A stretch of 37,829 nt of DNA, taken from positions 1 to 37,829 of the IMG/VR virus record IMGVR_UViG_3300046724_000212. One strand, written 5' to 3'. Origin of the DNA: a virus. This document shows positions 1 through 37,829 of this stretch, in pieces. The notes under the pieces were generated by a model. That model had not been told where the DNA came from, did not search any database, and saw only the letters and a list, made by a program, of their open reading frames with translations. How positions within the stretch are numbered: position 1 is the first letter of the stretch; the number at the start of each line of letters is the position of its first letter. The position numbers and the translations under genes were made by a program.

Positions 1-1137
1 TTCGACTTTGGTGGGACCGTCCTTGGCCAGACGTTGAATATCCGCAAGCCACCCCGGTATCTGGGGCGTCTCGGACAGGCCGCCCAGATCGAAGCGATTA
101 CCGAGACGTTCGTGCCGTTGACGCTGTCCTATCAGCGCGGCATTGATACGCAGGTATCGTCTCAGAACCTCGCCCTCGACATCGACAACTACCGCGAGCG
201 CGTCTTGAAGCCCCAGATCGTGCGCCTGAACAACCTGATCGACCAGGACGTGTGCAACTTGGCGCAGGGGCTGAACAATTCAGTTGGCACACCGGGCACG
301 ACGCCGACGACGCTTACGACGTATGGGCTCGCCAAGGTAAAGCTGGACAACAACGCCTGCCCCTCGGAAGACCGCTACGCCTGGTTGAGCCCCGTGGCCG
401 ACTTCACCCTGATGGACAACTTGAAGACGCTATATAACAGCGGCAAAGCCATCAGCGCGCAGTATGAGTCCGGCAGCATGACGGAATCGGGGACGCTCGG
501 GATGGCCTGGGACATGGATCAGAACATCTATGTGCAGACCGTCGGGGCGCTCGGCTCCTCCACGCCAGTCGTCGGCACGGCTCCGGCCAATGGCGCGACG
601 ACGATCAGCACGACGGGTTGGACGACAGGCACGCTGAACGCGGGCGATACCATCTCGTTCGTGTCGGCCACGACGCCCGTCAACCTCGTCAATCCCCAGA
701 ACTATCAGAACATGGGCTCTCCCATGCAGTTCGTCGTGACGGCGACCACGAGCGATTCGGGCGGCACGATGGTCATTCCCTTCGCGCCAGCGATGTATGG
801 TCCTGGCCAGCAGTTGCAGAACGTGACGAACCTGCCCGCCGTCTCGACAGCGGTGTATGTCTACGATACGCCGGCCGCGTCGTTCTCGACCATTCTCAGC
901 AAGTCAACGCCGTTCAACATGGTGGCCAACAAGAACTTTGGCACGCTGGCGATGGTCGATATGCCGCTCCCCGGCGGGACGGACAGGGCATACAGGGCCG
1001 CGTCGAAGAAATCCGGCAAGGCGATTCGCTGCATCCGCGATTACGTGGCGACCACCGACCAGTGGATTCAGCGGCTGGATGTGCTGTATGGCACGGCGGT
1101 GCTGCGGCAAGAGCTGGCGTGCAAAGTGTGCGGTTAG
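1..1137 (+). CDS. Major coat protein, P22 gp5-like (5' end cut off by window edge)
   Basis: Major capsid protein that builds the icosahedral shell. The frame is open from base 1, so the true start lies outside the window; 378 residues are visible, against about 430 in P22 coat, so roughly 50-60 N-terminal residues are missing. The visible start (phrases FDFGGTVLGQT and TFVPLTLSYQRGIDTQVSSQ, then LALDIDNYRERVLKPQIVRL) has the pattern I know from P22 gp5 family coats. A Thr/Gly-rich middle part (about residues 180-300) would correspond to inserted-domain and P-domain strands. The C-terminus has four Cys among its last residues. It lies where coat is expected, downstream (circularly) of the portal at the window's right end. 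Family assignment is by recall of sequence style, not by a search. Confidence 0.85.
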   Translation, partial: FDFGGTVLGQTLNIRKPPRYLGRLGQAAQIEAITETFVPLTLSYQRGIDTQVSSQNLALDIDNYRERVLKPQIVRLNNLIDQDVCNLAQGLNNSVGTPGTTPTTLTTYGLAKVKLDNNACPSEDRYAWLSPVADFTLMDNLKTLYNSGKAISAQYESGSMTESGTLGMAWDMDQNIYVQTVGALGSSTPVVGTAPANGATTISTTGWTTGTLNAGDTISFVSATTPVNLVNPQNYQNMGSPMQFVVTATTSDSGGTMVIPFAPAMYGPGQQLQNVTNLPAVSTAVYVYDTPAASFSTILSKSTPFNMVANKNFGTLAMVDMPLPGGTDRAYRAASKKSGKAIRCIRDYVATTDQWIQRLDVLYGTAVLRQELACKVCG

Positions 1138-1192
1138 AGGCCGAGAGGTCTAGAGAGCACGTGCCCGTGAACCTCAATTTGGAGATACGAAC

Positions 1193-1780
1193 TTGGCCTT
1201 AACTGCGACCACGCTCGCGAGTGCGAAAGCGACCAACGACGTTGTGATCAATCTGACCTCAGCCACTGGCGCCTTGCCGAAAATGCTGGCGCTGGTGGAT
1301 GCCGAATGGATGCGGATCACCAGCAATGCGCTGACGCCCGTCCTTGGTGTCGTACCTGGCTATCTCGGCTCAACGGCGGGGCCGCACGGCATCCTCGCGC
1401 AAGTCATCTACGGCAATCAGAGCGACTTCGTCAACGTGGGCATTGTGCCGCGTGGCGTGGTCACGAGTCAGAGCTTTGGTGTCAGCGGCGCGATTACCGG
1501 ACCCGGCGGTGCGGGCACCGTGCCGACGTCTGACGTGGCCTTGATTTACCTGACGAAAGCCGGCGTCGGGGCAATGACCCTCGCGGCGCCTGCGATTGAC
1601 CAGCAGAATACGCTGGTGTTCATCAGCACGACGGCGCAGGCCCATACGATCACGATGGCGGGCAACGCCGCGGCCACGGACGTGGCGACCTTCGGCGGCG
1701 CGGTCGGCAATAGCTGCACAATGAAAGCATCTAACGGCGTCTGGGCCTGCGTGGCACAGAACGGCGTCACGGTGGCCTAA
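1193..1780 (+). CDS. Hypothetical virion protein, paralogue of the next gene
   Basis: A 195-residue protein of unknown function. The start is a TTG at 1193 preceded by GGAG; no in-frame ATG lies near. Its first about 80 residues (MALTATTLASAKATNDVVIN, then an LTSATG step and GVVPGYLGS) match the N-terminus of the following gene (MALVSTTLALAKAANDKTLK, LTSATG, GVVPGYNGS), so the two arose by duplication. The C-terminal part (TLAAPAIDQQNTLVFISTTA and NGVWACV) resembles small beta-rich phage surface proteins. The gene follows the coat gene and overlaps the next gene by one base (TAATG), so translation is probably coupled. A decoration or head-completion role is only a guess from position. Confidence 0.7.
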   Translation: MALTATTLASAKATNDVVINLTSATGALPKMLALVDAEWMRITSNALTPVLGVVPGYLGSTAGPHGILAQVIYGNQSDFVNVGIVPRGVVTSQSFGVSGAITGPGGAGTVPTSDVALIYLTKAGVGAMTLAAPAIDQQNTLVFISTTAQAHTITMAGNAAATDVATFGGAVGNSCTMKASNGVWACVAQNGVTVA

Positions 1781-2568
1781 TGGCACTCGTATCCACGACG
1801 CTCGCCCTCGCCAAAGCGGCCAACGATAAGACGCTGAAGTTGACGTCTGCGACCGGCATCGCGAACAAGATGATCATCCTCTGCGAAGATGAATATTTCC
1901 GCGTGACGGATGTTACGGTGTCACCGACCATCGGGGTCGTGCCCGGCTATAACGGCTCCTTTTCACTACCGCATGAAAACGGGGCGCCGGTTTGGTATGG
2001 GCTGACCAGTGATTTCCCTCTGACCTATCAGGTCGGCCCATCGTTCAATCAGATTCTCAATTCAGCCGTGAGTGTGGCGAGTGTCACCTCCTCGACGGGT
2101 TATGCGGCGGATACCTATTTGGCGGGGTCTGCGATTCCGGTTGGCCCTGGCGTGCTGCAAAGTGGCATGCGCTTCACCTGTGTCTTCGACATGGTGAAGA
2201 CGGCTGCCGGCACTGCGGCGGCTACCGTCATCGTGCGATATGGCACGCTCGGGACCGTGGCCGATCCGGCGATTCTGACGTTTACCTGGGGTGCTGGCAC
2301 GGCGGCCGTGGATACTGGCACGTTTACGGTGACATCGCATATTCGCCTCGGTGGCACGGCCGCGATTATGGCCGGCACGTGTGTTTGTAGTCATGCGCTG
2401 GCGGCGACGGGCCTTGTGGCGACCGGCGCTTCTGGGAATGGTCAGTTGTCCGTGGTGTCGTCGGCCTTTGATTCGACGCCGGGTGGATTCCTGGGTGTCT
2501 CGTTCAACGGCGGCACGTCGTTCGTGGGCACGAACACGATTGTGGAATCGGAGTTGAAGGGCTACTAA
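1780..2568 (+). CDS. Hypothetical virion protein, paralogue of the previous gene
   Basis: A 262-residue protein of unknown function. Residues 1-80 are homologous to the preceding protein (shared MAL..TTLA.AK..ND, LTSATG, and GVVPGY followed by a Gly/Ser turn). Residues 90-262 are a different, Thr/Gly/Ala-rich beta domain (phrases AGTAAATVIVRYGTLGTV and GGTSFVGTNTIVESELKGY) resembling phage head-fibre or decoration domains. The ATG overlaps the upstream stop by one base and the TAA overlaps the next ATG, so it is locked into the structural operon. A shared N-terminal anchoring domain with two different C-terminal domains would fit two proteins sitting on one capsid site, but this is inference. 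Confidence 0.7.
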   Translation: MALVSTTLALAKAANDKTLKLTSATGIANKMIILCEDEYFRVTDVTVSPTIGVVPGYNGSFSLPHENGAPVWYGLTSDFPLTYQVGPSFNQILNSAVSVASVTSSTGYAADTYLAGSAIPVGPGVLQSGMRFTCVFDMVKTAAGTAAATVIVRYGTLGTVADPAILTFTWGAGTAAVDTGTFTVTSHIRLGGTAAIMAGTCVCSHALAATGLVATGASGNGQLSVVSSAFDSTPGGFLGVSFNGGTSFVGTNTIVESELKGY

Positions 2569-3080
2569 TGAGTCTCAATCCTGAACTGCTGGCTGAAATC
2601 CGGGCGGCGATTGCAGACGGCTCGCTGAATACGGCCGATCTACAGGGCGGGCGTTCGCCCTTCCGGCCGCGGCAGTTGCACGATTTGCGGCTGCTGCCGA
2701 CGAAAGATGATCCTCGGCCCACGTTCTTCTGGTCTGTCGAAGGCCCACGCAACAACCCGGATGCGGGCAAGACGTTTCCCTATCCGCGCCTGTTGTGGAG
2801 TTCGGACGGCGAAGAGATCACGGTGCAGAGCGAGCCGGAGCATAAGCGGATGCTGGCGCAGGGCTACTTGGAAGTAGATCCAGGCACGGCGGTGGTTGAT
2901 CAGGCGGAGCACATTCGGGCGATGCTGGAGAAGTTGTCCCTAGAAGATCGCCGCTTGGTGATTGACGGCCAGAAGAAAGCGCGGATGCAGGCTATTCAAG
3001 AGCAGATGGCCGAACTCTCCGCAGACGACTTGGAAGCTATGCTGGCCTCGTTTGAGCCGAAGAAGGCGAAGAGCGCGTAA
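2568..3080 (+). CDS. Hypothetical protein, helical C-terminus
   Basis: A 170-residue protein I do not recognise. The N-terminal third is helical (LNPELLAEIRAAIADGSL). The centre has aromatic and Pro content (PRPTFFWSVEGPRNNPDAGK, FPYPRLLWSSDGEEI). The C-terminus, about residues 115-170, is a charged helix likely to form a coiled coil (AMLEKLSLEDRRLVIDGQKK onward) ending in a Lys-rich tail. It overlaps both neighbours by one base (TAATG at each junction). The composition is that of a soluble protein in the head region; no enzyme motif is visible. Confidence 0.65.
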   Translation: MSLNPELLAEIRAAIADGSLNTADLQGGRSPFRPRQLHDLRLLPTKDDPRPTFFWSVEGPRNNPDAGKTFPYPRLLWSSDGEEITVQSEPEHKRMLAQGYLEVDPGTAVVDQAEHIRAMLEKLSLEDRRLVIDGQKKARMQAIQEQMAELSADDLEAMLASFEPKKAKSA

Positions 3081-3346
3081 TGGCTCAGGAAGCCGTGCCC
3101 GTCATCATGATTCCGGTGGGCTGGATGAAGTGCATTGCCTGTAGCGATTACAAGCGGCATCCCGGCAAAATGTGGCTGGGGTATAACCGGCTGACCGGAG
3201 AAGACCTCACGATCGACTGTCCGAAATGCAACGGGACAGGGCAGGTTGAGCGGTTGAAGTGTCTGGACGCGCGCACAGGGCAGGAAATCGATTACGAACG
3301 GCCGGGCCAGACGTTTGTCATGGCTGGCGAACTGTCATCGCAGTAA
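3080..3346 (+). CDS. Small zinc-knuckle protein
   Basis: An 88-residue protein with two CxxC pairs: CIAC near residue 14 and CPKCNGTGQ near residue 48, the second a DnaJ-type knuckle (CPKCxGxG). A further Cys follows in RLKCLDARTG. Four ligands spaced this way suggest one structural zinc site. The start is the ATG in the TAATG overlap with the upstream gene. It lies among virion genes and the window has a second Cys-rich small protein at 7914, so zinc mini-proteins recur in this operon. The function is unknown; an assembly factor or minor virion protein is possible. Confidence 0.7.
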   Translation: MAQEAVPVIMIPVGWMKCIACSDYKRHPGKMWLGYNRLTGEDLTIDCPKCNGTGQVERLKCLDARTGQEIDYERPGQTFVMAGELSSQ

Positions 3347-3358
3347 AAGGAGTCTCCC

Positions 3359-3859
3359 GTGGCTGACCGCACCTATACGATTTCCGTCGACGCGCAGACC
3401 GTGGTTGCGGCGCCGCAGTTGGTGTTCATGAATCCGTCAGCCGGCGGCGCGGCCGTGCCTGGCTATGAAATCCTCCGCGCCTGGGCGAGTCAGCGGGCCA
3501 ATGCGACCAGCGCGCAGCAGGGGATCGCCCTCGGCACCAAGCTGACTGTCTTTCCGACCGTGGTCAGCGCCACGCCCGCCAAGACGTCGCTGGGCCTGCC
3601 AACCGCCAACCTTGTCGGTGGCACGTCAGGCGCCGCGGGCACCTGCGGGGTCAATAGCTCGGCCAACGGTGGCGGCACGGAAGTCAAAATCTACTGGGAC
3701 AACTTCAACGTGCTGAACGGCTGGCTCTGGGTGCCGACCCCTGCCGAAACCATGCTCGCCATGCCGGGCTGCACGTCGGGCAACTTCCTCCAGTTTACGA
3801 GCACGCCGGGCACGCTCACGTCGTGGTCGTGGGGCGTGGCCTATCGCGAAATCGGTTAA
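3359..3859 (+). CDS. Hypothetical virion protein, beta-rich
   Basis: A 166-residue protein starting at GTG 3359, chosen because AAAAGGAG lies just upstream. The sequence is small-residue-rich and beta-like (ADRTYTISVDAQTVVAAPQL near the N-terminus; WLWVPTPAETMLAMPGC and TSWSWGVAYREIG at the C-terminus). It resembles in style the 169-residue protein at 8231 (both about 165-170 residues, opening with a short beta motif and carrying a central Thr/Ala-rich stretch), though I cannot prove homology by eye. No catalytic motif is seen. Its place between coat-associated and lectin-like genes suggests a surface protein of the virion. Confidence 0.6.
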   Translation: MADRTYTISVDAQTVVAAPQLVFMNPSAGGAAVPGYEILRAWASQRANATSAQQGIALGTKLTVFPTVVSATPAKTSLGLPTANLVGGTSGAAGTCGVNSSANGGGTEVKIYWDNFNVLNGWLWVPTPAETMLAMPGCTSGNFLQFTSTPGTLTSWSWGVAYREIG

Positions 3860-3886
3860 TCGGCAGGGGCTTCGGCCCTTCGACGT

Positions 3887-4618
3887 ATGCCGCCCACCTA
3901 TTATTTGAAGGCCTCCAGAAGTCGGGGGCCTTCAAATGGCTTTTATACCGATTTTCCGCAGACCGAATCCTCGCTGAGTCAAGGCGGGGCATGGTTGAAT
4001 GGCCTGACCGTCGGCCAAGGCTGGATCGCCAATATGCAAACGACGGCGGGCCTTGCCTGGGGCACGCAATCGGGCGGCGCCGCACCGCCGGGCGATTCCA
4101 CGGCCATCTTGACGGGCTCCTGGCCCAACGATCAGCGCGTCATTGCGAAAGTCAAAACGGTCAATCAGCAGACCGGCAACGGCCCCACGGACACATACGA
4201 AGAACTCGAATTGCGCGTTAGGGCGCGGCTATATAACGGCCTCTTTTACGGCTACGGTGTCAATATCCGGTGCCAAACAGATAGCACGCGCTATGTGCAG
4301 ATGTCTCGGTGGGATGGCGACAATACGGTAGCGACGGGTCCAGCCGCACACTTCGCCGGCTCGCCACTTGGCGGCCCAAACCTCCCAGATAATACGATCT
4401 TAGGTCCGGGGCTCGTTGATGGCGATCTGATGATGCTGTCGATGATTGGCACATCGCTGCAGTTTTCCATTCAACATAACGGCGTCTGGTCCGTGGTGAA
4501 CACGATTACGGATGCCGTTTATGCATCGGGGGCACCTGGGATCGCGCACTGGTATCACGGGGCGTTGGGCGCGGCGAATGATTTCGGCTTTCGCAACTTC
4601 AGCGCGATGGCCACATAA
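3887..4618 (+). CDS. Hypothetical lectin-like virion protein
   Basis: A 243-residue protein that looks like a concanavalin-A/LamG-type beta sandwich: a soft call from phrases such as LFYGYGVNIRCQTDSTRYVQ, the long Gly/Pro loop LGGPNLPDNT, and LQFSIQHNGVWSVVNTITD, a pattern common in jelly-roll carbohydrate-binding modules. No signal peptide is seen. The ATG at 3887 has no clear Shine-Dalgarno site, and a perfect 11-bp inverted repeat (3903-3937) lies in its first codons, so the start may be internal to this call. The TAA overlaps the next ATG by one base. It probably binds glycans at the virion surface, by inference. Confidence 0.55.
   Translation: MPPTYYLKASRSRGPSNGFYTDFPQTESSLSQGGAWLNGLTVGQGWIANMQTTAGLAWGTQSGGAAPPGDSTAILTGSWPNDQRVIAKVKTVNQQTGNGPTDTYEELELRVRARLYNGLFYGYGVNIRCQTDSTRYVQMSRWDGDNTVATGPAAHFAGSPLGGPNLPDNTILGPGLVDGDLMMLSMIGTSLQFSIQHNGVWSVVNTITDAVYASGAPGIAHWYHGALGAANDFGFRNFSAMAT
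3903..3937. terminator. Perfect 11-bp inverted repeat, possible attenuator
   Basis: The arms ATTTGAAGGCC (3903-3913) and GGCCTTCAAAT (3927-3937) are exactly complementary around a 13-base loop, and a short T run follows three bases later (TTTT). It begins 44 bases after the stop of the 3359 gene. It could be a weak intrinsic terminator separating the coat cluster from the tail genes, or an attenuating hairpin over the start of the 3887 gene. The T run is short, so terminator strength is doubtful. Confidence 0.35.
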
Positions 4619-5784
4619 TGGCGACCACATTCCTTGAGCCCGGCACGGACGCCACGCAGGATCTGACATTTTTCCCGACGACGTTCACGTCAAATGGAAC
4701 GATTGCCTCTGCGAGTGATCAGGCGCATACGGGGACACGATCGCTGAAGTCCAATGTCACGCTGGCGAACGGGGAAGCCCTCTGTGAATCCGTGGACGGG
4801 ATTCTCGCGGATGCCGGTCGGGCAATTTCCATTTGGGTGCGCCTCAGTTCTGTGGCGCCGTCGACGGCCACGTTGATCGGGAGCACCTTGCAAGCGGCAG
4901 ATGGCAATGTCGTGATGGGCCTCGGACTGAGCACGGGTGGCAAGTTAGTATTTTCGTGTGATGGCAGTGCGGCGACTGTGACCGGGGCGACCACGCTCTC
5001 AGCCAATACCTGGTTCCGACTGGCCCTCTCTTATACCATCACGAATACGACGAGTTGGTCAGCGAAAGTCTATCTGAATGGATCGCTCGAAATCAGCGCG
5101 ACGAATGCCAATGGCACATTGGGCGCGGTCACGAGTGCCACGCTAAAGCTCGGGATTCAGCGGTGGGCGGGCACGTTTGCGAATTCCTCGATTCTCACGG
5201 CCTGGTATGATGATATTTATGTGGATGATCGTGCCGACCTCACGGACCCTGGCGACATTCGCGTCACGGCGAAGCGACCGATCAGCAACGGCACCACGAA
5301 TGGATTTACCACGCAAATTGGATCGGGCGGGTCAGGCGTGGGCACGGGCCATAGCCCGCAAGTCAACGAGCAGCCACTGAGTCAGACGAACGGCTGGGCG
5401 ATGACCGGTGCCGGGTCGTCCGTCACCGAAGAATACAATATCCAAACGCGATCAGCCGGCGATGTGGATTTGACGGGCTTGACGCTCTATGACTATGTCG
5501 GTTGGCTATTGTCGAAGGCGATTTTGGTGAATGAAACGGCTCAGATGGTTCTCGGCGGATCGACCTTCAATATCGCGCTGACTGGCACACCGACACTCTT
5601 TTTCAAGGCGAAGGGTTCCACGACGTATCCAGCGGGCATTGGCACCGATATCGGCCTTATTATCGATACGACCGTCACGACCGTCAGTCTCTATGAGTGC
5701 GGGGTGATCGTGGCGTACAATCCCTCGGCGCCGACCTCGCAAGTGCCATATCAGACGTATATGGTAGGCATTCTGACGCAATAG
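4618..5784 (+). CDS. LamG-like domain protein, putative virion surface protein
   Basis: A 388-residue protein. Residues about 1-210 have the layout of a LamG/concanavalin-A-like sandwich: ISIWVRLSSVAPSTATLIGS, GGKLVFSCDGS, then NTWFRLALSYTITNTTSWSA and KVYLNGSLEISA, which is the usual core order for that fold, ending WYDDIYVDDRADLTDPGDIR. Residues 210-388 form a second beta-rich domain (GWAMTGAGSSVTEEYNIQTR; MVGILTQ at the end). It follows another lectin-like gene with a one-base TAATG overlap, so the two probably act together on the particle surface. The ligand cannot be told from sequence. Confidence 0.6.
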   Translation: MATTFLEPGTDATQDLTFFPTTFTSNGTIASASDQAHTGTRSLKSNVTLANGEALCESVDGILADAGRAISIWVRLSSVAPSTATLIGSTLQAADGNVVMGLGLSTGGKLVFSCDGSAATVTGATTLSANTWFRLALSYTITNTTSWSAKVYLNGSLEISATNANGTLGAVTSATLKLGIQRWAGTFANSSILTAWYDDIYVDDRADLTDPGDIRVTAKRPISNGTTNGFTTQIGSGGSGVGTGHSPQVNEQPLSQTNGWAMTGAGSSVTEEYNIQTRSAGDVDLTGLTLYDYVGWLLSKAILVNETAQMVLGGSTFNIALTGTPTLFFKAKGSTTYPAGIGTDIGLIIDTTVTTVSLYECGVIVAYNPSAPTSQVPYQTYMVGILTQ

Positions 5785-5785
5785 C

Positions 5786-7594
5786 ATGGCGTTTTTCTAT
5801 CCGCCGCCGCCGCCCTCGCAGGGGTCCACGGCCAGCACGCTCCCGATTCCCCATACGCAGCAGCAGAGCGGAGAAAGTCAACCGCCGTTGCGGCAAGTGC
5901 AGGCTGTTGTCGCGATGGTGGCGGTGCTGGCCTCCTGGCCGGCATCCCTGGAACCGCGTCTCCAAGCCCCGAATAATCAGCAGAACAAGATCGCGCCGCT
6001 GACCCTGACCTATGGGCAGCAACCGCCGCCAGCGGAAAGCTTTATCCGTCTGCAATCGTCGTGGAAAACGGACTGGCCCGCCCAAAAGACGCTGGGGAAT
6101 GCGGCGATCATTCCGCCGCCCTTTGTGCCGCCGGGCTTTGTGCCCTTTGCGCCCCTGCCGGGCAGCATTCTTCGGTCGTGGATTGATACGGTCGATCTGG
6201 AAGTCGTCACGACATGGACGATTGCGCCGGATAACCCCGATCAGCCGCCCATTACCGGCCCGCTCAGTCCGACCGACCTCGCGATTGTGCGATCGTGGCC
6301 TACGGACTGGCCCGCCCAACGGCCGCCCATCAATGCGGCGATCATTCCGCCACCTTCTGCCACGGAAGTGCCATTCACGCGGCCACCGGGCAGTATTGGG
6401 GCGTGGCCCATCGGCTGGACGCAGCCGCAAAAACTGGTCACCCTGGTTCAAACGACGGGCGATCAGCCACCGATTACCGGCCAGCTGACGCCAACAGAAC
6501 TCGCGATCCAGCGTAGTTGGCCGACCGATTGGCCCTCGCAGCATGCGCCGTTGCTCGTGCAGCCCTCGAGTGGCGATCAGCCGGTTCGACAGAATCCGCT
6601 CCTCGTCTCGCAACAGGCGCAAATTGTTCTGTCATGGCAGATCACTTGGTCCTCGCAGTCAAAAGCCGTCGCAGCCACGCAGCCGACGACGCCGACGATT
6701 AACGTCGGGCCGCTCACGCCGACCGAAGTCCTCATCGGGCAGTTGTGGCCACGCAATTGGACCCTGCCGCAACGGCTGACGACGCTGGAACAGCCCTCAA
6801 CTGGCGATCAGCCAGCGCCGCAAGGGCCGCTGACGCCGACAGAACTCCTGATCCAGCGGCTCTGGCAGACGGATTGGCCGGCGCAGACGGGGCCGAAGCT
6901 CGCGGCGTGGTTCGTGGCGCCTGTCGTCAATCAGCCGACGCCCATTGGGCCGATAAATCCGACGAATCTCGCCCTCGTCGTGGGCTCGTGGCCGACGCAG
7001 TGGGCGGCTCAGTCCCGGCCGATCGTGCTCATCCAGCCCTCACCAGGGGCGCAGCCGAGTCCGCAAGGGCCGCTCTCAGCCTCCGAAATCTCGGAGTCGG
7101 TTGGTGCGTGGCCAACGACATGGCCCGCTCAGGCTCGCCCGGTGGTCGTGGTGCAAGGCCAAGGGGCGCCGCCCGTCATTGGGCCGCTCCCAGCTGCGGA
7201 CCTCCCCATTCTCGTGGCCTCCTGGCCAACGACGTGGGCGGCCCAATCGCGCCCGGTGACAGCCATTCAGCCCGGTTCAAGCCAGCCGGTGCCATCGGGG
7301 CCGCTCTCGGTTACAGAAGTCATTGTCGCGGTCAGTCAGTGGGCACAGGTCTGGCCGGCTCAACACGCGCCGACGATGCTCGCCACGCTGCCGACGGGCA
7401 CGGCGCCGCCGCCGGCCATGCCGCTACGTGGGGCGAACCTGAGCACGATCGTCCTGCAATGGCAACCGAGTTGGTCGGCGCAATCTGTCAAGCCGCGGCG
7501 AAATGACAGCGCGATCGTGCATTTCAAGCCGGAATGGGCGGCGAATAGCAATCAACTATTGGGGCCGTCGAAGTCCCAGCCGGAGACGCACTAA
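5786..7594 (+). CDS. Trp-Pro repeat protein, long form (first copy of duplicated module)
   Basis: A 602-residue protein of unknown function made almost wholly of degenerate repeats of about 40-50 residues. A typical unit reads SWPTDWPAQ, then a variable stretch, then QPS.GDQP.PQGPLTPTEL. The WP..W..AQ core recurs roughly a dozen times (for example near residues 88, 170, 249, 362, 406 and 448). The N-terminus is MAFFYPPPPPSQG. The last about 23 residues (FKPEWAANSNQLLGP, ending PETH) recur almost unchanged at the end of the 12249 protein. There are no Cys residues, no membrane span and no enzyme motif. The periodic Trp-Pro spacing suggests an extended fibrous structure; a virion filament or sheath is inference. 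The next gene is also duplicated downstream. Confidence 0.75.
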   Translation: MAFFYPPPPPSQGSTASTLPIPHTQQQSGESQPPLRQVQAVVAMVAVLASWPASLEPRLQAPNNQQNKIAPLTLTYGQQPPPAESFIRLQSSWKTDWPAQKTLGNAAIIPPPFVPPGFVPFAPLPGSILRSWIDTVDLEVVTTWTIAPDNPDQPPITGPLSPTDLAIVRSWPTDWPAQRPPINAAIIPPPSATEVPFTRPPGSIGAWPIGWTQPQKLVTLVQTTGDQPPITGQLTPTELAIQRSWPTDWPSQHAPLLVQPSSGDQPVRQNPLLVSQQAQIVLSWQITWSSQSKAVAATQPTTPTINVGPLTPTEVLIGQLWPRNWTLPQRLTTLEQPSTGDQPAPQGPLTPTELLIQRLWQTDWPAQTGPKLAAWFVAPVVNQPTPIGPINPTNLALVVGSWPTQWAAQSRPIVLIQPSPGAQPSPQGPLSASEISESVGAWPTTWPAQARPVVVVQGQGAPPVIGPLPAADLPILVASWPTTWAAQSRPVTAIQPGSSQPVPSGPLSVTEVIVAVSQWAQVWPAQHAPTMLATLPTGTAPPPAMPLRGANLSTIVLQWQPSWSAQSVKPRRNDSAIVHFKPEWAANSNQLLGPSKSQPETH

Positions 7595-7617
7595 GGTGTT
7601 ACACTACACGCGCTTTC

Positions 7618-7914
7618 ATGGTTAAAGGGGTCGCTGGTCAAGTGATTGGCGCAGAAATGCTTGACGTCGGCAATGGTTCCCCTTTTGCGGGCGTCGTGAC
7701 CGTTTACGTCACGGGCGATGGCGGCACGCAGGCGCTGGGACTCGGGTCCATTCAGGTGGAAGGCAACGGCTTGTATAACTACTTCCCCACGGCGGCCGAA
7801 ACGAACTATACCCTCGTGGCCTTTACGTTTACCGGCCCGAATGCCATCGCCGTGACGATGCAAGTCGCGACCGTGCCGAACATCATCATCCCGCCGAAGC
7901 AGCGGATCGCCTGA
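7618..7914 (+). CDS. Small beta-sandwich protein, paralogue of the N-terminus of the gp4-like gene
   Basis: A 98-residue protein. The whole of it aligns with residues 1-about 92 of the 13162 protein: both have AGQVIGA at the start, a GVVTVYVT.DGG strand, a G.G.Y.Y.P...AETN motif and AFTFTG.......QVAT. It is likely a small beta-sandwich domain. Here it stands alone; at 13162 it is fused to the gp4-like connector domain. A 23-base spacer separates it from the Trp-Pro gene, and that spacer resembles the spacer at 13137-13161. The TGA overlaps the next ATG by one base. The function is unknown; a role at the head-tail joint is inferred from the fusion. Confidence 0.65.
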   Translation: MVKGVAGQVIGAEMLDVGNGSPFAGVVTVYVTGDGGTQALGLGSIQVEGNGLYNYFPTAAETNYTLVAFTFTGPNAIAVTMQVATVPNIIIPPKQRIA

Positions 7915-8231
7915 TGCCCATCCATTCCCAACGGTCCTACGAAGGCGTCATTCTAATTGACCATCGGAATTCCCCTGGCACGCCGGAGGTGCCAGAGGGC
8001 CGCACGTTTGAATCCGCCTTGCACGTCTGCAATCACTGCCAGCGCAACGTCATTCTCAATCCCAATCGCACGGTGCCCTTGGGCCGATGCCCGAAGTGCG
8101 CCCGCTATATCTGTCGCGCCTGCGAAGCGACCTACCACGCCACCAATGCCTGCTTCACAGTGCAGGAGCTGATCGACGCCTGCGGCGACGGCAAATTAGA
8201 CCTCGTGCTTGATAAAAGGAGATCGCTCTAA
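7914..8231 (+). CDS. Zinc-ribbon-like small protein
   Basis: A 105-residue protein with three Cys pairs in the middle: CNHCQRN, CPKCARYICRACEATYHATN and a later Cys before VQELIDAC. The order CxxC...CxxC..CxxC...H is that of a treble-clef or double zinc ribbon. The N-terminus (SQRSYEGVILIDHRNSPGTP) and C-terminus (GKLDLVLDKRRSL) are ordinary. It starts at the ATG of a TGATG overlap and its stop overlaps the next gene. Phage virion operons often carry such small zinc proteins without known roles; nucleic-acid or protein contact is possible. Confidence 0.65.
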   Translation: MPIHSQRSYEGVILIDHRNSPGTPEVPEGRTFESALHVCNHCQRNVILNPNRTVPLGRCPKCARYICRACEATYHATNACFTVQELIDACGDGKLDLVLDKRRSL

Positions 8232-8740
8232 TGGCTCTGCGCACCTTCACCTTTACCACGTTCACGCCGACGAACACGGCCGACACCAGCACCCTCGCCA
8301 ACGCCACGTATATGGCGCTGAAGGGCGGCAGCGGCACGCAGCGCTGGGCCATCGAAGAGTTGTATATGGGCGGGCAAGCCTCGGCCTCGTCTATCAATGA
8401 CATGGTGCTGGCACTGCACTCCACGATTGCGATCACGCCGACGGCGCTCGCCGCCCCGGCAGCGGATCGTGCGCTTGATGGCTCTGCGAATACGTTGTCG
8501 GTCGTTGTCGTGCCATTCACGGCGGCATCGACAGGCCCGCAGCGGCTGACGCAGGGCTACCTCCTGACGCCGTCCTACAACGCCTTCGGAGGGATCGTCA
8601 GGTTGAACTACAGCAACACGCAGGCGCGGCCGGTGGGGCTGGGCAATACGGCCAGCCTGGGCGAAATGTCGCTGTCTGCGAAGAACGACACGGGCACGTC
8701 TGGCGCCATGAGCGCCCACATCCTCTACGAGCCGTTTTGA
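8231..8740 (+). CDS. Hypothetical virion protein
   Basis: A 169-residue protein, Thr/Ala-rich and beta-like, opening ALRTFTFTTFTPTNTADTST and ending GAMSAHILYEPF. A GATAAAAGGAG sequence with about five bases of spacing sits before the ATG, and that start also overlaps the upstream TAA (TAATG). No motif or membrane segment is visible. Its length and layout recall the 3359 gene product. It precedes the large TIG/beta-helix protein and overlaps its possible upstream starts, so it may be the partner that attaches that protein. Confidence 0.6.
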   Translation: MALRTFTFTTFTPTNTADTSTLANATYMALKGGSGTQRWAIEELYMGGQASASSINDMVLALHSTIAITPTALAAPAADRALDGSANTLSVVVVPFTAASTGPQRLTQGYLLTPSYNAFGGIVRLNYSNTQARPVGLGNTASLGEMSLSAKNDTGTSGAMSAHILYEPF

Positions 8741-8745
8741 CCTCC

Positions 8746-11049
8746 ATGCGCCTCGCCGCGGTGCTGGCGCTGCTGGCCTTGGCGGGGGCGCAGGCCGCGC
8801 CGTCGACTCCGGGGCAAGTCATCATCCGCCCGGAAATACCGGCGCTGACCACCCTTGCGCCGACGTCTGGTCTGGTGGGCAGCTCGGTGGTCCTCACGGG
8901 CAACAATTTCGGCCCGGCGCAGGAAAATAGCCTCGTCACGTTTAATGGCGCTCCGGCGGTGACGATCGCCTGGTCGAATACCTCCATTACGGCGCTGGTG
9001 CCGCCAGCCGGGACGACGGGGCCGGTTATGGTCGTGCGCGGCGGCGTGTCGACGGTCGGGTTACCGTTTACGGTTATCCCTTCACCGCCGCCCACGCTCA
9101 CGAGCCTGAGTGTCATCACCGGCCCGCCGGGTACCCCGGTCACCCTGACCGGGACCAATTTCGGTGCCACGCAAGGCACGTCTGTCGTGACATTTAATGG
9201 CGCGGTCGCGACGCCAACCAGTTGGAGTACGACGTCCATTGTCACGACGGTGCCTGTCGTGGTCGCGGGCGCCGGGCCGGTGCATGTCGTCGTCCTCGGG
9301 CAGACATCGAACAATCTCACGTTTGTCGTGACGGTGCAGCCCGTGCTGACGAGTCTCAATACCACGTCAGGCCCTGTCGGCACGCCTGTGACGCTCACCG
9401 GCACCAATTTCGGGGCCGTGCAGAATTCGAGCCTCGTGTTCTTTAATGGTGTGCCCGCGACGACCTATTCCGCATGGTCCGCGACGTCAGTGACGACCGC
9501 TGTGCCGACAGGGGCGACGACGGGTCCGGTGACCATTCTTGTGCTAGGCGTCAGTAGTAATGGCATCACGTTTACCGTCACCACAACCGGGCCGGTGTTG
9601 ACGAGCCTGAATCCGACTAGCGGCGCCATCGGATCGACGCTGGTCTTAACGGGCACCGGCTTCGGGGCCACGCAAGGGACGAGCACCGTCACGGTGAATG
9701 GCGTTGTTGCTATGGTGTCTGGGACGTCGCCCTTAACGGTGCCTGCGGCATCCTGCTCGGCCGCAGATATTCAAGCGGCGGTCAATACGGCGCTAACCGG
9801 CACGGCGACGGTCGTCACGGTGCCAGCCGGCCCCACCTGTGTCTGGACCGCCGGGCAGGTCGTCTTCACGACTTCGCCAACCCGCACCATCCAGTTACGC
9901 GGAGCGGGCATTGGACAGACGGTGATCGATGCCACGGCATTAGGCGGTGGCTCGAATTCCACCATCTTTACCGGCCGGTTTGGCGGCGATATCTCTGGCT
10001 TTACGATCATCTGTGGCCAAATCCGCACGTATGGCGCGGGCTGGCGCATTCATCACAATGCATTGACCTGTAATCAACTCAATTACGCCGTATATGGTTC
10101 GGGGGTCTGGGCCAATAATACGAATATTACCGGGATCAATGGAGGCACGGCGCCTCTCAATGGTTTAATCGATCAGAATCAATTCACGGATCAACGGGTG
10201 CTGGTCGAACGGTGGGCCTCTGGTGATCTCGCAGAACAGAATGGTGCGACATTGTGGTCCGAACCATTAGGGCTTGGAGGGCCGAATGCGGTCTATGCCG
10301 AACACAATACATTCACAGCCCTGAGTTTTGGCAATGTCATCGATTGTCAGGAATCGGGCGAATATGTCTTCCGCGATAACATCGTCCATGATACCTATCC
10401 TGAAGCGCATACGCCGCGCGGCTATTTTCGGGGCTGTCGCAAGTGGGAAATCTATAACAATACCTTCACCCAATCCGCCCTCACGGTGAGCTCGGTCGCC
10501 ATCATCAACGGGGGCACGGGTGTCATTTTCAACAATACGTGGACGGGCACGTTTGGGGGCAATACGGGCACATTGGCCTATCAACGCGCGTATGTTGATG
10601 ATGGACCCAATTCGTTTGGCCTCTGCAATGGCCTCTCGCCCTTTGATGGCAATCAGGACGCGACCGGCTGGCCCTGCATTGACCAAATGGGACGGTCCAC
10701 GGATCCCACGCCGTTTAATGGCTTTCCACCGCCCTATCCGACGCACAGCCAAAGCAGTGTTCCAGCATATTTCTGGAACAATACGATCAACGGCAACCAA
10801 CTGACTTGGACGGCCTTTAATGCGCCGACGGCCACGAGGGTCGTCTCTGGCCGTGATTATTTTACGAGTCCCAGCACGGCGATGCCTAGCTATACGCCGT
10901 ACACGGATCCGCATCCGCTCTCTCAGCCCGCGACGGGCTGGTCAGATACGCAGATTAGCGTCACCATCCCGGCTGGCGCCACGACTGGACAAGTGCGCGT
11001 CACGGTCGGCGGCGTGCCGTCCAATGGCATTCAGTTTACGGTGATGTAA
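8746..11049 (+). CDS. IPT/TIG-domain plus beta-helix protein, putative tailspike or adhesin
   Basis: A 767-residue protein from the ATG at 8746 (the frame is open to a TTG at 8737). Residues 1-18 look like a Sec signal peptide (MRLAAVLALLALAGAQA). Three complete IPT/TIG immunoglobulin-like domains follow, at about 32-111, 117-196 and 199-279, each with L..L.P.SG..G..V.LTG.NFG and a closing strand FTV. A fourth begins at about 284 but stops after TVTVNGVVA. About 400 residues with a right-handed beta-helix look follow (DIQAAVNTAL, VIDATALGGGSNSTIFTG, repeated N-rich turns such as WEIYNNTFTQSA). The last about 37 residues (GWSDTQISVTIPAGATTGQV onward) supply the missing second half of the fourth TIG domain. 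It is probably a surface glycan-binding or glycan-cleaving spike. Confidence 0.75.
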   Translation: MRLAAVLALLALAGAQAAPSTPGQVIIRPEIPALTTLAPTSGLVGSSVVLTGNNFGPAQENSLVTFNGAPAVTIAWSNTSITALVPPAGTTGPVMVVRGGVSTVGLPFTVIPSPPPTLTSLSVITGPPGTPVTLTGTNFGATQGTSVVTFNGAVATPTSWSTTSIVTTVPVVVAGAGPVHVVVLGQTSNNLTFVVTVQPVLTSLNTTSGPVGTPVTLTGTNFGAVQNSSLVFFNGVPATTYSAWSATSVTTAVPTGATTGPVTILVLGVSSNGITFTVTTTGPVLTSLNPTSGAIGSTLVLTGTGFGATQGTSTVTVNGVVAMVSGTSPLTVPAASCSAADIQAAVNTALTGTATVVTVPAGPTCVWTAGQVVFTTSPTRTIQLRGAGIGQTVIDATALGGGSNSTIFTGRFGGDISGFTIICGQIRTYGAGWRIHHNALTCNQLNYAVYGSGVWANNTNITGINGGTAPLNGLIDQNQFTDQRVLVERWASGDLAEQNGATLWSEPLGLGGPNAVYAEHNTFTALSFGNVIDCQESGEYVFRDNIVHDTYPEAHTPRGYFRGCRKWEIYNNTFTQSALTVSSVAIINGGTGVIFNNTWTGTFGGNTGTLAYQRAYVDDGPNSFGLCNGLSPFDGNQDATGWPCIDQMGRSTDPTPFNGFPPPYPTHSQSSVPAYFWNNTINGNQLTWTAFNAPTATRVVSGRDYFTSPSTAMPSYTPYTDPHPLSQPATGWSDTQISVTIPAGATTGQVRVTVGGVPSNGIQFTVM

Positions 11050-12248
11050 TGGCGACCTTCTATGTCGCGACGACAGGCAATGATGCCAACAATGGCACGT
11101 CGCCGGCGCTCGCCAAACTGACCATCACGGCTGGCCTCGCGCTGCTGGCGGGTGGCGATACGTTGATCATCGGCGCGGGCACGTATGCGGAGGGCATTAG
11201 CGATAATGTGCCCTCGGGCAGTTCGTGGGGCGCACCGACCACGATTCAGGCGGCCACGGGCACGACGGTGTGGCTGGCGCCGACGTCAGGCGCCTATGTC
11301 ATTTTCTTTGATGGCGCGCAGCAATTTATCCAATTTCTCGGTATTAACCTCGACGCCACTCGCGGCATTACGACGGGCTGCGTATATCTACGTGGGTGGG
11401 CGAGTGGGAATCCGCATCATATCCGCTTCCAGAATGCCGAAGTGATCGGGCCGACCAATGGCGTGATCAATGAGGGCTTTTCCGCCTTTGCGGCCTTTCA
11501 ATGCACGTCAGAGATTGCGGGCCTCACGGGTAGTTGCGAATATCTCAACCTCACGGTGCATGGCTGCGGCGATGCGGGTGATTTCTCGCCTGCCCTCTAT
11601 ATCGCGACGTCAGACAATCTGATCAGCAACAACAATGTCTATGATGCGAGTTACGCGGGTATTATCGACTTTAATTCGCTGACGACGAACAACAACATCG
11701 TGCGCAATAATGTCGTGCATGATTTGTCGCGCACGGTCAATGGTGGCGACTTTGTCCAAGGGATCTATATCGGCCCTGGCACCGCGAAACAGGTCTATAA
11801 CAACGTCGTCTATAACATTACGGGGTTGAATGACGGCACCAACGGCGGGATCTTAATCGCCAGTGGCGCCGGGAGTAATACCCTGGTCTATCAGAACACA
11901 GTCACAAATAATACGACCGTGAATGGCATTCACGTCATGCCTGGGACGTCTGGGACCATTATCGAAAACAATATTGCCTACGCGAATACGCCACTCAATC
12001 TGCAAGATGATGGCTCCTCGACGTTGACGACGAATCTGGTCGGAGTCAATCCGGTCTTCGTCAGTCCATCGACCTTCAATTATCAATTAACGGTGGGCAG
12101 TCCCGCGATTGATGCAGGGACGACGAACGCCTATACGACCGATATTCTCGGCGTGACGCGCCCGCAAGGGTCTGCCTTCGATATCGGCGCGTATGAATTT
12201 GTGGTCGGTCCCGCGCCTAATGACCTCTGGGCGGCGAGTGTGATGTAG
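11049..12248 (+). CDS. Parallel beta-helix protein, putative tailspike
   Basis: A 399-residue protein. Its opening (ATFYVATTGNDANNGTSPAL, then GLALLAGGDTLIIGAGTYAE) is the classic start of DUF1565/pectate-lyase-like right-handed beta-helix proteins. Coils with N-rich turns run from about residue 80 to 330 (LISNNNVYDASYAGIIDFNS, NNIVRNNVVHDL, KQVYNNVVYNITG, IIENNIAYAN). The C-terminus, DILGVTRPQGSAFDIGAYEF, is also typical of the family. There is no signal peptide. The ATG overlaps the upstream TAA by one base. In podoviruses such proteins are tailspikes that bind or cut host polysaccharide; the exact activity cannot be read here. Confidence 0.75.
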   Translation: MATFYVATTGNDANNGTSPALAKLTITAGLALLAGGDTLIIGAGTYAEGISDNVPSGSSWGAPTTIQAATGTTVWLAPTSGAYVIFFDGAQQFIQFLGINLDATRGITTGCVYLRGWASGNPHHIRFQNAEVIGPTNGVINEGFSAFAAFQCTSEIAGLTGSCEYLNLTVHGCGDAGDFSPALYIATSDNLISNNNVYDASYAGIIDFNSLTTNNNIVRNNVVHDLSRTVNGGDFVQGIYIGPGTAKQVYNNVVYNITGLNDGTNGGILIASGAGSNTLVYQNTVTNNTTVNGIHVMPGTSGTIIENNIAYANTPLNLQDDGSSTLTTNLVGVNPVFVSPSTFNYQLTVGSPAIDAGTTNAYTTDILGVTRPQGSAFDIGAYEFVVGPAPNDLWAASVM

Positions 12249-13136
12249 ATGGCGACGATCTTCCGCGCGCCGTTGATCACGGCGATTGCGGCGCTCTCGA
12301 CGACGGCCGCCACTAGTGCACAGTCGCAACCCAACTTCAACGTACGTCTCCCGCTCGCCGCCGCGTTGCCCTTTATCGGCCCTGACATCGATCCGCCGCC
12401 ACGTCTGCCGGCGCTGAGCGTCTGGCATCATCGGCCGCAACCGCCCTCAAAGGTGCTGCCGTTTAGTCAAACGCTCTGGCCCACACCAGCGGTGCCGCTG
12501 CGGCAGATGGTCATTGATCCCGTTTACAACCGGATCATGCTGCCCTTGCCGCCGCCGGGCGTGCCGTTCATCAATCAGGACTTCCCGCGGCCCGCCGCGC
12601 CGATTCTGAAGCCGGATACGCATCTGTTCTATTACATGCAGGACCAGACGAGTCCTGCGTTTATTCAGTATGACTGGCCGAAGGCGCCGAAGCTGCCGTC
12701 CTTGGTGGCGGATCAGGTGCCGAGTCGGCTGGGTTTACCAGTCACGGCGATCGTGCCGCCCTTCCGCCAGCGCGACTGGCTGAACCCGGCGACGATTCAA
12801 CTGGCGAAGGTGAATGACCCACAGGGGCGCAATGCGTTCCTGCCGCCGCCGGTCGGCTTGCCGACGCATCAGCACGATTGGCCCTTGCCGCAGGGCGCGA
12901 AGTCGCAGCAGGGCAGTCATACGCTCAACGACCTGGGCCTGCTGACACTGCCCATTGCGCGCCCGGTGCGCCCGTTGGACTGGCCGAACCCCAAGCCAGT
13001 GCCCCAGTCGGCGCAGGCCCGCAACGTGCGGGAGCCCAGCGTCTCAATCTTGCTCGTGCAGCGGTTCAAGCCCGAATGGGCCGCGGATAGTAACCAGTTG
13101 CTCGGCCCGACGCGAACCCAGCCGGAAACACACTGA
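12249..13136 (+). CDS. Trp-Pro repeat protein, short form (second copy of duplicated module)
   Basis: A 295-residue Pro-rich protein of unknown function. It shares with the 602-residue protein at 5786 a nearly identical C-terminal tail (FKPEWAADSNQLLGP, ending QPETH, against FKPEWAANSNQLLGP, ending QPETH). The body has looser repeats built on DWP or QDFP motifs (QYDWPKAPKL, QRDWLNPATI, QHDWPLPQGA, PLDWPNPKPV), spaced about 30-50 residues. The N-terminus, MATIFRAPLITAIAALSTTA followed by ATSAQSQ, has a hydrophobic stretch and an AxA-like end, so a signal-like sequence is possible. The gene downstream repeats the same neighbour relation as after 5786. Confidence 0.7.
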   Translation: MATIFRAPLITAIAALSTTAATSAQSQPNFNVRLPLAAALPFIGPDIDPPPRLPALSVWHHRPQPPSKVLPFSQTLWPTPAVPLRQMVIDPVYNRIMLPLPPPGVPFINQDFPRPAAPILKPDTHLFYYMQDQTSPAFIQYDWPKAPKLPSLVADQVPSRLGLPVTAIVPPFRQRDWLNPATIQLAKVNDPQGRNAFLPPPVGLPTHQHDWPLPQGAKSQQGSHTLNDLGLLTLPIARPVRPLDWPNPKPVPQSAQARNVREPSVSILLVQRFKPEWAADSNQLLGPTRTQPETH

Positions 13137-13161
13137 GGGTGTAGACTAGGCGCGACTTCCC

Positions 13162-14199
13162 ATGGTTATTAACCAGGCAGGACAAGTGATTGGCGCGCAG
13201 ATGGTCGATGCCTCAACGGGGCTCGATTACGTCGGCGTCGTCACGGTCTACGTCACCGTGGATGGCGGCGTCCAGGCCATTGGCAGCGTCGGGGCTGGCA
13301 TCTGCACAGCAGAAGGGCACGGCTACTACACCTACCGGCCCTCACAAGCCGAGACGAACGGCGCTCTCATCGCCTTTACGTTTACGGGCCTCGGCGCCGT
13401 CTCGGCCTCGATTCAGGTGGCCACCACGGCGGCGGCGACCCCAGCCTCAGGCGTCTTCGCGCTGGCCTATACGGTGCGGTCGCTCATTACCGATGCACTG
13501 GTGGAGATCGGCGTGCTCGAGCCGGGCGAACAGGCCAACGCCGGCCAGATTGCGCTCGGCCTGCGGCGCGTGCAGACGATGATTGACACGTGGGCGGCGG
13601 ATCGGCTGACGCTCTCGCTGCAGCTCCAGACCACATTCGTCTGGCCGGCCTCGACGTCGAGCGTGCTGGTCGGCATCGGGCAGACGGTCAATATTGACCG
13701 GCCGATGTGGATCAACGCGATTAGCTTTCTCATTCCCGGCTCGTCGCCGGCCATTGAAGTGCCGATCGGGATGATGGATGAGGACGCCTTTTCCTCGCTG
13801 TCCATTAAGGGCTTGCCGTCTGCACTGCCGACCCAGAGCTTTTATCAGACCAATCTGACGGACAGCCACGGCACGCTGTTCCTGTGGCCGCAGCCGCAGA
13901 GCCTGTCGATTGTGCTCTATACGCCGCAAGCCGTGGGCGTCCCGGCTAGCCTCGATAGCATCCTCCAAGGCCCGCCGGGGTATCAGGATGCCTTCCTCTA
14001 TCAGCTCGCCTTGCGGTTCTGTAGTCCCTTTGGCGTGCAGATTCCGCCCCTATTGCCTCGGATGGCCAGCGCGGCCTTTGAGAACATGAAAAAGCCGAAC
14101 GTCGACCCAGGGGCGATGTCGATCGATCCGGCCCTCGTGCCGGGTCTGGGCGCGGGCTGGAATTACCTCACGGGCAATACGACGACCTCGAACCGATAA
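13162..14199 (+). CDS. Tail accessory factor, P22 gp4-like, with an extra N-terminal domain
   Basis: A 345-residue protein with two parts. Residues 1-about 92 are a paralogue of the small protein at 7618. Residues about 98-345 look like the gp4 head-to-tail connector family: VRSLITDALVEIGVLEPGEQ, GLRRVQTMIDTWAADRL, a long central loop, then YQDAFLYQLALRFCSPFGVQ and ASAAFENMKKPN. In P22, gp4 binds under the portal and closes the packaged head, and the gp10-like gene follows shortly, as expected. The fusion of the paralogous domain to a connector is unusual and hints that the small 7618 protein also sits at this joint. ATG follows CTTCCC without a clear Shine-Dalgarno site. Confidence 0.75.
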   Translation: MVINQAGQVIGAQMVDASTGLDYVGVVTVYVTVDGGVQAIGSVGAGICTAEGHGYYTYRPSQAETNGALIAFTFTGLGAVSASIQVATTAAATPASGVFALAYTVRSLITDALVEIGVLEPGEQANAGQIALGLRRVQTMIDTWAADRLTLSLQLQTTFVWPASTSSVLVGIGQTVNIDRPMWINAISFLIPGSSPAIEVPIGMMDEDAFSSLSIKGLPSALPTQSFYQTNLTDSHGTLFLWPQPQSLSIVLYTPQAVGVPASLDSILQGPPGYQDAFLYQLALRFCSPFGVQIPPLLPRMASAAFENMKKPNVDPGAMSIDPALVPGLGAGWNYLTGNTTTSNR

Positions 14200-14208
14200 G
14201 GAGCAGCG

Positions 14209-14541
14209 ATGGCCAGTCCCGTTCTCGTCAATGGCACCTCCGGCTTGCTGGCTACGGCCATCTTTGTTAGTGGGCCGTGCAAGATCTTCGATTACGACAT
14301 CTACAACGCCGCAGCGGCGGCTTCCTATGTGAGCTTTTACGATACAGCGATTGCACCGACCGTAGGCACGACGGTGCCGAAGTATCAAGTCGGCTTGGCC
14401 ACGCTGGCCAGTAAGACGCTGGGCGTGCAGGATGGCGGCGGCCTCTACTTCAAAGATGGCCTGTGGATGGCGGCGACGACGACGGCGGCTGGCTCGAGCG
14501 CTCCGGCTTCGGCCCTTACCGTAAGTCTCGGCCTATCGTAA
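14209..14541 (+). CDS. Small hypothetical virion protein
   Basis: A 110-residue protein with a strong AAGGAG site six bases before its ATG. The sequence ASPVLVNGTSGLLATAIFVS, PCKIFDYDIYNAAAAASYVS and FYDTAIAPTVGTTVPKYQV is that of a compact beta protein common next to phage tail-connector genes. A decoration or joint protein is likely but not shown. It lies between the gp4-like and gp10-like genes, and its TAA abuts the next ATG. Confidence 0.6.
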   Translation: MASPVLVNGTSGLLATAIFVSGPCKIFDYDIYNAAAAASYVSFYDTAIAPTVGTTVPKYQVGLATLASKTLGVQDGGGLYFKDGLWMAATTTAAGSSAPASALTVSLGLS

Positions 14542-15969
14542 ATGCCCTCCTATCCCGGCTTTCTCGGCCCGTCGTATCAAAGCCAGTCCTATATGGCCGA
14601 TGCCGAACGCCTGATTAATCGCTACGTCGAGCTGAACGAATCACAGACGGCGCCGACACCGGGGGCGCTGCTCCAGTGTCCCGGCTTTGAATTGATTGTG
14701 GCCCCCACGGCCAATTTCGGCGGCGGGATGTTTTCATTGGGCGAGCGGACCTTCTTCGTCACGGGGTTTACGCTCTACGAGCTCGTCGGCAATACCGCCG
14801 TGTCGCGCGGCGTCATCGAGCGCAATGCTTCGCCCGTGACGTTCATGTCAAACGGGGACGCTGGGAATCAGCTGGGCCTGACGAGCGGTAATCAATTTTA
14901 CGTGCTGGATCTGATGACGAACGTCTTTCAGAATCCGACCACGCTGGGCGCCACGATGTGCGGCTTTTTGGATGGGTTTGGCGTCATTCTCGATGCCACC
15001 TCTTCTACTCTGCAAGTGACGGCATTCGAGAATTTCCTGAGTATCGACCTTGGGAACATCCAGCAGCGCACGGATGGCAGCGATCCGTGGCGGTCCCTCT
15101 ATGTCGTCAATCGTCTGATTTATTTGCTCGGGGATCACACCTCAGAAGTCTGGTATGACGCCGGGACGGCGCCGTTTCCCTTCGCCTCGATTCAAGAGGC
15201 GTTTATGCAGACGGGCACGGCCGCCGCGTTTTCGGGCGCGCGGCTGGATAAGTCGCTGATCTGGCTCTCGCACAATGAGCAAGGGCATGGGCAGGTGGTA
15301 TCGGCCTCTGGGTATACGCCCAGCCGCATCAGCACGCATGCCGTGGAAGCCTCGATTGCCACGTATGGCGATCTCTCGGATGCCGTGGCGTTCAGTTATC
15401 AGGAGAATGGCCACACCTTCTATGTGCTGACATTCCCCAGCGCCGAACGGACCTGGGTGTTTGACCAGGCCACGAGCCTCTGGCATGAGCGGCTGTATTG
15501 GGATACGCGGCAAGCGCAATGGCTGGCCTATCGGCCGATGTTCTTTGCGCATCCCGATCGGAATCTCGTGCAGGACCGCTTGACGGGGGCGATCTACCGG
15601 ATGGGCACGGATCTGTTTACCGACGTGGACGGCGCCGCGATTCGCCGCCTGCGTCAGCCGCCGCGCTTGTCGTTTGACCAGAAGCGGTTCACGACGCATG
15701 CGATCCAGCTTGTGATGGACGTGGGCCAAGGCGTGCAGCGCGGGCAGGGCTCGGACCCGCAGATCATGCGGCAGACCTCGAAGGATGGCGGCCAGACGTG
15801 GGGCAACGAACAGTGGGCCTCAAGCGGGCCAATTGGCGCCTTTGATACGCGTGTGCGCTGGACGCAATGTGGGCAGGCGCGCAACCGCGTCGATCGCTTC
15901 ATTGATACGGACCCCGTGCCGTCGCGCTGGGTGGATGCCTTGATTGATGTGAGCGTCGGGCCATCATGA
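14542..15969 (+). CDS. Packaged-DNA stabilisation protein, P22 gp10-like
   Basis: A 475-residue protein, close to the length of P22 gp10 (472). Its plan fits that family: ADAERLINRYVELNESQTAP and a PG.LLQCPGFE motif at the N-terminus, a central string of beta-propeller-like blades (SLYVVNRLIYLLGDHTSEVW; DKSLIWLSHNEQGHGQVVSA; ATYGDLSDAVAFSYQENGHT) and a C-terminal sheet (DPQIMRQTSKDGGQTWGNEQ; AFDTRVRWTQCGQARNRVDR). In P22, gp10 forms the hub below gp4 that the needle and tailspikes attach to. Gene order with gp4 supports the call. Its TGA overlaps the next ATG (ATGA). Confidence 0.8.
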   Translation: MPSYPGFLGPSYQSQSYMADAERLINRYVELNESQTAPTPGALLQCPGFELIVAPTANFGGGMFSLGERTFFVTGFTLYELVGNTAVSRGVIERNASPVTFMSNGDAGNQLGLTSGNQFYVLDLMTNVFQNPTTLGATMCGFLDGFGVILDATSSTLQVTAFENFLSIDLGNIQQRTDGSDPWRSLYVVNRLIYLLGDHTSEVWYDAGTAPFPFASIQEAFMQTGTAAAFSGARLDKSLIWLSHNEQGHGQVVSASGYTPSRISTHAVEASIATYGDLSDAVAFSYQENGHTFYVLTFPSAERTWVFDQATSLWHERLYWDTRQAQWLAYRPMFFAHPDRNLVQDRLTGAIYRMGTDLFTDVDGAAIRRLRQPPRLSFDQKRFTTHAIQLVMDVGQGVQRGQGSDPQIMRQTSKDGGQTWGNEQWASSGPIGAFDTRVRWTQCGQARNRVDRFIDTDPVPSRWVDALIDVSVGPS

Positions 15970-16244
15970 TTACGCCGTTTCCGCAACTGACGGCGCCGCT
16001 GGAAGGCCATCTCCTCAGTTATCCGTGGGGGCAGTGGTTCACGGGGCTGCGGGCCGCAGTGAATCAGATACCGGGCGTGTCGGTCCCCGTGAAGTTCGCC
16101 GCGCTGCCGATTCCGGTGATCGGCACGATCGCCGTCGTGACGGATTCGACGGTGGCCGCATTGGGCGCGGTGGTCGCCGGGGGCGGGGCCTCAACGGTGC
16201 TCTGTTGGTGGAATGGCAGCAATTGGACGGTGATCGGCAAATGA
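15966..16244 (+). CDS. Small hypothetical tail protein
   Basis: A 92-residue protein overlapping the gp10-like gene by four bases (ATGA) and the next gene the same way. It opens MITPFPQLTAPLEGHLLSYP, has a central VPVKFAALPIPVIGTIAVVT and ends TVLCWWNGSNWTVIGK. The closing W..G..W...G pattern is like the short beta-hairpin ends of some tail-fibre-associated domains. No other clue is visible. Confidence 0.6.
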   Translation: MITPFPQLTAPLEGHLLSYPWGQWFTGLRAAVNQIPGVSVPVKFAALPIPVIGTIAVVTDSTVAALGAVVAGGGASTVLCWWNGSNWTVIGK

Positions 16245-16714
16245 CGACGCTCGCGGCGGCCGTGCGGAGCGCGATTACCTATCGACAGGCCAGCGACACT
16301 GATGTGCCTGAGATCGTCGCCCTCCTGCGCCAGTTCGTGACCTCGACCAAATACCGGGAATACATCGGAGAAAGCGCAGAGGCGTTGATGCGGTTCCTCA
16401 ATAGCCTGATGAATCGGTGCGATGCGGCGATCTTCGTGGCTGAACGCGACGGCGTCATCATGGGCACGATTGGCGTGCTCGGCTATGTCCATCCGATGAG
16501 CGGTAAGGTTGTGGCGGGCGAACTCTTTTGGTGGCTCAATCCGCAGGACCGCGGCGCTGGGGGCTGGCTGCTGCGACGGGCGGAGAAGTGGGCGAAGGCG
16601 TATGGCGCGCAGTCGTTGCAGATGATTGCCCCCTCGGATAATCCGCGCGTCGGGGCGATGTATGAGGCGCTGGGGTATCAGGCTGTCGAAACAGCCTATC
16701 AGGTGAAGCTATGA
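16241..16714 (+). CDS. GNAT-family N-acetyltransferase
   Basis: A 157-residue protein that transfers an acetyl group from acetyl-CoA to an amine. The ATG at 16241 is chosen because it makes an ATGA overlap with the gene before; the frame is open further upstream. GNAT order is clear: ITYRQASDTDVPEIVALLRQ (first helix), AIFVAERDGVIMGTIGVL (beta strands 2-3), GELFWWLNPQDRGAGGWLLR with the acetyl-CoA loop RGAGG at residues 104-108, and the final NPRVGAMYEALGYQAVETAY. It sits inside the tail operon, translationally coupled on both sides. The substrate is unknown; a virion or host protein is possible. Confidence 0.88.
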   Translation: MTTLAAAVRSAITYRQASDTDVPEIVALLRQFVTSTKYREYIGESAEALMRFLNSLMNRCDAAIFVAERDGVIMGTIGVLGYVHPMSGKVVAGELFWWLNPQDRGAGGWLLRRAEKWAKAYGAQSLQMIAPSDNPRVGAMYEALGYQAVETAYQVKL

Positions 16715-17205
16715 GCGCATTAACGACGGCGGCGATTATCGGGCTGACGGCGGCCTCAGCGGGCGCGGGCGTGGCTGAAGCGGCTATTAAAGGGCACCAG
16801 ACGGGCAAGGCGGTTGATGCGCAGACGGCGGCCGCCAATAAGGCGCTGGCCGTCCAGCAACAGGTGTATGGCAATCAGCAGCAGGCGGCGGCGCCCTATC
16901 AGCAGGCCGGCCAGATGACGCTCGGGCGCCTCGGGCAGATGGCCGCGCAGCCGCAGGCCGCGTTCAGCCCGGCCAACTACCAACAGGGCGTGCCGAAGCC
17001 AAACCTGCCGCAAATGCCCTCGCAGCAGATGCCATCCATGAGCGCACTCGGACAGCCGCCGGGACAACCCATGCCAGGGATGCCGACGCCGGGCGGGCAG
17101 GGCGATACCGTCACGATTCAGACGCCCGATGGTCGGACGATTCAGGGCTTCCCGCGGGCACGGATTCAGGAAGCGATGCAGCGCGGCGCGAAAGTGATGG
17201 GCTAA
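16711..17205 (+). CDS. Putative internal virion/ejection protein, small
   Basis: A 164-residue Ala/Gln/Pro-rich protein. Residues 1-30 are a hydrophobic Ala/Gly helix (ALTTAAIIGLTAASAGAGVA) of the kind seen at the start of podovirus DNA-transfer (ejection) proteins. A Gln-rich helix follows (VQQQVYGNQQQAAAPYQQAG), then a Pro/Met-rich middle, and a short folded end, VTIQTPDGRTIQGFPRARIQ. The start overlaps the acetyltransferase stop (ATGA). Three adjacent Ala/Gln-rich genes occupy the place of P22 genes 7, 20 and 16, so an ejection role is inferred from position and composition. Confidence 0.6.
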   Translation: MSALTTAAIIGLTAASAGAGVAEAAIKGHQTGKAVDAQTAAANKALAVQQQVYGNQQQAAAPYQQAGQMTLGRLGQMAAQPQAAFSPANYQQGVPKPNLPQMPSQQMPSMSALGQPPGQPMPGMPTPGGQGDTVTIQTPDGRTIQGFPRARIQEAMQRGAKVMG

Positions 17206-17206
17206 C

Positions 17207-18943
17207 GTGGCCGATTGGTTCGATCAGCAAGTCGCAGGGGTCAATCAGCAAGGCCAACAGCAGGGCATGCCACAGGTGGCCACGGCGCCCGATGGCGTGC
17301 CCGTCTATTCACAAGGCGGCCAATACTTCACGAAAAATGCTGACGGCAGCATGACGCAGCAATACCAAGGTGGCGCTCCTGATTGGCTGATGCAGCAGAC
17401 CGGCGGCGGGCAGCAGGCCGGCGGCCAGATGCCGGCGGGCATCGATCCGCATTTGGCGCAGCTCTATCAGCAATATGGGATTACGCCGGGCGGGAGCGGG
17501 TCAGGGCTTGGAGATTGGCAATACTGGCAGGGACAGGCGCTGAACAACGCCAACGGGGACTGGTCCTATATCACCGGGCGCCTCGGGTCCGATCTCGCCG
17601 GGCAAGGGCCAGATACGGGCGGCAAGGGTGCAGGCGGGGGCACGGGCACGATTGCGAACCCCACCGTTCCGCAGGCCGGGCAGAACTTCCAGAACGCCCA
17701 ACAGCAGGGGCCGTATCAGGCGCCGGGCGCCTATACGCCGCAGACGATTACGCAGCCCGGCGCCGTCACGCCGCAGCAGGTGACGCCACAGCCAACGGCC
17801 GCGCCGGGCACGATTACGCCGCAGACCGTGCAGGGGCCGCAAGCGCTGCAGGCGCAGACGCTGGCCAATCCGACCGGCTTCCAAGCGCCGACGCAAGCGG
17901 ACCTCCAGAATAATCCGCAGTTTCAATATGCGCAGCAGCAGGCCATGCAGCAACTGGTTAACTCCGGGGCTGCGGCTGGCGTGGCGCGTGGATCGAATAC
18001 GTGGAAGGCGCTGCAGGACCAAGCGGCGAACCTCGCCGGCCAGCAATATCAGCAGGTTTACAACAATGCCCTGCAAGGCTATCAGACGAACACGACGAAT
18101 ACCCTGAACTACAACCAAGCGAATCAGGGGAATCTCGCGCAGGCGTATGGGCTGACGAATCAGTATCAGCAACAGGCGGCCTTGGCCAATCAGGGCGCGA
18201 ACCTGCAAGCGCAGAGCGCGAACGTCGGCAACCAGATGCAGGCCGGGCAGTTCAATGCCGGGCAGAATCTGCAGGGGCAGTTGGCCAATCAGAGCGCTGG
18301 GCTCAATGCTGGCCAGTTCAATGCCGGCATGAACTTCAACACGCAACAGGCGAATCAAGCCAATGCCGCCTCTGCCTATGGGCTCAACGCGCAAACGGGC
18401 TTAAATGCGTATCAGGCCAACGTCTCAAACGCGCTGGGGCAAGGGCAATTGGGGTTGGGCTATCAGCAGGGCGCGAATTCGCTCGCACTCGGACAGGGGC
18501 AACTTGGGCTGGGCTATGCGAATTACGGGCTGAATCAGAATGCCCAGAACTACGGGCAGGCGGCGAATACGTTCCAGTTGAATCAGGGCGCCAATCAGCA
18601 GGCCTATAACCAAAACTATTCACTTGCGCAGCTTGGCTTAGCGGCCAATGGGCAGATGGCGCAGGCCGGGCAGAACTACGGCAACCAGGCGACCAATGCC
18701 TATGAGGGCATCGGCAATGCGCAGGCGGCCGGGTCGCAGCAGCAGGGCACGAATTGGGGCAATGCGCTCGGTGGGGCCGTGAATACCGGCGCGCAATTGT
18801 GGGCGCTGGGGCAACTCGGACAGCCACAGACGGGGGGAGCGGGCTTTATCAATCCCAATCAACCGCAGACCGGGCAGGCCAGTTGGACACCAGGCGGGAA
18901 TGCGCAGCCCTCGGGCGACCCGTGGCAGACGATGAATCAGTAA
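17207..18943 (+). CDS. Gln/Asn/Ala-rich putative ejection protein
   Basis: A 578-residue protein of extreme composition. The GTG at 17207 follows the upstream stop by one base. Residues 1-150 are Gly/Gln-rich, 150-220 Pro/Gln/Thr-rich. From about 220 a long helical part runs with recurrent NQ, AQ and YG steps (LQNNPQFQYAQQQAMQQLVN, GQQYQQVYNNALQGYQTNTT). Within about 330-520 are short imperfect repeats such as AGQFNAG.NL and GQGQLGLGYQQG / GQGQLGLGYANYG. This pattern is what I know from phage DNA-transfer proteins that are ejected with the genome. No enzymatic motif is seen. The composition also makes large spurious reverse-strand frames here. Confidence 0.6.
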   Translation: MADWFDQQVAGVNQQGQQQGMPQVATAPDGVPVYSQGGQYFTKNADGSMTQQYQGGAPDWLMQQTGGGQQAGGQMPAGIDPHLAQLYQQYGITPGGSGSGLGDWQYWQGQALNNANGDWSYITGRLGSDLAGQGPDTGGKGAGGGTGTIANPTVPQAGQNFQNAQQQGPYQAPGAYTPQTITQPGAVTPQQVTPQPTAAPGTITPQTVQGPQALQAQTLANPTGFQAPTQADLQNNPQFQYAQQQAMQQLVNSGAAAGVARGSNTWKALQDQAANLAGQQYQQVYNNALQGYQTNTTNTLNYNQANQGNLAQAYGLTNQYQQQAALANQGANLQAQSANVGNQMQAGQFNAGQNLQGQLANQSAGLNAGQFNAGMNFNTQQANQANAASAYGLNAQTGLNAYQANVSNALGQGQLGLGYQQGANSLALGQGQLGLGYANYGLNQNAQNYGQAANTFQLNQGANQQAYNQNYSLAQLGLAANGQMAQAGQNYGNQATNAYEGIGNAQAAGSQQQGTNWGNALGGAVNTGAQLWALGQLGQPQTGGAGFINPNQPQTGQASWTPGGNAQPSGDPWQTMNQ

Positions 18944-18944
18944 C

Positions 18945-20240
18945 ATGCCGATCGATACCTCCATCTATCAACAACCGCCCTCGCAGGGCTTCAATACGCC
19001 GTTTCAGACACTGGCGCAGGTCGGGGCTTTGCAACGTCAGCGGCAGGAGATCCAGTCGTCGCAGGCTGAGGAGCAGTTACGTCAGCAAGCGCTGAAGGAT
19101 AAGCAGCAGCAGGATGAAGCCAATGCCCGCTTTTATCAGGTGATTGGCAATCCTGATGTGACGGTCGATAATTTCCTCGGTCAAGTCAAGATCCACGCGC
19201 CGGAGCATTACGAAGCGGCGTCGAAGATGGTGGATGAAGCGAAGAAGAATGCTGCTGATTTAGCCGATAAAGCTGCAACCGCGCAGCGGGCCAACGCAGA
19301 AGCGCAGCAAGGGCAGCAAGCCTATTTGGCCAATATGGCGCGCAGCATCAAGGCGGCAGGCGATACGCCGACGGCTTTTGAGCTCGCCATGAAGATTCAT
19401 CAGGATGCGTTCCCCGACTCCAAGCAGCCGGATACCTATCGCGATCTCGTGCGCCAGCAGGGGCCACAATCGATTGCCCAGATGACATCGGCCCTGATTG
19501 CGGCCAATCCAGCCGCCTCGAAGCAGACGGCGGAACAGCCAGAACAAGAGGCTAAAGCGAAGTCTGCTCAGCTCGTGCTGGCGGGCACGTCATCGACGGG
19601 CATGACGGCCAATCAGCAAGCGGAAGACGCCGCCCGCCAAGTGGCCGCGAAACAAGGCGCGCAGCGGATCGGCTTGGAAGCTCAGCGCGTGGCGCTGGAG
19701 CAGAAGACGCGAGCCGATACCGAAGCGGCGAAGACGGCGAAAGCCGCCGCAGGGCGACCCGTGCAGGCCGCCGATATCAACAAGATCAGCGATCTCGACA
19801 AGTCCATCAGCGAATTGAAGGATCTGGGTAATAAGCTCAGCACCGGGCAGGGCATGGGCGGCATGGCTCGAGCGGAAAATTTCCTTGTGCCAGGCGGATT
19901 GGCTCCGTATGTGCCCGGCGCTGAGGCGGCGAAGGAAACGGCGGCAAATATTGCCCTTGCGCGGCAAGTGGCGGGGCGGGCCATTCATGGCGGCGTCATG
20001 CGGAAGAACGATCAGGAGCAGGCCGAGCAATACATGCCGAAGCAGGATGATCCGCCGCAAGTCGTCCAGGCCAAGCTGGCGAACATTCTGAAACTCGCCA
20101 ATGACAGCAAGATCGGGCATATCGAAAACCTCAAGCGGGGCGGCTTTGATGTGAGCGGCTTTCAATCGGCAATAGGCGCGGCTCCGACGACGGCTCTCAG
20201 CGCCGAAGATCTCATCAAGAAATACAGCGGTGGCCAGTAA
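18945..20240 (+). CDS. Coiled-coil putative ejection protein
   Basis: A 431-residue highly helical protein. The N-terminus (PIDTSIYQQPPSQGFNTPFQ) gives way at about residue 25 to long charged Gln/Ala/Lys-rich helices (LRQQALKDKQQQDEANARFY, later EQKTRADTEAAKTAKAAAGR) likely to be coiled coils. A more ordered C-terminal part includes MGGMARAENFLVPGGLAPYV and EQYMPKQDDPPQVVQAKLAN. It stands third in a row of Ala/Gln-rich genes between the tail hub and the fibre genes, as P22 ejection genes do. Its TAA abuts the ATG of the next gene. No lysozyme or transglycosylase motif is visible. Confidence 0.55.
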   Translation: MPIDTSIYQQPPSQGFNTPFQTLAQVGALQRQRQEIQSSQAEEQLRQQALKDKQQQDEANARFYQVIGNPDVTVDNFLGQVKIHAPEHYEAASKMVDEAKKNAADLADKAATAQRANAEAQQGQQAYLANMARSIKAAGDTPTAFELAMKIHQDAFPDSKQPDTYRDLVRQQGPQSIAQMTSALIAANPAASKQTAEQPEQEAKAKSAQLVLAGTSSTGMTANQQAEDAARQVAAKQGAQRIGLEAQRVALEQKTRADTEAAKTAKAAAGRPVQAADINKISDLDKSISELKDLGNKLSTGQGMGGMARAENFLVPGGLAPYVPGAEAAKETAANIALARQVAGRAIHGGVMRKNDQEQAEQYMPKQDDPPQVVQAKLANILKLANDSKIGHIENLKRGGFDVSGFQSAIGAAPTTALSAEDLIKKYSGGQ

Positions 20241-21737
20241 ATGCCTGACGAGCTCAAGGCCATCGTGCAGCGGATGATTGATGCGGGGGAACCCGAAGAG
20301 AACATCGGGAAGGTCATCAAGGGCTATACCCCTCCGTATCAGCCGCGCAACGTCCTTGCGGAAGGTCGGGCCTCGGCGGCAACGTCTGGATCGCCGGAAG
20401 CATCCAGCGGCTTTCAGGACTGGTTTAACAACGAACTGAAGCCGGTGCTGGAGAAGGTCGCGCGGCCGGAAACCATCTCGGATATTGCGGCCTTGCTCGT
20501 CCCTGATGCGGCTGGTGTCGTAACTGGCGCTCGTGCGGCTGCTCGAGCGGCGGGCAGCGGAGCCGAGACGGTGGGGAAGGGTCTGGAAGCCTTGGGCGCC
20601 TCCAAGCTCGCCCAGCGTATTGGCACGTATGGGGCTGGCTATGCCGCGCTGAGTGGGAATCTCGGAAAGGCAGCCATTGCCGCTGGTGCGCCGCCCGCCG
20701 CGACCGCTGCTGGCAAAGTGCTGCAGAGCGGGGGCCGGTTCCTGCAGGACGTCGGCGCGCGACCCATGGCCGACGTCGCGCCAGCCGTTGTTGAGACGCC
20801 CGCTGAACTGACGGCGCGGCTAACAGCGGAGAATGCGGTAGCGCATGGGAACGTCAAGCCAGACCTCGCCGCGACCCTTGAGGCGCGTCCAGTGGCACCA
20901 CAGGCCCAAGCCCCTACGCCTGCGCCGGTCGCCTCGCCTGTGCCAACGTCGCCAGCCGTGGCGGCTCCTGAGGCCGCAGCCGTGGCAACAGCGCCCATAT
21001 CAACGCCGGATGCCTTCAAGGCGGCGCTGAACGCCTTCGATACGGCCAAGGTGGCCCCGCAGGCGGCTGAAGTGAATAACGCGGCCATGCTCATTAAGCG
21101 CGGCATCGCCCCGGATGAGGCGCTGAAGACGGTGCTTGGCAATCGCCCGCCCGCGCCCGCGAATCCGGCGGCGGAGCTGGCGAAGCGCCTCGGGACGCCA
21201 TCAGAAGCCGAGATGAACGCCGACATGGCCGCACGGGCACGCCGGGGCCAAAAGTCGCTGATGCCGAAGTATGGCGGCGAACCAGCGCAAGCCCCACAAG
21301 CGACACTTGCGCAGCCGACAGCAACGGAAGCGGCATATCGAGGCGCACATACGGCGCCCGGCCCAGAGAACGGGGCGCCGTTGAATGATTTGACAGGTGG
21401 CGGGCGTATTTACCCGGATGATGTATATGGGCCGAATGCTGTTCAGTATTACGGCACAAGAACGCCCGGGTTAGACAAGCCAGCATTCAGGATTATTCAG
21501 GCCGCTAAAGACAAGCCGAATTCACTTGTGACCGTATATCGTGCGGTTCCGTCTGGGACTCAGCAAGCTATTGCCCCTGGGGATTGGGTGACGATTTCGA
21601 AAGACTATGCCATGAATCACGGGACGGCATGGCTGAAGGGCGATTACGACATTATCTCGAAACGGGTCAAGGCATCGACGATCTTCACGAATGGGGATTC
21701 GGCGTTAGAGTGGGGTTACCATCCTCCGACGAAATAG
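20241..21737 (+). CDS. Putative ejection protein with C-terminal ADP-ribosyltransferase-like domain
   Basis: A 498-residue protein. Residues 1-30 form a small helical motif (LKAIVQRMIDAGEPEENIGK). Residues 75-180 are Ala/Gly-rich helices resembling membrane-penetrating parts of ejection proteins. Residues 215-255 are a Pro/Ala linker. Residues about 365-498 look like the ADP-ribosyltransferase domain found in phage polyvalent proteins: VTVYRAVPSG (candidate Arg 434), IAPGDWVTISKDYAMNHG (Ser 453) and the end SALEWGYHP (Glu 490), the usual R / S / E order. The DNA of this last part looks AT-richer than its flanks by eye, which hints at acquisition. The target would be a host protein or nucleic acid. 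Confidence 0.6.
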   Translation: MPDELKAIVQRMIDAGEPEENIGKVIKGYTPPYQPRNVLAEGRASAATSGSPEASSGFQDWFNNELKPVLEKVARPETISDIAALLVPDAAGVVTGARAAARAAGSGAETVGKGLEALGASKLAQRIGTYGAGYAALSGNLGKAAIAAGAPPAATAAGKVLQSGGRFLQDVGARPMADVAPAVVETPAELTARLTAENAVAHGNVKPDLAATLEARPVAPQAQAPTPAPVASPVPTSPAVAAPEAAAVATAPISTPDAFKAALNAFDTAKVAPQAAEVNNAAMLIKRGIAPDEALKTVLGNRPPAPANPAAELAKRLGTPSEAEMNADMAARARRGQKSLMPKYGGEPAQAPQATLAQPTATEAAYRGAHTAPGPENGAPLNDLTGGGRIYPDDVYGPNAVQYYGTRTPGLDKPAFRIIQAAKDKPNSLVTVYRAVPSGTQQAIAPGDWVTISKDYAMNHGTAWLKGDYDIISKRVKASTIFTNGDSALEWGYHPPTK

Positions 21738-21752
21738 GACGATAAGCAATCC

Positions 21753-21992
21753 ATGAATGAAGCCAAGCCCACCTGTGGATGGAATGAAGCCGCCGTCTCT
21801 CCACGATCGGAATTCAATAAGCCCGAAGGCGAGCGTGATTGGCATCAAGCGACTATCGAATATCGCACCCTTCAACGCCTCATTTATGATGCATTGGACA
21901 TTTTAACTCCCATCAAGAACGACGATGCCATATCCCATGATTGGAACCAATTGCGCGATTGGATGATTGCCGCGCGAAAGGCGACACGATGA
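21753..21992 (+). CDS. Small hypothetical helical protein
   Basis: A 79-residue protein with no match I recognise. It has Trp-rich ends and a central helix (GERDWHQATIEYRTLQRLIY, then DALDILTPIKNDDAISHDWN). The ATG lies 16 bases after the ART-domain gene, with a weak AGGA upstream, and its TGA overlaps the start of the next gene (ATGA). It could be an immunity or chaperone partner for the preceding ART domain, but adjacency is the only reason for thinking so. Confidence 0.55.
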   Translation: MNEAKPTCGWNEAAVSPRSEFNKPEGERDWHQATIEYRTLQRLIYDALDILTPIKNDDAISHDWNQLRDWMIAARKATR

Positions 21993-22678
21993 GTCTGGGC
22001 ACCTTAGCGCCGTATGCCTTCCCGCAAGCCTTAGACGATAACGGCTTCCCGCTGGATGGCGGCTTCCTCTGGACCTATGCGGCTGGCCTCGTGGGCACGC
22101 TGGCGACCACATGGCAGGATGCCGATCTGACCGTCCCAAATACGAATCCGATCGTTCTCTCAGCCGGTGGCCGCTACAAAATCTATCTCGCAGCAACGAG
22201 CTATAAATTCATCCTGACGGATGCCCTCGGCGTCGTCATCGACTCCACCGACCCGGTCGGCTCTGTCGGTCTGACGCAATCCGGCGTCTACACCATCTTC
22301 AACTTTGGCGGCGATCCGACCTCGCCCATTACCACGGGCTACCCGCTCGGCCCGACCTTTGCCAGTTGCCACGCGGGCACAGCGATCTATCCGCTGGATA
22401 GCGCCAACTTGGCACCGGGCACCTATAAGCTGCAAGGCATGGCGTTGAGCACGCTCGGCGCGGCCATCGTGACCGTCGCACTCGTCAACCTGACGGATGG
22501 CGCACCGGATACGCCGATTGTGGAGATGTCGGGCTCGAATGCCGCCGGCAACGTCATTACGAGCGGCCCTATTACGTTCGCCGCGGGGGGCAGCGTGAAG
22601 AACTACGGCATCAAGGCGAAAGTCGATACGGGCTCGGGCTTTGCCTGGGCCATTCAACTTGTGAAAGTGCCCGTCTAA
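21989..22678 (+). CDS. Tail-fibre-like protein with head-binding-type N-terminus
   Basis: A 229-residue protein. The ATG at 21989 overlaps the previous stop; the frame is open upstream but lacks a better start. Residues 5-80 follow the virion-binding domain pattern of many tail fibres and spikes: APYAFPQALDDNGFPLDGGF, LWTYAAGLVGTLATTWQDAD, LTVPNTNPIVLSAGGRYKIY. That domain anchors the fibre to the particle. The rest (about 100-229) is a Gly/Thr-rich beta domain ending GFAWAIQLVKVPV, perhaps the distal part or a joint for the next fibre gene, which starts directly after the stop. Confidence 0.65.
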   Translation: MSLGTLAPYAFPQALDDNGFPLDGGFLWTYAAGLVGTLATTWQDADLTVPNTNPIVLSAGGRYKIYLAATSYKFILTDALGVVIDSTDPVGSVGLTQSGVYTIFNFGGDPTSPITTGYPLGPTFASCHAGTAIYPLDSANLAPGTYKLQGMALSTLGAAIVTVALVNLTDGAPDTPIVEMSGSNAAGNVITSGPITFAAGGSVKNYGIKAKVDTGSGFAWAIQLVKVPV

Positions 22679-23815
22679 ATGAAAATCTTCCTGACCCTCT
22701 GCGCCGTGCTCGTCGCCGCCTCAGCATCCGCACAGCCGCGACCAGGCGCCTTTACGACGCTGACGACCACGTCACAGGCGCCCACATCCATCTGTGTCGG
22801 GTGTCCGTTGGGCAGCACGACGCCAGCGGCAGGCAGCGGCATCACAACGGCAACGGTGGTCTTACCATCGGGGGCACCAGCGATCACGACGAATAAGCTC
22901 TATTCGATCGGGGGCTCGCTCTTCTTCAATGGCGTCGGCCTCGCCTCTGGCTCATCGGTGAGTGGCACGACGGGCACCTATAGCAAATTCACCTCGCCCA
23001 CGTCGTTGAGCGATAGCCTCGTCTCTGAATCAGGTTCGACGATTACGATGGCGGGTATTCTCGCCGTGACGGGCTTTGGCGTGCATTCGATAAATGCGAG
23101 TGGCACCGGGCTTCAAGTGCTCAATATTCGGAACATCAATGCCGGCACCACAAGCGGATCGGTGCTGCAGCTCGGGAATGATCTCACGCCGAATCAAACC
23201 GTGGTGGAAGCCTTGTCCTCCACCTGGGTGCCGGCGGGTCTGAATTTCAATATTGCAAATAGTTCTGTCCTCGTTGGGGTCGGCACAGGCGGCCTCAACC
23301 TTGCCACTCTGGCATCTGCCCCGATTCGCCTCTTTACCGGCAACATTGAAGCGGCCCGCGTCTTTGCCTCAGGTGGCGTCAGTATCGGGAATACGGCAGA
23401 TCCAGGCTTCACGAATCTCAGCGTGACCGGCTCTGGCACCTTGGGCAGCGGGACGATTCTCGGCACGTTTGGCGTGGGCAGCACGACGACGTTGGGCGGC
23501 AATCTCTATGTGGGCGGCAACGTCAATGTGACGGATTCGGTGGGCTCTCCAACGGTAGGCGGCGGCTGGGGCGGCGCTGGGCGGGCGATTACCGGACGCA
23601 ACTATGCGTTCGTCGTCACGATTGGCGCTGGCGTGGCCGGCACCGGCTTTGCGACCTTCAGCACGCCCTATACCACCGCTCCAATCTGCACCGTGTCGAT
23701 TCAGACGGCTGGCGCTTTATACAGCGTGAATGTGGCACCCACCACGACGGCGGTCGAAATCGATGGCAACTACATCGCGGGCGATAAGCTCTACGTCCTC
23801 TGCCGGGGCTTTTAA
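22679..23815 (+). CDS. Tail-fibre-like protein with an N-terminal signal-like sequence
   Basis: A 378-residue protein, Gly/Thr/Ser-rich with short beta repeats typical of fibre shafts (STTPAAGSGITTATVVLPSG; LSVTGSGTLGSGTILGTFGV; GSTTTLGGNLYVGGNVNVTD). The C-terminal about 65 residues (FVVTIGAGVAGTGFATFSTP ... YIAGDKLYVLCRGF) look like a compact knob. Residues 1-19 (MKIFLTLCAVLVAASASAQ) are a textbook Sec signal peptide, which is odd in a phage fibre. The ATG abuts the upstream TAA. Its TAA overlaps the stop of the minus-strand gene coming the other way, so the two transcription units meet tail to tail. Confidence 0.65.
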   Translation: MKIFLTLCAVLVAASASAQPRPGAFTTLTTTSQAPTSICVGCPLGSTTPAAGSGITTATVVLPSGAPAITTNKLYSIGGSLFFNGVGLASGSSVSGTTGTYSKFTSPTSLSDSLVSESGSTITMAGILAVTGFGVHSINASGTGLQVLNIRNINAGTTSGSVLQLGNDLTPNQTVVEALSSTWVPAGLNFNIANSSVLVGVGTGGLNLATLASAPIRLFTGNIEAARVFASGGVSIGNTADPGFTNLSVTGSGTLGSGTILGTFGVGSTTTLGGNLYVGGNVNVTDSVGSPTVGGGWGGAGRAITGRNYAFVVTIGAGVAGTGFATFSTPYTTAPICTVSIQTAGALYSVNVAPTTTAVEIDGNYIAGDKLYVLCRGF

Positions 23816-24096
23816 GGCGCAGGCTTCGCCACAATCTCATTCTGCTGATTAACCGTCAGGCCACGGGCCTCGAGCGCCTTGACGAGCGCCTGTCCTTCCG
23901 TCTGCGCCTGCTGAAGTTGCTTCATGGCGGCTGAGCCGTCGGCTTCACACTTCGCATGCGCCTTTAAGGCTTCAGCCAGCTCGCCACGCAACAACACAAC
24001 TTGCAGACGTAGCTTATCTTCCTGGCTGGCCTCTTCCCCGCGCACAGCGACGAAGAGGCCGAACAACAGCAGCAGGGCCAGCGAGAGGCGCCTCAC
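23812..24096 (-). CDS. Small single-span protein with coiled coil, possible inner spanin
   Basis: A 94-residue protein. The GTG at 24096 is chosen because it overlaps the upstream stop as GTGA; an ATG five codons earlier is also in frame. Residues 1-18 are a signal-anchor or signal peptide (RRLSLALLLLFGLFVAV), followed by a charged helix (EEASQEDKLRLQVVLLRGEL, then Ala/Gln/Lys-rich) fit for a periplasmic coiled coil, and a QQNEIVAKPAP tail. Topology and size fit i-spanins, but the gene lies at the end of the recombination operon, 5 kb from the probable lysis genes, so the role is uncertain. It is last in the minus-strand operon. Confidence 0.55.
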   Translation of the reverse strand: MRRLSLALLLLFGLFVAVRGEEASQEDKLRLQVVLLRGELAEALKAHAKCEADGSAAMKQLQQAQTEGQALVKALEARGLTVNQQNEIVAKPAP

Positions 24097-24275
24097 AGGG
24101 TGTAGAGCCATTCCCAGAAGGCATACCACATATCCCACCAGCCGACCGAGACGGCGGAGGCGTGTAGATAGGCGCCTGATGTGCCGACGAGGACGACGAC
24201 GGCGAGAAGCCACAGCGTCTTGCGCTCGGAAGGAAGGTCACTCCAGCGACCGGCTCGAATCAGTTGCGTCAGCAC
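24093..24275 (-). CDS. Small single-span membrane protein
   Basis: A 60-residue protein from the GTG at 24275, preceded by GAAAGGAG with eight bases of spacing; longer readings of the frame lack such a site. A basic N-terminus (TQLIRAGRWSDLPSERKT) leads to one membrane span (LWLLAVVVLVGTSGAYL), and the tail is strikingly aromatic (GWWDMWYAFWEWLYTL). Aromatic-rich ends favour the membrane interface. The stop overlaps the next gene. It could be a holin-like or superinfection-exclusion protein; nothing in the sequence decides it. Confidence 0.6.
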   Translation of the reverse strand: MLTQLIRAGRWSDLPSERKTLWLLAVVVLVGTSGAYLHASAVSVGWWDMWYAFWEWLYTL

Positions 24276-24288
24276 GGTCGTGCTCCTT

Positions 24289-25236
24289 TCATGGCTGCAC
24301 CGGAGGATCAGGGAGTGCCAATCGGCGCGTGTCTGCATCATCGATGAACGACATCGCCGCATCGTAAATCTTTTCCACGATGGCGGGTTCGTGCCCCATA
24401 TCGGCGTGTTCAATCACGAGATGCCGACGCCCACCGTAATTGATTTCCACCTTCAGGAAACCCGGGGGCGCAGGGCTGGCGTCCCCCTCGGTGTCCGCCA
24501 TCAGCTCACGACTGGCATGGACGGAGGCTTGTCCCACGGCTTCAGCGGCGTCAATTAATCGCTGCTGCGCCTCTCGCCAGCGCGCCAGTTCTTCCGCCGT
24601 TGAGCACTCATGCCAGTCATTCACCTCCAGCCGCGCGTTGACGAGCGCCGCAGTCAGCTCTGGCGGAGACTGACGACGGGCGAGATACCGTTCGCGTTTC
24701 GTCGTCGTCGGTCGGTCCCCCTCGGTGTCCGCGACGATTGGCTTAATAGGCGTTTGGAGTTCCTTCGGCAGTTGCCCCCATGCCTCAACGAACGCGTAAG
24801 CGGCATTCTTGCCGTATTCGTCCCGAATGATTTCCTCGGCGCGATGGAGCACCCACTCCAGTTCTTTGATTCTTGGGTCACCTGCCCACGGCTCAGTCAT
24901 GCTCGCTCCTTGATGCGGTCGGTCCCCCTCGGTGTCCGCGCGCAGCCAACGGTAACAGTCGTCACAAAATGGGCCGACATGAGGATTGGCCCACTGCTTC
25001 GCGCCTTCCTCGCTGCAATTGATGCAATCGTGCATGGTTTCGATCGCTCGCTGTGTCGGCGGTCGGTCCCCCTCGGTGTCCGCCCGTCGTTCGATTTCGT
25101 GCTTCATCTGGATAAAGGCCGCACGAACAATAGCCGACAGCGGCACATCTTCGGTATCCGAGAATCCGAAGTCCGAGCAGGCTTTCAGAATCGCGTGATA
25201 CTCCCGTCGGTAGGCGCGGTCGCTTTTTATAGCCAC
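24289..25236 (-). CDS. Multi-module protein with four in-frame DTEGDR repeats, possible concatenated polyprotein
   Basis: A 315-residue frame from the GTG at 25236, which has GAGGA six bases before it and overlaps the previous gene. Four near-identical peptides, (A)DTEGDRP, sit at residues 52-58, 100-106, 169-175 and (as ADTEGDA) 247-253, dividing the frame into five unlike modules: a helical one (1-51), a zinc-knuckle-like one with CINC and CDDC (59-99), a helical one starting MTEPWAGD (107-168), a charged helical one (176-246) and a beta one (254-315). An excellent AAGGAG stands five bases before the internal ATG at 24900 (Met113), so the third module can also start independently. I know no family for any module. 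Confidence 0.6.
   Translation of the reverse strand: MAIKSDRAYRREYHAILKACSDFGFSDTEDVPLSAIVRAAFIQMKHEIERRADTEGDRPPTQRAIETMHDCINCSEEGAKQWANPHVGPFCDDCYRWLRADTEGDRPHQGASMTEPWAGDPRIKELEWVLHRAEEIIRDEYGKNAAYAFVEAWGQLPKELQTPIKPIVADTEGDRPTTTKRERYLARRQSPPELTAALVNARLEVNDWHECSTAEELARWREAQQRLIDAAEAVGQASVHASRELMADTEGDASPAPPGFLKVEINYGGRRHLVIEHADMGHEPAIVEKIYDAAMSFIDDADTRRLALPDPPVQP
24481..24498 (-). repeat. DTEGDR repeat copy 1 (shortened)
   Basis: The coding-strand sequence is GCGGACACCGAGGGGGAC, 18 bases, reading Ala-Asp-Thr-Glu-Gly-Asp. It lacks the CGACC end present in copies 2-4 and is followed by codons for Ala-Ser-Pro. It sits at residues 247-252 of the 315-residue frame. Confidence 0.9.
24710..24732 (-). 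repeat. DTEGDR repeat copy 2
   Basis: A full 23-base copy. It contains the 20-base core GGACACCGAGGGGGACCGAC plus a GC before and a C after. It reads Ala-Asp-Thr-Glu-Gly-Asp-Arg-Pro in frame. Confidence 0.92.
24917..24939 (-). repeat. DTEGDR repeat copy 3
   Basis: A full 23-base copy, identical to copies 2 and 4. It lies just upstream of an AAGGAG and the internal ATG at 24900. Confidence 0.92.
25061..25083 (-). repeat. DTEGDR repeat copy 4
   Basis: A full 23-base copy, identical to copies 2 and 3. It separates the first helical module from the Cys-rich module of the 315-residue frame. Confidence 0.92.
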
Positions 25237-25718
25237 AGATGTTCCTCAGCCTTGCAGCCGTCGCGGGTTCCCTCTTTCACGAGCCAGCCGACGGCCCGCT
25301 CCGCATCTTCTTTCCGAGCAAAGCGCATGGCGCACTTCGCTGGATTCCTCTGCGTGCCGTCAACCGCATCGGTCCATTCATCGCCGCGTCCCGTCCACCA
25401 CTGCGGCGTGGAACTGCCGAGCGCCACGAGCCATGCGACCTGTTCAGGATTGAGGTGAGAATCGGCGGGGCTCGAACCCGCTGCGGAGAGGGATTGTGGC
25501 CCTGACGTAGCCATACGTCCGGCGTCACCGGATCGGTCAGGACTCAGGGATGTCATGCCCGCTAACGCTCCGTCTGCGTCTCGATTCTCATTCATCTGTC
25601 GGTCCCCCTCGGTGTCCAGCACGGCCGCCAGTTCGTCAGCCGCCAGCACTACACCACGCCGTCGCCAACGCTCTATTAGCGCTCGGAGTCGTCGGGTGCG
25701 GGCGTCGTCCGTCACCAT
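25227..25718 (-). CDS. Hypothetical protein carrying one DTEGDR repeat
   Basis: A 163-residue frame from the ATG at 25718, which has GAGGGG upstream and overlaps the previous stop by seven bases. Residues 1-34 are a basic helix pair (ALIERWRRRGVVLAADELAA), residues 35-40 the repeat DTEGDR, and residues 42-90 a low-complexity stretch coinciding with the tRNA-like element at 25457-25589. Residues 90-163 are a plausible folded domain (PEQVAWLVALGSSTPQWWTG; AMRFARKEDAERAVGWLVKE) of a type I have seen in small phage proteins of unknown function. An independent start at Met42 (ATG 25595) is possible. The last codons contain the GTG start of the next gene. Confidence 0.55.
   Translation of the reverse strand: MVTDDARTRRLRALIERWRRRGVVLAADELAAVLDTEGDRQMNENRDADGALAGMTSLSPDRSGDAGRMATSGPQSLSAAGSSPADSHLNPEQVAWLVALGSSTPQWWTGRGDEWTDAVDGTQRNPAKCAMRFARKEDAERAVGWLVKEGTRDGCKAEEHLWL
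25457..25589 (-). other. tRNA-like fold with an expanded middle (tentative)
   Basis: Read on the minus strand, GAGAATCG (25589-25582) pairs perfectly with CGATTCTC (25464-25457), making an 8-bp acceptor-like stem. Two bases after its 5' arm lies a 4-bp hairpin ACGC/GCGT with a 7-base loop containing GG (D-arm-like). Directly before its 3' arm lies a 5-bp hairpin GCGGG/CCCGC with loop TTCGAGC, which fits the T-arm consensus. The region between the D-like and T-like arms is about 82 bases instead of about 23, and no standard anticodon arm (U33) can be placed. It lies inside the 163-residue frame. It could be a degraded or interrupted tRNA, an attachment-site remnant, or chance. Confidence 0.3.
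25598..25617 (-). repeat. DTEGDR repeat copy 5, in a different gene
   Basis: A 20-base copy (GGACACCGAGGGGGACCGAC). It lacks the leading GC, being preceded by GCT. It lies in the adjacent 163-residue frame and reads in the same phase as the other four copies. Its GAGGGGG lies about 11 bases upstream of an in-frame ATG (25595). Confidence 0.9.
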
Positions 25719-26116
25719 TTGATCTGCCCCTCGTCAATCATCGGCTCCGGCGTCTTCGGCATATACCCGCTGCGCAGCCGTGCCGCCCATGCTCGGGCCT
25801 TCGCGGCATCGATGACGGCATACCGTTTCTTCTTTTCGTCCTCTTCCTTGCCGGCGAAATAGTCATATCGGGACGCCAGCAGATCAAGATATTCCGGCGG
25901 GCATTCAGATAGATGCCGACCGTTCATGCTCGGGCCGTTCCAATCGCGTGGGTCTTTCGCCTTGATGAGCGGATCCCCATACGGACCTTCAAGATCAATC
26001 GCCGCGGCGGGCATTGGTGTACCAGCACGCTTCGACTTCGATAGCGCCAGTAGTTCCGCCAGCGTGGCGTCAATGCGCTTCAGGAGGCCAATGGTTTCCA
26101 ATTCATAAGCCGTCAT
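25712..26116 (-). CDS. Conserved-looking hypothetical phage protein
   Basis: A 134-residue soluble protein. The N-terminus is a heptad-like helix (ELETIGLLKRIDATLAELLA). The centre has IDLEGPYGDPLIKAKDPRDW followed by NGPSMNGRHLSECPPEYLDL, a D..W.G....G...S..PPEYLD pattern I recall from uncharacterised proteins of many phage recombination or early clusters. The end is charged (GKEEDEKKKRYAVIDAAKAR). A GGTGGA site precedes the ATG, which overlaps the stop of the 63-residue gene upstream (ATGA). No function is known to me; its position next to the recombination gene suggests an early role. Confidence 0.7.
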   Translation of the reverse strand: MTAYELETIGLLKRIDATLAELLALSKSKRAGTPMPAAAIDLEGPYGDPLIKAKDPRDWNGPSMNGRHLSECPPEYLDLLASRYDYFAGKEEDEKKKRYAVIDAAKARAWAARLRSGYMPKTPEPMIDEGQIKW

Positions 26117-26304
26117 GGTTCCACCTTCCGGCCATCAACGCTGACGATTACTGCTCGCCCTGTTTTTTCGTCTATTTCTACGCCTAGAGCAACCTCATAG
26201 CAGGCATAGCAGAAATTCTCCAATGCATCATCTATAAGGCCAAGCTTACGTCCGATATCCGCGTTGTTGCTTTTACTACTGTGAACATAGATCGTGGTTT
26301 GCAT
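26113..26304 (-). CDS. Small hypothetical protein
   Basis: A 63-residue protein. The ATG at 26304 is preceded by GAGGAG with five bases of spacing and overlaps the stop of the recombination fusion gene by one base (TGATG); longer readings of this frame are shadow. The sequence opens MQTTIYVHSSKSNNADIGRK and contains ALENFCYACYEVALGVEIDE, then a two-strand end GRAVIVSVDGRKVEP. It looks like a compact alpha/beta protein. It is co-translated with the exonuclease-RecT fusion and so could be an accessory factor for it. Confidence 0.65.
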   Translation of the reverse strand: MQTTIYVHSSKSNNADIGRKLGLIDDALENFCYACYEVALGVEIDEKTGRAVIVSVDGRKVEP

Positions 26305-27722
26305 CAGAACTCCTCGGGAGAATAAAGGCCAGCCACGACATCGGGATACACCAGCCGAGCCAACTTCGAGGACGCTCGCGCGACGAGCATGTCCGATGGA
26401 TTCTTCGTCCAGCCACTGCCATTCTTCACGAGGCCAGCCGCTTGCGCTTCTTCGATTGTGTACCGCAGCTCCATCGGTTCTTCGCCTTCGCGCGTTGTCG
26501 TGAACGTTGCGGCCTGTGCCGTGCGCTCGGTGCACCGGAACGTCTTCGCCTTCCCAGATTTCAGCACGAGCGCCCTGAGAGCATCAGCCGCCATCGTCGG
26601 CTTGCCTTCGACGATATGGAAAGCGCGCAGGCTGGCCATAGCCGAGAGGCCCAATTCGCGGCCTGACAAGACCGTCGACAGCACCGCTTCTGGCGTGCCA
26701 TAGGCGCCAAACAGGCGAGCCTTAAATAGCAGTTGCGCCAGTTGCACGGCTTGGTTCATGCTCTGCGGCTCCAGCTGCCGTTCATAATCGCCGTTCATCG
26801 GCACGAGCGACATGCGCGGCGGCTCTGGCTTGATGGTTGATGCCTGTTCGATAAATGCGACTTGTTCCTCTGGCGTAAGTGTCGGCATCGCTTCTTCAAT
26901 GTCCTGCATAATCTCATCCTCGCGATCCATGGTCTGGCGTTCCTTCAGCACCTGGGCAAAGTCAATCGGCGCATCTTCGCGCAGGGACAACAATGCACGC
27001 ACCGTCGGCAGGCGAGGATAGAAAACTTCCAAGGCAGCGCGTTGCGCGGATTTGATGATCTCGGCGTTCTCGGCCGTGCCGATATTCGCGTATAAGGTAT
27101 CGATGTCCCCGAAGGCGTTGAGGATATGCACAGCACTTTTCGCGCCGATGCCCTTAACGCCGACGACGCCGTCTGACGCATCGCCGACCAACGTCAGGTA
27201 ATCGCGCATCTGATGCGGCGTTACGCCAAACTTTTCTTTGACGCCATCCGGCGACATGACGTTGCCAGTAATGGGGGATTTCACCATCACGTTTTCCGTC
27301 ACCAGTTGCAGCAAATCCTTATCGGCGCTGATGATGAGAATGGGTAGCGAAGGAAACGACGGGAGCAGAGTCTTTGGGCCGATGGCATTCGCCACAGCGC
27401 TGGCGATGATGTCATCAGCCTCAAAGCCTTCGGCCATCCACTGTGGGAAGCCGTCACCCTTCAACGTCTCCAGCGCCAGTTCGCACTGATGGAAGAATGG
27501 GGCCGGCTTGCTTTCCCTTGCCGCCTTATACGTCGCGTCCATCTCGCGGCGGAATGACTTGGGCGAATCCAGGCAGAGGGCGGCATGCGACTGGCCAGAC
27601 GTCAGGGCGCGCACCTTGGCGATGATGCCGATGGACGTCGCGTCTGGATTCGGATCGCTTGCACTGACATGCCAGATAGGATGGCAAATCGACGAAAAAT
27701 CGATGAGAACTATCTGCTTCAT
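26304..27722 (-). CDS. 5'-3' exonuclease (flap endonuclease family) fused to a RecT-like annealing domain
   Basis: A 472-residue protein. The ATG at 27722 has GGAG nine bases upstream and overlaps the HNH gene stop (ATGA). Residues 1-about 250 are a PolA/T5-type 5'-3' exonuclease: IDFSS (7-11), GFEADDIIASA (99-109), IISADKDLLQL (130-140), GDASDGVVGVKGIGAKSA (180-197), the last being the helix-hairpin-helix after the metal ligands. Residues about 318-472 resemble RecT-superfamily annealing proteins: GTPEAVLSTVLSGRELGLSA, FHIVEGKPTMAADALRALVL, and the end KNPSDMLVARASSKLARLVY with PDVVAGLY. A charged linker (about 260-318) joins them. The enzyme would resect a 5' end and anneal the strand it exposes. 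The exonuclease call is firm; the RecT call is by pattern. Confidence 0.85.
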   Translation of the reverse strand: MKQIVLIDFSSICHPIWHVSASDPNPDATSIGIIAKVRALTSGQSHAALCLDSPKSFRREMDATYKAARESKPAPFFHQCELALETLKGDGFPQWMAEGFEADDIIASAVANAIGPKTLLPSFPSLPILIISADKDLLQLVTENVMVKSPITGNVMSPDGVKEKFGVTPHQMRDYLTLVGDASDGVVGVKGIGAKSAVHILNAFGDIDTLYANIGTAENAEIIKSAQRAALEVFYPRLPTVRALLSLREDAPIDFAQVLKERQTMDREDEIMQDIEEAMPTLTPEEQVAFIEQASTIKPEPPRMSLVPMNGDYERQLEPQSMNQAVQLAQLLFKARLFGAYGTPEAVLSTVLSGRELGLSAMASLRAFHIVEGKPTMAADALRALVLKSGKAKTFRCTERTAQAATFTTTREGEEPMELRYTIEEAQAAGLVKNGSGWTKNPSDMLVARASSKLARLVYPDVVAGLYSPEEF

Positions 27723-28201
27723 TTCACATGGCTCCAATGAAATCCAGTTGTGATATTACGCACTTGGCTTTTACTAATTGGAGTCACTGCCGAAATCTTC
27801 CGAGCCGACCAGCCATCACCATAGAGTTTCCGAATCCTTCTCACAATATAAGGCGTGATCTTTGCTGCGGGATTCTCAGCGCCAACGAGATTCTTTTCGC
27901 GCTTCCAGCGTCCACGGCGAACCATGTCAGCGCTATTGTCGGCTGGCGTTCCAATATAAAGGTGCAGAGGATTACAACAGATCGGCACGTCGCACCGATG
28001 TAATACGCATGTGCCTTTTCTTAGGCGCTCGCTATGCGCCAATTCATATGCCACTCGATGTGCTTTCAGCATTCGATTGTTGTGGCTAACCGCGCCGTAA
28101 CCATGCGCATCTATAGCGCCAGTCCACAGACAACAGCCGTGATGGTTCTTTGTCGAAATGCGCATCGCGAATCTATGGACAAATTCTTTTCCGTAAATCA
28201 T
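27719..28201 (-). CDS. HNH endonuclease, homing type
   Basis: A 160-residue DNA endonuclease. The ATG at 28201 is preceded by GAGGTG at five bases. The HNH core is clear: CCLWTGAIDAHGYGAVSHNN at the start of the domain, then KAHRVAYELAH, VLHRCDVPICCNPLHLYIGT (residues about 93-112) and PADNSADMVRRGRW. The C-terminal NPAAKITPYIVRRIRKLYGD, then a helix-turn-helix-like GWSARKISAVTPISKSQVRN, is the usual DNA-binding end of free-standing phage HNH homing enzymes. It lies between the lipoprotein and the exonuclease-RecT gene with four-base overlaps on both sides. No intron or intein is seen nearby. Confidence 0.92.
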   Translation of the reverse strand: MIYGKEFVHRFAMRISTKNHHGCCLWTGAIDAHGYGAVSHNNRMLKAHRVAYELAHSERLRKGTCVLHRCDVPICCNPLHLYIGTPADNSADMVRRGRWKREKNLVGAENPAAKITPYIVRRIRKLYGDGWSARKISAVTPISKSQVRNITTGFHWSHVK

Positions 28202-28683
28202 CGGTTCACCTCGCACGTCACGGTCTCGCCCAGCACGGGATGCGTCCCCGGCGGGCACCCCTGCGGCGGCGTATCGATCGCGCAATACGGGGCATCGCCT
28301 TTGAGTTCAGCATGTGTCCCCGGCGGACACGTCGGCGGCTGGGGTGGCGGCGTGCAGGCCATCTTTCCGCAAGGGCCATCCGGCGGCGGGGGCGGCGCTT
28401 GGTTCACCAACGGCGGCGCAGGGGCCACAACGGGCGCGGGCGGGGCCTGGATGGGCGCAGGCGCGACCGGAGCCGGCGCGGCAGGCACAGGGGGCGGGTC
28501 GGGCGCTGGCGTTACCACGGGGGCCACAGGGGCCGGCGCAGGAGGCACCGCGGCCGGCGTCACGAGCACGGCGGGGGCGCTGGTGGCGGCGATGCTGGGC
28601 GCGGTCGGCATGGCTGAGACGCCTGCGCAGGCCGAGAGACTGACGCTGACTCCGACGATTAGGGCGATTCCAAGCGATTTCAT
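28198..28683 (-). CDS. Proline-rich lipoprotein with CPPGTH repeats
   Basis: A 161-residue protein with a type II signal peptide: MKSLGIALIVGVSVSLSAC, lipobox LSAC, acylation at Cys19. Residues 25-100 are a rigid Pro/Ala/Val stretch. The C-terminal 60 residues hold six or seven Cys and two copies of CPPGTH (TCPPGTHAEL and GCPPGTHPVL), likely a small disulphide-bonded domain. A strong AAGGAG lies five bases before the ATG. Proline-rich lipoproteins act as outer spanins in some phages, but this one is long, Cys-rich and in an early operon, so a surface exclusion or envelope role is equally possible. Confidence 0.75.
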   Translation of the reverse strand: MKSLGIALIVGVSVSLSACAGVSAMPTAPSIAATSAPAVLVTPAAVPPAPAPVAPVVTPAPDPPPVPAAPAPVAPAPIQAPPAPVVAPAPPLVNQAPPPPPDGPCGKMACTPPPQPPTCPPGTHAELKGDAPYCAIDTPPQGCPPGTHPVLGETVTCEVNR

Positions 28684-28692
28684 AACAGCTCC

Positions 28693-28803
28693 TTATGATT
28701 TACCGGACGTGTATAAGTGATTCGTGCGCCATTCATCGGACATCTGCGGATCGAACGAGGGCACAAACAGCCAGCGCAACAGCCGGGACCAGAGAGCATG
28801 CAT
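28693..28803 (-). CDS. Very small hypothetical protein (36 residues)
   Basis: The ATG at 28803 overlaps the stop of the previous small gene (TGATG), and the TAA ends just before the Shine-Dalgarno site of the lipoprotein gene, so it fills the gap exactly. The product opens MHALWSRLLRWLFVPSFDPQ and ends in a polar tail, amphipathic rather than membrane-spanning. Gap-filling and coupling at both ends are the evidence that it is real; the function is unknown. Confidence 0.5.
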   Translation of the reverse strand: MHALWSRLLRWLFVPSFDPQMSDEWRTNHLYTSGKS

Positions 28804-28916
28804 CATCGCAACCCCGCCAGCAGCCACAAAGCAATGGAGCAGCCACAGAGCAGGCCAATGACCACGATGACGAACACGTCAAACACGTCGTCCCAGGTGC
28901 GCGGCAGGCGGATCAT
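28803..28916 (-). CDS. Very small membrane protein (37 residues)
   Basis: The ATG at 28916 overlaps the upstream TAA (TAATG) and has GGAGGAA upstream inside the preceding gene. The sequence opens MIRLPRTWDDVFDVFVIVVI and continues GLLCGCSIALWLLAGLR, giving one membrane span with a basic N-terminus. Its coupling to both neighbours in the minus-strand operon supports it as a real gene. The role is unknown. Confidence 0.55.
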   Translation of the reverse strand: MIRLPRTWDDVFDVFVIVVIGLLCGCSIALWLLAGLR

Positions 28917-29101
28917 TACAATTCCTCCAAGGCTTTGTAATAGTCGTCGCGGCACTTGTCGCTGCAGAAGGCATACTGCCCATTGCCCGCCCAGATGGCC
29001 TCATTAGCCGGTTCGCCGCAGGTTTCGCAGTTGGGTTCTTCGCGTTCCGGGCTTAGCGCGTTGTCGTCGTCGGCGTCGGGTTCCTGACTCCAGCGGCTCA
29101 T
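28916..29101 (-). CDS. Small zinc-finger protein
   Basis: A 61-residue protein with an acidic N-terminus (SQEPDADDDNALSPEREEP) and a C-terminal CETCGEPANEAIWAGNGQYA then FCSDKCRDDYY. The CxxC...CxxxC spacing with FCSDKC matches the TRASH/MYM-like treble-clef type. GGAGGTG lies five bases before the ATG, and that ATG overlaps the upstream stop (ATGA). It is probably a small nucleic-acid or protein-binding zinc protein of the early operon. Confidence 0.7.
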   Translation of the reverse strand: MSRWSQEPDADDDNALSPEREEPNCETCGEPANEAIWAGNGQYAFCSDKCRDDYYKALEEL

Positions 29102-29346
29102 AACACCTCCACGGTGAAATCGTCCAGTTCGAGGCCCAGCTCATTCACAGCGTAGATATTCGCGGACGTAATGAGGTCGAATCGCTGCGCGTGTGTCGTG
29201 TCCTGCGTCCAGTGCCGATTGGGGCTGGCGTAGATGCCAGACGTGAGGCGCACCGCATAGCTCGGGCGGCTGGTGGCGACCATCGCGGCTTCGGCCCGCG
29301 ACAGCGCCGTGAGGGTGGCAAACAGGTGCTTTGAAATGTTGTCCAT
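29098..29346 (-). CDS. First gene of the minus-strand early operon, hypothetical
   Basis: An 82-residue protein of unknown function (MDNISKHLFATLTALSRAEA ... NELGLELDDFTVEVL). It has no Shine-Dalgarno site: the bases before the ATG are CCTCTC. A near-consensus promoter ends six bases upstream of the ATG, so the transcript should start at or next to the A of the ATG and be leaderless. Twelve further genes follow with overlaps or short gaps down to 23812. Control by the neighbouring ribbon-helix-helix protein is inferred from the operators in the promoter. Confidence 0.65.
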   Translation of the reverse strand: MDNISKHLFATLTALSRAEAAMVATSRPSYAVRLTSGIYASPNRHWTQDTTHAQRFDLITSANIYAVNELGLELDDFTVEVL

Positions 29347-29352
29347 GAGAGG

Positions 29353-29381
29353 AGCTTACTAGCACTTGCTAGCGTTGTCAA
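29353..29381 (-). promoter_or_regulatory. Promoter of the minus-strand early operon (leaderless)
   Basis: The -35 box TTGACA (29381-29376) is consensus. A 17-base spacer and then the -10 box TAAGCT (29358-29353) follow. Six bases later the ATG of the first operon gene begins (29346), where transcription should start. A perfect operator palindrome fills 14 of the 17 spacer bases. Confidence 0.8.
29359..29372. promoter_or_regulatory. Operator O1 (perfect palindrome)
   Basis: CTAGCA-CT-TGCTAG: 6-bp arms, exactly complementary, centred at 29365.5 between the -35 and -10 boxes. It shares its half-site with O3 and O4. Confidence 0.75.
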
Positions 29382-29392
29382 GCACTATCTAA
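29379..29392. promoter_or_regulatory. Operator O2 (degenerate copy)
   Basis: CAAGCACTATCTAA retains AGCACT and CTA of the consensus and is centred at 29385.5, exactly 20 bp from O1. It overlaps the -35 box. It is weaker evidence on its own than by its spacing. Confidence 0.5.
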
Positions 29393-29576
29393 TATCGCCA
29401 GCACGGCTAATGTTCGCGAGTTTTATATACTCTTGTAAAATTTCAGCAAGGGCCTGAGAAATCGTGCAACTGCGGAGCGCGGCTTCGATTTTGAGGTGTT
29501 GCGTTAATTTCCTAGGAAAATCGCGCAGATATAGGACATGGCTTTCAGTGCGGGGATGGTGGGGGCGTTTGGACAT
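29385..29576 (-). CDS. Ribbon-helix-helix (Arc/CopG-type) repressor
   Basis: A 63-residue DNA-binding protein. The ATG at 29576 is chosen because the preceding reading of the frame is basic shadow and a promoter lies just upstream. Residues 11-18 (ESHVLYLR) are the DNA-contacting beta strand, 21-35 helix A (RKLTQHLKIEAALRS) and 38-52 helix B (ISQALAEILQEYI), the standard fold of Arc/CopG repressors, which bind as dimers to palindromic half-sites through the paired strands. Palindromes of one family lie in its own promoter (O3, O4) and in the next promoter (O1, O2). It is thus probably an autorepressor and the switch for the early operon. No Shine-Dalgarno site is present. Confidence 0.75.
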   Translation of the reverse strand: MSKRPHHPRTESHVLYLRDFPRKLTQHLKIEAALRSCTISQALAEILQEYIKLANISRAGDIR

Positions 29577-29583
29577 ACCGCAC

Positions 29584-29613
29584 AATCTAGCACGTGCGAT
29601 ATGCTTATAGCAA
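29584..29613 (-). promoter_or_regulatory. Promoter of the repressor gene (leaderless, weaker)
   Basis: -35 box TTGCTA (29613-29608), 18-base spacer, -10 box TAGATT (29589-29584). The ATG follows seven bases after the -10 box, so the transcript would start at or near it. Both boxes match consensus only partly, but both are covered by operators. Confidence 0.5.
29587..29600. promoter_or_regulatory. Operator O3
   Basis: CTAGCA-CG-TGCGAT, one perfect half-site and one with two changes, centred at 29593.5 and overlapping the -10 box and spacer of the repressor promoter. Confidence 0.6.
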
Positions 29614-29620
29614 GTGCTAT
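29607..29620. promoter_or_regulatory. Operator O4 (perfect palindrome)
   Basis: ATAGCA-AG-TGCTAT, exact 6-bp arms, centred at 29613.5, 20 bp from O3. It overlaps the -35 box of the repressor promoter and the stop codon of the holin-like gene. Confidence 0.7.
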
Positions 29621-29877
29621 GGCTTAGTTTCTTCGGTCTTCGCCTGTTCCAGCACTTGCACGGCCTGCGCGGGTGCCATCTTCGCAATCGGCTGCACCTG
29701 CCCGCGCGTGATTTGACTCCCGACGCCGAAGATCGCCGCGGCCAATGCGCCAATCGCGGAAATCTGCGGCAGCGTCAGCTTCGCGCCGAATGCGACGGCG
29801 ACCACGATGATCGCATTCAGGATCGCCATCGCGCGCACGGGCTCCGTGCGGATAAATGCCGAAAAGGATTGCATCAT
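29617..29877 (-). CDS. Holin-like membrane protein
   Basis: An 86-residue protein with an N-terminal MQSFSAFIRTEPVRAMAILN, a first span NAIIVVAVAFGAKLTL, a second QISAIGALAAAIFGVGSQIT, and a charged Gln/Lys tail. Two short spans with a polar C-terminus, a short PVRA lead and a size below 100 residues fit small phage holins. The start overlaps the 44-residue gene upstream (ATGA). It lies behind a putative glycosidase, as lysis genes usually do. The holin call rests on topology and neighbours only. Confidence 0.65.
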   Translation of the reverse strand: MMQSFSAFIRTEPVRAMAILNAIIVVAVAFGAKLTLPQISAIGALAAAIFGVGSQITRGQVQPIAKMAPAQAVQVLEQAKTEETKP

Positions 29878-30008
29878 GGCTTGGGAATCAGCGCCAAAAT
29901 TTGGTCAATGTGCACTTCGCCGTTGACCTTCAGGCCCATACCAGAGAGCGCCGTGATGATGTCGCGCACGAGCGTAATGATTTGCAGGATTTCACTCAGA
30001 CTGGCCAT
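29874..30008 (-). CDS. Small hypothetical protein of the lysis module (44 residues)
   Basis: The ATG at 30008 has a full-length AGGAGGTGAT site, the best ribosome-binding site in the window, and the stop overlaps the holin start. The product (opening MASLSEILQIITLVRDIITA, ending DQILALIPKP) is helical and amphipathic with no full span. Its position between enzyme and holin suggests a regulator of holin timing or an antiholin-like peptide; this is inference. Confidence 0.65.
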   Translation of the reverse strand: MASLSEILQIITLVRDIITALSGMGLKVNGEVHIDQILALIPKP

Positions 30009-30016
30009 ATCACCTC

Positions 30017-31099
30017 CTAATGTCCGTTGCCGCTGCCGCTCACCTTCGTGCCGTTGACGGCGGGCGCATTGATGGCCAGCCGGCCGATGCGATTACCTTC
30101 CGCTTCGCTACAACTGCCATTAAACTGCGTCATCGCCGTGAGTTCCAGCGCGACGAAATCAAAGCCGGCCACCATGCCCCAGCCACCAGCGAAGCGTTCG
30201 AGGCAATCGTTGATGCTGTCCAGAAATTCCGCATCGGTCTGTGCGATCCGCTTCTGATAGAGCAGGCCCGTCAGCTTGCCGACGTTGGGATTCCAGAAAT
30301 CTGCGACGACGCCGCCGGGCTGTTGAAAGCTCGGATACCCCTCCTGGAAATGCACATACACGAGCGTGCCCGCTTGCGCCATGCAGAGCGGACTGAGCGC
30401 GTTGATCATGTCCTGCACTTGCGTGGGAGTACGCCACAACGACAACTCCCAGCCGATGCAGAACATCGGCACGGTGCCCACGAGCGCATTGATGACGGGC
30501 GTGAGATTGTCGACGAGCGTCGGTGTATCGTAGGTGCTATCGAAGTCTTTTGAACTGAGCATCACGCACGGATAGAATCCATCGTCGATCAACTCTTTGC
30601 ATGTCGCTAGGAACGATTCCGGTGTGGCCCCTTGCCCATGGCTATCCGGCCATGAGAGCAGGACATGCGTGTAGTCCTTGACTTGCCATTGTCCGCGAAT
30701 CGCCGCGCGCCAGCCCGTGTCGTAGCGGTCATAGAACCAGGAGAGCAGCAGTGACGGGTCCGCCGCGCCACCAGGCACAGGGGGCAGCCCCGGAATTCGG
30801 ATGCCGCACATGTTCGCGGCCCAGAACCGCGGGGCAGGCTTAAAAGGGTCGACGGCTCCACGCTCGAGGCCCGTCACCACTTCGCCGCTCTCGCCAATCG
30901 TGGCCGGATAGGTGCGAATCGCAAAGCCATACGCCTGAAACGTCATGTCATACGTCGTCGCGCCGAGTGTCGTTTTGCAATCGCCGCACGCATTCGTCAC
31001 GGAGGACCAGTCGCCCATCGTCGTGGATTTCCCGCTGACGACGGCGCCGCCGATCGGTTTCCCCTCCGGGTCTTGTACATGCCACACCACAAAGGCCAT
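30017..31099 (-). CDS. Putative endolysin or glycosidase: Ig-like domain plus TIM-barrel-like domain
   Basis: A 360-residue protein. Residues 1-80 look like a carboxypeptidase-regulatory/Ig-like sandwich (HVQDPEGKPIGGAVVSGKST, ATTYDMTFQAYGFAIRTYPA). Residues about 95-330 suggest a glycosidase-type (beta/alpha) barrel: SWFYDRYDTGWRAAIRGQWQ, DYTHVLLSWPDSHGQGATPE, DGFYPCVMLSSKDFDS, VPMFCIGWELSLWRTP (a candidate catalytic Glu on a strand end), TLVYVHFQEGYPSF. There is no signal peptide. It lies between a coiled-coil membrane gene and the holin-like gene on the same strand, which is why a cell-wall lytic role is proposed. No standard lysozyme, amidase or peptidase motif is visible. Confidence 0.55.
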   Translation of the reverse strand: MAFVVWHVQDPEGKPIGGAVVSGKSTTMGDWSSVTNACGDCKTTLGATTYDMTFQAYGFAIRTYPATIGESGEVVTGLERGAVDPFKPAPRFWAANMCGIRIPGLPPVPGGAADPSLLLSWFYDRYDTGWRAAIRGQWQVKDYTHVLLSWPDSHGQGATPESFLATCKELIDDGFYPCVMLSSKDFDSTYDTPTLVDNLTPVINALVGTVPMFCIGWELSLWRTPTQVQDMINALSPLCMAQAGTLVYVHFQEGYPSFQQPGGVVADFWNPNVGKLTGLLYQKRIAQTDAEFLDSINDCLERFAGGWGMVAGFDFVALELTAMTQFNGSCSEAEGNRIGRLAINAPAVNGTKVSGSGNGH

Positions 31100-31381
31100 T
31101 TATTCACTCCTCACGGTTCGCCGTTGTTCCAGCCGCGTGATGTTGCGATCGACATAGATCAGATGCGCGTCGATTTCGCTATGCTTTAATTCCAGCTCCC
31201 CGATTTTCTTTTGAATCTCGCTCATCTGGCGGCTACTGCGGTCGCTGGCGTCATCGAAACGGTCGTTCAGTTTGGCGAGATCCTTCGCGACTTGCCCCTG
31301 GGTAAACACCCAGAACAACCCTTGGAGGGCCAGGCCGCCGACGAGTAAGAGTAGGCTTACCCATCCAGCCTCGAGGGTCAT
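31100..31381 (-). CDS. Single-span coiled-coil membrane protein, haemolysin XhlA-like
   Basis: A 93-residue protein. Residues 8-26 are a membrane span (VSLLLLVGGLALQGLFWVF); residues 30-93 are a charged coiled coil (AKLNDRFDDASDRSSRQMSE, IQKKIGELELKHSEIDAHLI, and on to RRTVRSE). The span-plus-coiled-coil plan fits XhlA-type accessory lysis proteins or i-spanins. It is the first gene of the minus-strand lysis unit, and no strong Shine-Dalgarno site precedes its ATG. A promoter must lie in the 132-base gap to the right, but I find none convincing there. Confidence 0.6.
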   Translation of the reverse strand: MTLEAGWVSLLLLVGGLALQGLFWVFTQGQVAKDLAKLNDRFDDASDRSSRQMSEIQKKIGELELKHSEIDAHLIYVDRNITRLEQRRTVRSE

Positions 31382-31513
31382 AACGGTCTGAATCGCAGGG
31401 GCAGCACTCGTAATTGTGGGGAGAGAGTAGCACGTTCGCCTATATCTTGTGCGGTCAAGAACTTAGCCACCTATTACGCCGGGATTGACAGCGGGAACAT
31501 ACTGGTTCGCGAC

Positions 31514-31744
31514 ATGAGCAAAGAACACGTCGTGCAAGCCGTGCTGGAACACCTCGCCGCGGATGTGGCTGAGCTGGAACAGGAAGTCGTCATTTATCGG
31601 GAGATGAGCCAGATCCTGCTGGCCCAGAATGGCGAACTGCTGCGCCATAATGCGGCCCTCCGGCAGCAAATCAACGACCGGCGTGAGGAAATTCGGCGGC
31701 TGACCTCCAGTCCCTTCAGAGAATCGCAGATGACGAGTGCCTAA
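31514..31744 (+). CDS. Small coiled-coil protein
   Basis: A 76-residue, almost entirely helical protein (HVVQAVLEHLAADVAELEQE, VVIYREMSQILLAQNGELLR, HNAALRQQINDRREEIRRLT). It is the first gene of the rightward unit and overlaps the methyltransferase start by eight bases. The ribosome site is weak. The role is unknown; a DNA-binding or scaffold-type helper is possible. Confidence 0.6.
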   Translation: MSKEHVVQAVLEHLAADVAELEQEVVIYREMSQILLAQNGELLRHNAALRQQINDRREEIRRLTSSPFRESQMTSA

Positions 31745-32372
31745 GCCGCTCGCCATTGATCTCTTCTGCGGCCTGGGCGGCTGGACGGAAGGTCTGCTGC
31801 ATGCGGGGTATCGCGTCGTTGGCTTTGACAACGAGCGGCACATCTACGGCGAGGCCCGGTATCCCGCGCAACTCGTGATCCAGGACGTCCTGACGCTGCA
31901 CGGGCGGCAGTTCAAGGACGCGGCGCTGATTGTCGCCAGTCCGCCGTGTCAGGCGTATTCGTATCGGGCGATGCCGTGGAAGCGTGCCAAGGCGTTGCCG
32001 CCACCATCGAATGAACTGTTCGAGGCCTGCTTTCGGATTCAGCGGGAAGCCTGCGAGGCGGCGGGGCATCACATTCCGCTGGTCGTGGAGAACGTGCGAG
32101 GGGCACAGAAGTGGGTAGGCCAAGCTCGTTGGAATTGCGGTTCCATGTATCTCTGGGGTGACGTGCCGGCACTAATGCCATTCGTTAGCCATGTGAAAGA
32201 GCCCGTCGATTCGAGAAATAGGAAGAAAACGGGCGGATGGTTTTACGACAACTACGAGACCTCCCACCGTAGATGGTCTAGCGGGAGCCTTCAGAGAAAG
32301 GCCTGGCGGGCGCACATCGCCAAGATCCCGCTGGCCCTCGCCACGCATATCGCCCACGCGTGGCATCCATGA
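31737..32372 (+). CDS. DNA cytosine-C5 methyltransferase, short form
   Basis: A 211-residue enzyme that would transfer a methyl group from S-adenosylmethionine to C5 of cytosine. Motif I is IDLFCGLGGWTEGL (residues 7-20), motif II/III FDNE and QDV, motif IV ASPPCQAYS with catalytic Cys71, motif VI VVENVRGA (117-124). The rest is much shorter than in restriction-modification methyltransferases and I cannot place the QxRxR motif VIII or a normal target-recognition domain; phage stand-alone enzymes are often this short. The GTG at 31737 overlaps the coiled-coil gene. It may protect phage DNA from host restriction. Confidence 0.88.
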   Translation: MPKPLAIDLFCGLGGWTEGLLHAGYRVVGFDNERHIYGEARYPAQLVIQDVLTLHGRQFKDAALIVASPPCQAYSYRAMPWKRAKALPPPSNELFEACFRIQREACEAAGHHIPLVVENVRGAQKWVGQARWNCGSMYLWGDVPALMPFVSHVKEPVDSRNRKKTGGWFYDNYETSHRRWSSGSLQRKAWRAHIAKIPLALATHIAHAWHP

Positions 32373-32791
32373 GCCACGGACTGCGTTGGACCGAAGAAGA
32401 ATACGCCGCCTTCCGCCGTCGGATGGATGGCCTCGCGCCTCCGCTCCCGTTGCCCCTGCGGCCTCATGCGCAGCCCTTCGATCGCTTCCTCGAGCTCTGC
32501 GCCGCGGCCAAGCTGCCCATCCCGGCTCGCGAAGTGCTGTTCCTGGCCGACCGGGATTTCCGCGCGGATTATTGCTGGCCCCTGCAGAAAATCATCGTCG
32601 AGCAGCAAGGCTTTCGCGACCATTCGACGCGCAAAGGCCTCCAGCGCGATTACGAAAAAAGCAATCTGGCGCAGGCCGCAGGCTTCAAATATTTCCAGTT
32701 CACGCCGAAGCAGTTGCAAAGCGTCGACACGATTGAATGGCTGCGCGGGCAGTTAGGTAGCAATCAGACAGATGAGAAAACGATTGGCTAA
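32369..32791 (+). CDS. Putative PD-(D/E)XK-type nuclease, Vsr/DUF559-like
   Basis: A 140-residue protein starting at the ATG at 32369, which overlaps the methyltransferase stop (ATGA). After an Arg/Pro-rich lead it has AREVLFLADRDFRADYCWPL, then KIIVEQQGFRDHSTRKGLQR, DYEKSNLAQAAGFKYFQFTP. The order D..W...KI.VE..G......G...D.EK.N.A...G....F.P is what I know from Vsr/DUF559-type endonuclease folds, with Asp and Glu as the metal ligands. Coupling to a cytosine methyltransferase is notable. It could be a repair, resolvase-like or restriction-type nuclease. Confidence 0.5.
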   Translation: MSHGLRWTEEEYAAFRRRMDGLAPPLPLPLRPHAQPFDRFLELCAAAKLPIPAREVLFLADRDFRADYCWPLQKIIVEQQGFRDHSTRKGLQRDYEKSNLAQAAGFKYFQFTPKQLQSVDTIEWLRGQLGSNQTDEKTIG

Positions 32792-32809
32792 CGTAGAATG
32801 AACGCTGAA

Positions 32810-32874
32810 GCCGGGCGGGGGTGGCCACCCTTCGCTCGACGCGCACCGCTTGCTTGCTCAGGCGGTGGCCCGGC
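32810..32874 (+). other. Possible structured leader (three-way junction)
   Basis: The outer stem GCCGGGC (32810-32816) pairs with GCCCGGC (32868-32874) and encloses two hairpins: GGGT/ACCC around GGCC (32819-32830) and CACCGC/GCGGTG (32844-32849 with 32862-32867). The second hairpin abuts the outer stem. It ends shortly before the AAGGAG of the helicase gene. The GC-rich sequence makes chance pairing fairly likely. Confidence 0.35.
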
Positions 32875-32897
32875 CCCTCACTCAGCAAGGAGTGTCG

Positions 32898-34103
32898 ATG
32901 CCTGATTATTCGTGGATTACCCACCTCGACCGTAGCGAACGCGGGCTGCGCGCGAATCTCTCCAATGCCGTGGGCGTGCTTCAACATGATGCGGCCTACG
33001 GGCCCAATATCCTCTGGCGGGATGAATTCCTCGATCGCATCATGACCTGCCCCGAAGGCTATGGACCGCGCGAATGGGGTGATGCTGATACCTACCATCT
33101 CACGACGCATATTCAACAAATCATCGGCATTCCCGCCATGACGACGATCGAAGTCAAAAAGGCTGTGCATTATGTCGCCAGCCAACGGGTCAAGCATATC
33201 GTCCGTGATCAGCTTCTCGCCCTTGAATGGGACGAAGTGCCGCGCGATGAGCTGGCGCTGGAGGATCATTGGGGCGTGAATGCGGGCGATGCCCTGCCGA
33301 ACGGGCAGGCGATGCCAGGCGATTACGTGCGCGCCGTGAGTGGCAATCTGTGGAAAGGCCTCGTCGCGCGGGTGCTTTTTCCTGGCTGTCAACTCGATAC
33401 GATGGTGGTGTTTGAAGGCGGCCAAGGGATTGGTAAGACCTCCGCCTTACGCATTCTCGGTGGCGCGTATTACGCCCAAGCCCATGAATCCGTCACGCAT
33501 AAGGATTTCTTTGAAGGCCTCCAAGGCAAATGGGTGATCGAAATCGGGGAACTGGATGCCTTCAATCGTGCCGAAGTCAGCCGTGTCAAAACGGTCATCA
33601 GCACACCGTCTGACCGGTATCGCGCGAGCTACGGCCATTACGCCGCGGATCATCCTCGCCAATGCATCTTTGCCGGCACGACGAATCATGATGGCTGGGG
33701 CGCCGATGACAGCGGCCTGCGGCGCTTTTGGCCCATTCGCTGTGGGGAGATTAACCTCGAGACGCTGGCCGAGGCCCGTGACCAGTTGTTAGCAGAAGCC
33801 GTGCATCGGGTCCAGGCTGGTGAATCCTGGTGGACAACGCCGAGCGTCCCCACACTCGCCGTCCAGGCTGACCGGCAAGCCGATGATGCGTGGACCGACC
33901 TCGTCTTTACCGGCATTGGTCTTGACCGAGAAATCACCGTCGCCGAAGTGCTCATCCGTATACTCAAATTTGACCCGTCCCATATCAGCCGTATCGATGA
34001 GTTTAGGGTCGGCCGTATCCTTCGCTTAGCCGGTTGGACGAAGAAAAACATCATGCGCCAAGGCAAACAAGGCAAACGATGGGTAGCCCCAGATGATAGG
34101 TAG
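32898..34103 (+). CDS. VirE-type superfamily 3-like helicase/ATPase
   Basis: A 401-residue DNA replication ATPase. The ATG at 32898 has AAGGAG five bases upstream; the frame is open further up but without such a site. The virulence-associated-E plan is clear: LLALEWDEVPRDELALEDHW (residues 106-125), Walker A FEGGQGIGKTSA (172-183), Walker B WVIEIGELDAF (212-222), then KTVISTPSDRYRASYGHYAA, and FAGTTNHDGWGADDSGLRRF with the sensor Asn and Arg finger, and WPIRCGEINLE. The usual N-terminal primase part of long VirE proteins is absent, so another primase or host help is needed. The AT-rich gap directly downstream could be an origin. Confidence 0.88.
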   Translation: MPDYSWITHLDRSERGLRANLSNAVGVLQHDAAYGPNILWRDEFLDRIMTCPEGYGPREWGDADTYHLTTHIQQIIGIPAMTTIEVKKAVHYVASQRVKHIVRDQLLALEWDEVPRDELALEDHWGVNAGDALPNGQAMPGDYVRAVSGNLWKGLVARVLFPGCQLDTMVVFEGGQGIGKTSALRILGGAYYAQAHESVTHKDFFEGLQGKWVIEIGELDAFNRAEVSRVKTVISTPSDRYRASYGHYAADHPRQCIFAGTTNHDGWGADDSGLRRFWPIRCGEINLETLAEARDQLLAEAVHRVQAGESWWTTPSVPTLAVQADRQADDAWTDLVFTGIGLDREITVAEVLIRILKFDPSHISRIDEFRVGRILRLAGWTKKNIMRQGKQGKRWVAPDDR

Positions 34104-34240
34104 ACGAAGGGTAGCCTTGTAAATGCTTCTCGTGATTGGACCTTACTTTCTCTACCCTATCTACCCTTTATGTACATACATTATACAGTCACAATTATAT
34201 TAAGTATGGGAACACCCATGAGTAGAGTAGACGGGTAGAC
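34081..34240. repeat. Cluster of GGGTAGMC motifs in an AT-rich gap, possible origin or regulatory site
   Basis: The gap 34104-34258 has no gene. In and next to it GGGTAGCC occurs at 34081 and 34109, GGTAGAC at 34099 and GGGTAGAC at 34233, with GAGTAGAC just before the last; two inverted CTACCC copies lie at 34152 and 34161. About 35 bases between (34168-34207) are strongly AT-rich (TACATACATTATAC, AATTATATTAAGTAT). Direct repeats flanking an AT-rich stretch next to a helicase gene suggest an origin; binding sites for a regulator of the terminase unit are an alternative. I see no clear promoter. Confidence 0.45.
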
Positions 34241-34258
34241 TCGCACAAGCTGAATACC

Positions 34259-34672
34259 TTGAAAAAGAACCGTGGCGGCTTTCGTCCAGGCTCCGGTCGT
34301 AAACCCGGCAGCAAATGGCCTTCCACTATGGCCAAGGAGGCGGCGAGGGAGAAAGTCCGTCAAGCCATCACCGCGCATTTGGACGTGCTTATCAACGCCC
34401 AGCTCGCCAATGCCTGCGGCTTGCAGTATCTGGTCTATCGCGATAAGCAGACGGGTAAATTCGAACGTGTGCGCTCGCTCGAGGATGTTGACCAGGATGC
34501 CGAAGTCATCGAGGTCTGGGAGAAAGACCCGAGCGTCCAGGCGTTCACGGATTTGCTGAACAGAGCGATTGACCGGCCGAAGGAACAAGTGCAGGAGATT
34601 GAGATTCGGGCGGATAATACGACGGCGCTGGATCGCGCGAAGGAGCGATCATTGCTGAAGTTGAAGCCATGA
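34259..34672 (+). CDS. Putative terminase small subunit
   Basis: A 137-residue protein starting at a TTG (34259); no in-frame ATG lies upstream without a stop. The N-terminus (NRGGFRPGSGRKPGSKWPST) is the basic Gly-Arg-Pro lead common in small terminases and other phage DNA-binding proteins. The helices (AREKVRQAITAHLDVLINAQ, FTDLLNRAIDRPKEQVQEIE) and a Lys-rich end follow. It precedes and overlaps the large terminase gene by four bases, which is the usual arrangement. The small subunit recognises the packaging site and directs the large subunit to it. The call rests largely on position and length. Confidence 0.65.
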   Translation: MKKNRGGFRPGSGRKPGSKWPSTMAKEAAREKVRQAITAHLDVLINAQLANACGLQYLVYRDKQTGKFERVRSLEDVDQDAEVIEVWEKDPSVQAFTDLLNRAIDRPKEQVQEIEIRADNTTALDRAKERSLLKLKP

Positions 34673-36171
34673 GCAGCCCCGCCCCCTCGCGCAGCTACGA
34701 TGATGACCTCGTAGAGTGGTGCGCGTCCCTCTATGCGGATCCCCTCGCCTGGGTGTGCGGCGCGTTCCCCTGGGGCGAGCCAGGCCCGTTGCAGCACTAT
34801 CGTGAGCCCGATACGTGGCAGTGTGAATTCCTAGAATGGCTCGGCAGCGAGATTAAGGCGCGCGACTTTGATGGCGTCCATCCCGTCATGCCAATCCGTG
34901 CCGCGGTGAGCAGCGGACACGGTATCGGCAAAGGCGCATTAACGGGCATGCTCGTGTCGTTCCTCATGAGCACGAGGCGTCATGCGAAAGGCGTCATTAC
35001 GGCGAACACCGGGCCACAGCTGCAAGACAAAACGTGGCCGTCGATTACCACGTGGGTCAAGCGGGCGATTACGCGGGACTGGTTCGAGCTCAACACGAGC
35101 ATCCTGTATCGCAAGGGCCATCGGGAAGAGTGGAAGTGCAGCCCGCAGACATGTGATCCAGATAACAGCGAGAGCTTCGCCGGCCAGCATAACGCCGCGA
35201 GCACGAGCTTTTACATCAACGACGAAGACAGCAACGTGCCCGAGATTATCCACGAGGTGCAAGAGGGCGGCTTGACGGATGGGGAGCCGATGCAGTTCTT
35301 GTTTGGCAACCCGACGCGCAGGCGGGGCAGCTTTCACGACATCGTGTTCGCCGGCAAAGGGCGCGGGTGGAAGACGTGGCAGATTGATGCGCGCACGTGC
35401 CAGTTTCCGAATAAGGCGCTGATTGCGGAACAGCTCGAGGATTGGGGCGAGGACAGCGATCGGTTTCGGGTGCGCGTCCGAGGGTTGCCGCCGAATGCGG
35501 AAGATGCGCAGTTTATCGATGCGGTCAGGGTCAGAGACGCGCAAAAGCGCAAGGTAGAGGTGTTGGATGATGAAGCATTGGTGGCTGGATGCGACTTGGC
35601 CTGGGGAGGCAAGGATTCCAATGTCATTCGTTTCCGACGAGGCCGAGACGCACGTAGCATCCCTGCTATCCGCATTGCCGGCGAGCTCACGCGTGACCCT
35701 TCAGTACTCACCAACCGACTCGCTGACGTTTTGGGTGGAAGCTACGGGGGGCATCGAGTATCTATGCTGTTCCTTGACTCAGCCGGTATTGCTGGATCGG
35801 TGGGGACACGGCTCCGTGAGCTTGGACATACCAATCTCCTCGAGGTCAACTTCGGGGCCGACAGTCCCGACCGGAAGTATCGGTATATGCGAGACATGAT
35901 GTGGGGCCGGATGAAGGAGTGGCTGGTCAACGGGGCGATTGATACCAGTCCGCGGCTGGAGAATGACCTGACGGCGCCAGGGCTGCGGGAGGATTTGAAG
36001 CAACGGGTGTGGCTGGAGAGCAAGAAAGAGATGAAGGCGCGGGACGTGCCGAGCCCGGATGAGGGGGACGCGCTGGCGCTGACGTTTGCGCAGACGGTGG
36101 CGCGGAAGCGGAAAGAAGAGCCGGTGCCGACGCCGTCGTTTAGCGGGTTCAGTCAGTCATGGATGGGTTAG
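34669..36171 (+). CDS. Terminase large subunit
   Basis: A 500-residue DNA-packaging motor and nuclease. The ATPase part has Walker A SSGHGIGKGALTG (81-93, Lys88) and a Walker B-like FYINDEDSNVPEI (181-193). The RNase H-type nuclease part has VAGCDLAWGGKDSNVIRF (Asp309), MLFLDSAGIAGSVGTRL (Asp370) and SPDEGDALALTFA (Asp464/Asp467), the usual three-acid set. It cuts concatemeric DNA and pumps it through the portal, which is encoded three small genes later. The start overlaps the small-subunit stop (ATGA). Confidence 0.93.
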   Translation: MSSPAPSRSYDDDLVEWCASLYADPLAWVCGAFPWGEPGPLQHYREPDTWQCEFLEWLGSEIKARDFDGVHPVMPIRAAVSSGHGIGKGALTGMLVSFLMSTRRHAKGVITANTGPQLQDKTWPSITTWVKRAITRDWFELNTSILYRKGHREEWKCSPQTCDPDNSESFAGQHNAASTSFYINDEDSNVPEIIHEVQEGGLTDGEPMQFLFGNPTRRRGSFHDIVFAGKGRGWKTWQIDARTCQFPNKALIAEQLEDWGEDSDRFRVRVRGLPPNAEDAQFIDAVRVRDAQKRKVEVLDDEALVAGCDLAWGGKDSNVIRFRRGRDARSIPAIRIAGELTRDPSVLTNRLADVLGGSYGGHRVSMLFLDSAGIAGSVGTRLRELGHTNLLEVNFGADSPDRKYRYMRDMMWGRMKEWLVNGAIDTSPRLENDLTAPGLREDLKQRVWLESKKEMKARDVPSPDEGDALALTFAQTVARKRKEEPVPTPSFSGFSQSWMG

Positions 36172-36184
36172 GATAGGGCGCCGC

Positions 36185-36553
36185 ATGTTCCACCTGCCCG
36201 ATTTGCCCATTGTTGGTTACAGCACGACGCGCGAGCGGGCGCTGACGGACAACATTCAGGAGTTTATTCGGCAGATTGAGCGGGACCGGCCACGGCTGTT
36301 GACGATTGTGTGCGAGGGGCGCGAGAAGTGGAAGCGCGTGGCGGGCAATATCTGGCGGGGCTATCGGATTGGGGAAGAGGACGGCACGCTCAATGCGATC
36401 TTCGCCTACTTTGAGTTACTGGCGAGCCCGCCGCGGGTGCAGGCCAAGCTCTTATTGGCCCCGAAGAATGCGCTGAAGTGGCGGGAGACGATGCGGCGGG
36501 CGATGCCGGGGATTGAAGCGGAACGCGAAGCCTTAAAGGGGCTGAAACGGTGA
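36185..36553 (+). CDS. Small hypothetical protein between terminase and portal
   Basis: A 122-residue protein from the ATG at 36185 (AGGATAGG upstream; the frame is open further up inside the terminase gene). The sequence is basic and helical (RERALTDNIQEFIRQIERDR, VAGNIWRGYRIGEEDGTLNA, LLLAPKNALKWRETMRRAMP). No family is recognised. Its TGA overlaps the next ATG. Position suggests a packaging or head-assembly helper. Confidence 0.6.
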   Translation: MFHLPDLPIVGYSTTRERALTDNIQEFIRQIERDRPRLLTIVCEGREKWKRVAGNIWRGYRIGEEDGTLNAIFAYFELLASPPRVQAKLLLAPKNALKWRETMRRAMPGIEAEREALKGLKR

Positions 36554-36642
36554 TGCTGGTCTACGTGGCCTGGGCGAGCGTGTTAGCCACGATTTTGGCC
36601 ATTGCGATCTGGTCTGCGAAGTGCGCCATGCGGGGGAAGTGA
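36553..36642 (+). CDS. Very small membrane protein (29 residues)
   Basis: The ATG at 36553 overlaps the upstream stop (TGATG) and its TGA overlaps the next ATG. The product opens MLVYVAWASVLATILAIAIW and ends SAKCAMRGK: one membrane span with a basic end. It fills the gap exactly between two coupled genes, which is the evidence that it is real. The function is unknown. Confidence 0.5.
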   Translation: MLVYVAWASVLATILAIAIWSAKCAMRGK

Positions 36643-36851
36643 TGACGCTGACGCGCGGCGAATTGGAATACCTGCTGTTATTGGCCACGCGCGAGCAGCG
36701 GCGTGTGCATAACGCCCCTGAAATCGGACATACACGCCTCTTTGCGCATTGCCCGAATGTCGATTGTCAATTTATCCATACGCTGCAGGATGCTGTTGAT
36801 GGGCTGCCCCGACGTAGAAAGCATCAGATGATGGCGATTGAGGTCGCTTGA
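36642..36851 (+). CDS. Small hypothetical protein, possible zinc site
   Basis: A 69-residue protein starting at the ATG of a TGATG overlap, with GGGGAAG upstream. It has a helical start (TLTRGELEYLLLLATREQRR) and HTRLFAHCPNVDCQFIHTLQ, where CPNVDC with neighbouring His residues could bind zinc. Its TGA overlaps the portal ATG. No family is recognised. Confidence 0.6.
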   Translation: MTLTRGELEYLLLLATREQRRVHNAPEIGHTRLFAHCPNVDCQFIHTLQDAVDGLPRRRKHQMMAIEVA

Positions 36852-37829
36852 TGGCGAAGGATCTGATTCGCGAAGCGCGGGAACGCTGGAACCGGGCGGC
36901 GGAAGCCGAAGAGCAGCAGCGCAATCGCATCGTGCGCGCGAAGCAGTTCCGGGTGGGCGACCAGTGGCCGGCGGCGATTAAGTTGGCGCGGGAAGGCGGG
37001 AACAGCTTACAGGGGATGGCACCACAACCGCCGCGGCCGTGTCTTGTTGTTGATCGGTTGTCGCAGCCGGTGCGGCAAGTGTCCAATACCATCAAGAACG
37101 CGAGCTTCGGGTTTGATGTGCTGCCGGCCGGTGGCTCGAGCGACCAGGACACGGCGGATATCTTCAAGGGCTATCTGCGCTGGATGATGAACAACAGCCG
37201 CGGGGAATCCCCGATTGAATGGGCGGCGGACCAGGCGATTGAAGGCGGGATCGGCTGGTTCCGATTGAGAACCGATTACATCAACGAGACGTGGGACGGG
37301 GAGCTGACCGAAGAAGCGATGTGGCAGGCGCTCTTCATGGAGCGCATCACGAATAACCTGACGGTCTATTGTGATCCGTCCGCCATGCGGCCGACGCGAT
37401 CCGATGCGCAATGGATGTTCGTGACGGAGGATATCTCGCGTGATGAATTCGAGCGGTTATATCCGAACGCGGATATTCGAGGGCTCGATGCGTTTATGTC
37501 GACGGGGGATATGGGGAAGCGCACGGGCGAATGGGTCAGTGAATCGACGGTCCGGATTGCCGAGTATTACCGCATCGAATACACGAACCGGCATCTGTAT
37601 CAGTTGCAGGATGGATCGGTGGTTGAAGAGAAGCCCGACGACAAGGCCGACATCAAGGCCGAGCGCGTCATGCGCGTGCCCAGCGTGAAGTGCGACAAGA
37701 TCAATGCGGTCGAATCGTTACAACAGTTCGAGTGGGTCGGCTCGCGCATCCCGCTGATTCCGGTCCTTGGCGAAGAGTTGAATGTTGATGGGCAAGTGCA
37801 TCTGCGCGGCGTGATTGAAGAGGGCATGG
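36851..37829 (+). CDS. Portal protein, P22 gp1-like (3' end cut off by window edge)
   Basis: The first 326 residues of a portal, open to the window edge; portals of this family run to about 700 residues, so more than half is missing. The visible part fits the P22 portal family: ARERWNRAAEAEEQQRNRIV and the FRVGDQWPAAIK phrase at the N-terminus, PRPCLVVDRLSQPVRQVSNT, ESPIEWAADQAIEGGIGWFR, NNLTVYCDPSAMRPTRSDAQ, VTEDISRDEFERLYPNADIR, then SVKCDKINAVESLQQFEWVG and SRIPLIPVLGEELNVDGQVH. It forms the dodecameric ring at the vertex through which DNA enters and leaves. The start overlaps the gene before by one base. Confidence 0.93.
   Translation, partial: MAKDLIREARERWNRAAEAEEQQRNRIVRAKQFRVGDQWPAAIKLAREGGNSLQGMAPQPPRPCLVVDRLSQPVRQVSNTIKNASFGFDVLPAGGSSDQDTADIFKGYLRWMMNNSRGESPIEWAADQAIEGGIGWFRLRTDYINETWDGELTEEAMWQALFMERITNNLTVYCDPSAMRPTRSDAQWMFVTEDISRDEFERLYPNADIRGLDAFMSTGDMGKRTGEWVSESTVRIAEYYRIEYTNRHLYQLQDGSVVEEKPDDKADIKAERVMRVPSVKCDKINAVESLQQFEWVGSRIPLIPVLGEELNVDGQVHLRGVIEEGM

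Follow-up and report, generated by a model that had tools for sequence, protein, structure and literature searches.

An in-frame DNA repeat at protein-module borders of phage accessory genes, probably acting as a short homology block for module exchange

The window analyzed here is the whole 37,829-base stretch of an IMG/VR record that encodes a P22-like portal protein and a phage terminase. Within two adjacent minus-strand genes of this window, a core sequence, GACACCGAGGGGGAC, occurs in five in-frame copies encoding the peptide DTEGD. Comparison with other phage contigs carrying the same sequence suggests that the repeat would be a short homology block, kept in frame where modules meet in at least one accessory gene, and we consider it probable that such frame-preserving blocks let phage recombination reassort protein modules. 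As read from metagenome contigs, the resulting pattern of exchange resembles exon shuffling in a viral setting.

A search of the window with a 19-base pattern, allowing up to 3 mismatches, returned 5 matches against 0.05 expected, and none of 100 shuffled sequences reached 5. The five copies reported by the initial annotation thus stand far above chance, with the copy at 24481 placed as reported, although the start positions given for the others (24710, 24917, 25061 and 25598) take in flanking bases, the cores themselves beginning at 24715, 24922, 25066 and 25602. Copies 5 and 4 are spaced 536 bases apart. That all copies share one frame holds in the sense that each is read as DTEGD in its own gene, but the two genes are in different frames; the sequences between copies are, as had been noted, unrelated to each other. 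Two further constant elements had been overlooked, a START element at the 5' end (25679-25700) and an END element at the 3' end (24289-24315) of the array. The features of the locus, all on the minus strand and given in the direction of transcription, are as follows.

27719..28285, minus strand: HNH endonuclease gene preceding the exonuclease-RecT fusion; related phages mostly lack it or match it in part
26304..27737, minus strand: 5'-3' exonuclease joined in a single open reading frame to a RecT-like single-strand annealing protein, the two partners of a recombination pair and a candidate engine of exchange (Pfam 5_3_exonuc_N, 1.6e-24; 5_3_exonuc, 2.8e-19; phrog_561 RecT-like, 9.2e-27)
25712..26116, minus strand: conserved 134-aa gene of family c4, directly upstream of the array; 62-98% identity in 14 other array phages
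25227..25718, minus strand: array gene A, 163-aa open reading frame from the ORF list, with START and linker copy 5; overlaps the start of gene B by 10 bases
25679..25700, minus strand: START element CGCACCCGACGACTCCGAGCGC (RTRRLR), the constant 5' end of array genes
25602..25616, minus strand: linker core copy 5, of the "first" type, with upstream GGCCGTGCTG (AVL)
25081..25601, minus strand: module 5-4, spanning the gene A stop and the gene B start; the whole unit is found in G005 at 91-92% identity
24289..25236, minus strand: array gene B, 315-aa open reading frame from the ORF list, with linker copies 4, 3, 2 and 1 and END
25066..25080, minus strand: linker core copy 4, of the "middle" type, with upstream CGGGCG (RA)
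24937..25065, minus strand: module 4-3, rich in Cys (CINC..CDDC); follows START directly in G011, with 96% identity over 121 bases
24922..24936, minus strand: linker core copy 3 (pattern match)
24730..24921, minus strand: module 3-2 (ELEWVLHRAEEI...AWGQLPKEL); also in G013 and L128
24715..24729, minus strand: linker core copy 2 (pattern match)
24496..24714, minus strand: module 2-1
24481..24495, minus strand: linker core copy 1, of the "last" type, with downstream GCCAGCCCTGCGCCC (ASPAP)
24316..24480, minus strand: C-terminal module
24289..24315, minus strand: END element CTCCCTGATCCTCCGGTGCAGCCATGA (LPDPPVQP*), whose stop TGA overlaps an ATG

Array proteins A and B matched no Pfam or PHROG family, and a tblastn search with the 315-aa protein B against 50,697 cultured phage records and 72,556 plasmids returned nothing similar. 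AlphaFold2 modeling of this protein from its single sequence yielded a mean pLDDT of 49, too low to place domain borders. TerL relatives in genomes are spread over several phyla, the best of them only 52-65% identical, with cultured phages at 45% or less. Module 5-4 also has tRNA-like ends at 25455-25590 on the minus strand (GAGAATCG ... GCGGGTTCGAGCCCCGC CGATTCTCACC), kept at about 92% in G005; a tRNA or other RNA element in this module (GAGAATCG...CGATTCTC) was rejected, as ARAGORN and Rfam searches came back empty and the fold z-score was -1.4.

The initial annotation had proposed searching phage and metagenome contigs for the 20-base core, and exact copies of this 20-mer were indeed located on 17 other IMG/VR contigs, which hold 18 matching stretches. 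Scanning for START and END as well added three more contigs, for a set of 21 records (G000-G020), so that 20 further IMG/VR contigs carry the same linker, in 1-7 copies each. The exact form of START occurs in 14 IMG/VR stretches, all but one on known linker contigs, and the new one (L051) also carries the linker. A linker scan of GTDB genome contigs gave no copy; the linker is known from metagenome contigs only, and no cultured phage carries it.

Array genes in these records follow a common grammar, in which all modules have one orientation and the sequence adjacent to a linker varies with the position of that linker in the gene. START in the carriers is CGCACCCGACGACTCCGAGAGC (RTRRLREL), followed by a variable N-module that ends in GGCCGTGCTG (AVL) and leads into the first linker (DTEGDR). 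Middle modules begin with CGACAGGAGCC or similar and end in CGGGCG, read as RA before the next DTEGDR, and the C-module is introduced by GACGCCAGCCCTGCGCCC or GACCCGCCGACGCCC (DTEGDASPAP or DPPTP) and closed by END, CTCCCTGATCCTCCGGTGCAGCCATGA (LPDPPVQP, stop). The hexamer GTGCTG precedes 21/21 first linkers and only 1/36 others (Fisher p = 1e-14), the sole exception lying in G003, where START has diverged to ERRLREL. The gene plan may accordingly be put as START, N-module, linker, any number of middle module-linker units, C-module and END. Some linker-to-linker intervals, such as the 5-4 interval of the window, hold a stop and a new start, which indicates that the unit is a DNA interval and not only a protein domain. 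Recognizable modules in the arrays include DUF3850 (ASCH-like), DUF551 and zinc-finger-like pieces; DUF551 C-modules occur in G019 and G009, and their tail, THWMPLPDPPVQP, contains the END element. By analogy, and as a matter of speculation, array products may be early accessory regulators.

Several irregularities were observed in individual arrays. The first linker of G009 (L040) has a G-run of six instead of five, shifting the frame downstream, and the last linker of G015 (L046) contains a TAG, followed by an ATG. Slippage at the linker G-run may be a means of switching fusions off. In G003 and G019, the gene after END starts with a common TGAGCGCGGACGGACTCCGG, and the two regions are 95% identical over 190 bases; this is perhaps a further exchangeable gene.

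The linker is conserved to a degree that its peptide does not require, as the initial annotation had surmised. Across 57 de-duplicated linker cores (855 sites), only 14 changes were counted, distributed 4/5/5 by codon position, and silent sites show no excess of variation, at 1.8% for every codon position. Modules held in common diverge by 6.3/6.0/19.8% at the three codon positions, a significantly different distribution (p = 2e-16) in a comparison whose two sides are not built identically, the linker cores being set against their consensus and the modules against each other in pairs. The third-position bias of the modules and the fixed silent sites of the linker together indicate that the modules are selected coding sequence and that the linker is conserved as DNA. 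A search of IMG/VR for VLDTEGDR encoded by any synonymous codons found further matches only in unrelated proteins. The DTEGD frame is open in 55/57 linkers, and the other two frames in 13 and 10.

Linkers of unrelated sequence were identified in other phages. In L066, whose terminase is 64% identical to that of the window, an array at L066:7660-9120 has MDTASAAL as START, LASLPAPAAPE as linker and PAAPEEE-stop as END; this linker is present in three adjacent open reading frames and, across IMG/VR contigs, was found only in L066 itself. A 371-aa open reading frame at L128:1080-2195 contains four in-frame copies of GGAGGCGTAGAGACGCC (GGVETP) at spacings of 111, 135 and 168, together with VSPPP(A/V)T twice. 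Among its modules is one related to module 3-2 of the window (67% identity) and joined by a different linker; the phage itself is unrelated, L128 showing no terminase match to the window. In-frame linker repeats are mostly absent from 39 control loci; the repeats seen in control loci L079, L087 and L098 were rejected as tandem or long duplications. A possible linker, PAGDG(A/V)REA, was noted at L065:6503-7650 in two in-frame copies of 27 nt and 96% identity, along with an END-like LDAAKGGR/FDDAAGGKP. The joining of similar modules by different linkers argues against a role that depends on the DTEGDR peptide or on a single recognition sequence. We tentatively propose, at slightly less than even confidence, that these loci represent a recurrent class of combinatorial protein-assembly arrays, in which a lineage-specific translated linker is kept identical as DNA by recombination and a common pool of modules is reassorted in frame, with N-, middle and C-modules coded by position.

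These observations bear directly on the possibility that the DTEGDR(Q/P)EP peptide is itself selected, as a hinge, protease site or partner-binding motif, the identity of its DNA being a by-product of recent origin. The strictly kept frame is in line with this explanation, as is the location of linkers between modules and the abundance in many of them of P/E/D residues suiting a flexible joint. Recent origin is nonetheless at odds with silent sites that stay invariant while the flanking modules differ by about 20% at third positions, synonymous versions are missing from IMG/VR, and unrelated peptides play the same role in other phages, even around a homologous module. We therefore regard selection on the peptide as the main cause of the conservation as unlikely; a passive role of the peptide as a joint is compatible with the linker being a homology block.

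Comparison among arrays revealed the same modules, at 80-100% nucleotide identity, beside different neighbors, with identity starting and stopping at linkers. G016 and G019 have in common a module identical at 120/120 positions, flanked by sequence with 36% identity before the first linker and 24% after the next one, and the DNA that these two phages have in common outside the array averages 88% identity. G013 and G019, with little other DNA in common, contain a 60-base module at 98%, and one module occupies the second linker interval in G000 and the first in G011. For the 16 alignments of at least 60 bases between arrays, 26/32 ends lie no more than 20 nt from a constant element, where random placement gives 50% (p = 3e-4), and 22/32 no more than 10 nt, where it gives 36% (p = 2e-4); these p values are approximate because the comparisons overlap and are not fully independent. 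Six of the records (G003, G004, G006, G007, G009 and G013) lack the common backbone, having only some 0-300 bases, at 90-100% identity, in common with most others; the terminase of G004 is 26% identical to that of the window. The sharing of modules extends to phages between which no further common DNA was detected. Exchanged segments carry a conserved short sequence at both borders, and these borders lie inside genes, between protein modules, also in unrelated phages, instead of at intergenic positions between syntenic genes. The mobile in-frame linker envisaged by the initial annotation comes close to this picture in that small genes are linked, but it is the modules that move, the linker providing fixed homology for their exchange.

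A selfish element spreading by in-frame insertion, palindromic or of the insertion type and comparable to the Rickettsia palindromic elements, would also yield many near-identical in-frame copies, even across lineages. For the 57 joined flanks, however, no linker-less site emerged, the matches listed either carrying the linker as a gap or aligning the flank to a linker when read by eye, and the two sides of a linker were not found contiguous elsewhere. The element is moreover only 15-33 bases long, and the sequence next to it follows position in the gene, making this origin very improbable. Site-specific recombination of integron- or shufflon-like cassettes, with the linker as att site, would account for a short conserved core at all junctions and for modules moving as units, but is less probable still: neither tyrosine recombinases (PF00589) nor serine resolvases (PF00239) were detected in 19 records, possibly incomplete as contigs, in searches with positive controls, linkers differ between phages, and all modules face one way.

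A further alternative is a portable element for ribosome entry, as raised by the initial annotation, or for regulation, whose frame stays open by chance. GAGGGGG with an ATG is indeed seen at copy 5 as well as in two additional phages, and the G015 linker has its TAG with an ATG after it. Copy 5 (GAGGGGG-8 nt-ATG) may, from its sequence, act as a local ribosome entry. As a general rule the idea fails, since a start codon at suitable distance after GGGGG occurs in 16/57 linkers, below the 47% of random array positions, and 55/57 copies lie inside open frames, leaving it a negligible probability. Assembly artefact, with the repeats causing chimeric joining of modules, is equally far-fetched: assemblers do err at short repeats and all records are metagenome contigs, but identical array proteins recur across metagenomes (L011/L012/L013, L010/L015 and L017/L018), frame and positional grammar hold across contigs, and a contig from another study has one of the modules joined by other linkers. 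None of the findings named at the outset as fatal to the repeat's significance (a chance word, an assembly artefact, or a full-length homologue devoid of repeats) came to light. A polyprotein with a repeated cleavage site, also suggested earlier, is disfavored by the unrelated peptides that take the same role in other phages.

If linkers are homology blocks, their shared core of 15-20 bases, always in one frame, would let an exchange at any linker join different modules with the frame preserved. The partners could be two co-infecting phages, or a phage and another copy, and a modest pool of modules would in this way generate many combinations. Exchange would most likely proceed through a phage single-strand annealing system, as an exonuclease-RecT fusion is encoded just upstream in most carriers. 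In the window, this fusion lies two genes upstream of the array, with the 134-aa gene, which belongs to the same backbone, in between; it is present in 14/20 linker contigs, and also in G020. No RecT match was obtained in 6/20 linker contigs, which may be fragments, and the recombinase in these carriers would be another one or that of the host; in G003, a PD-(D/E)XK exonuclease gene and one for an AAA_24 ATPase lie close by. The HNH endonuclease was rejected as the driver, since it is not conserved as a whole among carriers. Distant relatives, with 44-51% identity in the exonuclease-RecT protein, keep the upstream gene order and have ordinary genes without linkers at the array site, which marks the array as a derived trait here.

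According to published work, Red-beta needs a minimum of 23-27 bp for pairing and RecA one of 31-34 (PMC3945230). Linker pairs with unrelated flanks have exact runs with a median of 18 bases, and 21% of them share at least 23 bases, so that some pairs attain the length required by Red-beta and few that required by RecA; with a median below the published minimum for efficient pairing, many linker pairs would recombine poorly. We infer that RecT is the engine of exchange and co-infection its setting, and the benefit would presumably lie in diversified accessory proteins, possibly for host takeover or anti-defence.

Should this reading be correct, some phages carry translated, repeated homology blocks that ease in-frame domain shuffling, an analogue of exon shuffling without introns, and it becomes testable whether phage mosaicism reflects random recombination followed by selection or is steered by sequences maintained to that end. 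Linkers would also offer a handle for finding accessory phage proteins that are candidate host-takeover or anti-defence factors, and linker arrays a natural design for modular protein libraries. If further linker systems confirm a recurring design, that design would merit a name of its own.

Literature searches for a linker-joined module arrangement returned no title or abstract describing one, and several known systems bear partial resemblance to it. In lambdoid phages, short conserved boundary sequences have been proposed to direct mosaicism (PMC3029335). They likewise are short identical sequences at module borders, where general or phage recombination enzymes exchange modules; the linkers described here differ in being repeated within the genome and within single genes, translated in frame, joining protein modules instead of genes, having position-specific flanks, and occurring in phages with otherwise unrelated DNA. 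Rad52-like phage recombinases are known to drive mosaicism in phage genomes that usually lack repeated sequences (De Paepe 2014, PMC3945230). The Red-beta/RecT class recombines short identities, and a RecT-like domain is fused to an exonuclease here, but the homology is incidental in that setting and a conserved repeated element in ours. In Cluster K mycobacteriophages, start-associated sequences lie just upstream of start codons, and their authors suggested a possible use in recombination (PMC3203893). These too are short, repeated and asymmetric sequences in a non-structural gene region, whereas the linkers described here sit within open frames and show no enrichment for start codons.

At the protein level, a survey of domain shuffling in phages by Smug et al. 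2023 (PMC10684548) puts its emphasis on proteins of tails, lysis and replication and similarly documents common domains in different combinations under ongoing exchange; its main text does not contain the word "linker" and reports no repeated linkers, whereas the present case concerns small accessory proteins and a linker conserved as DNA. DUF551 is called portable in work on Ea22, where it is among the C-termini exchanged in Stx phages (PMC10834534). The lambda Ea22 family resembles the arrays as an accessory phage protein with interchangeable end domains, and DUF551 is a C-module here as well; no repeated linker has been described for that family, array protein B has no cultured-phage match, and homology to the Ea22 N-terminal or coiled-coil regions was not seen, the window's array proteins having no Pfam or PHROG match and the DUF551 C-modules of G019 and G009 being the only link. 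The nearest concepts are thus boundary-sequence mosaicism and phage domain shuffling, from which the arrays described here differ in having a homology block that is repeated within one gene, translated, position-coded and common to phages with otherwise unrelated DNA.

Follow-up and report, generated by a model that had tools for sequence, protein, structure and literature searches.

Gene organization of the locus

The window, the whole stretch of DNA analysed here, is one whole viral record of 37,829 bases, and the locus under study lies on its minus strand. It comprises a gene for a 63-amino-acid (aa) protein, a probable ribbon-helix-helix (RHH) repressor, and an operon that begins with a gene for an 82-aa protein. 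The genes of the region are as follows.

30017-31099, upstream of the 63-aa gene: possible fibre or hydrolase gene (family scans)
29617-29877, upstream of the 63-aa gene: holin-like gene (family scans)
29385-29576, minus strand: 63-aa probable RHH repressor gene (open frame, codon-position constraint, homologs, weak RHH matches)
29098-29346, minus strand: first operon gene, 82 aa (59-99% identity to homologs at 15 further viral loci; one additional match is partial)
28916-29101, minus strand: second operon gene, 61 aa, a small cysteine/zinc-finger-like protein (sub-threshold zf-FLZ and DUF7576 matches)
28198-28683, minus strand: proline-rich lipoprotein-like protein (family scans)
27719-28285, minus strand: HNH endonuclease (family scans)
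26304-27737, minus strand: 5'-3' exonuclease fused to a RecT-like domain (family scans)

The 82-aa protein gave no match in a Pfam scan and weak matches to PHROGs, and the 61-aa gene is preceded by a Shine-Dalgarno (SD) sequence, GGAG. In the protein encoded at 26304-27737, the 5'-3' exonuclease occupies residues 9-262 and the RecT-like annealing domain residues 323-477, and relatives of this protein were found in 15 loci. The lipoprotein-like, HNH and exonuclease-RecT genes (26304-28683) are probably carried on the same transcript as the operon. Relatives of the locus were collected by searches with the 82-aa, 86-aa and 477-aa neighbours, and 18 related viral contigs were compared with the window, giving a set of 19 records of about 0.55 Mb. 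CTAG is strongly avoided in the window as a whole: base composition predicts about 135 copies, and 16 are present.

Two promoters with a predicted leaderless layout

The promoters and candidate operators lie on the minus strand around the 63-aa gene.

29577-29613, minus strand: repressor promoter TTGCTA-18-TAGATT, predicted leaderless; TTGCTA (29613-29608), 18 bp, TAGATT (29589-29584), GTGCGGT, ATG (29576)
29607-29620, minus strand: operator 1, ATAGCACTTGCTAT, with a perfect TAGCANNTGCTA; overlaps the repressor -35 box (TTGCTA, 29608-29613)
29587-29600, minus strand: operator 2, ATCGCACGTGCTAG, one mismatch; overlaps the repressor -10 box (TAGATT, 29584-29589)
29347-29381, minus strand: operon promoter TTGACA-17-TAAGCT, predicted leaderless; TTGACA (29381-29376), ACG+CTAGCAAGTGCTAG as 17-bp spacer, TAAGCT (29358-29353), CCTCTC, ATG (29346)
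29359-29372, minus strand: operator 3, CTAGCAAGTGCTAG, a perfect palindrome within the operon promoter spacer
29376-29386, minus strand: half-site AGTGCT fused to the -35 box, AGTGCTTGACA, invariant in seven aligned RHH sequences

In a fixed scan, the operon promoter was the sole TTGACA/TAnnnT promoter near an ATG in the window. An earlier note on this DNA had described a perfect palindrome filling the operon spacer between TTGACA and TAAGCT, copies covering both boxes of the repressor promoter, and start codons six or seven bases past the -10 box; all three are read directly from the sequence, the distance being 6 nt at the operon and 7 nt at the 63-aa gene. Neither ATG is preceded by an SD sequence, as the note had also stated, but this is a weaker clue to leaderless transcription than it had taken it to be: while some internal operon genes have an SD sequence (GGAG, AAGGAG), many genes across this phage lack one, and SD absence was therefore given less weight. 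The same promoter-to-ATG distance recurs at the operon promoter of 17 records (the window and 16 relatives), where it is 6 nt, or 7 in one. In three relatives (L055, L056 and L095), the 82-aa gene is separated from the promoter by a different, inserted gene whose ATG again lies 6 nt after the -10 box, which supports leaderless transcripts. Taken together, both transcripts are likely to start at the ATG. The inserted first genes themselves resemble variable accessory slots, and family searches with them gave no explanatory match.

Palindromic sites in the two promoters

Perfect 12-bp TAGCA-NN-TGCTA palindromes were found at 29360-29371 and 29608-29619, together with a one-mismatch copy at 29588-29599. 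The earlier reading of four palindromes in two pairs, each with centres 20 bp apart, needed revision. Three good copies are present and the centres of operators 1 and 2 are exactly 20 bp apart, but the claimed fourth copy at 29380-29391, the second member of the operon pair, is a half-site and not a palindrome: it has 3 mismatches in 10 positions in the window type, the corresponding place in the other RHH types has 4-5, and relatives conserve only its right half, AGTGCT, joined to TTGACA. Matches with at most one mismatch numbered four in 37.8 kb, three of them within 260 bp; because the motif was derived from these very sites, the relatives provide the fair test rather than the chance count in the window. 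The lone off-site match, TAGCACGCGCTA at 4282-4293, lies within a plus-strand gene and probably arose by chance.

The operon promoter also repeats itself at a lag of 10 bp, where its self-identity of 49% was reached in 1 of 5000 shuffles, and at a lag of 20 bp (28 of 5000), values that are uncorrected for the number of lags tried; the repressor promoter alone fell short at those lags in the same shuffle test. This repeat points to CTAG-like boxes spaced by one helical turn in the operon promoter; with such boxes 10 bp apart in a 12-bp palindrome, a pair of RHH dimers per palindrome would be a better fit than one dimer. A per-promoter palindrome shuffle test gave P values of 0.0035 and 0.002 for the promoters of the variant loci G005 and G008, respectively, and of about 0.1 at best for the RHH type, for which it is weak or blind because the central bases do not pair.

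The sites are retained in relatives that carry the RHH gene

The RHH gene was present in 14 of the 19 records, window included. TAGCANNTGCTA with at most one mismatch occurred in 13 of these 14, almost only at the two promoters, and once in total in the five records lacking the gene, where the reversed control pattern occurred 13 times. In seven aligned sequences, AGTGCTTGACA-NN-GCTAGC and the TGCTAG of operator 2 are invariant, whereas identity at the third codon positions of the gene is just 35-47%. Against the window, five relatives with a 52-aa version of the protein showed 89-93% identity over the 55 bp that end at the repressor ATG, 86-89% over the operon promoter (73% in L052 and L092) and 40-47% at third codon positions of the gene. 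Since the promoters are more conserved than third codon positions, selection appears to hold them.

Operator 1 is retained with at most one mismatch in the 63-aa and 52-aa types, and is not retained in L094 and L096, in both of which the repressor promoter is arranged differently. In L094, which still has the gene, the operon site is weaker, with 2 mismatches, and in L052 and L092 the halves of the operon operator are 5 bp apart instead of 2. Apart from divergence in these four relatives, the sites persist where the gene is kept; their loss from such relatives was the outcome that the earlier note had named as contrary to its proposal. Putative operators are thus present in the promoters of both the regulator and its predicted target.

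The 63-aa protein probably adopts a ribbon-helix-helix fold

The 63-aa gene has homologs in 13 other viral records. Identity between the 63-aa and 52-aa versions at the first, second and third codon positions was 0.71-0.76, 0.87 and 0.40-0.47, a pattern of coding constraint that indicates a real protein gene. The homologs fall into four main sequence types (63 aa, 52 aa, L094 and L096), which are 49-67% identical in the pairs compared, and their pattern of H-x-LYLR-x-FP followed by two helices is compatible with an RHH protein. The best family and profile matches were nearly all to RHH proteins and each was weak, lying below the curated cutoff for 56B_RHH (E 0.17), RHH_10 (0.036), an Arc-like PHROG (0.069) and, in two members, a FitA-like RHH family (E 0.014-0.16). 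The RHH profile also picked up a protein of G008, which itself matches an Arc-like PHROG (E 2e-4). The sole PDB profile match, to SvtR of Sulfolobus virus SIRV1 (2kel), was not significant (E 0.64). AlphaFold monomer models contained two confident helices and gave the expected N-terminal strand as a helix at lower confidence, and Foldseek matches to CopG, AvtR, Arc and VapB all had E above 1. An Arc/CopG-type RHH fold is likely but not proven. A bacterial genome scan with the RHH alignment found no homolog, and a phage database contained no match to the 52-aa RHH protein or to the 45-aa protein described below.

The predicted regulator and its candidate operators are replaced together

In L061/G003 and L095/G007, the RHH gene is absent and an unrelated 45-aa basic protein (MSKN.HAQALGRLGGKVSSP...) stands in its place. 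Both promoters hold their place and spacing, and the spacer now carries CCAAGCGCTTCG or CCAAGCGCTTTG. This new palindrome, CCAAGCGCTTNG, occurred in exact form four times in the 19 records, in every case at these promoters of L061/G003 and L095/G007. Thus, the candidate operators changed when the predicted regulator changed. This joint replacement of protein and operators, like the sites, promoter geometry, conservation and coding constraint, is observed directly.

Other variants were less regular. In G005, which encodes a homolog of the 45-aa protein, a perfect CCTAAGCGCTTAGG occupies the same operon spacer, and, because the cores are alike, the operon-promoter palindrome CTAAGCGCTTAG was expected at the promoter of this homolog. 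The prediction failed: the homolog's own promoter lacks CTAAGCGCTTAG, which shows that not every protein-operator pairing is explained by the exchange of a regulator with its operators. Read by eye, about 515-730 on the reverse strand of L107 (G005) presents a second cassette-like arrangement, with the homolog between two TTGACA promoters that share CGAA-N4/5-TTCG. Near the G005 locus, long repeats rich in GGCGTGG and GAGACACGGC occupy about 4500-4850 of L069 and the reverse strand of L107 from about 730, and no clear reading frame was seen in these stretches. The G008 operon promoter carries a 20-bp near-palindrome around ATACGTAT, of which a second copy is absent, and the G008 RHH gene is far away. 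In G009, a gene with weak helix-turn-helix matches lies directly behind a promoter. That the G005, G008 and G009 promoters also belong to such cassettes is offered as a suggestion only.

A proposed self-limiting repressor-operator cassette

The reading that we favour, and consider quite probable from these comparisons, is that a small autoregulating repressor, most likely of the RHH type, brakes both itself and a nuclease/recombinase operon as part of an exchangeable repressor-operator cassette. Binding, repression, fold, transcript starts, timing and target function enter this model as predictions. The 63-aa protein would bind TAGCA-NN-TGCTA as a dimer, probably with one dimer per CTAG-like half. 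At its own promoter, where the sites cover the -35 and -10 boxes, binding would result in negative autoregulation; at the operon promoter, repressor bound between the -35 and -10 boxes of a strong sigma-70 promoter would exclude RNA polymerase and turn off the operon, which begins with the 82-aa gene and probably includes the HNH nuclease and the exonuclease-RecT protein. When repressor is lacking, for example on entry of the phage DNA, the strong operon promoter would fire, and the accumulating repressor would then brake the operon, producing a self-limiting burst. Regulator and operators would move among related phages as one exchangeable unit.

An immunity function was considered because the exchange of repressor and operators resembles the heterogeneity of immunity regions in temperate phages. 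The RHH protein would then be the immunity repressor of a lysogeny/lysis switch. However, the tyrosine integrase and serine recombinase models (PF00589 and PF00239) had no match in the window or in 11 relatives (12 records, which may be fragments), and the RHH alignment had no bacterial genome match. We therefore regard this reading as unlikely, and the word "switch" used in the earlier note is unsupported in its lysogeny sense. Alternatively, the palindromes could be sites of a host regulator with the small protein a bystander, as they are conserved and placed where host RNA polymerase binds; a host factor would not predict that a new protein brings a new palindrome to both promoters, as in two relatives, and this makes the host-regulator explanation very unlikely.

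Gene order and size are also like those of RelBE-type operons, in which case the RHH protein would be the autoregulating antitoxin and the 82-aa protein the toxin of a type II toxin-antitoxin system. RHH antitoxins do autoregulate through palindromes (PMC2812701), and the weak FitA-like matches point the same way. Yet the 82-aa gene has its own promoter, persists where the 45-aa protein takes the place of the RHH gene (L061, L089) and persists in L069, where the RHH gene is absent at that place; moreover, the 52-aa RHH version is nearly without a tail for toxin binding. As the 82-aa gene remains when the RHH gene is gone, the toxin-antitoxin reading was rejected as highly improbable. We gave the least credence to the idea that the protein binds these sites mainly as an activator or DNA organiser. 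Some RHH proteins both activate and repress, as AmrZ does (PMC3325190), but the operator considered here falls between a perfect TTGACA and a -10 box set 17 bp away, a position from which a bound protein would be expected to block polymerase.

Relation to known regulators

The component parts of the proposed cassette are of known kinds; what is new is the exchangeable leaderless cassette. P22 Arc is a small dimeric phage repressor whose palindromic operators overlap a promoter. The present locus resembles Arc and other small RHH phage repressors in its small protein of dimeric type, palindromic operators and promoter overlap; it differs from Arc in having no above-cutoff sequence match, CTAG-like boxes 10 bp apart, a predicted leaderless operon and no sign of lysogeny. 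SvtR is likewise a viral RHH regulator, but it comes from an archaeal virus, and its match here is not significant. With RelB/relO and CopG-type autoregulators, the locus shares 12-bp palindromes built from two short boxes and, as predicted here, autoregulation by dimers placed along the same face of the helix (for RelB, PMC2812701). In relO, the palindromes are directly adjacent and RelB works with a co-repressor toxin (PMC2812701), whereas the palindrome centres are 20 bp apart here and a toxin partner is not kept. Like the Aca regulators, the putative repressor is a small phage protein with inverted repeats in a promoter and an early operon that it would brake (PMC10901769); in the AcrIIA15 case, one inverted repeat lies between the -35 and -10 boxes (PMC10901769). 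All known Aca proteins are of the helix-turn-helix class (PMC10901769), whereas the sequence evidence here points to a probable RHH regulator, whose gene has a separate promoter upstream. None of the operon genes is known to encode an anti-CRISPR, and family scans of the neighbouring genes gave no informative match.

A broader proposal is that these phages, which lack recognisable integrases, maintain an interchangeable brake slot, in which unrelated small DNA-binding proteins are each paired with the same leaderless promoter, its spacer changed to carry the matching operator, ahead of variable and possibly anti-defence first genes. We hold this as tentative, at somewhat less than an even chance. 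The relatives constitute a natural promoter series in which the -35, -10 and ATG geometry is constant and the operator in the spacer varies; for at least two of these operators, the small protein differs as well. Such a series would permit tests of modular repressor-operator exchange and of the evolution of RHH specificity, and would allow one to ask whether Aca-like brakes on early genes occur outside helix-turn-helix proteins. It also supplies a few putative repressors, possibly orthogonal to one another, together with predicted leaderless promoters. The paired palindrome turned up in 44 stretches of public viral contigs, some of them outside this phage group.
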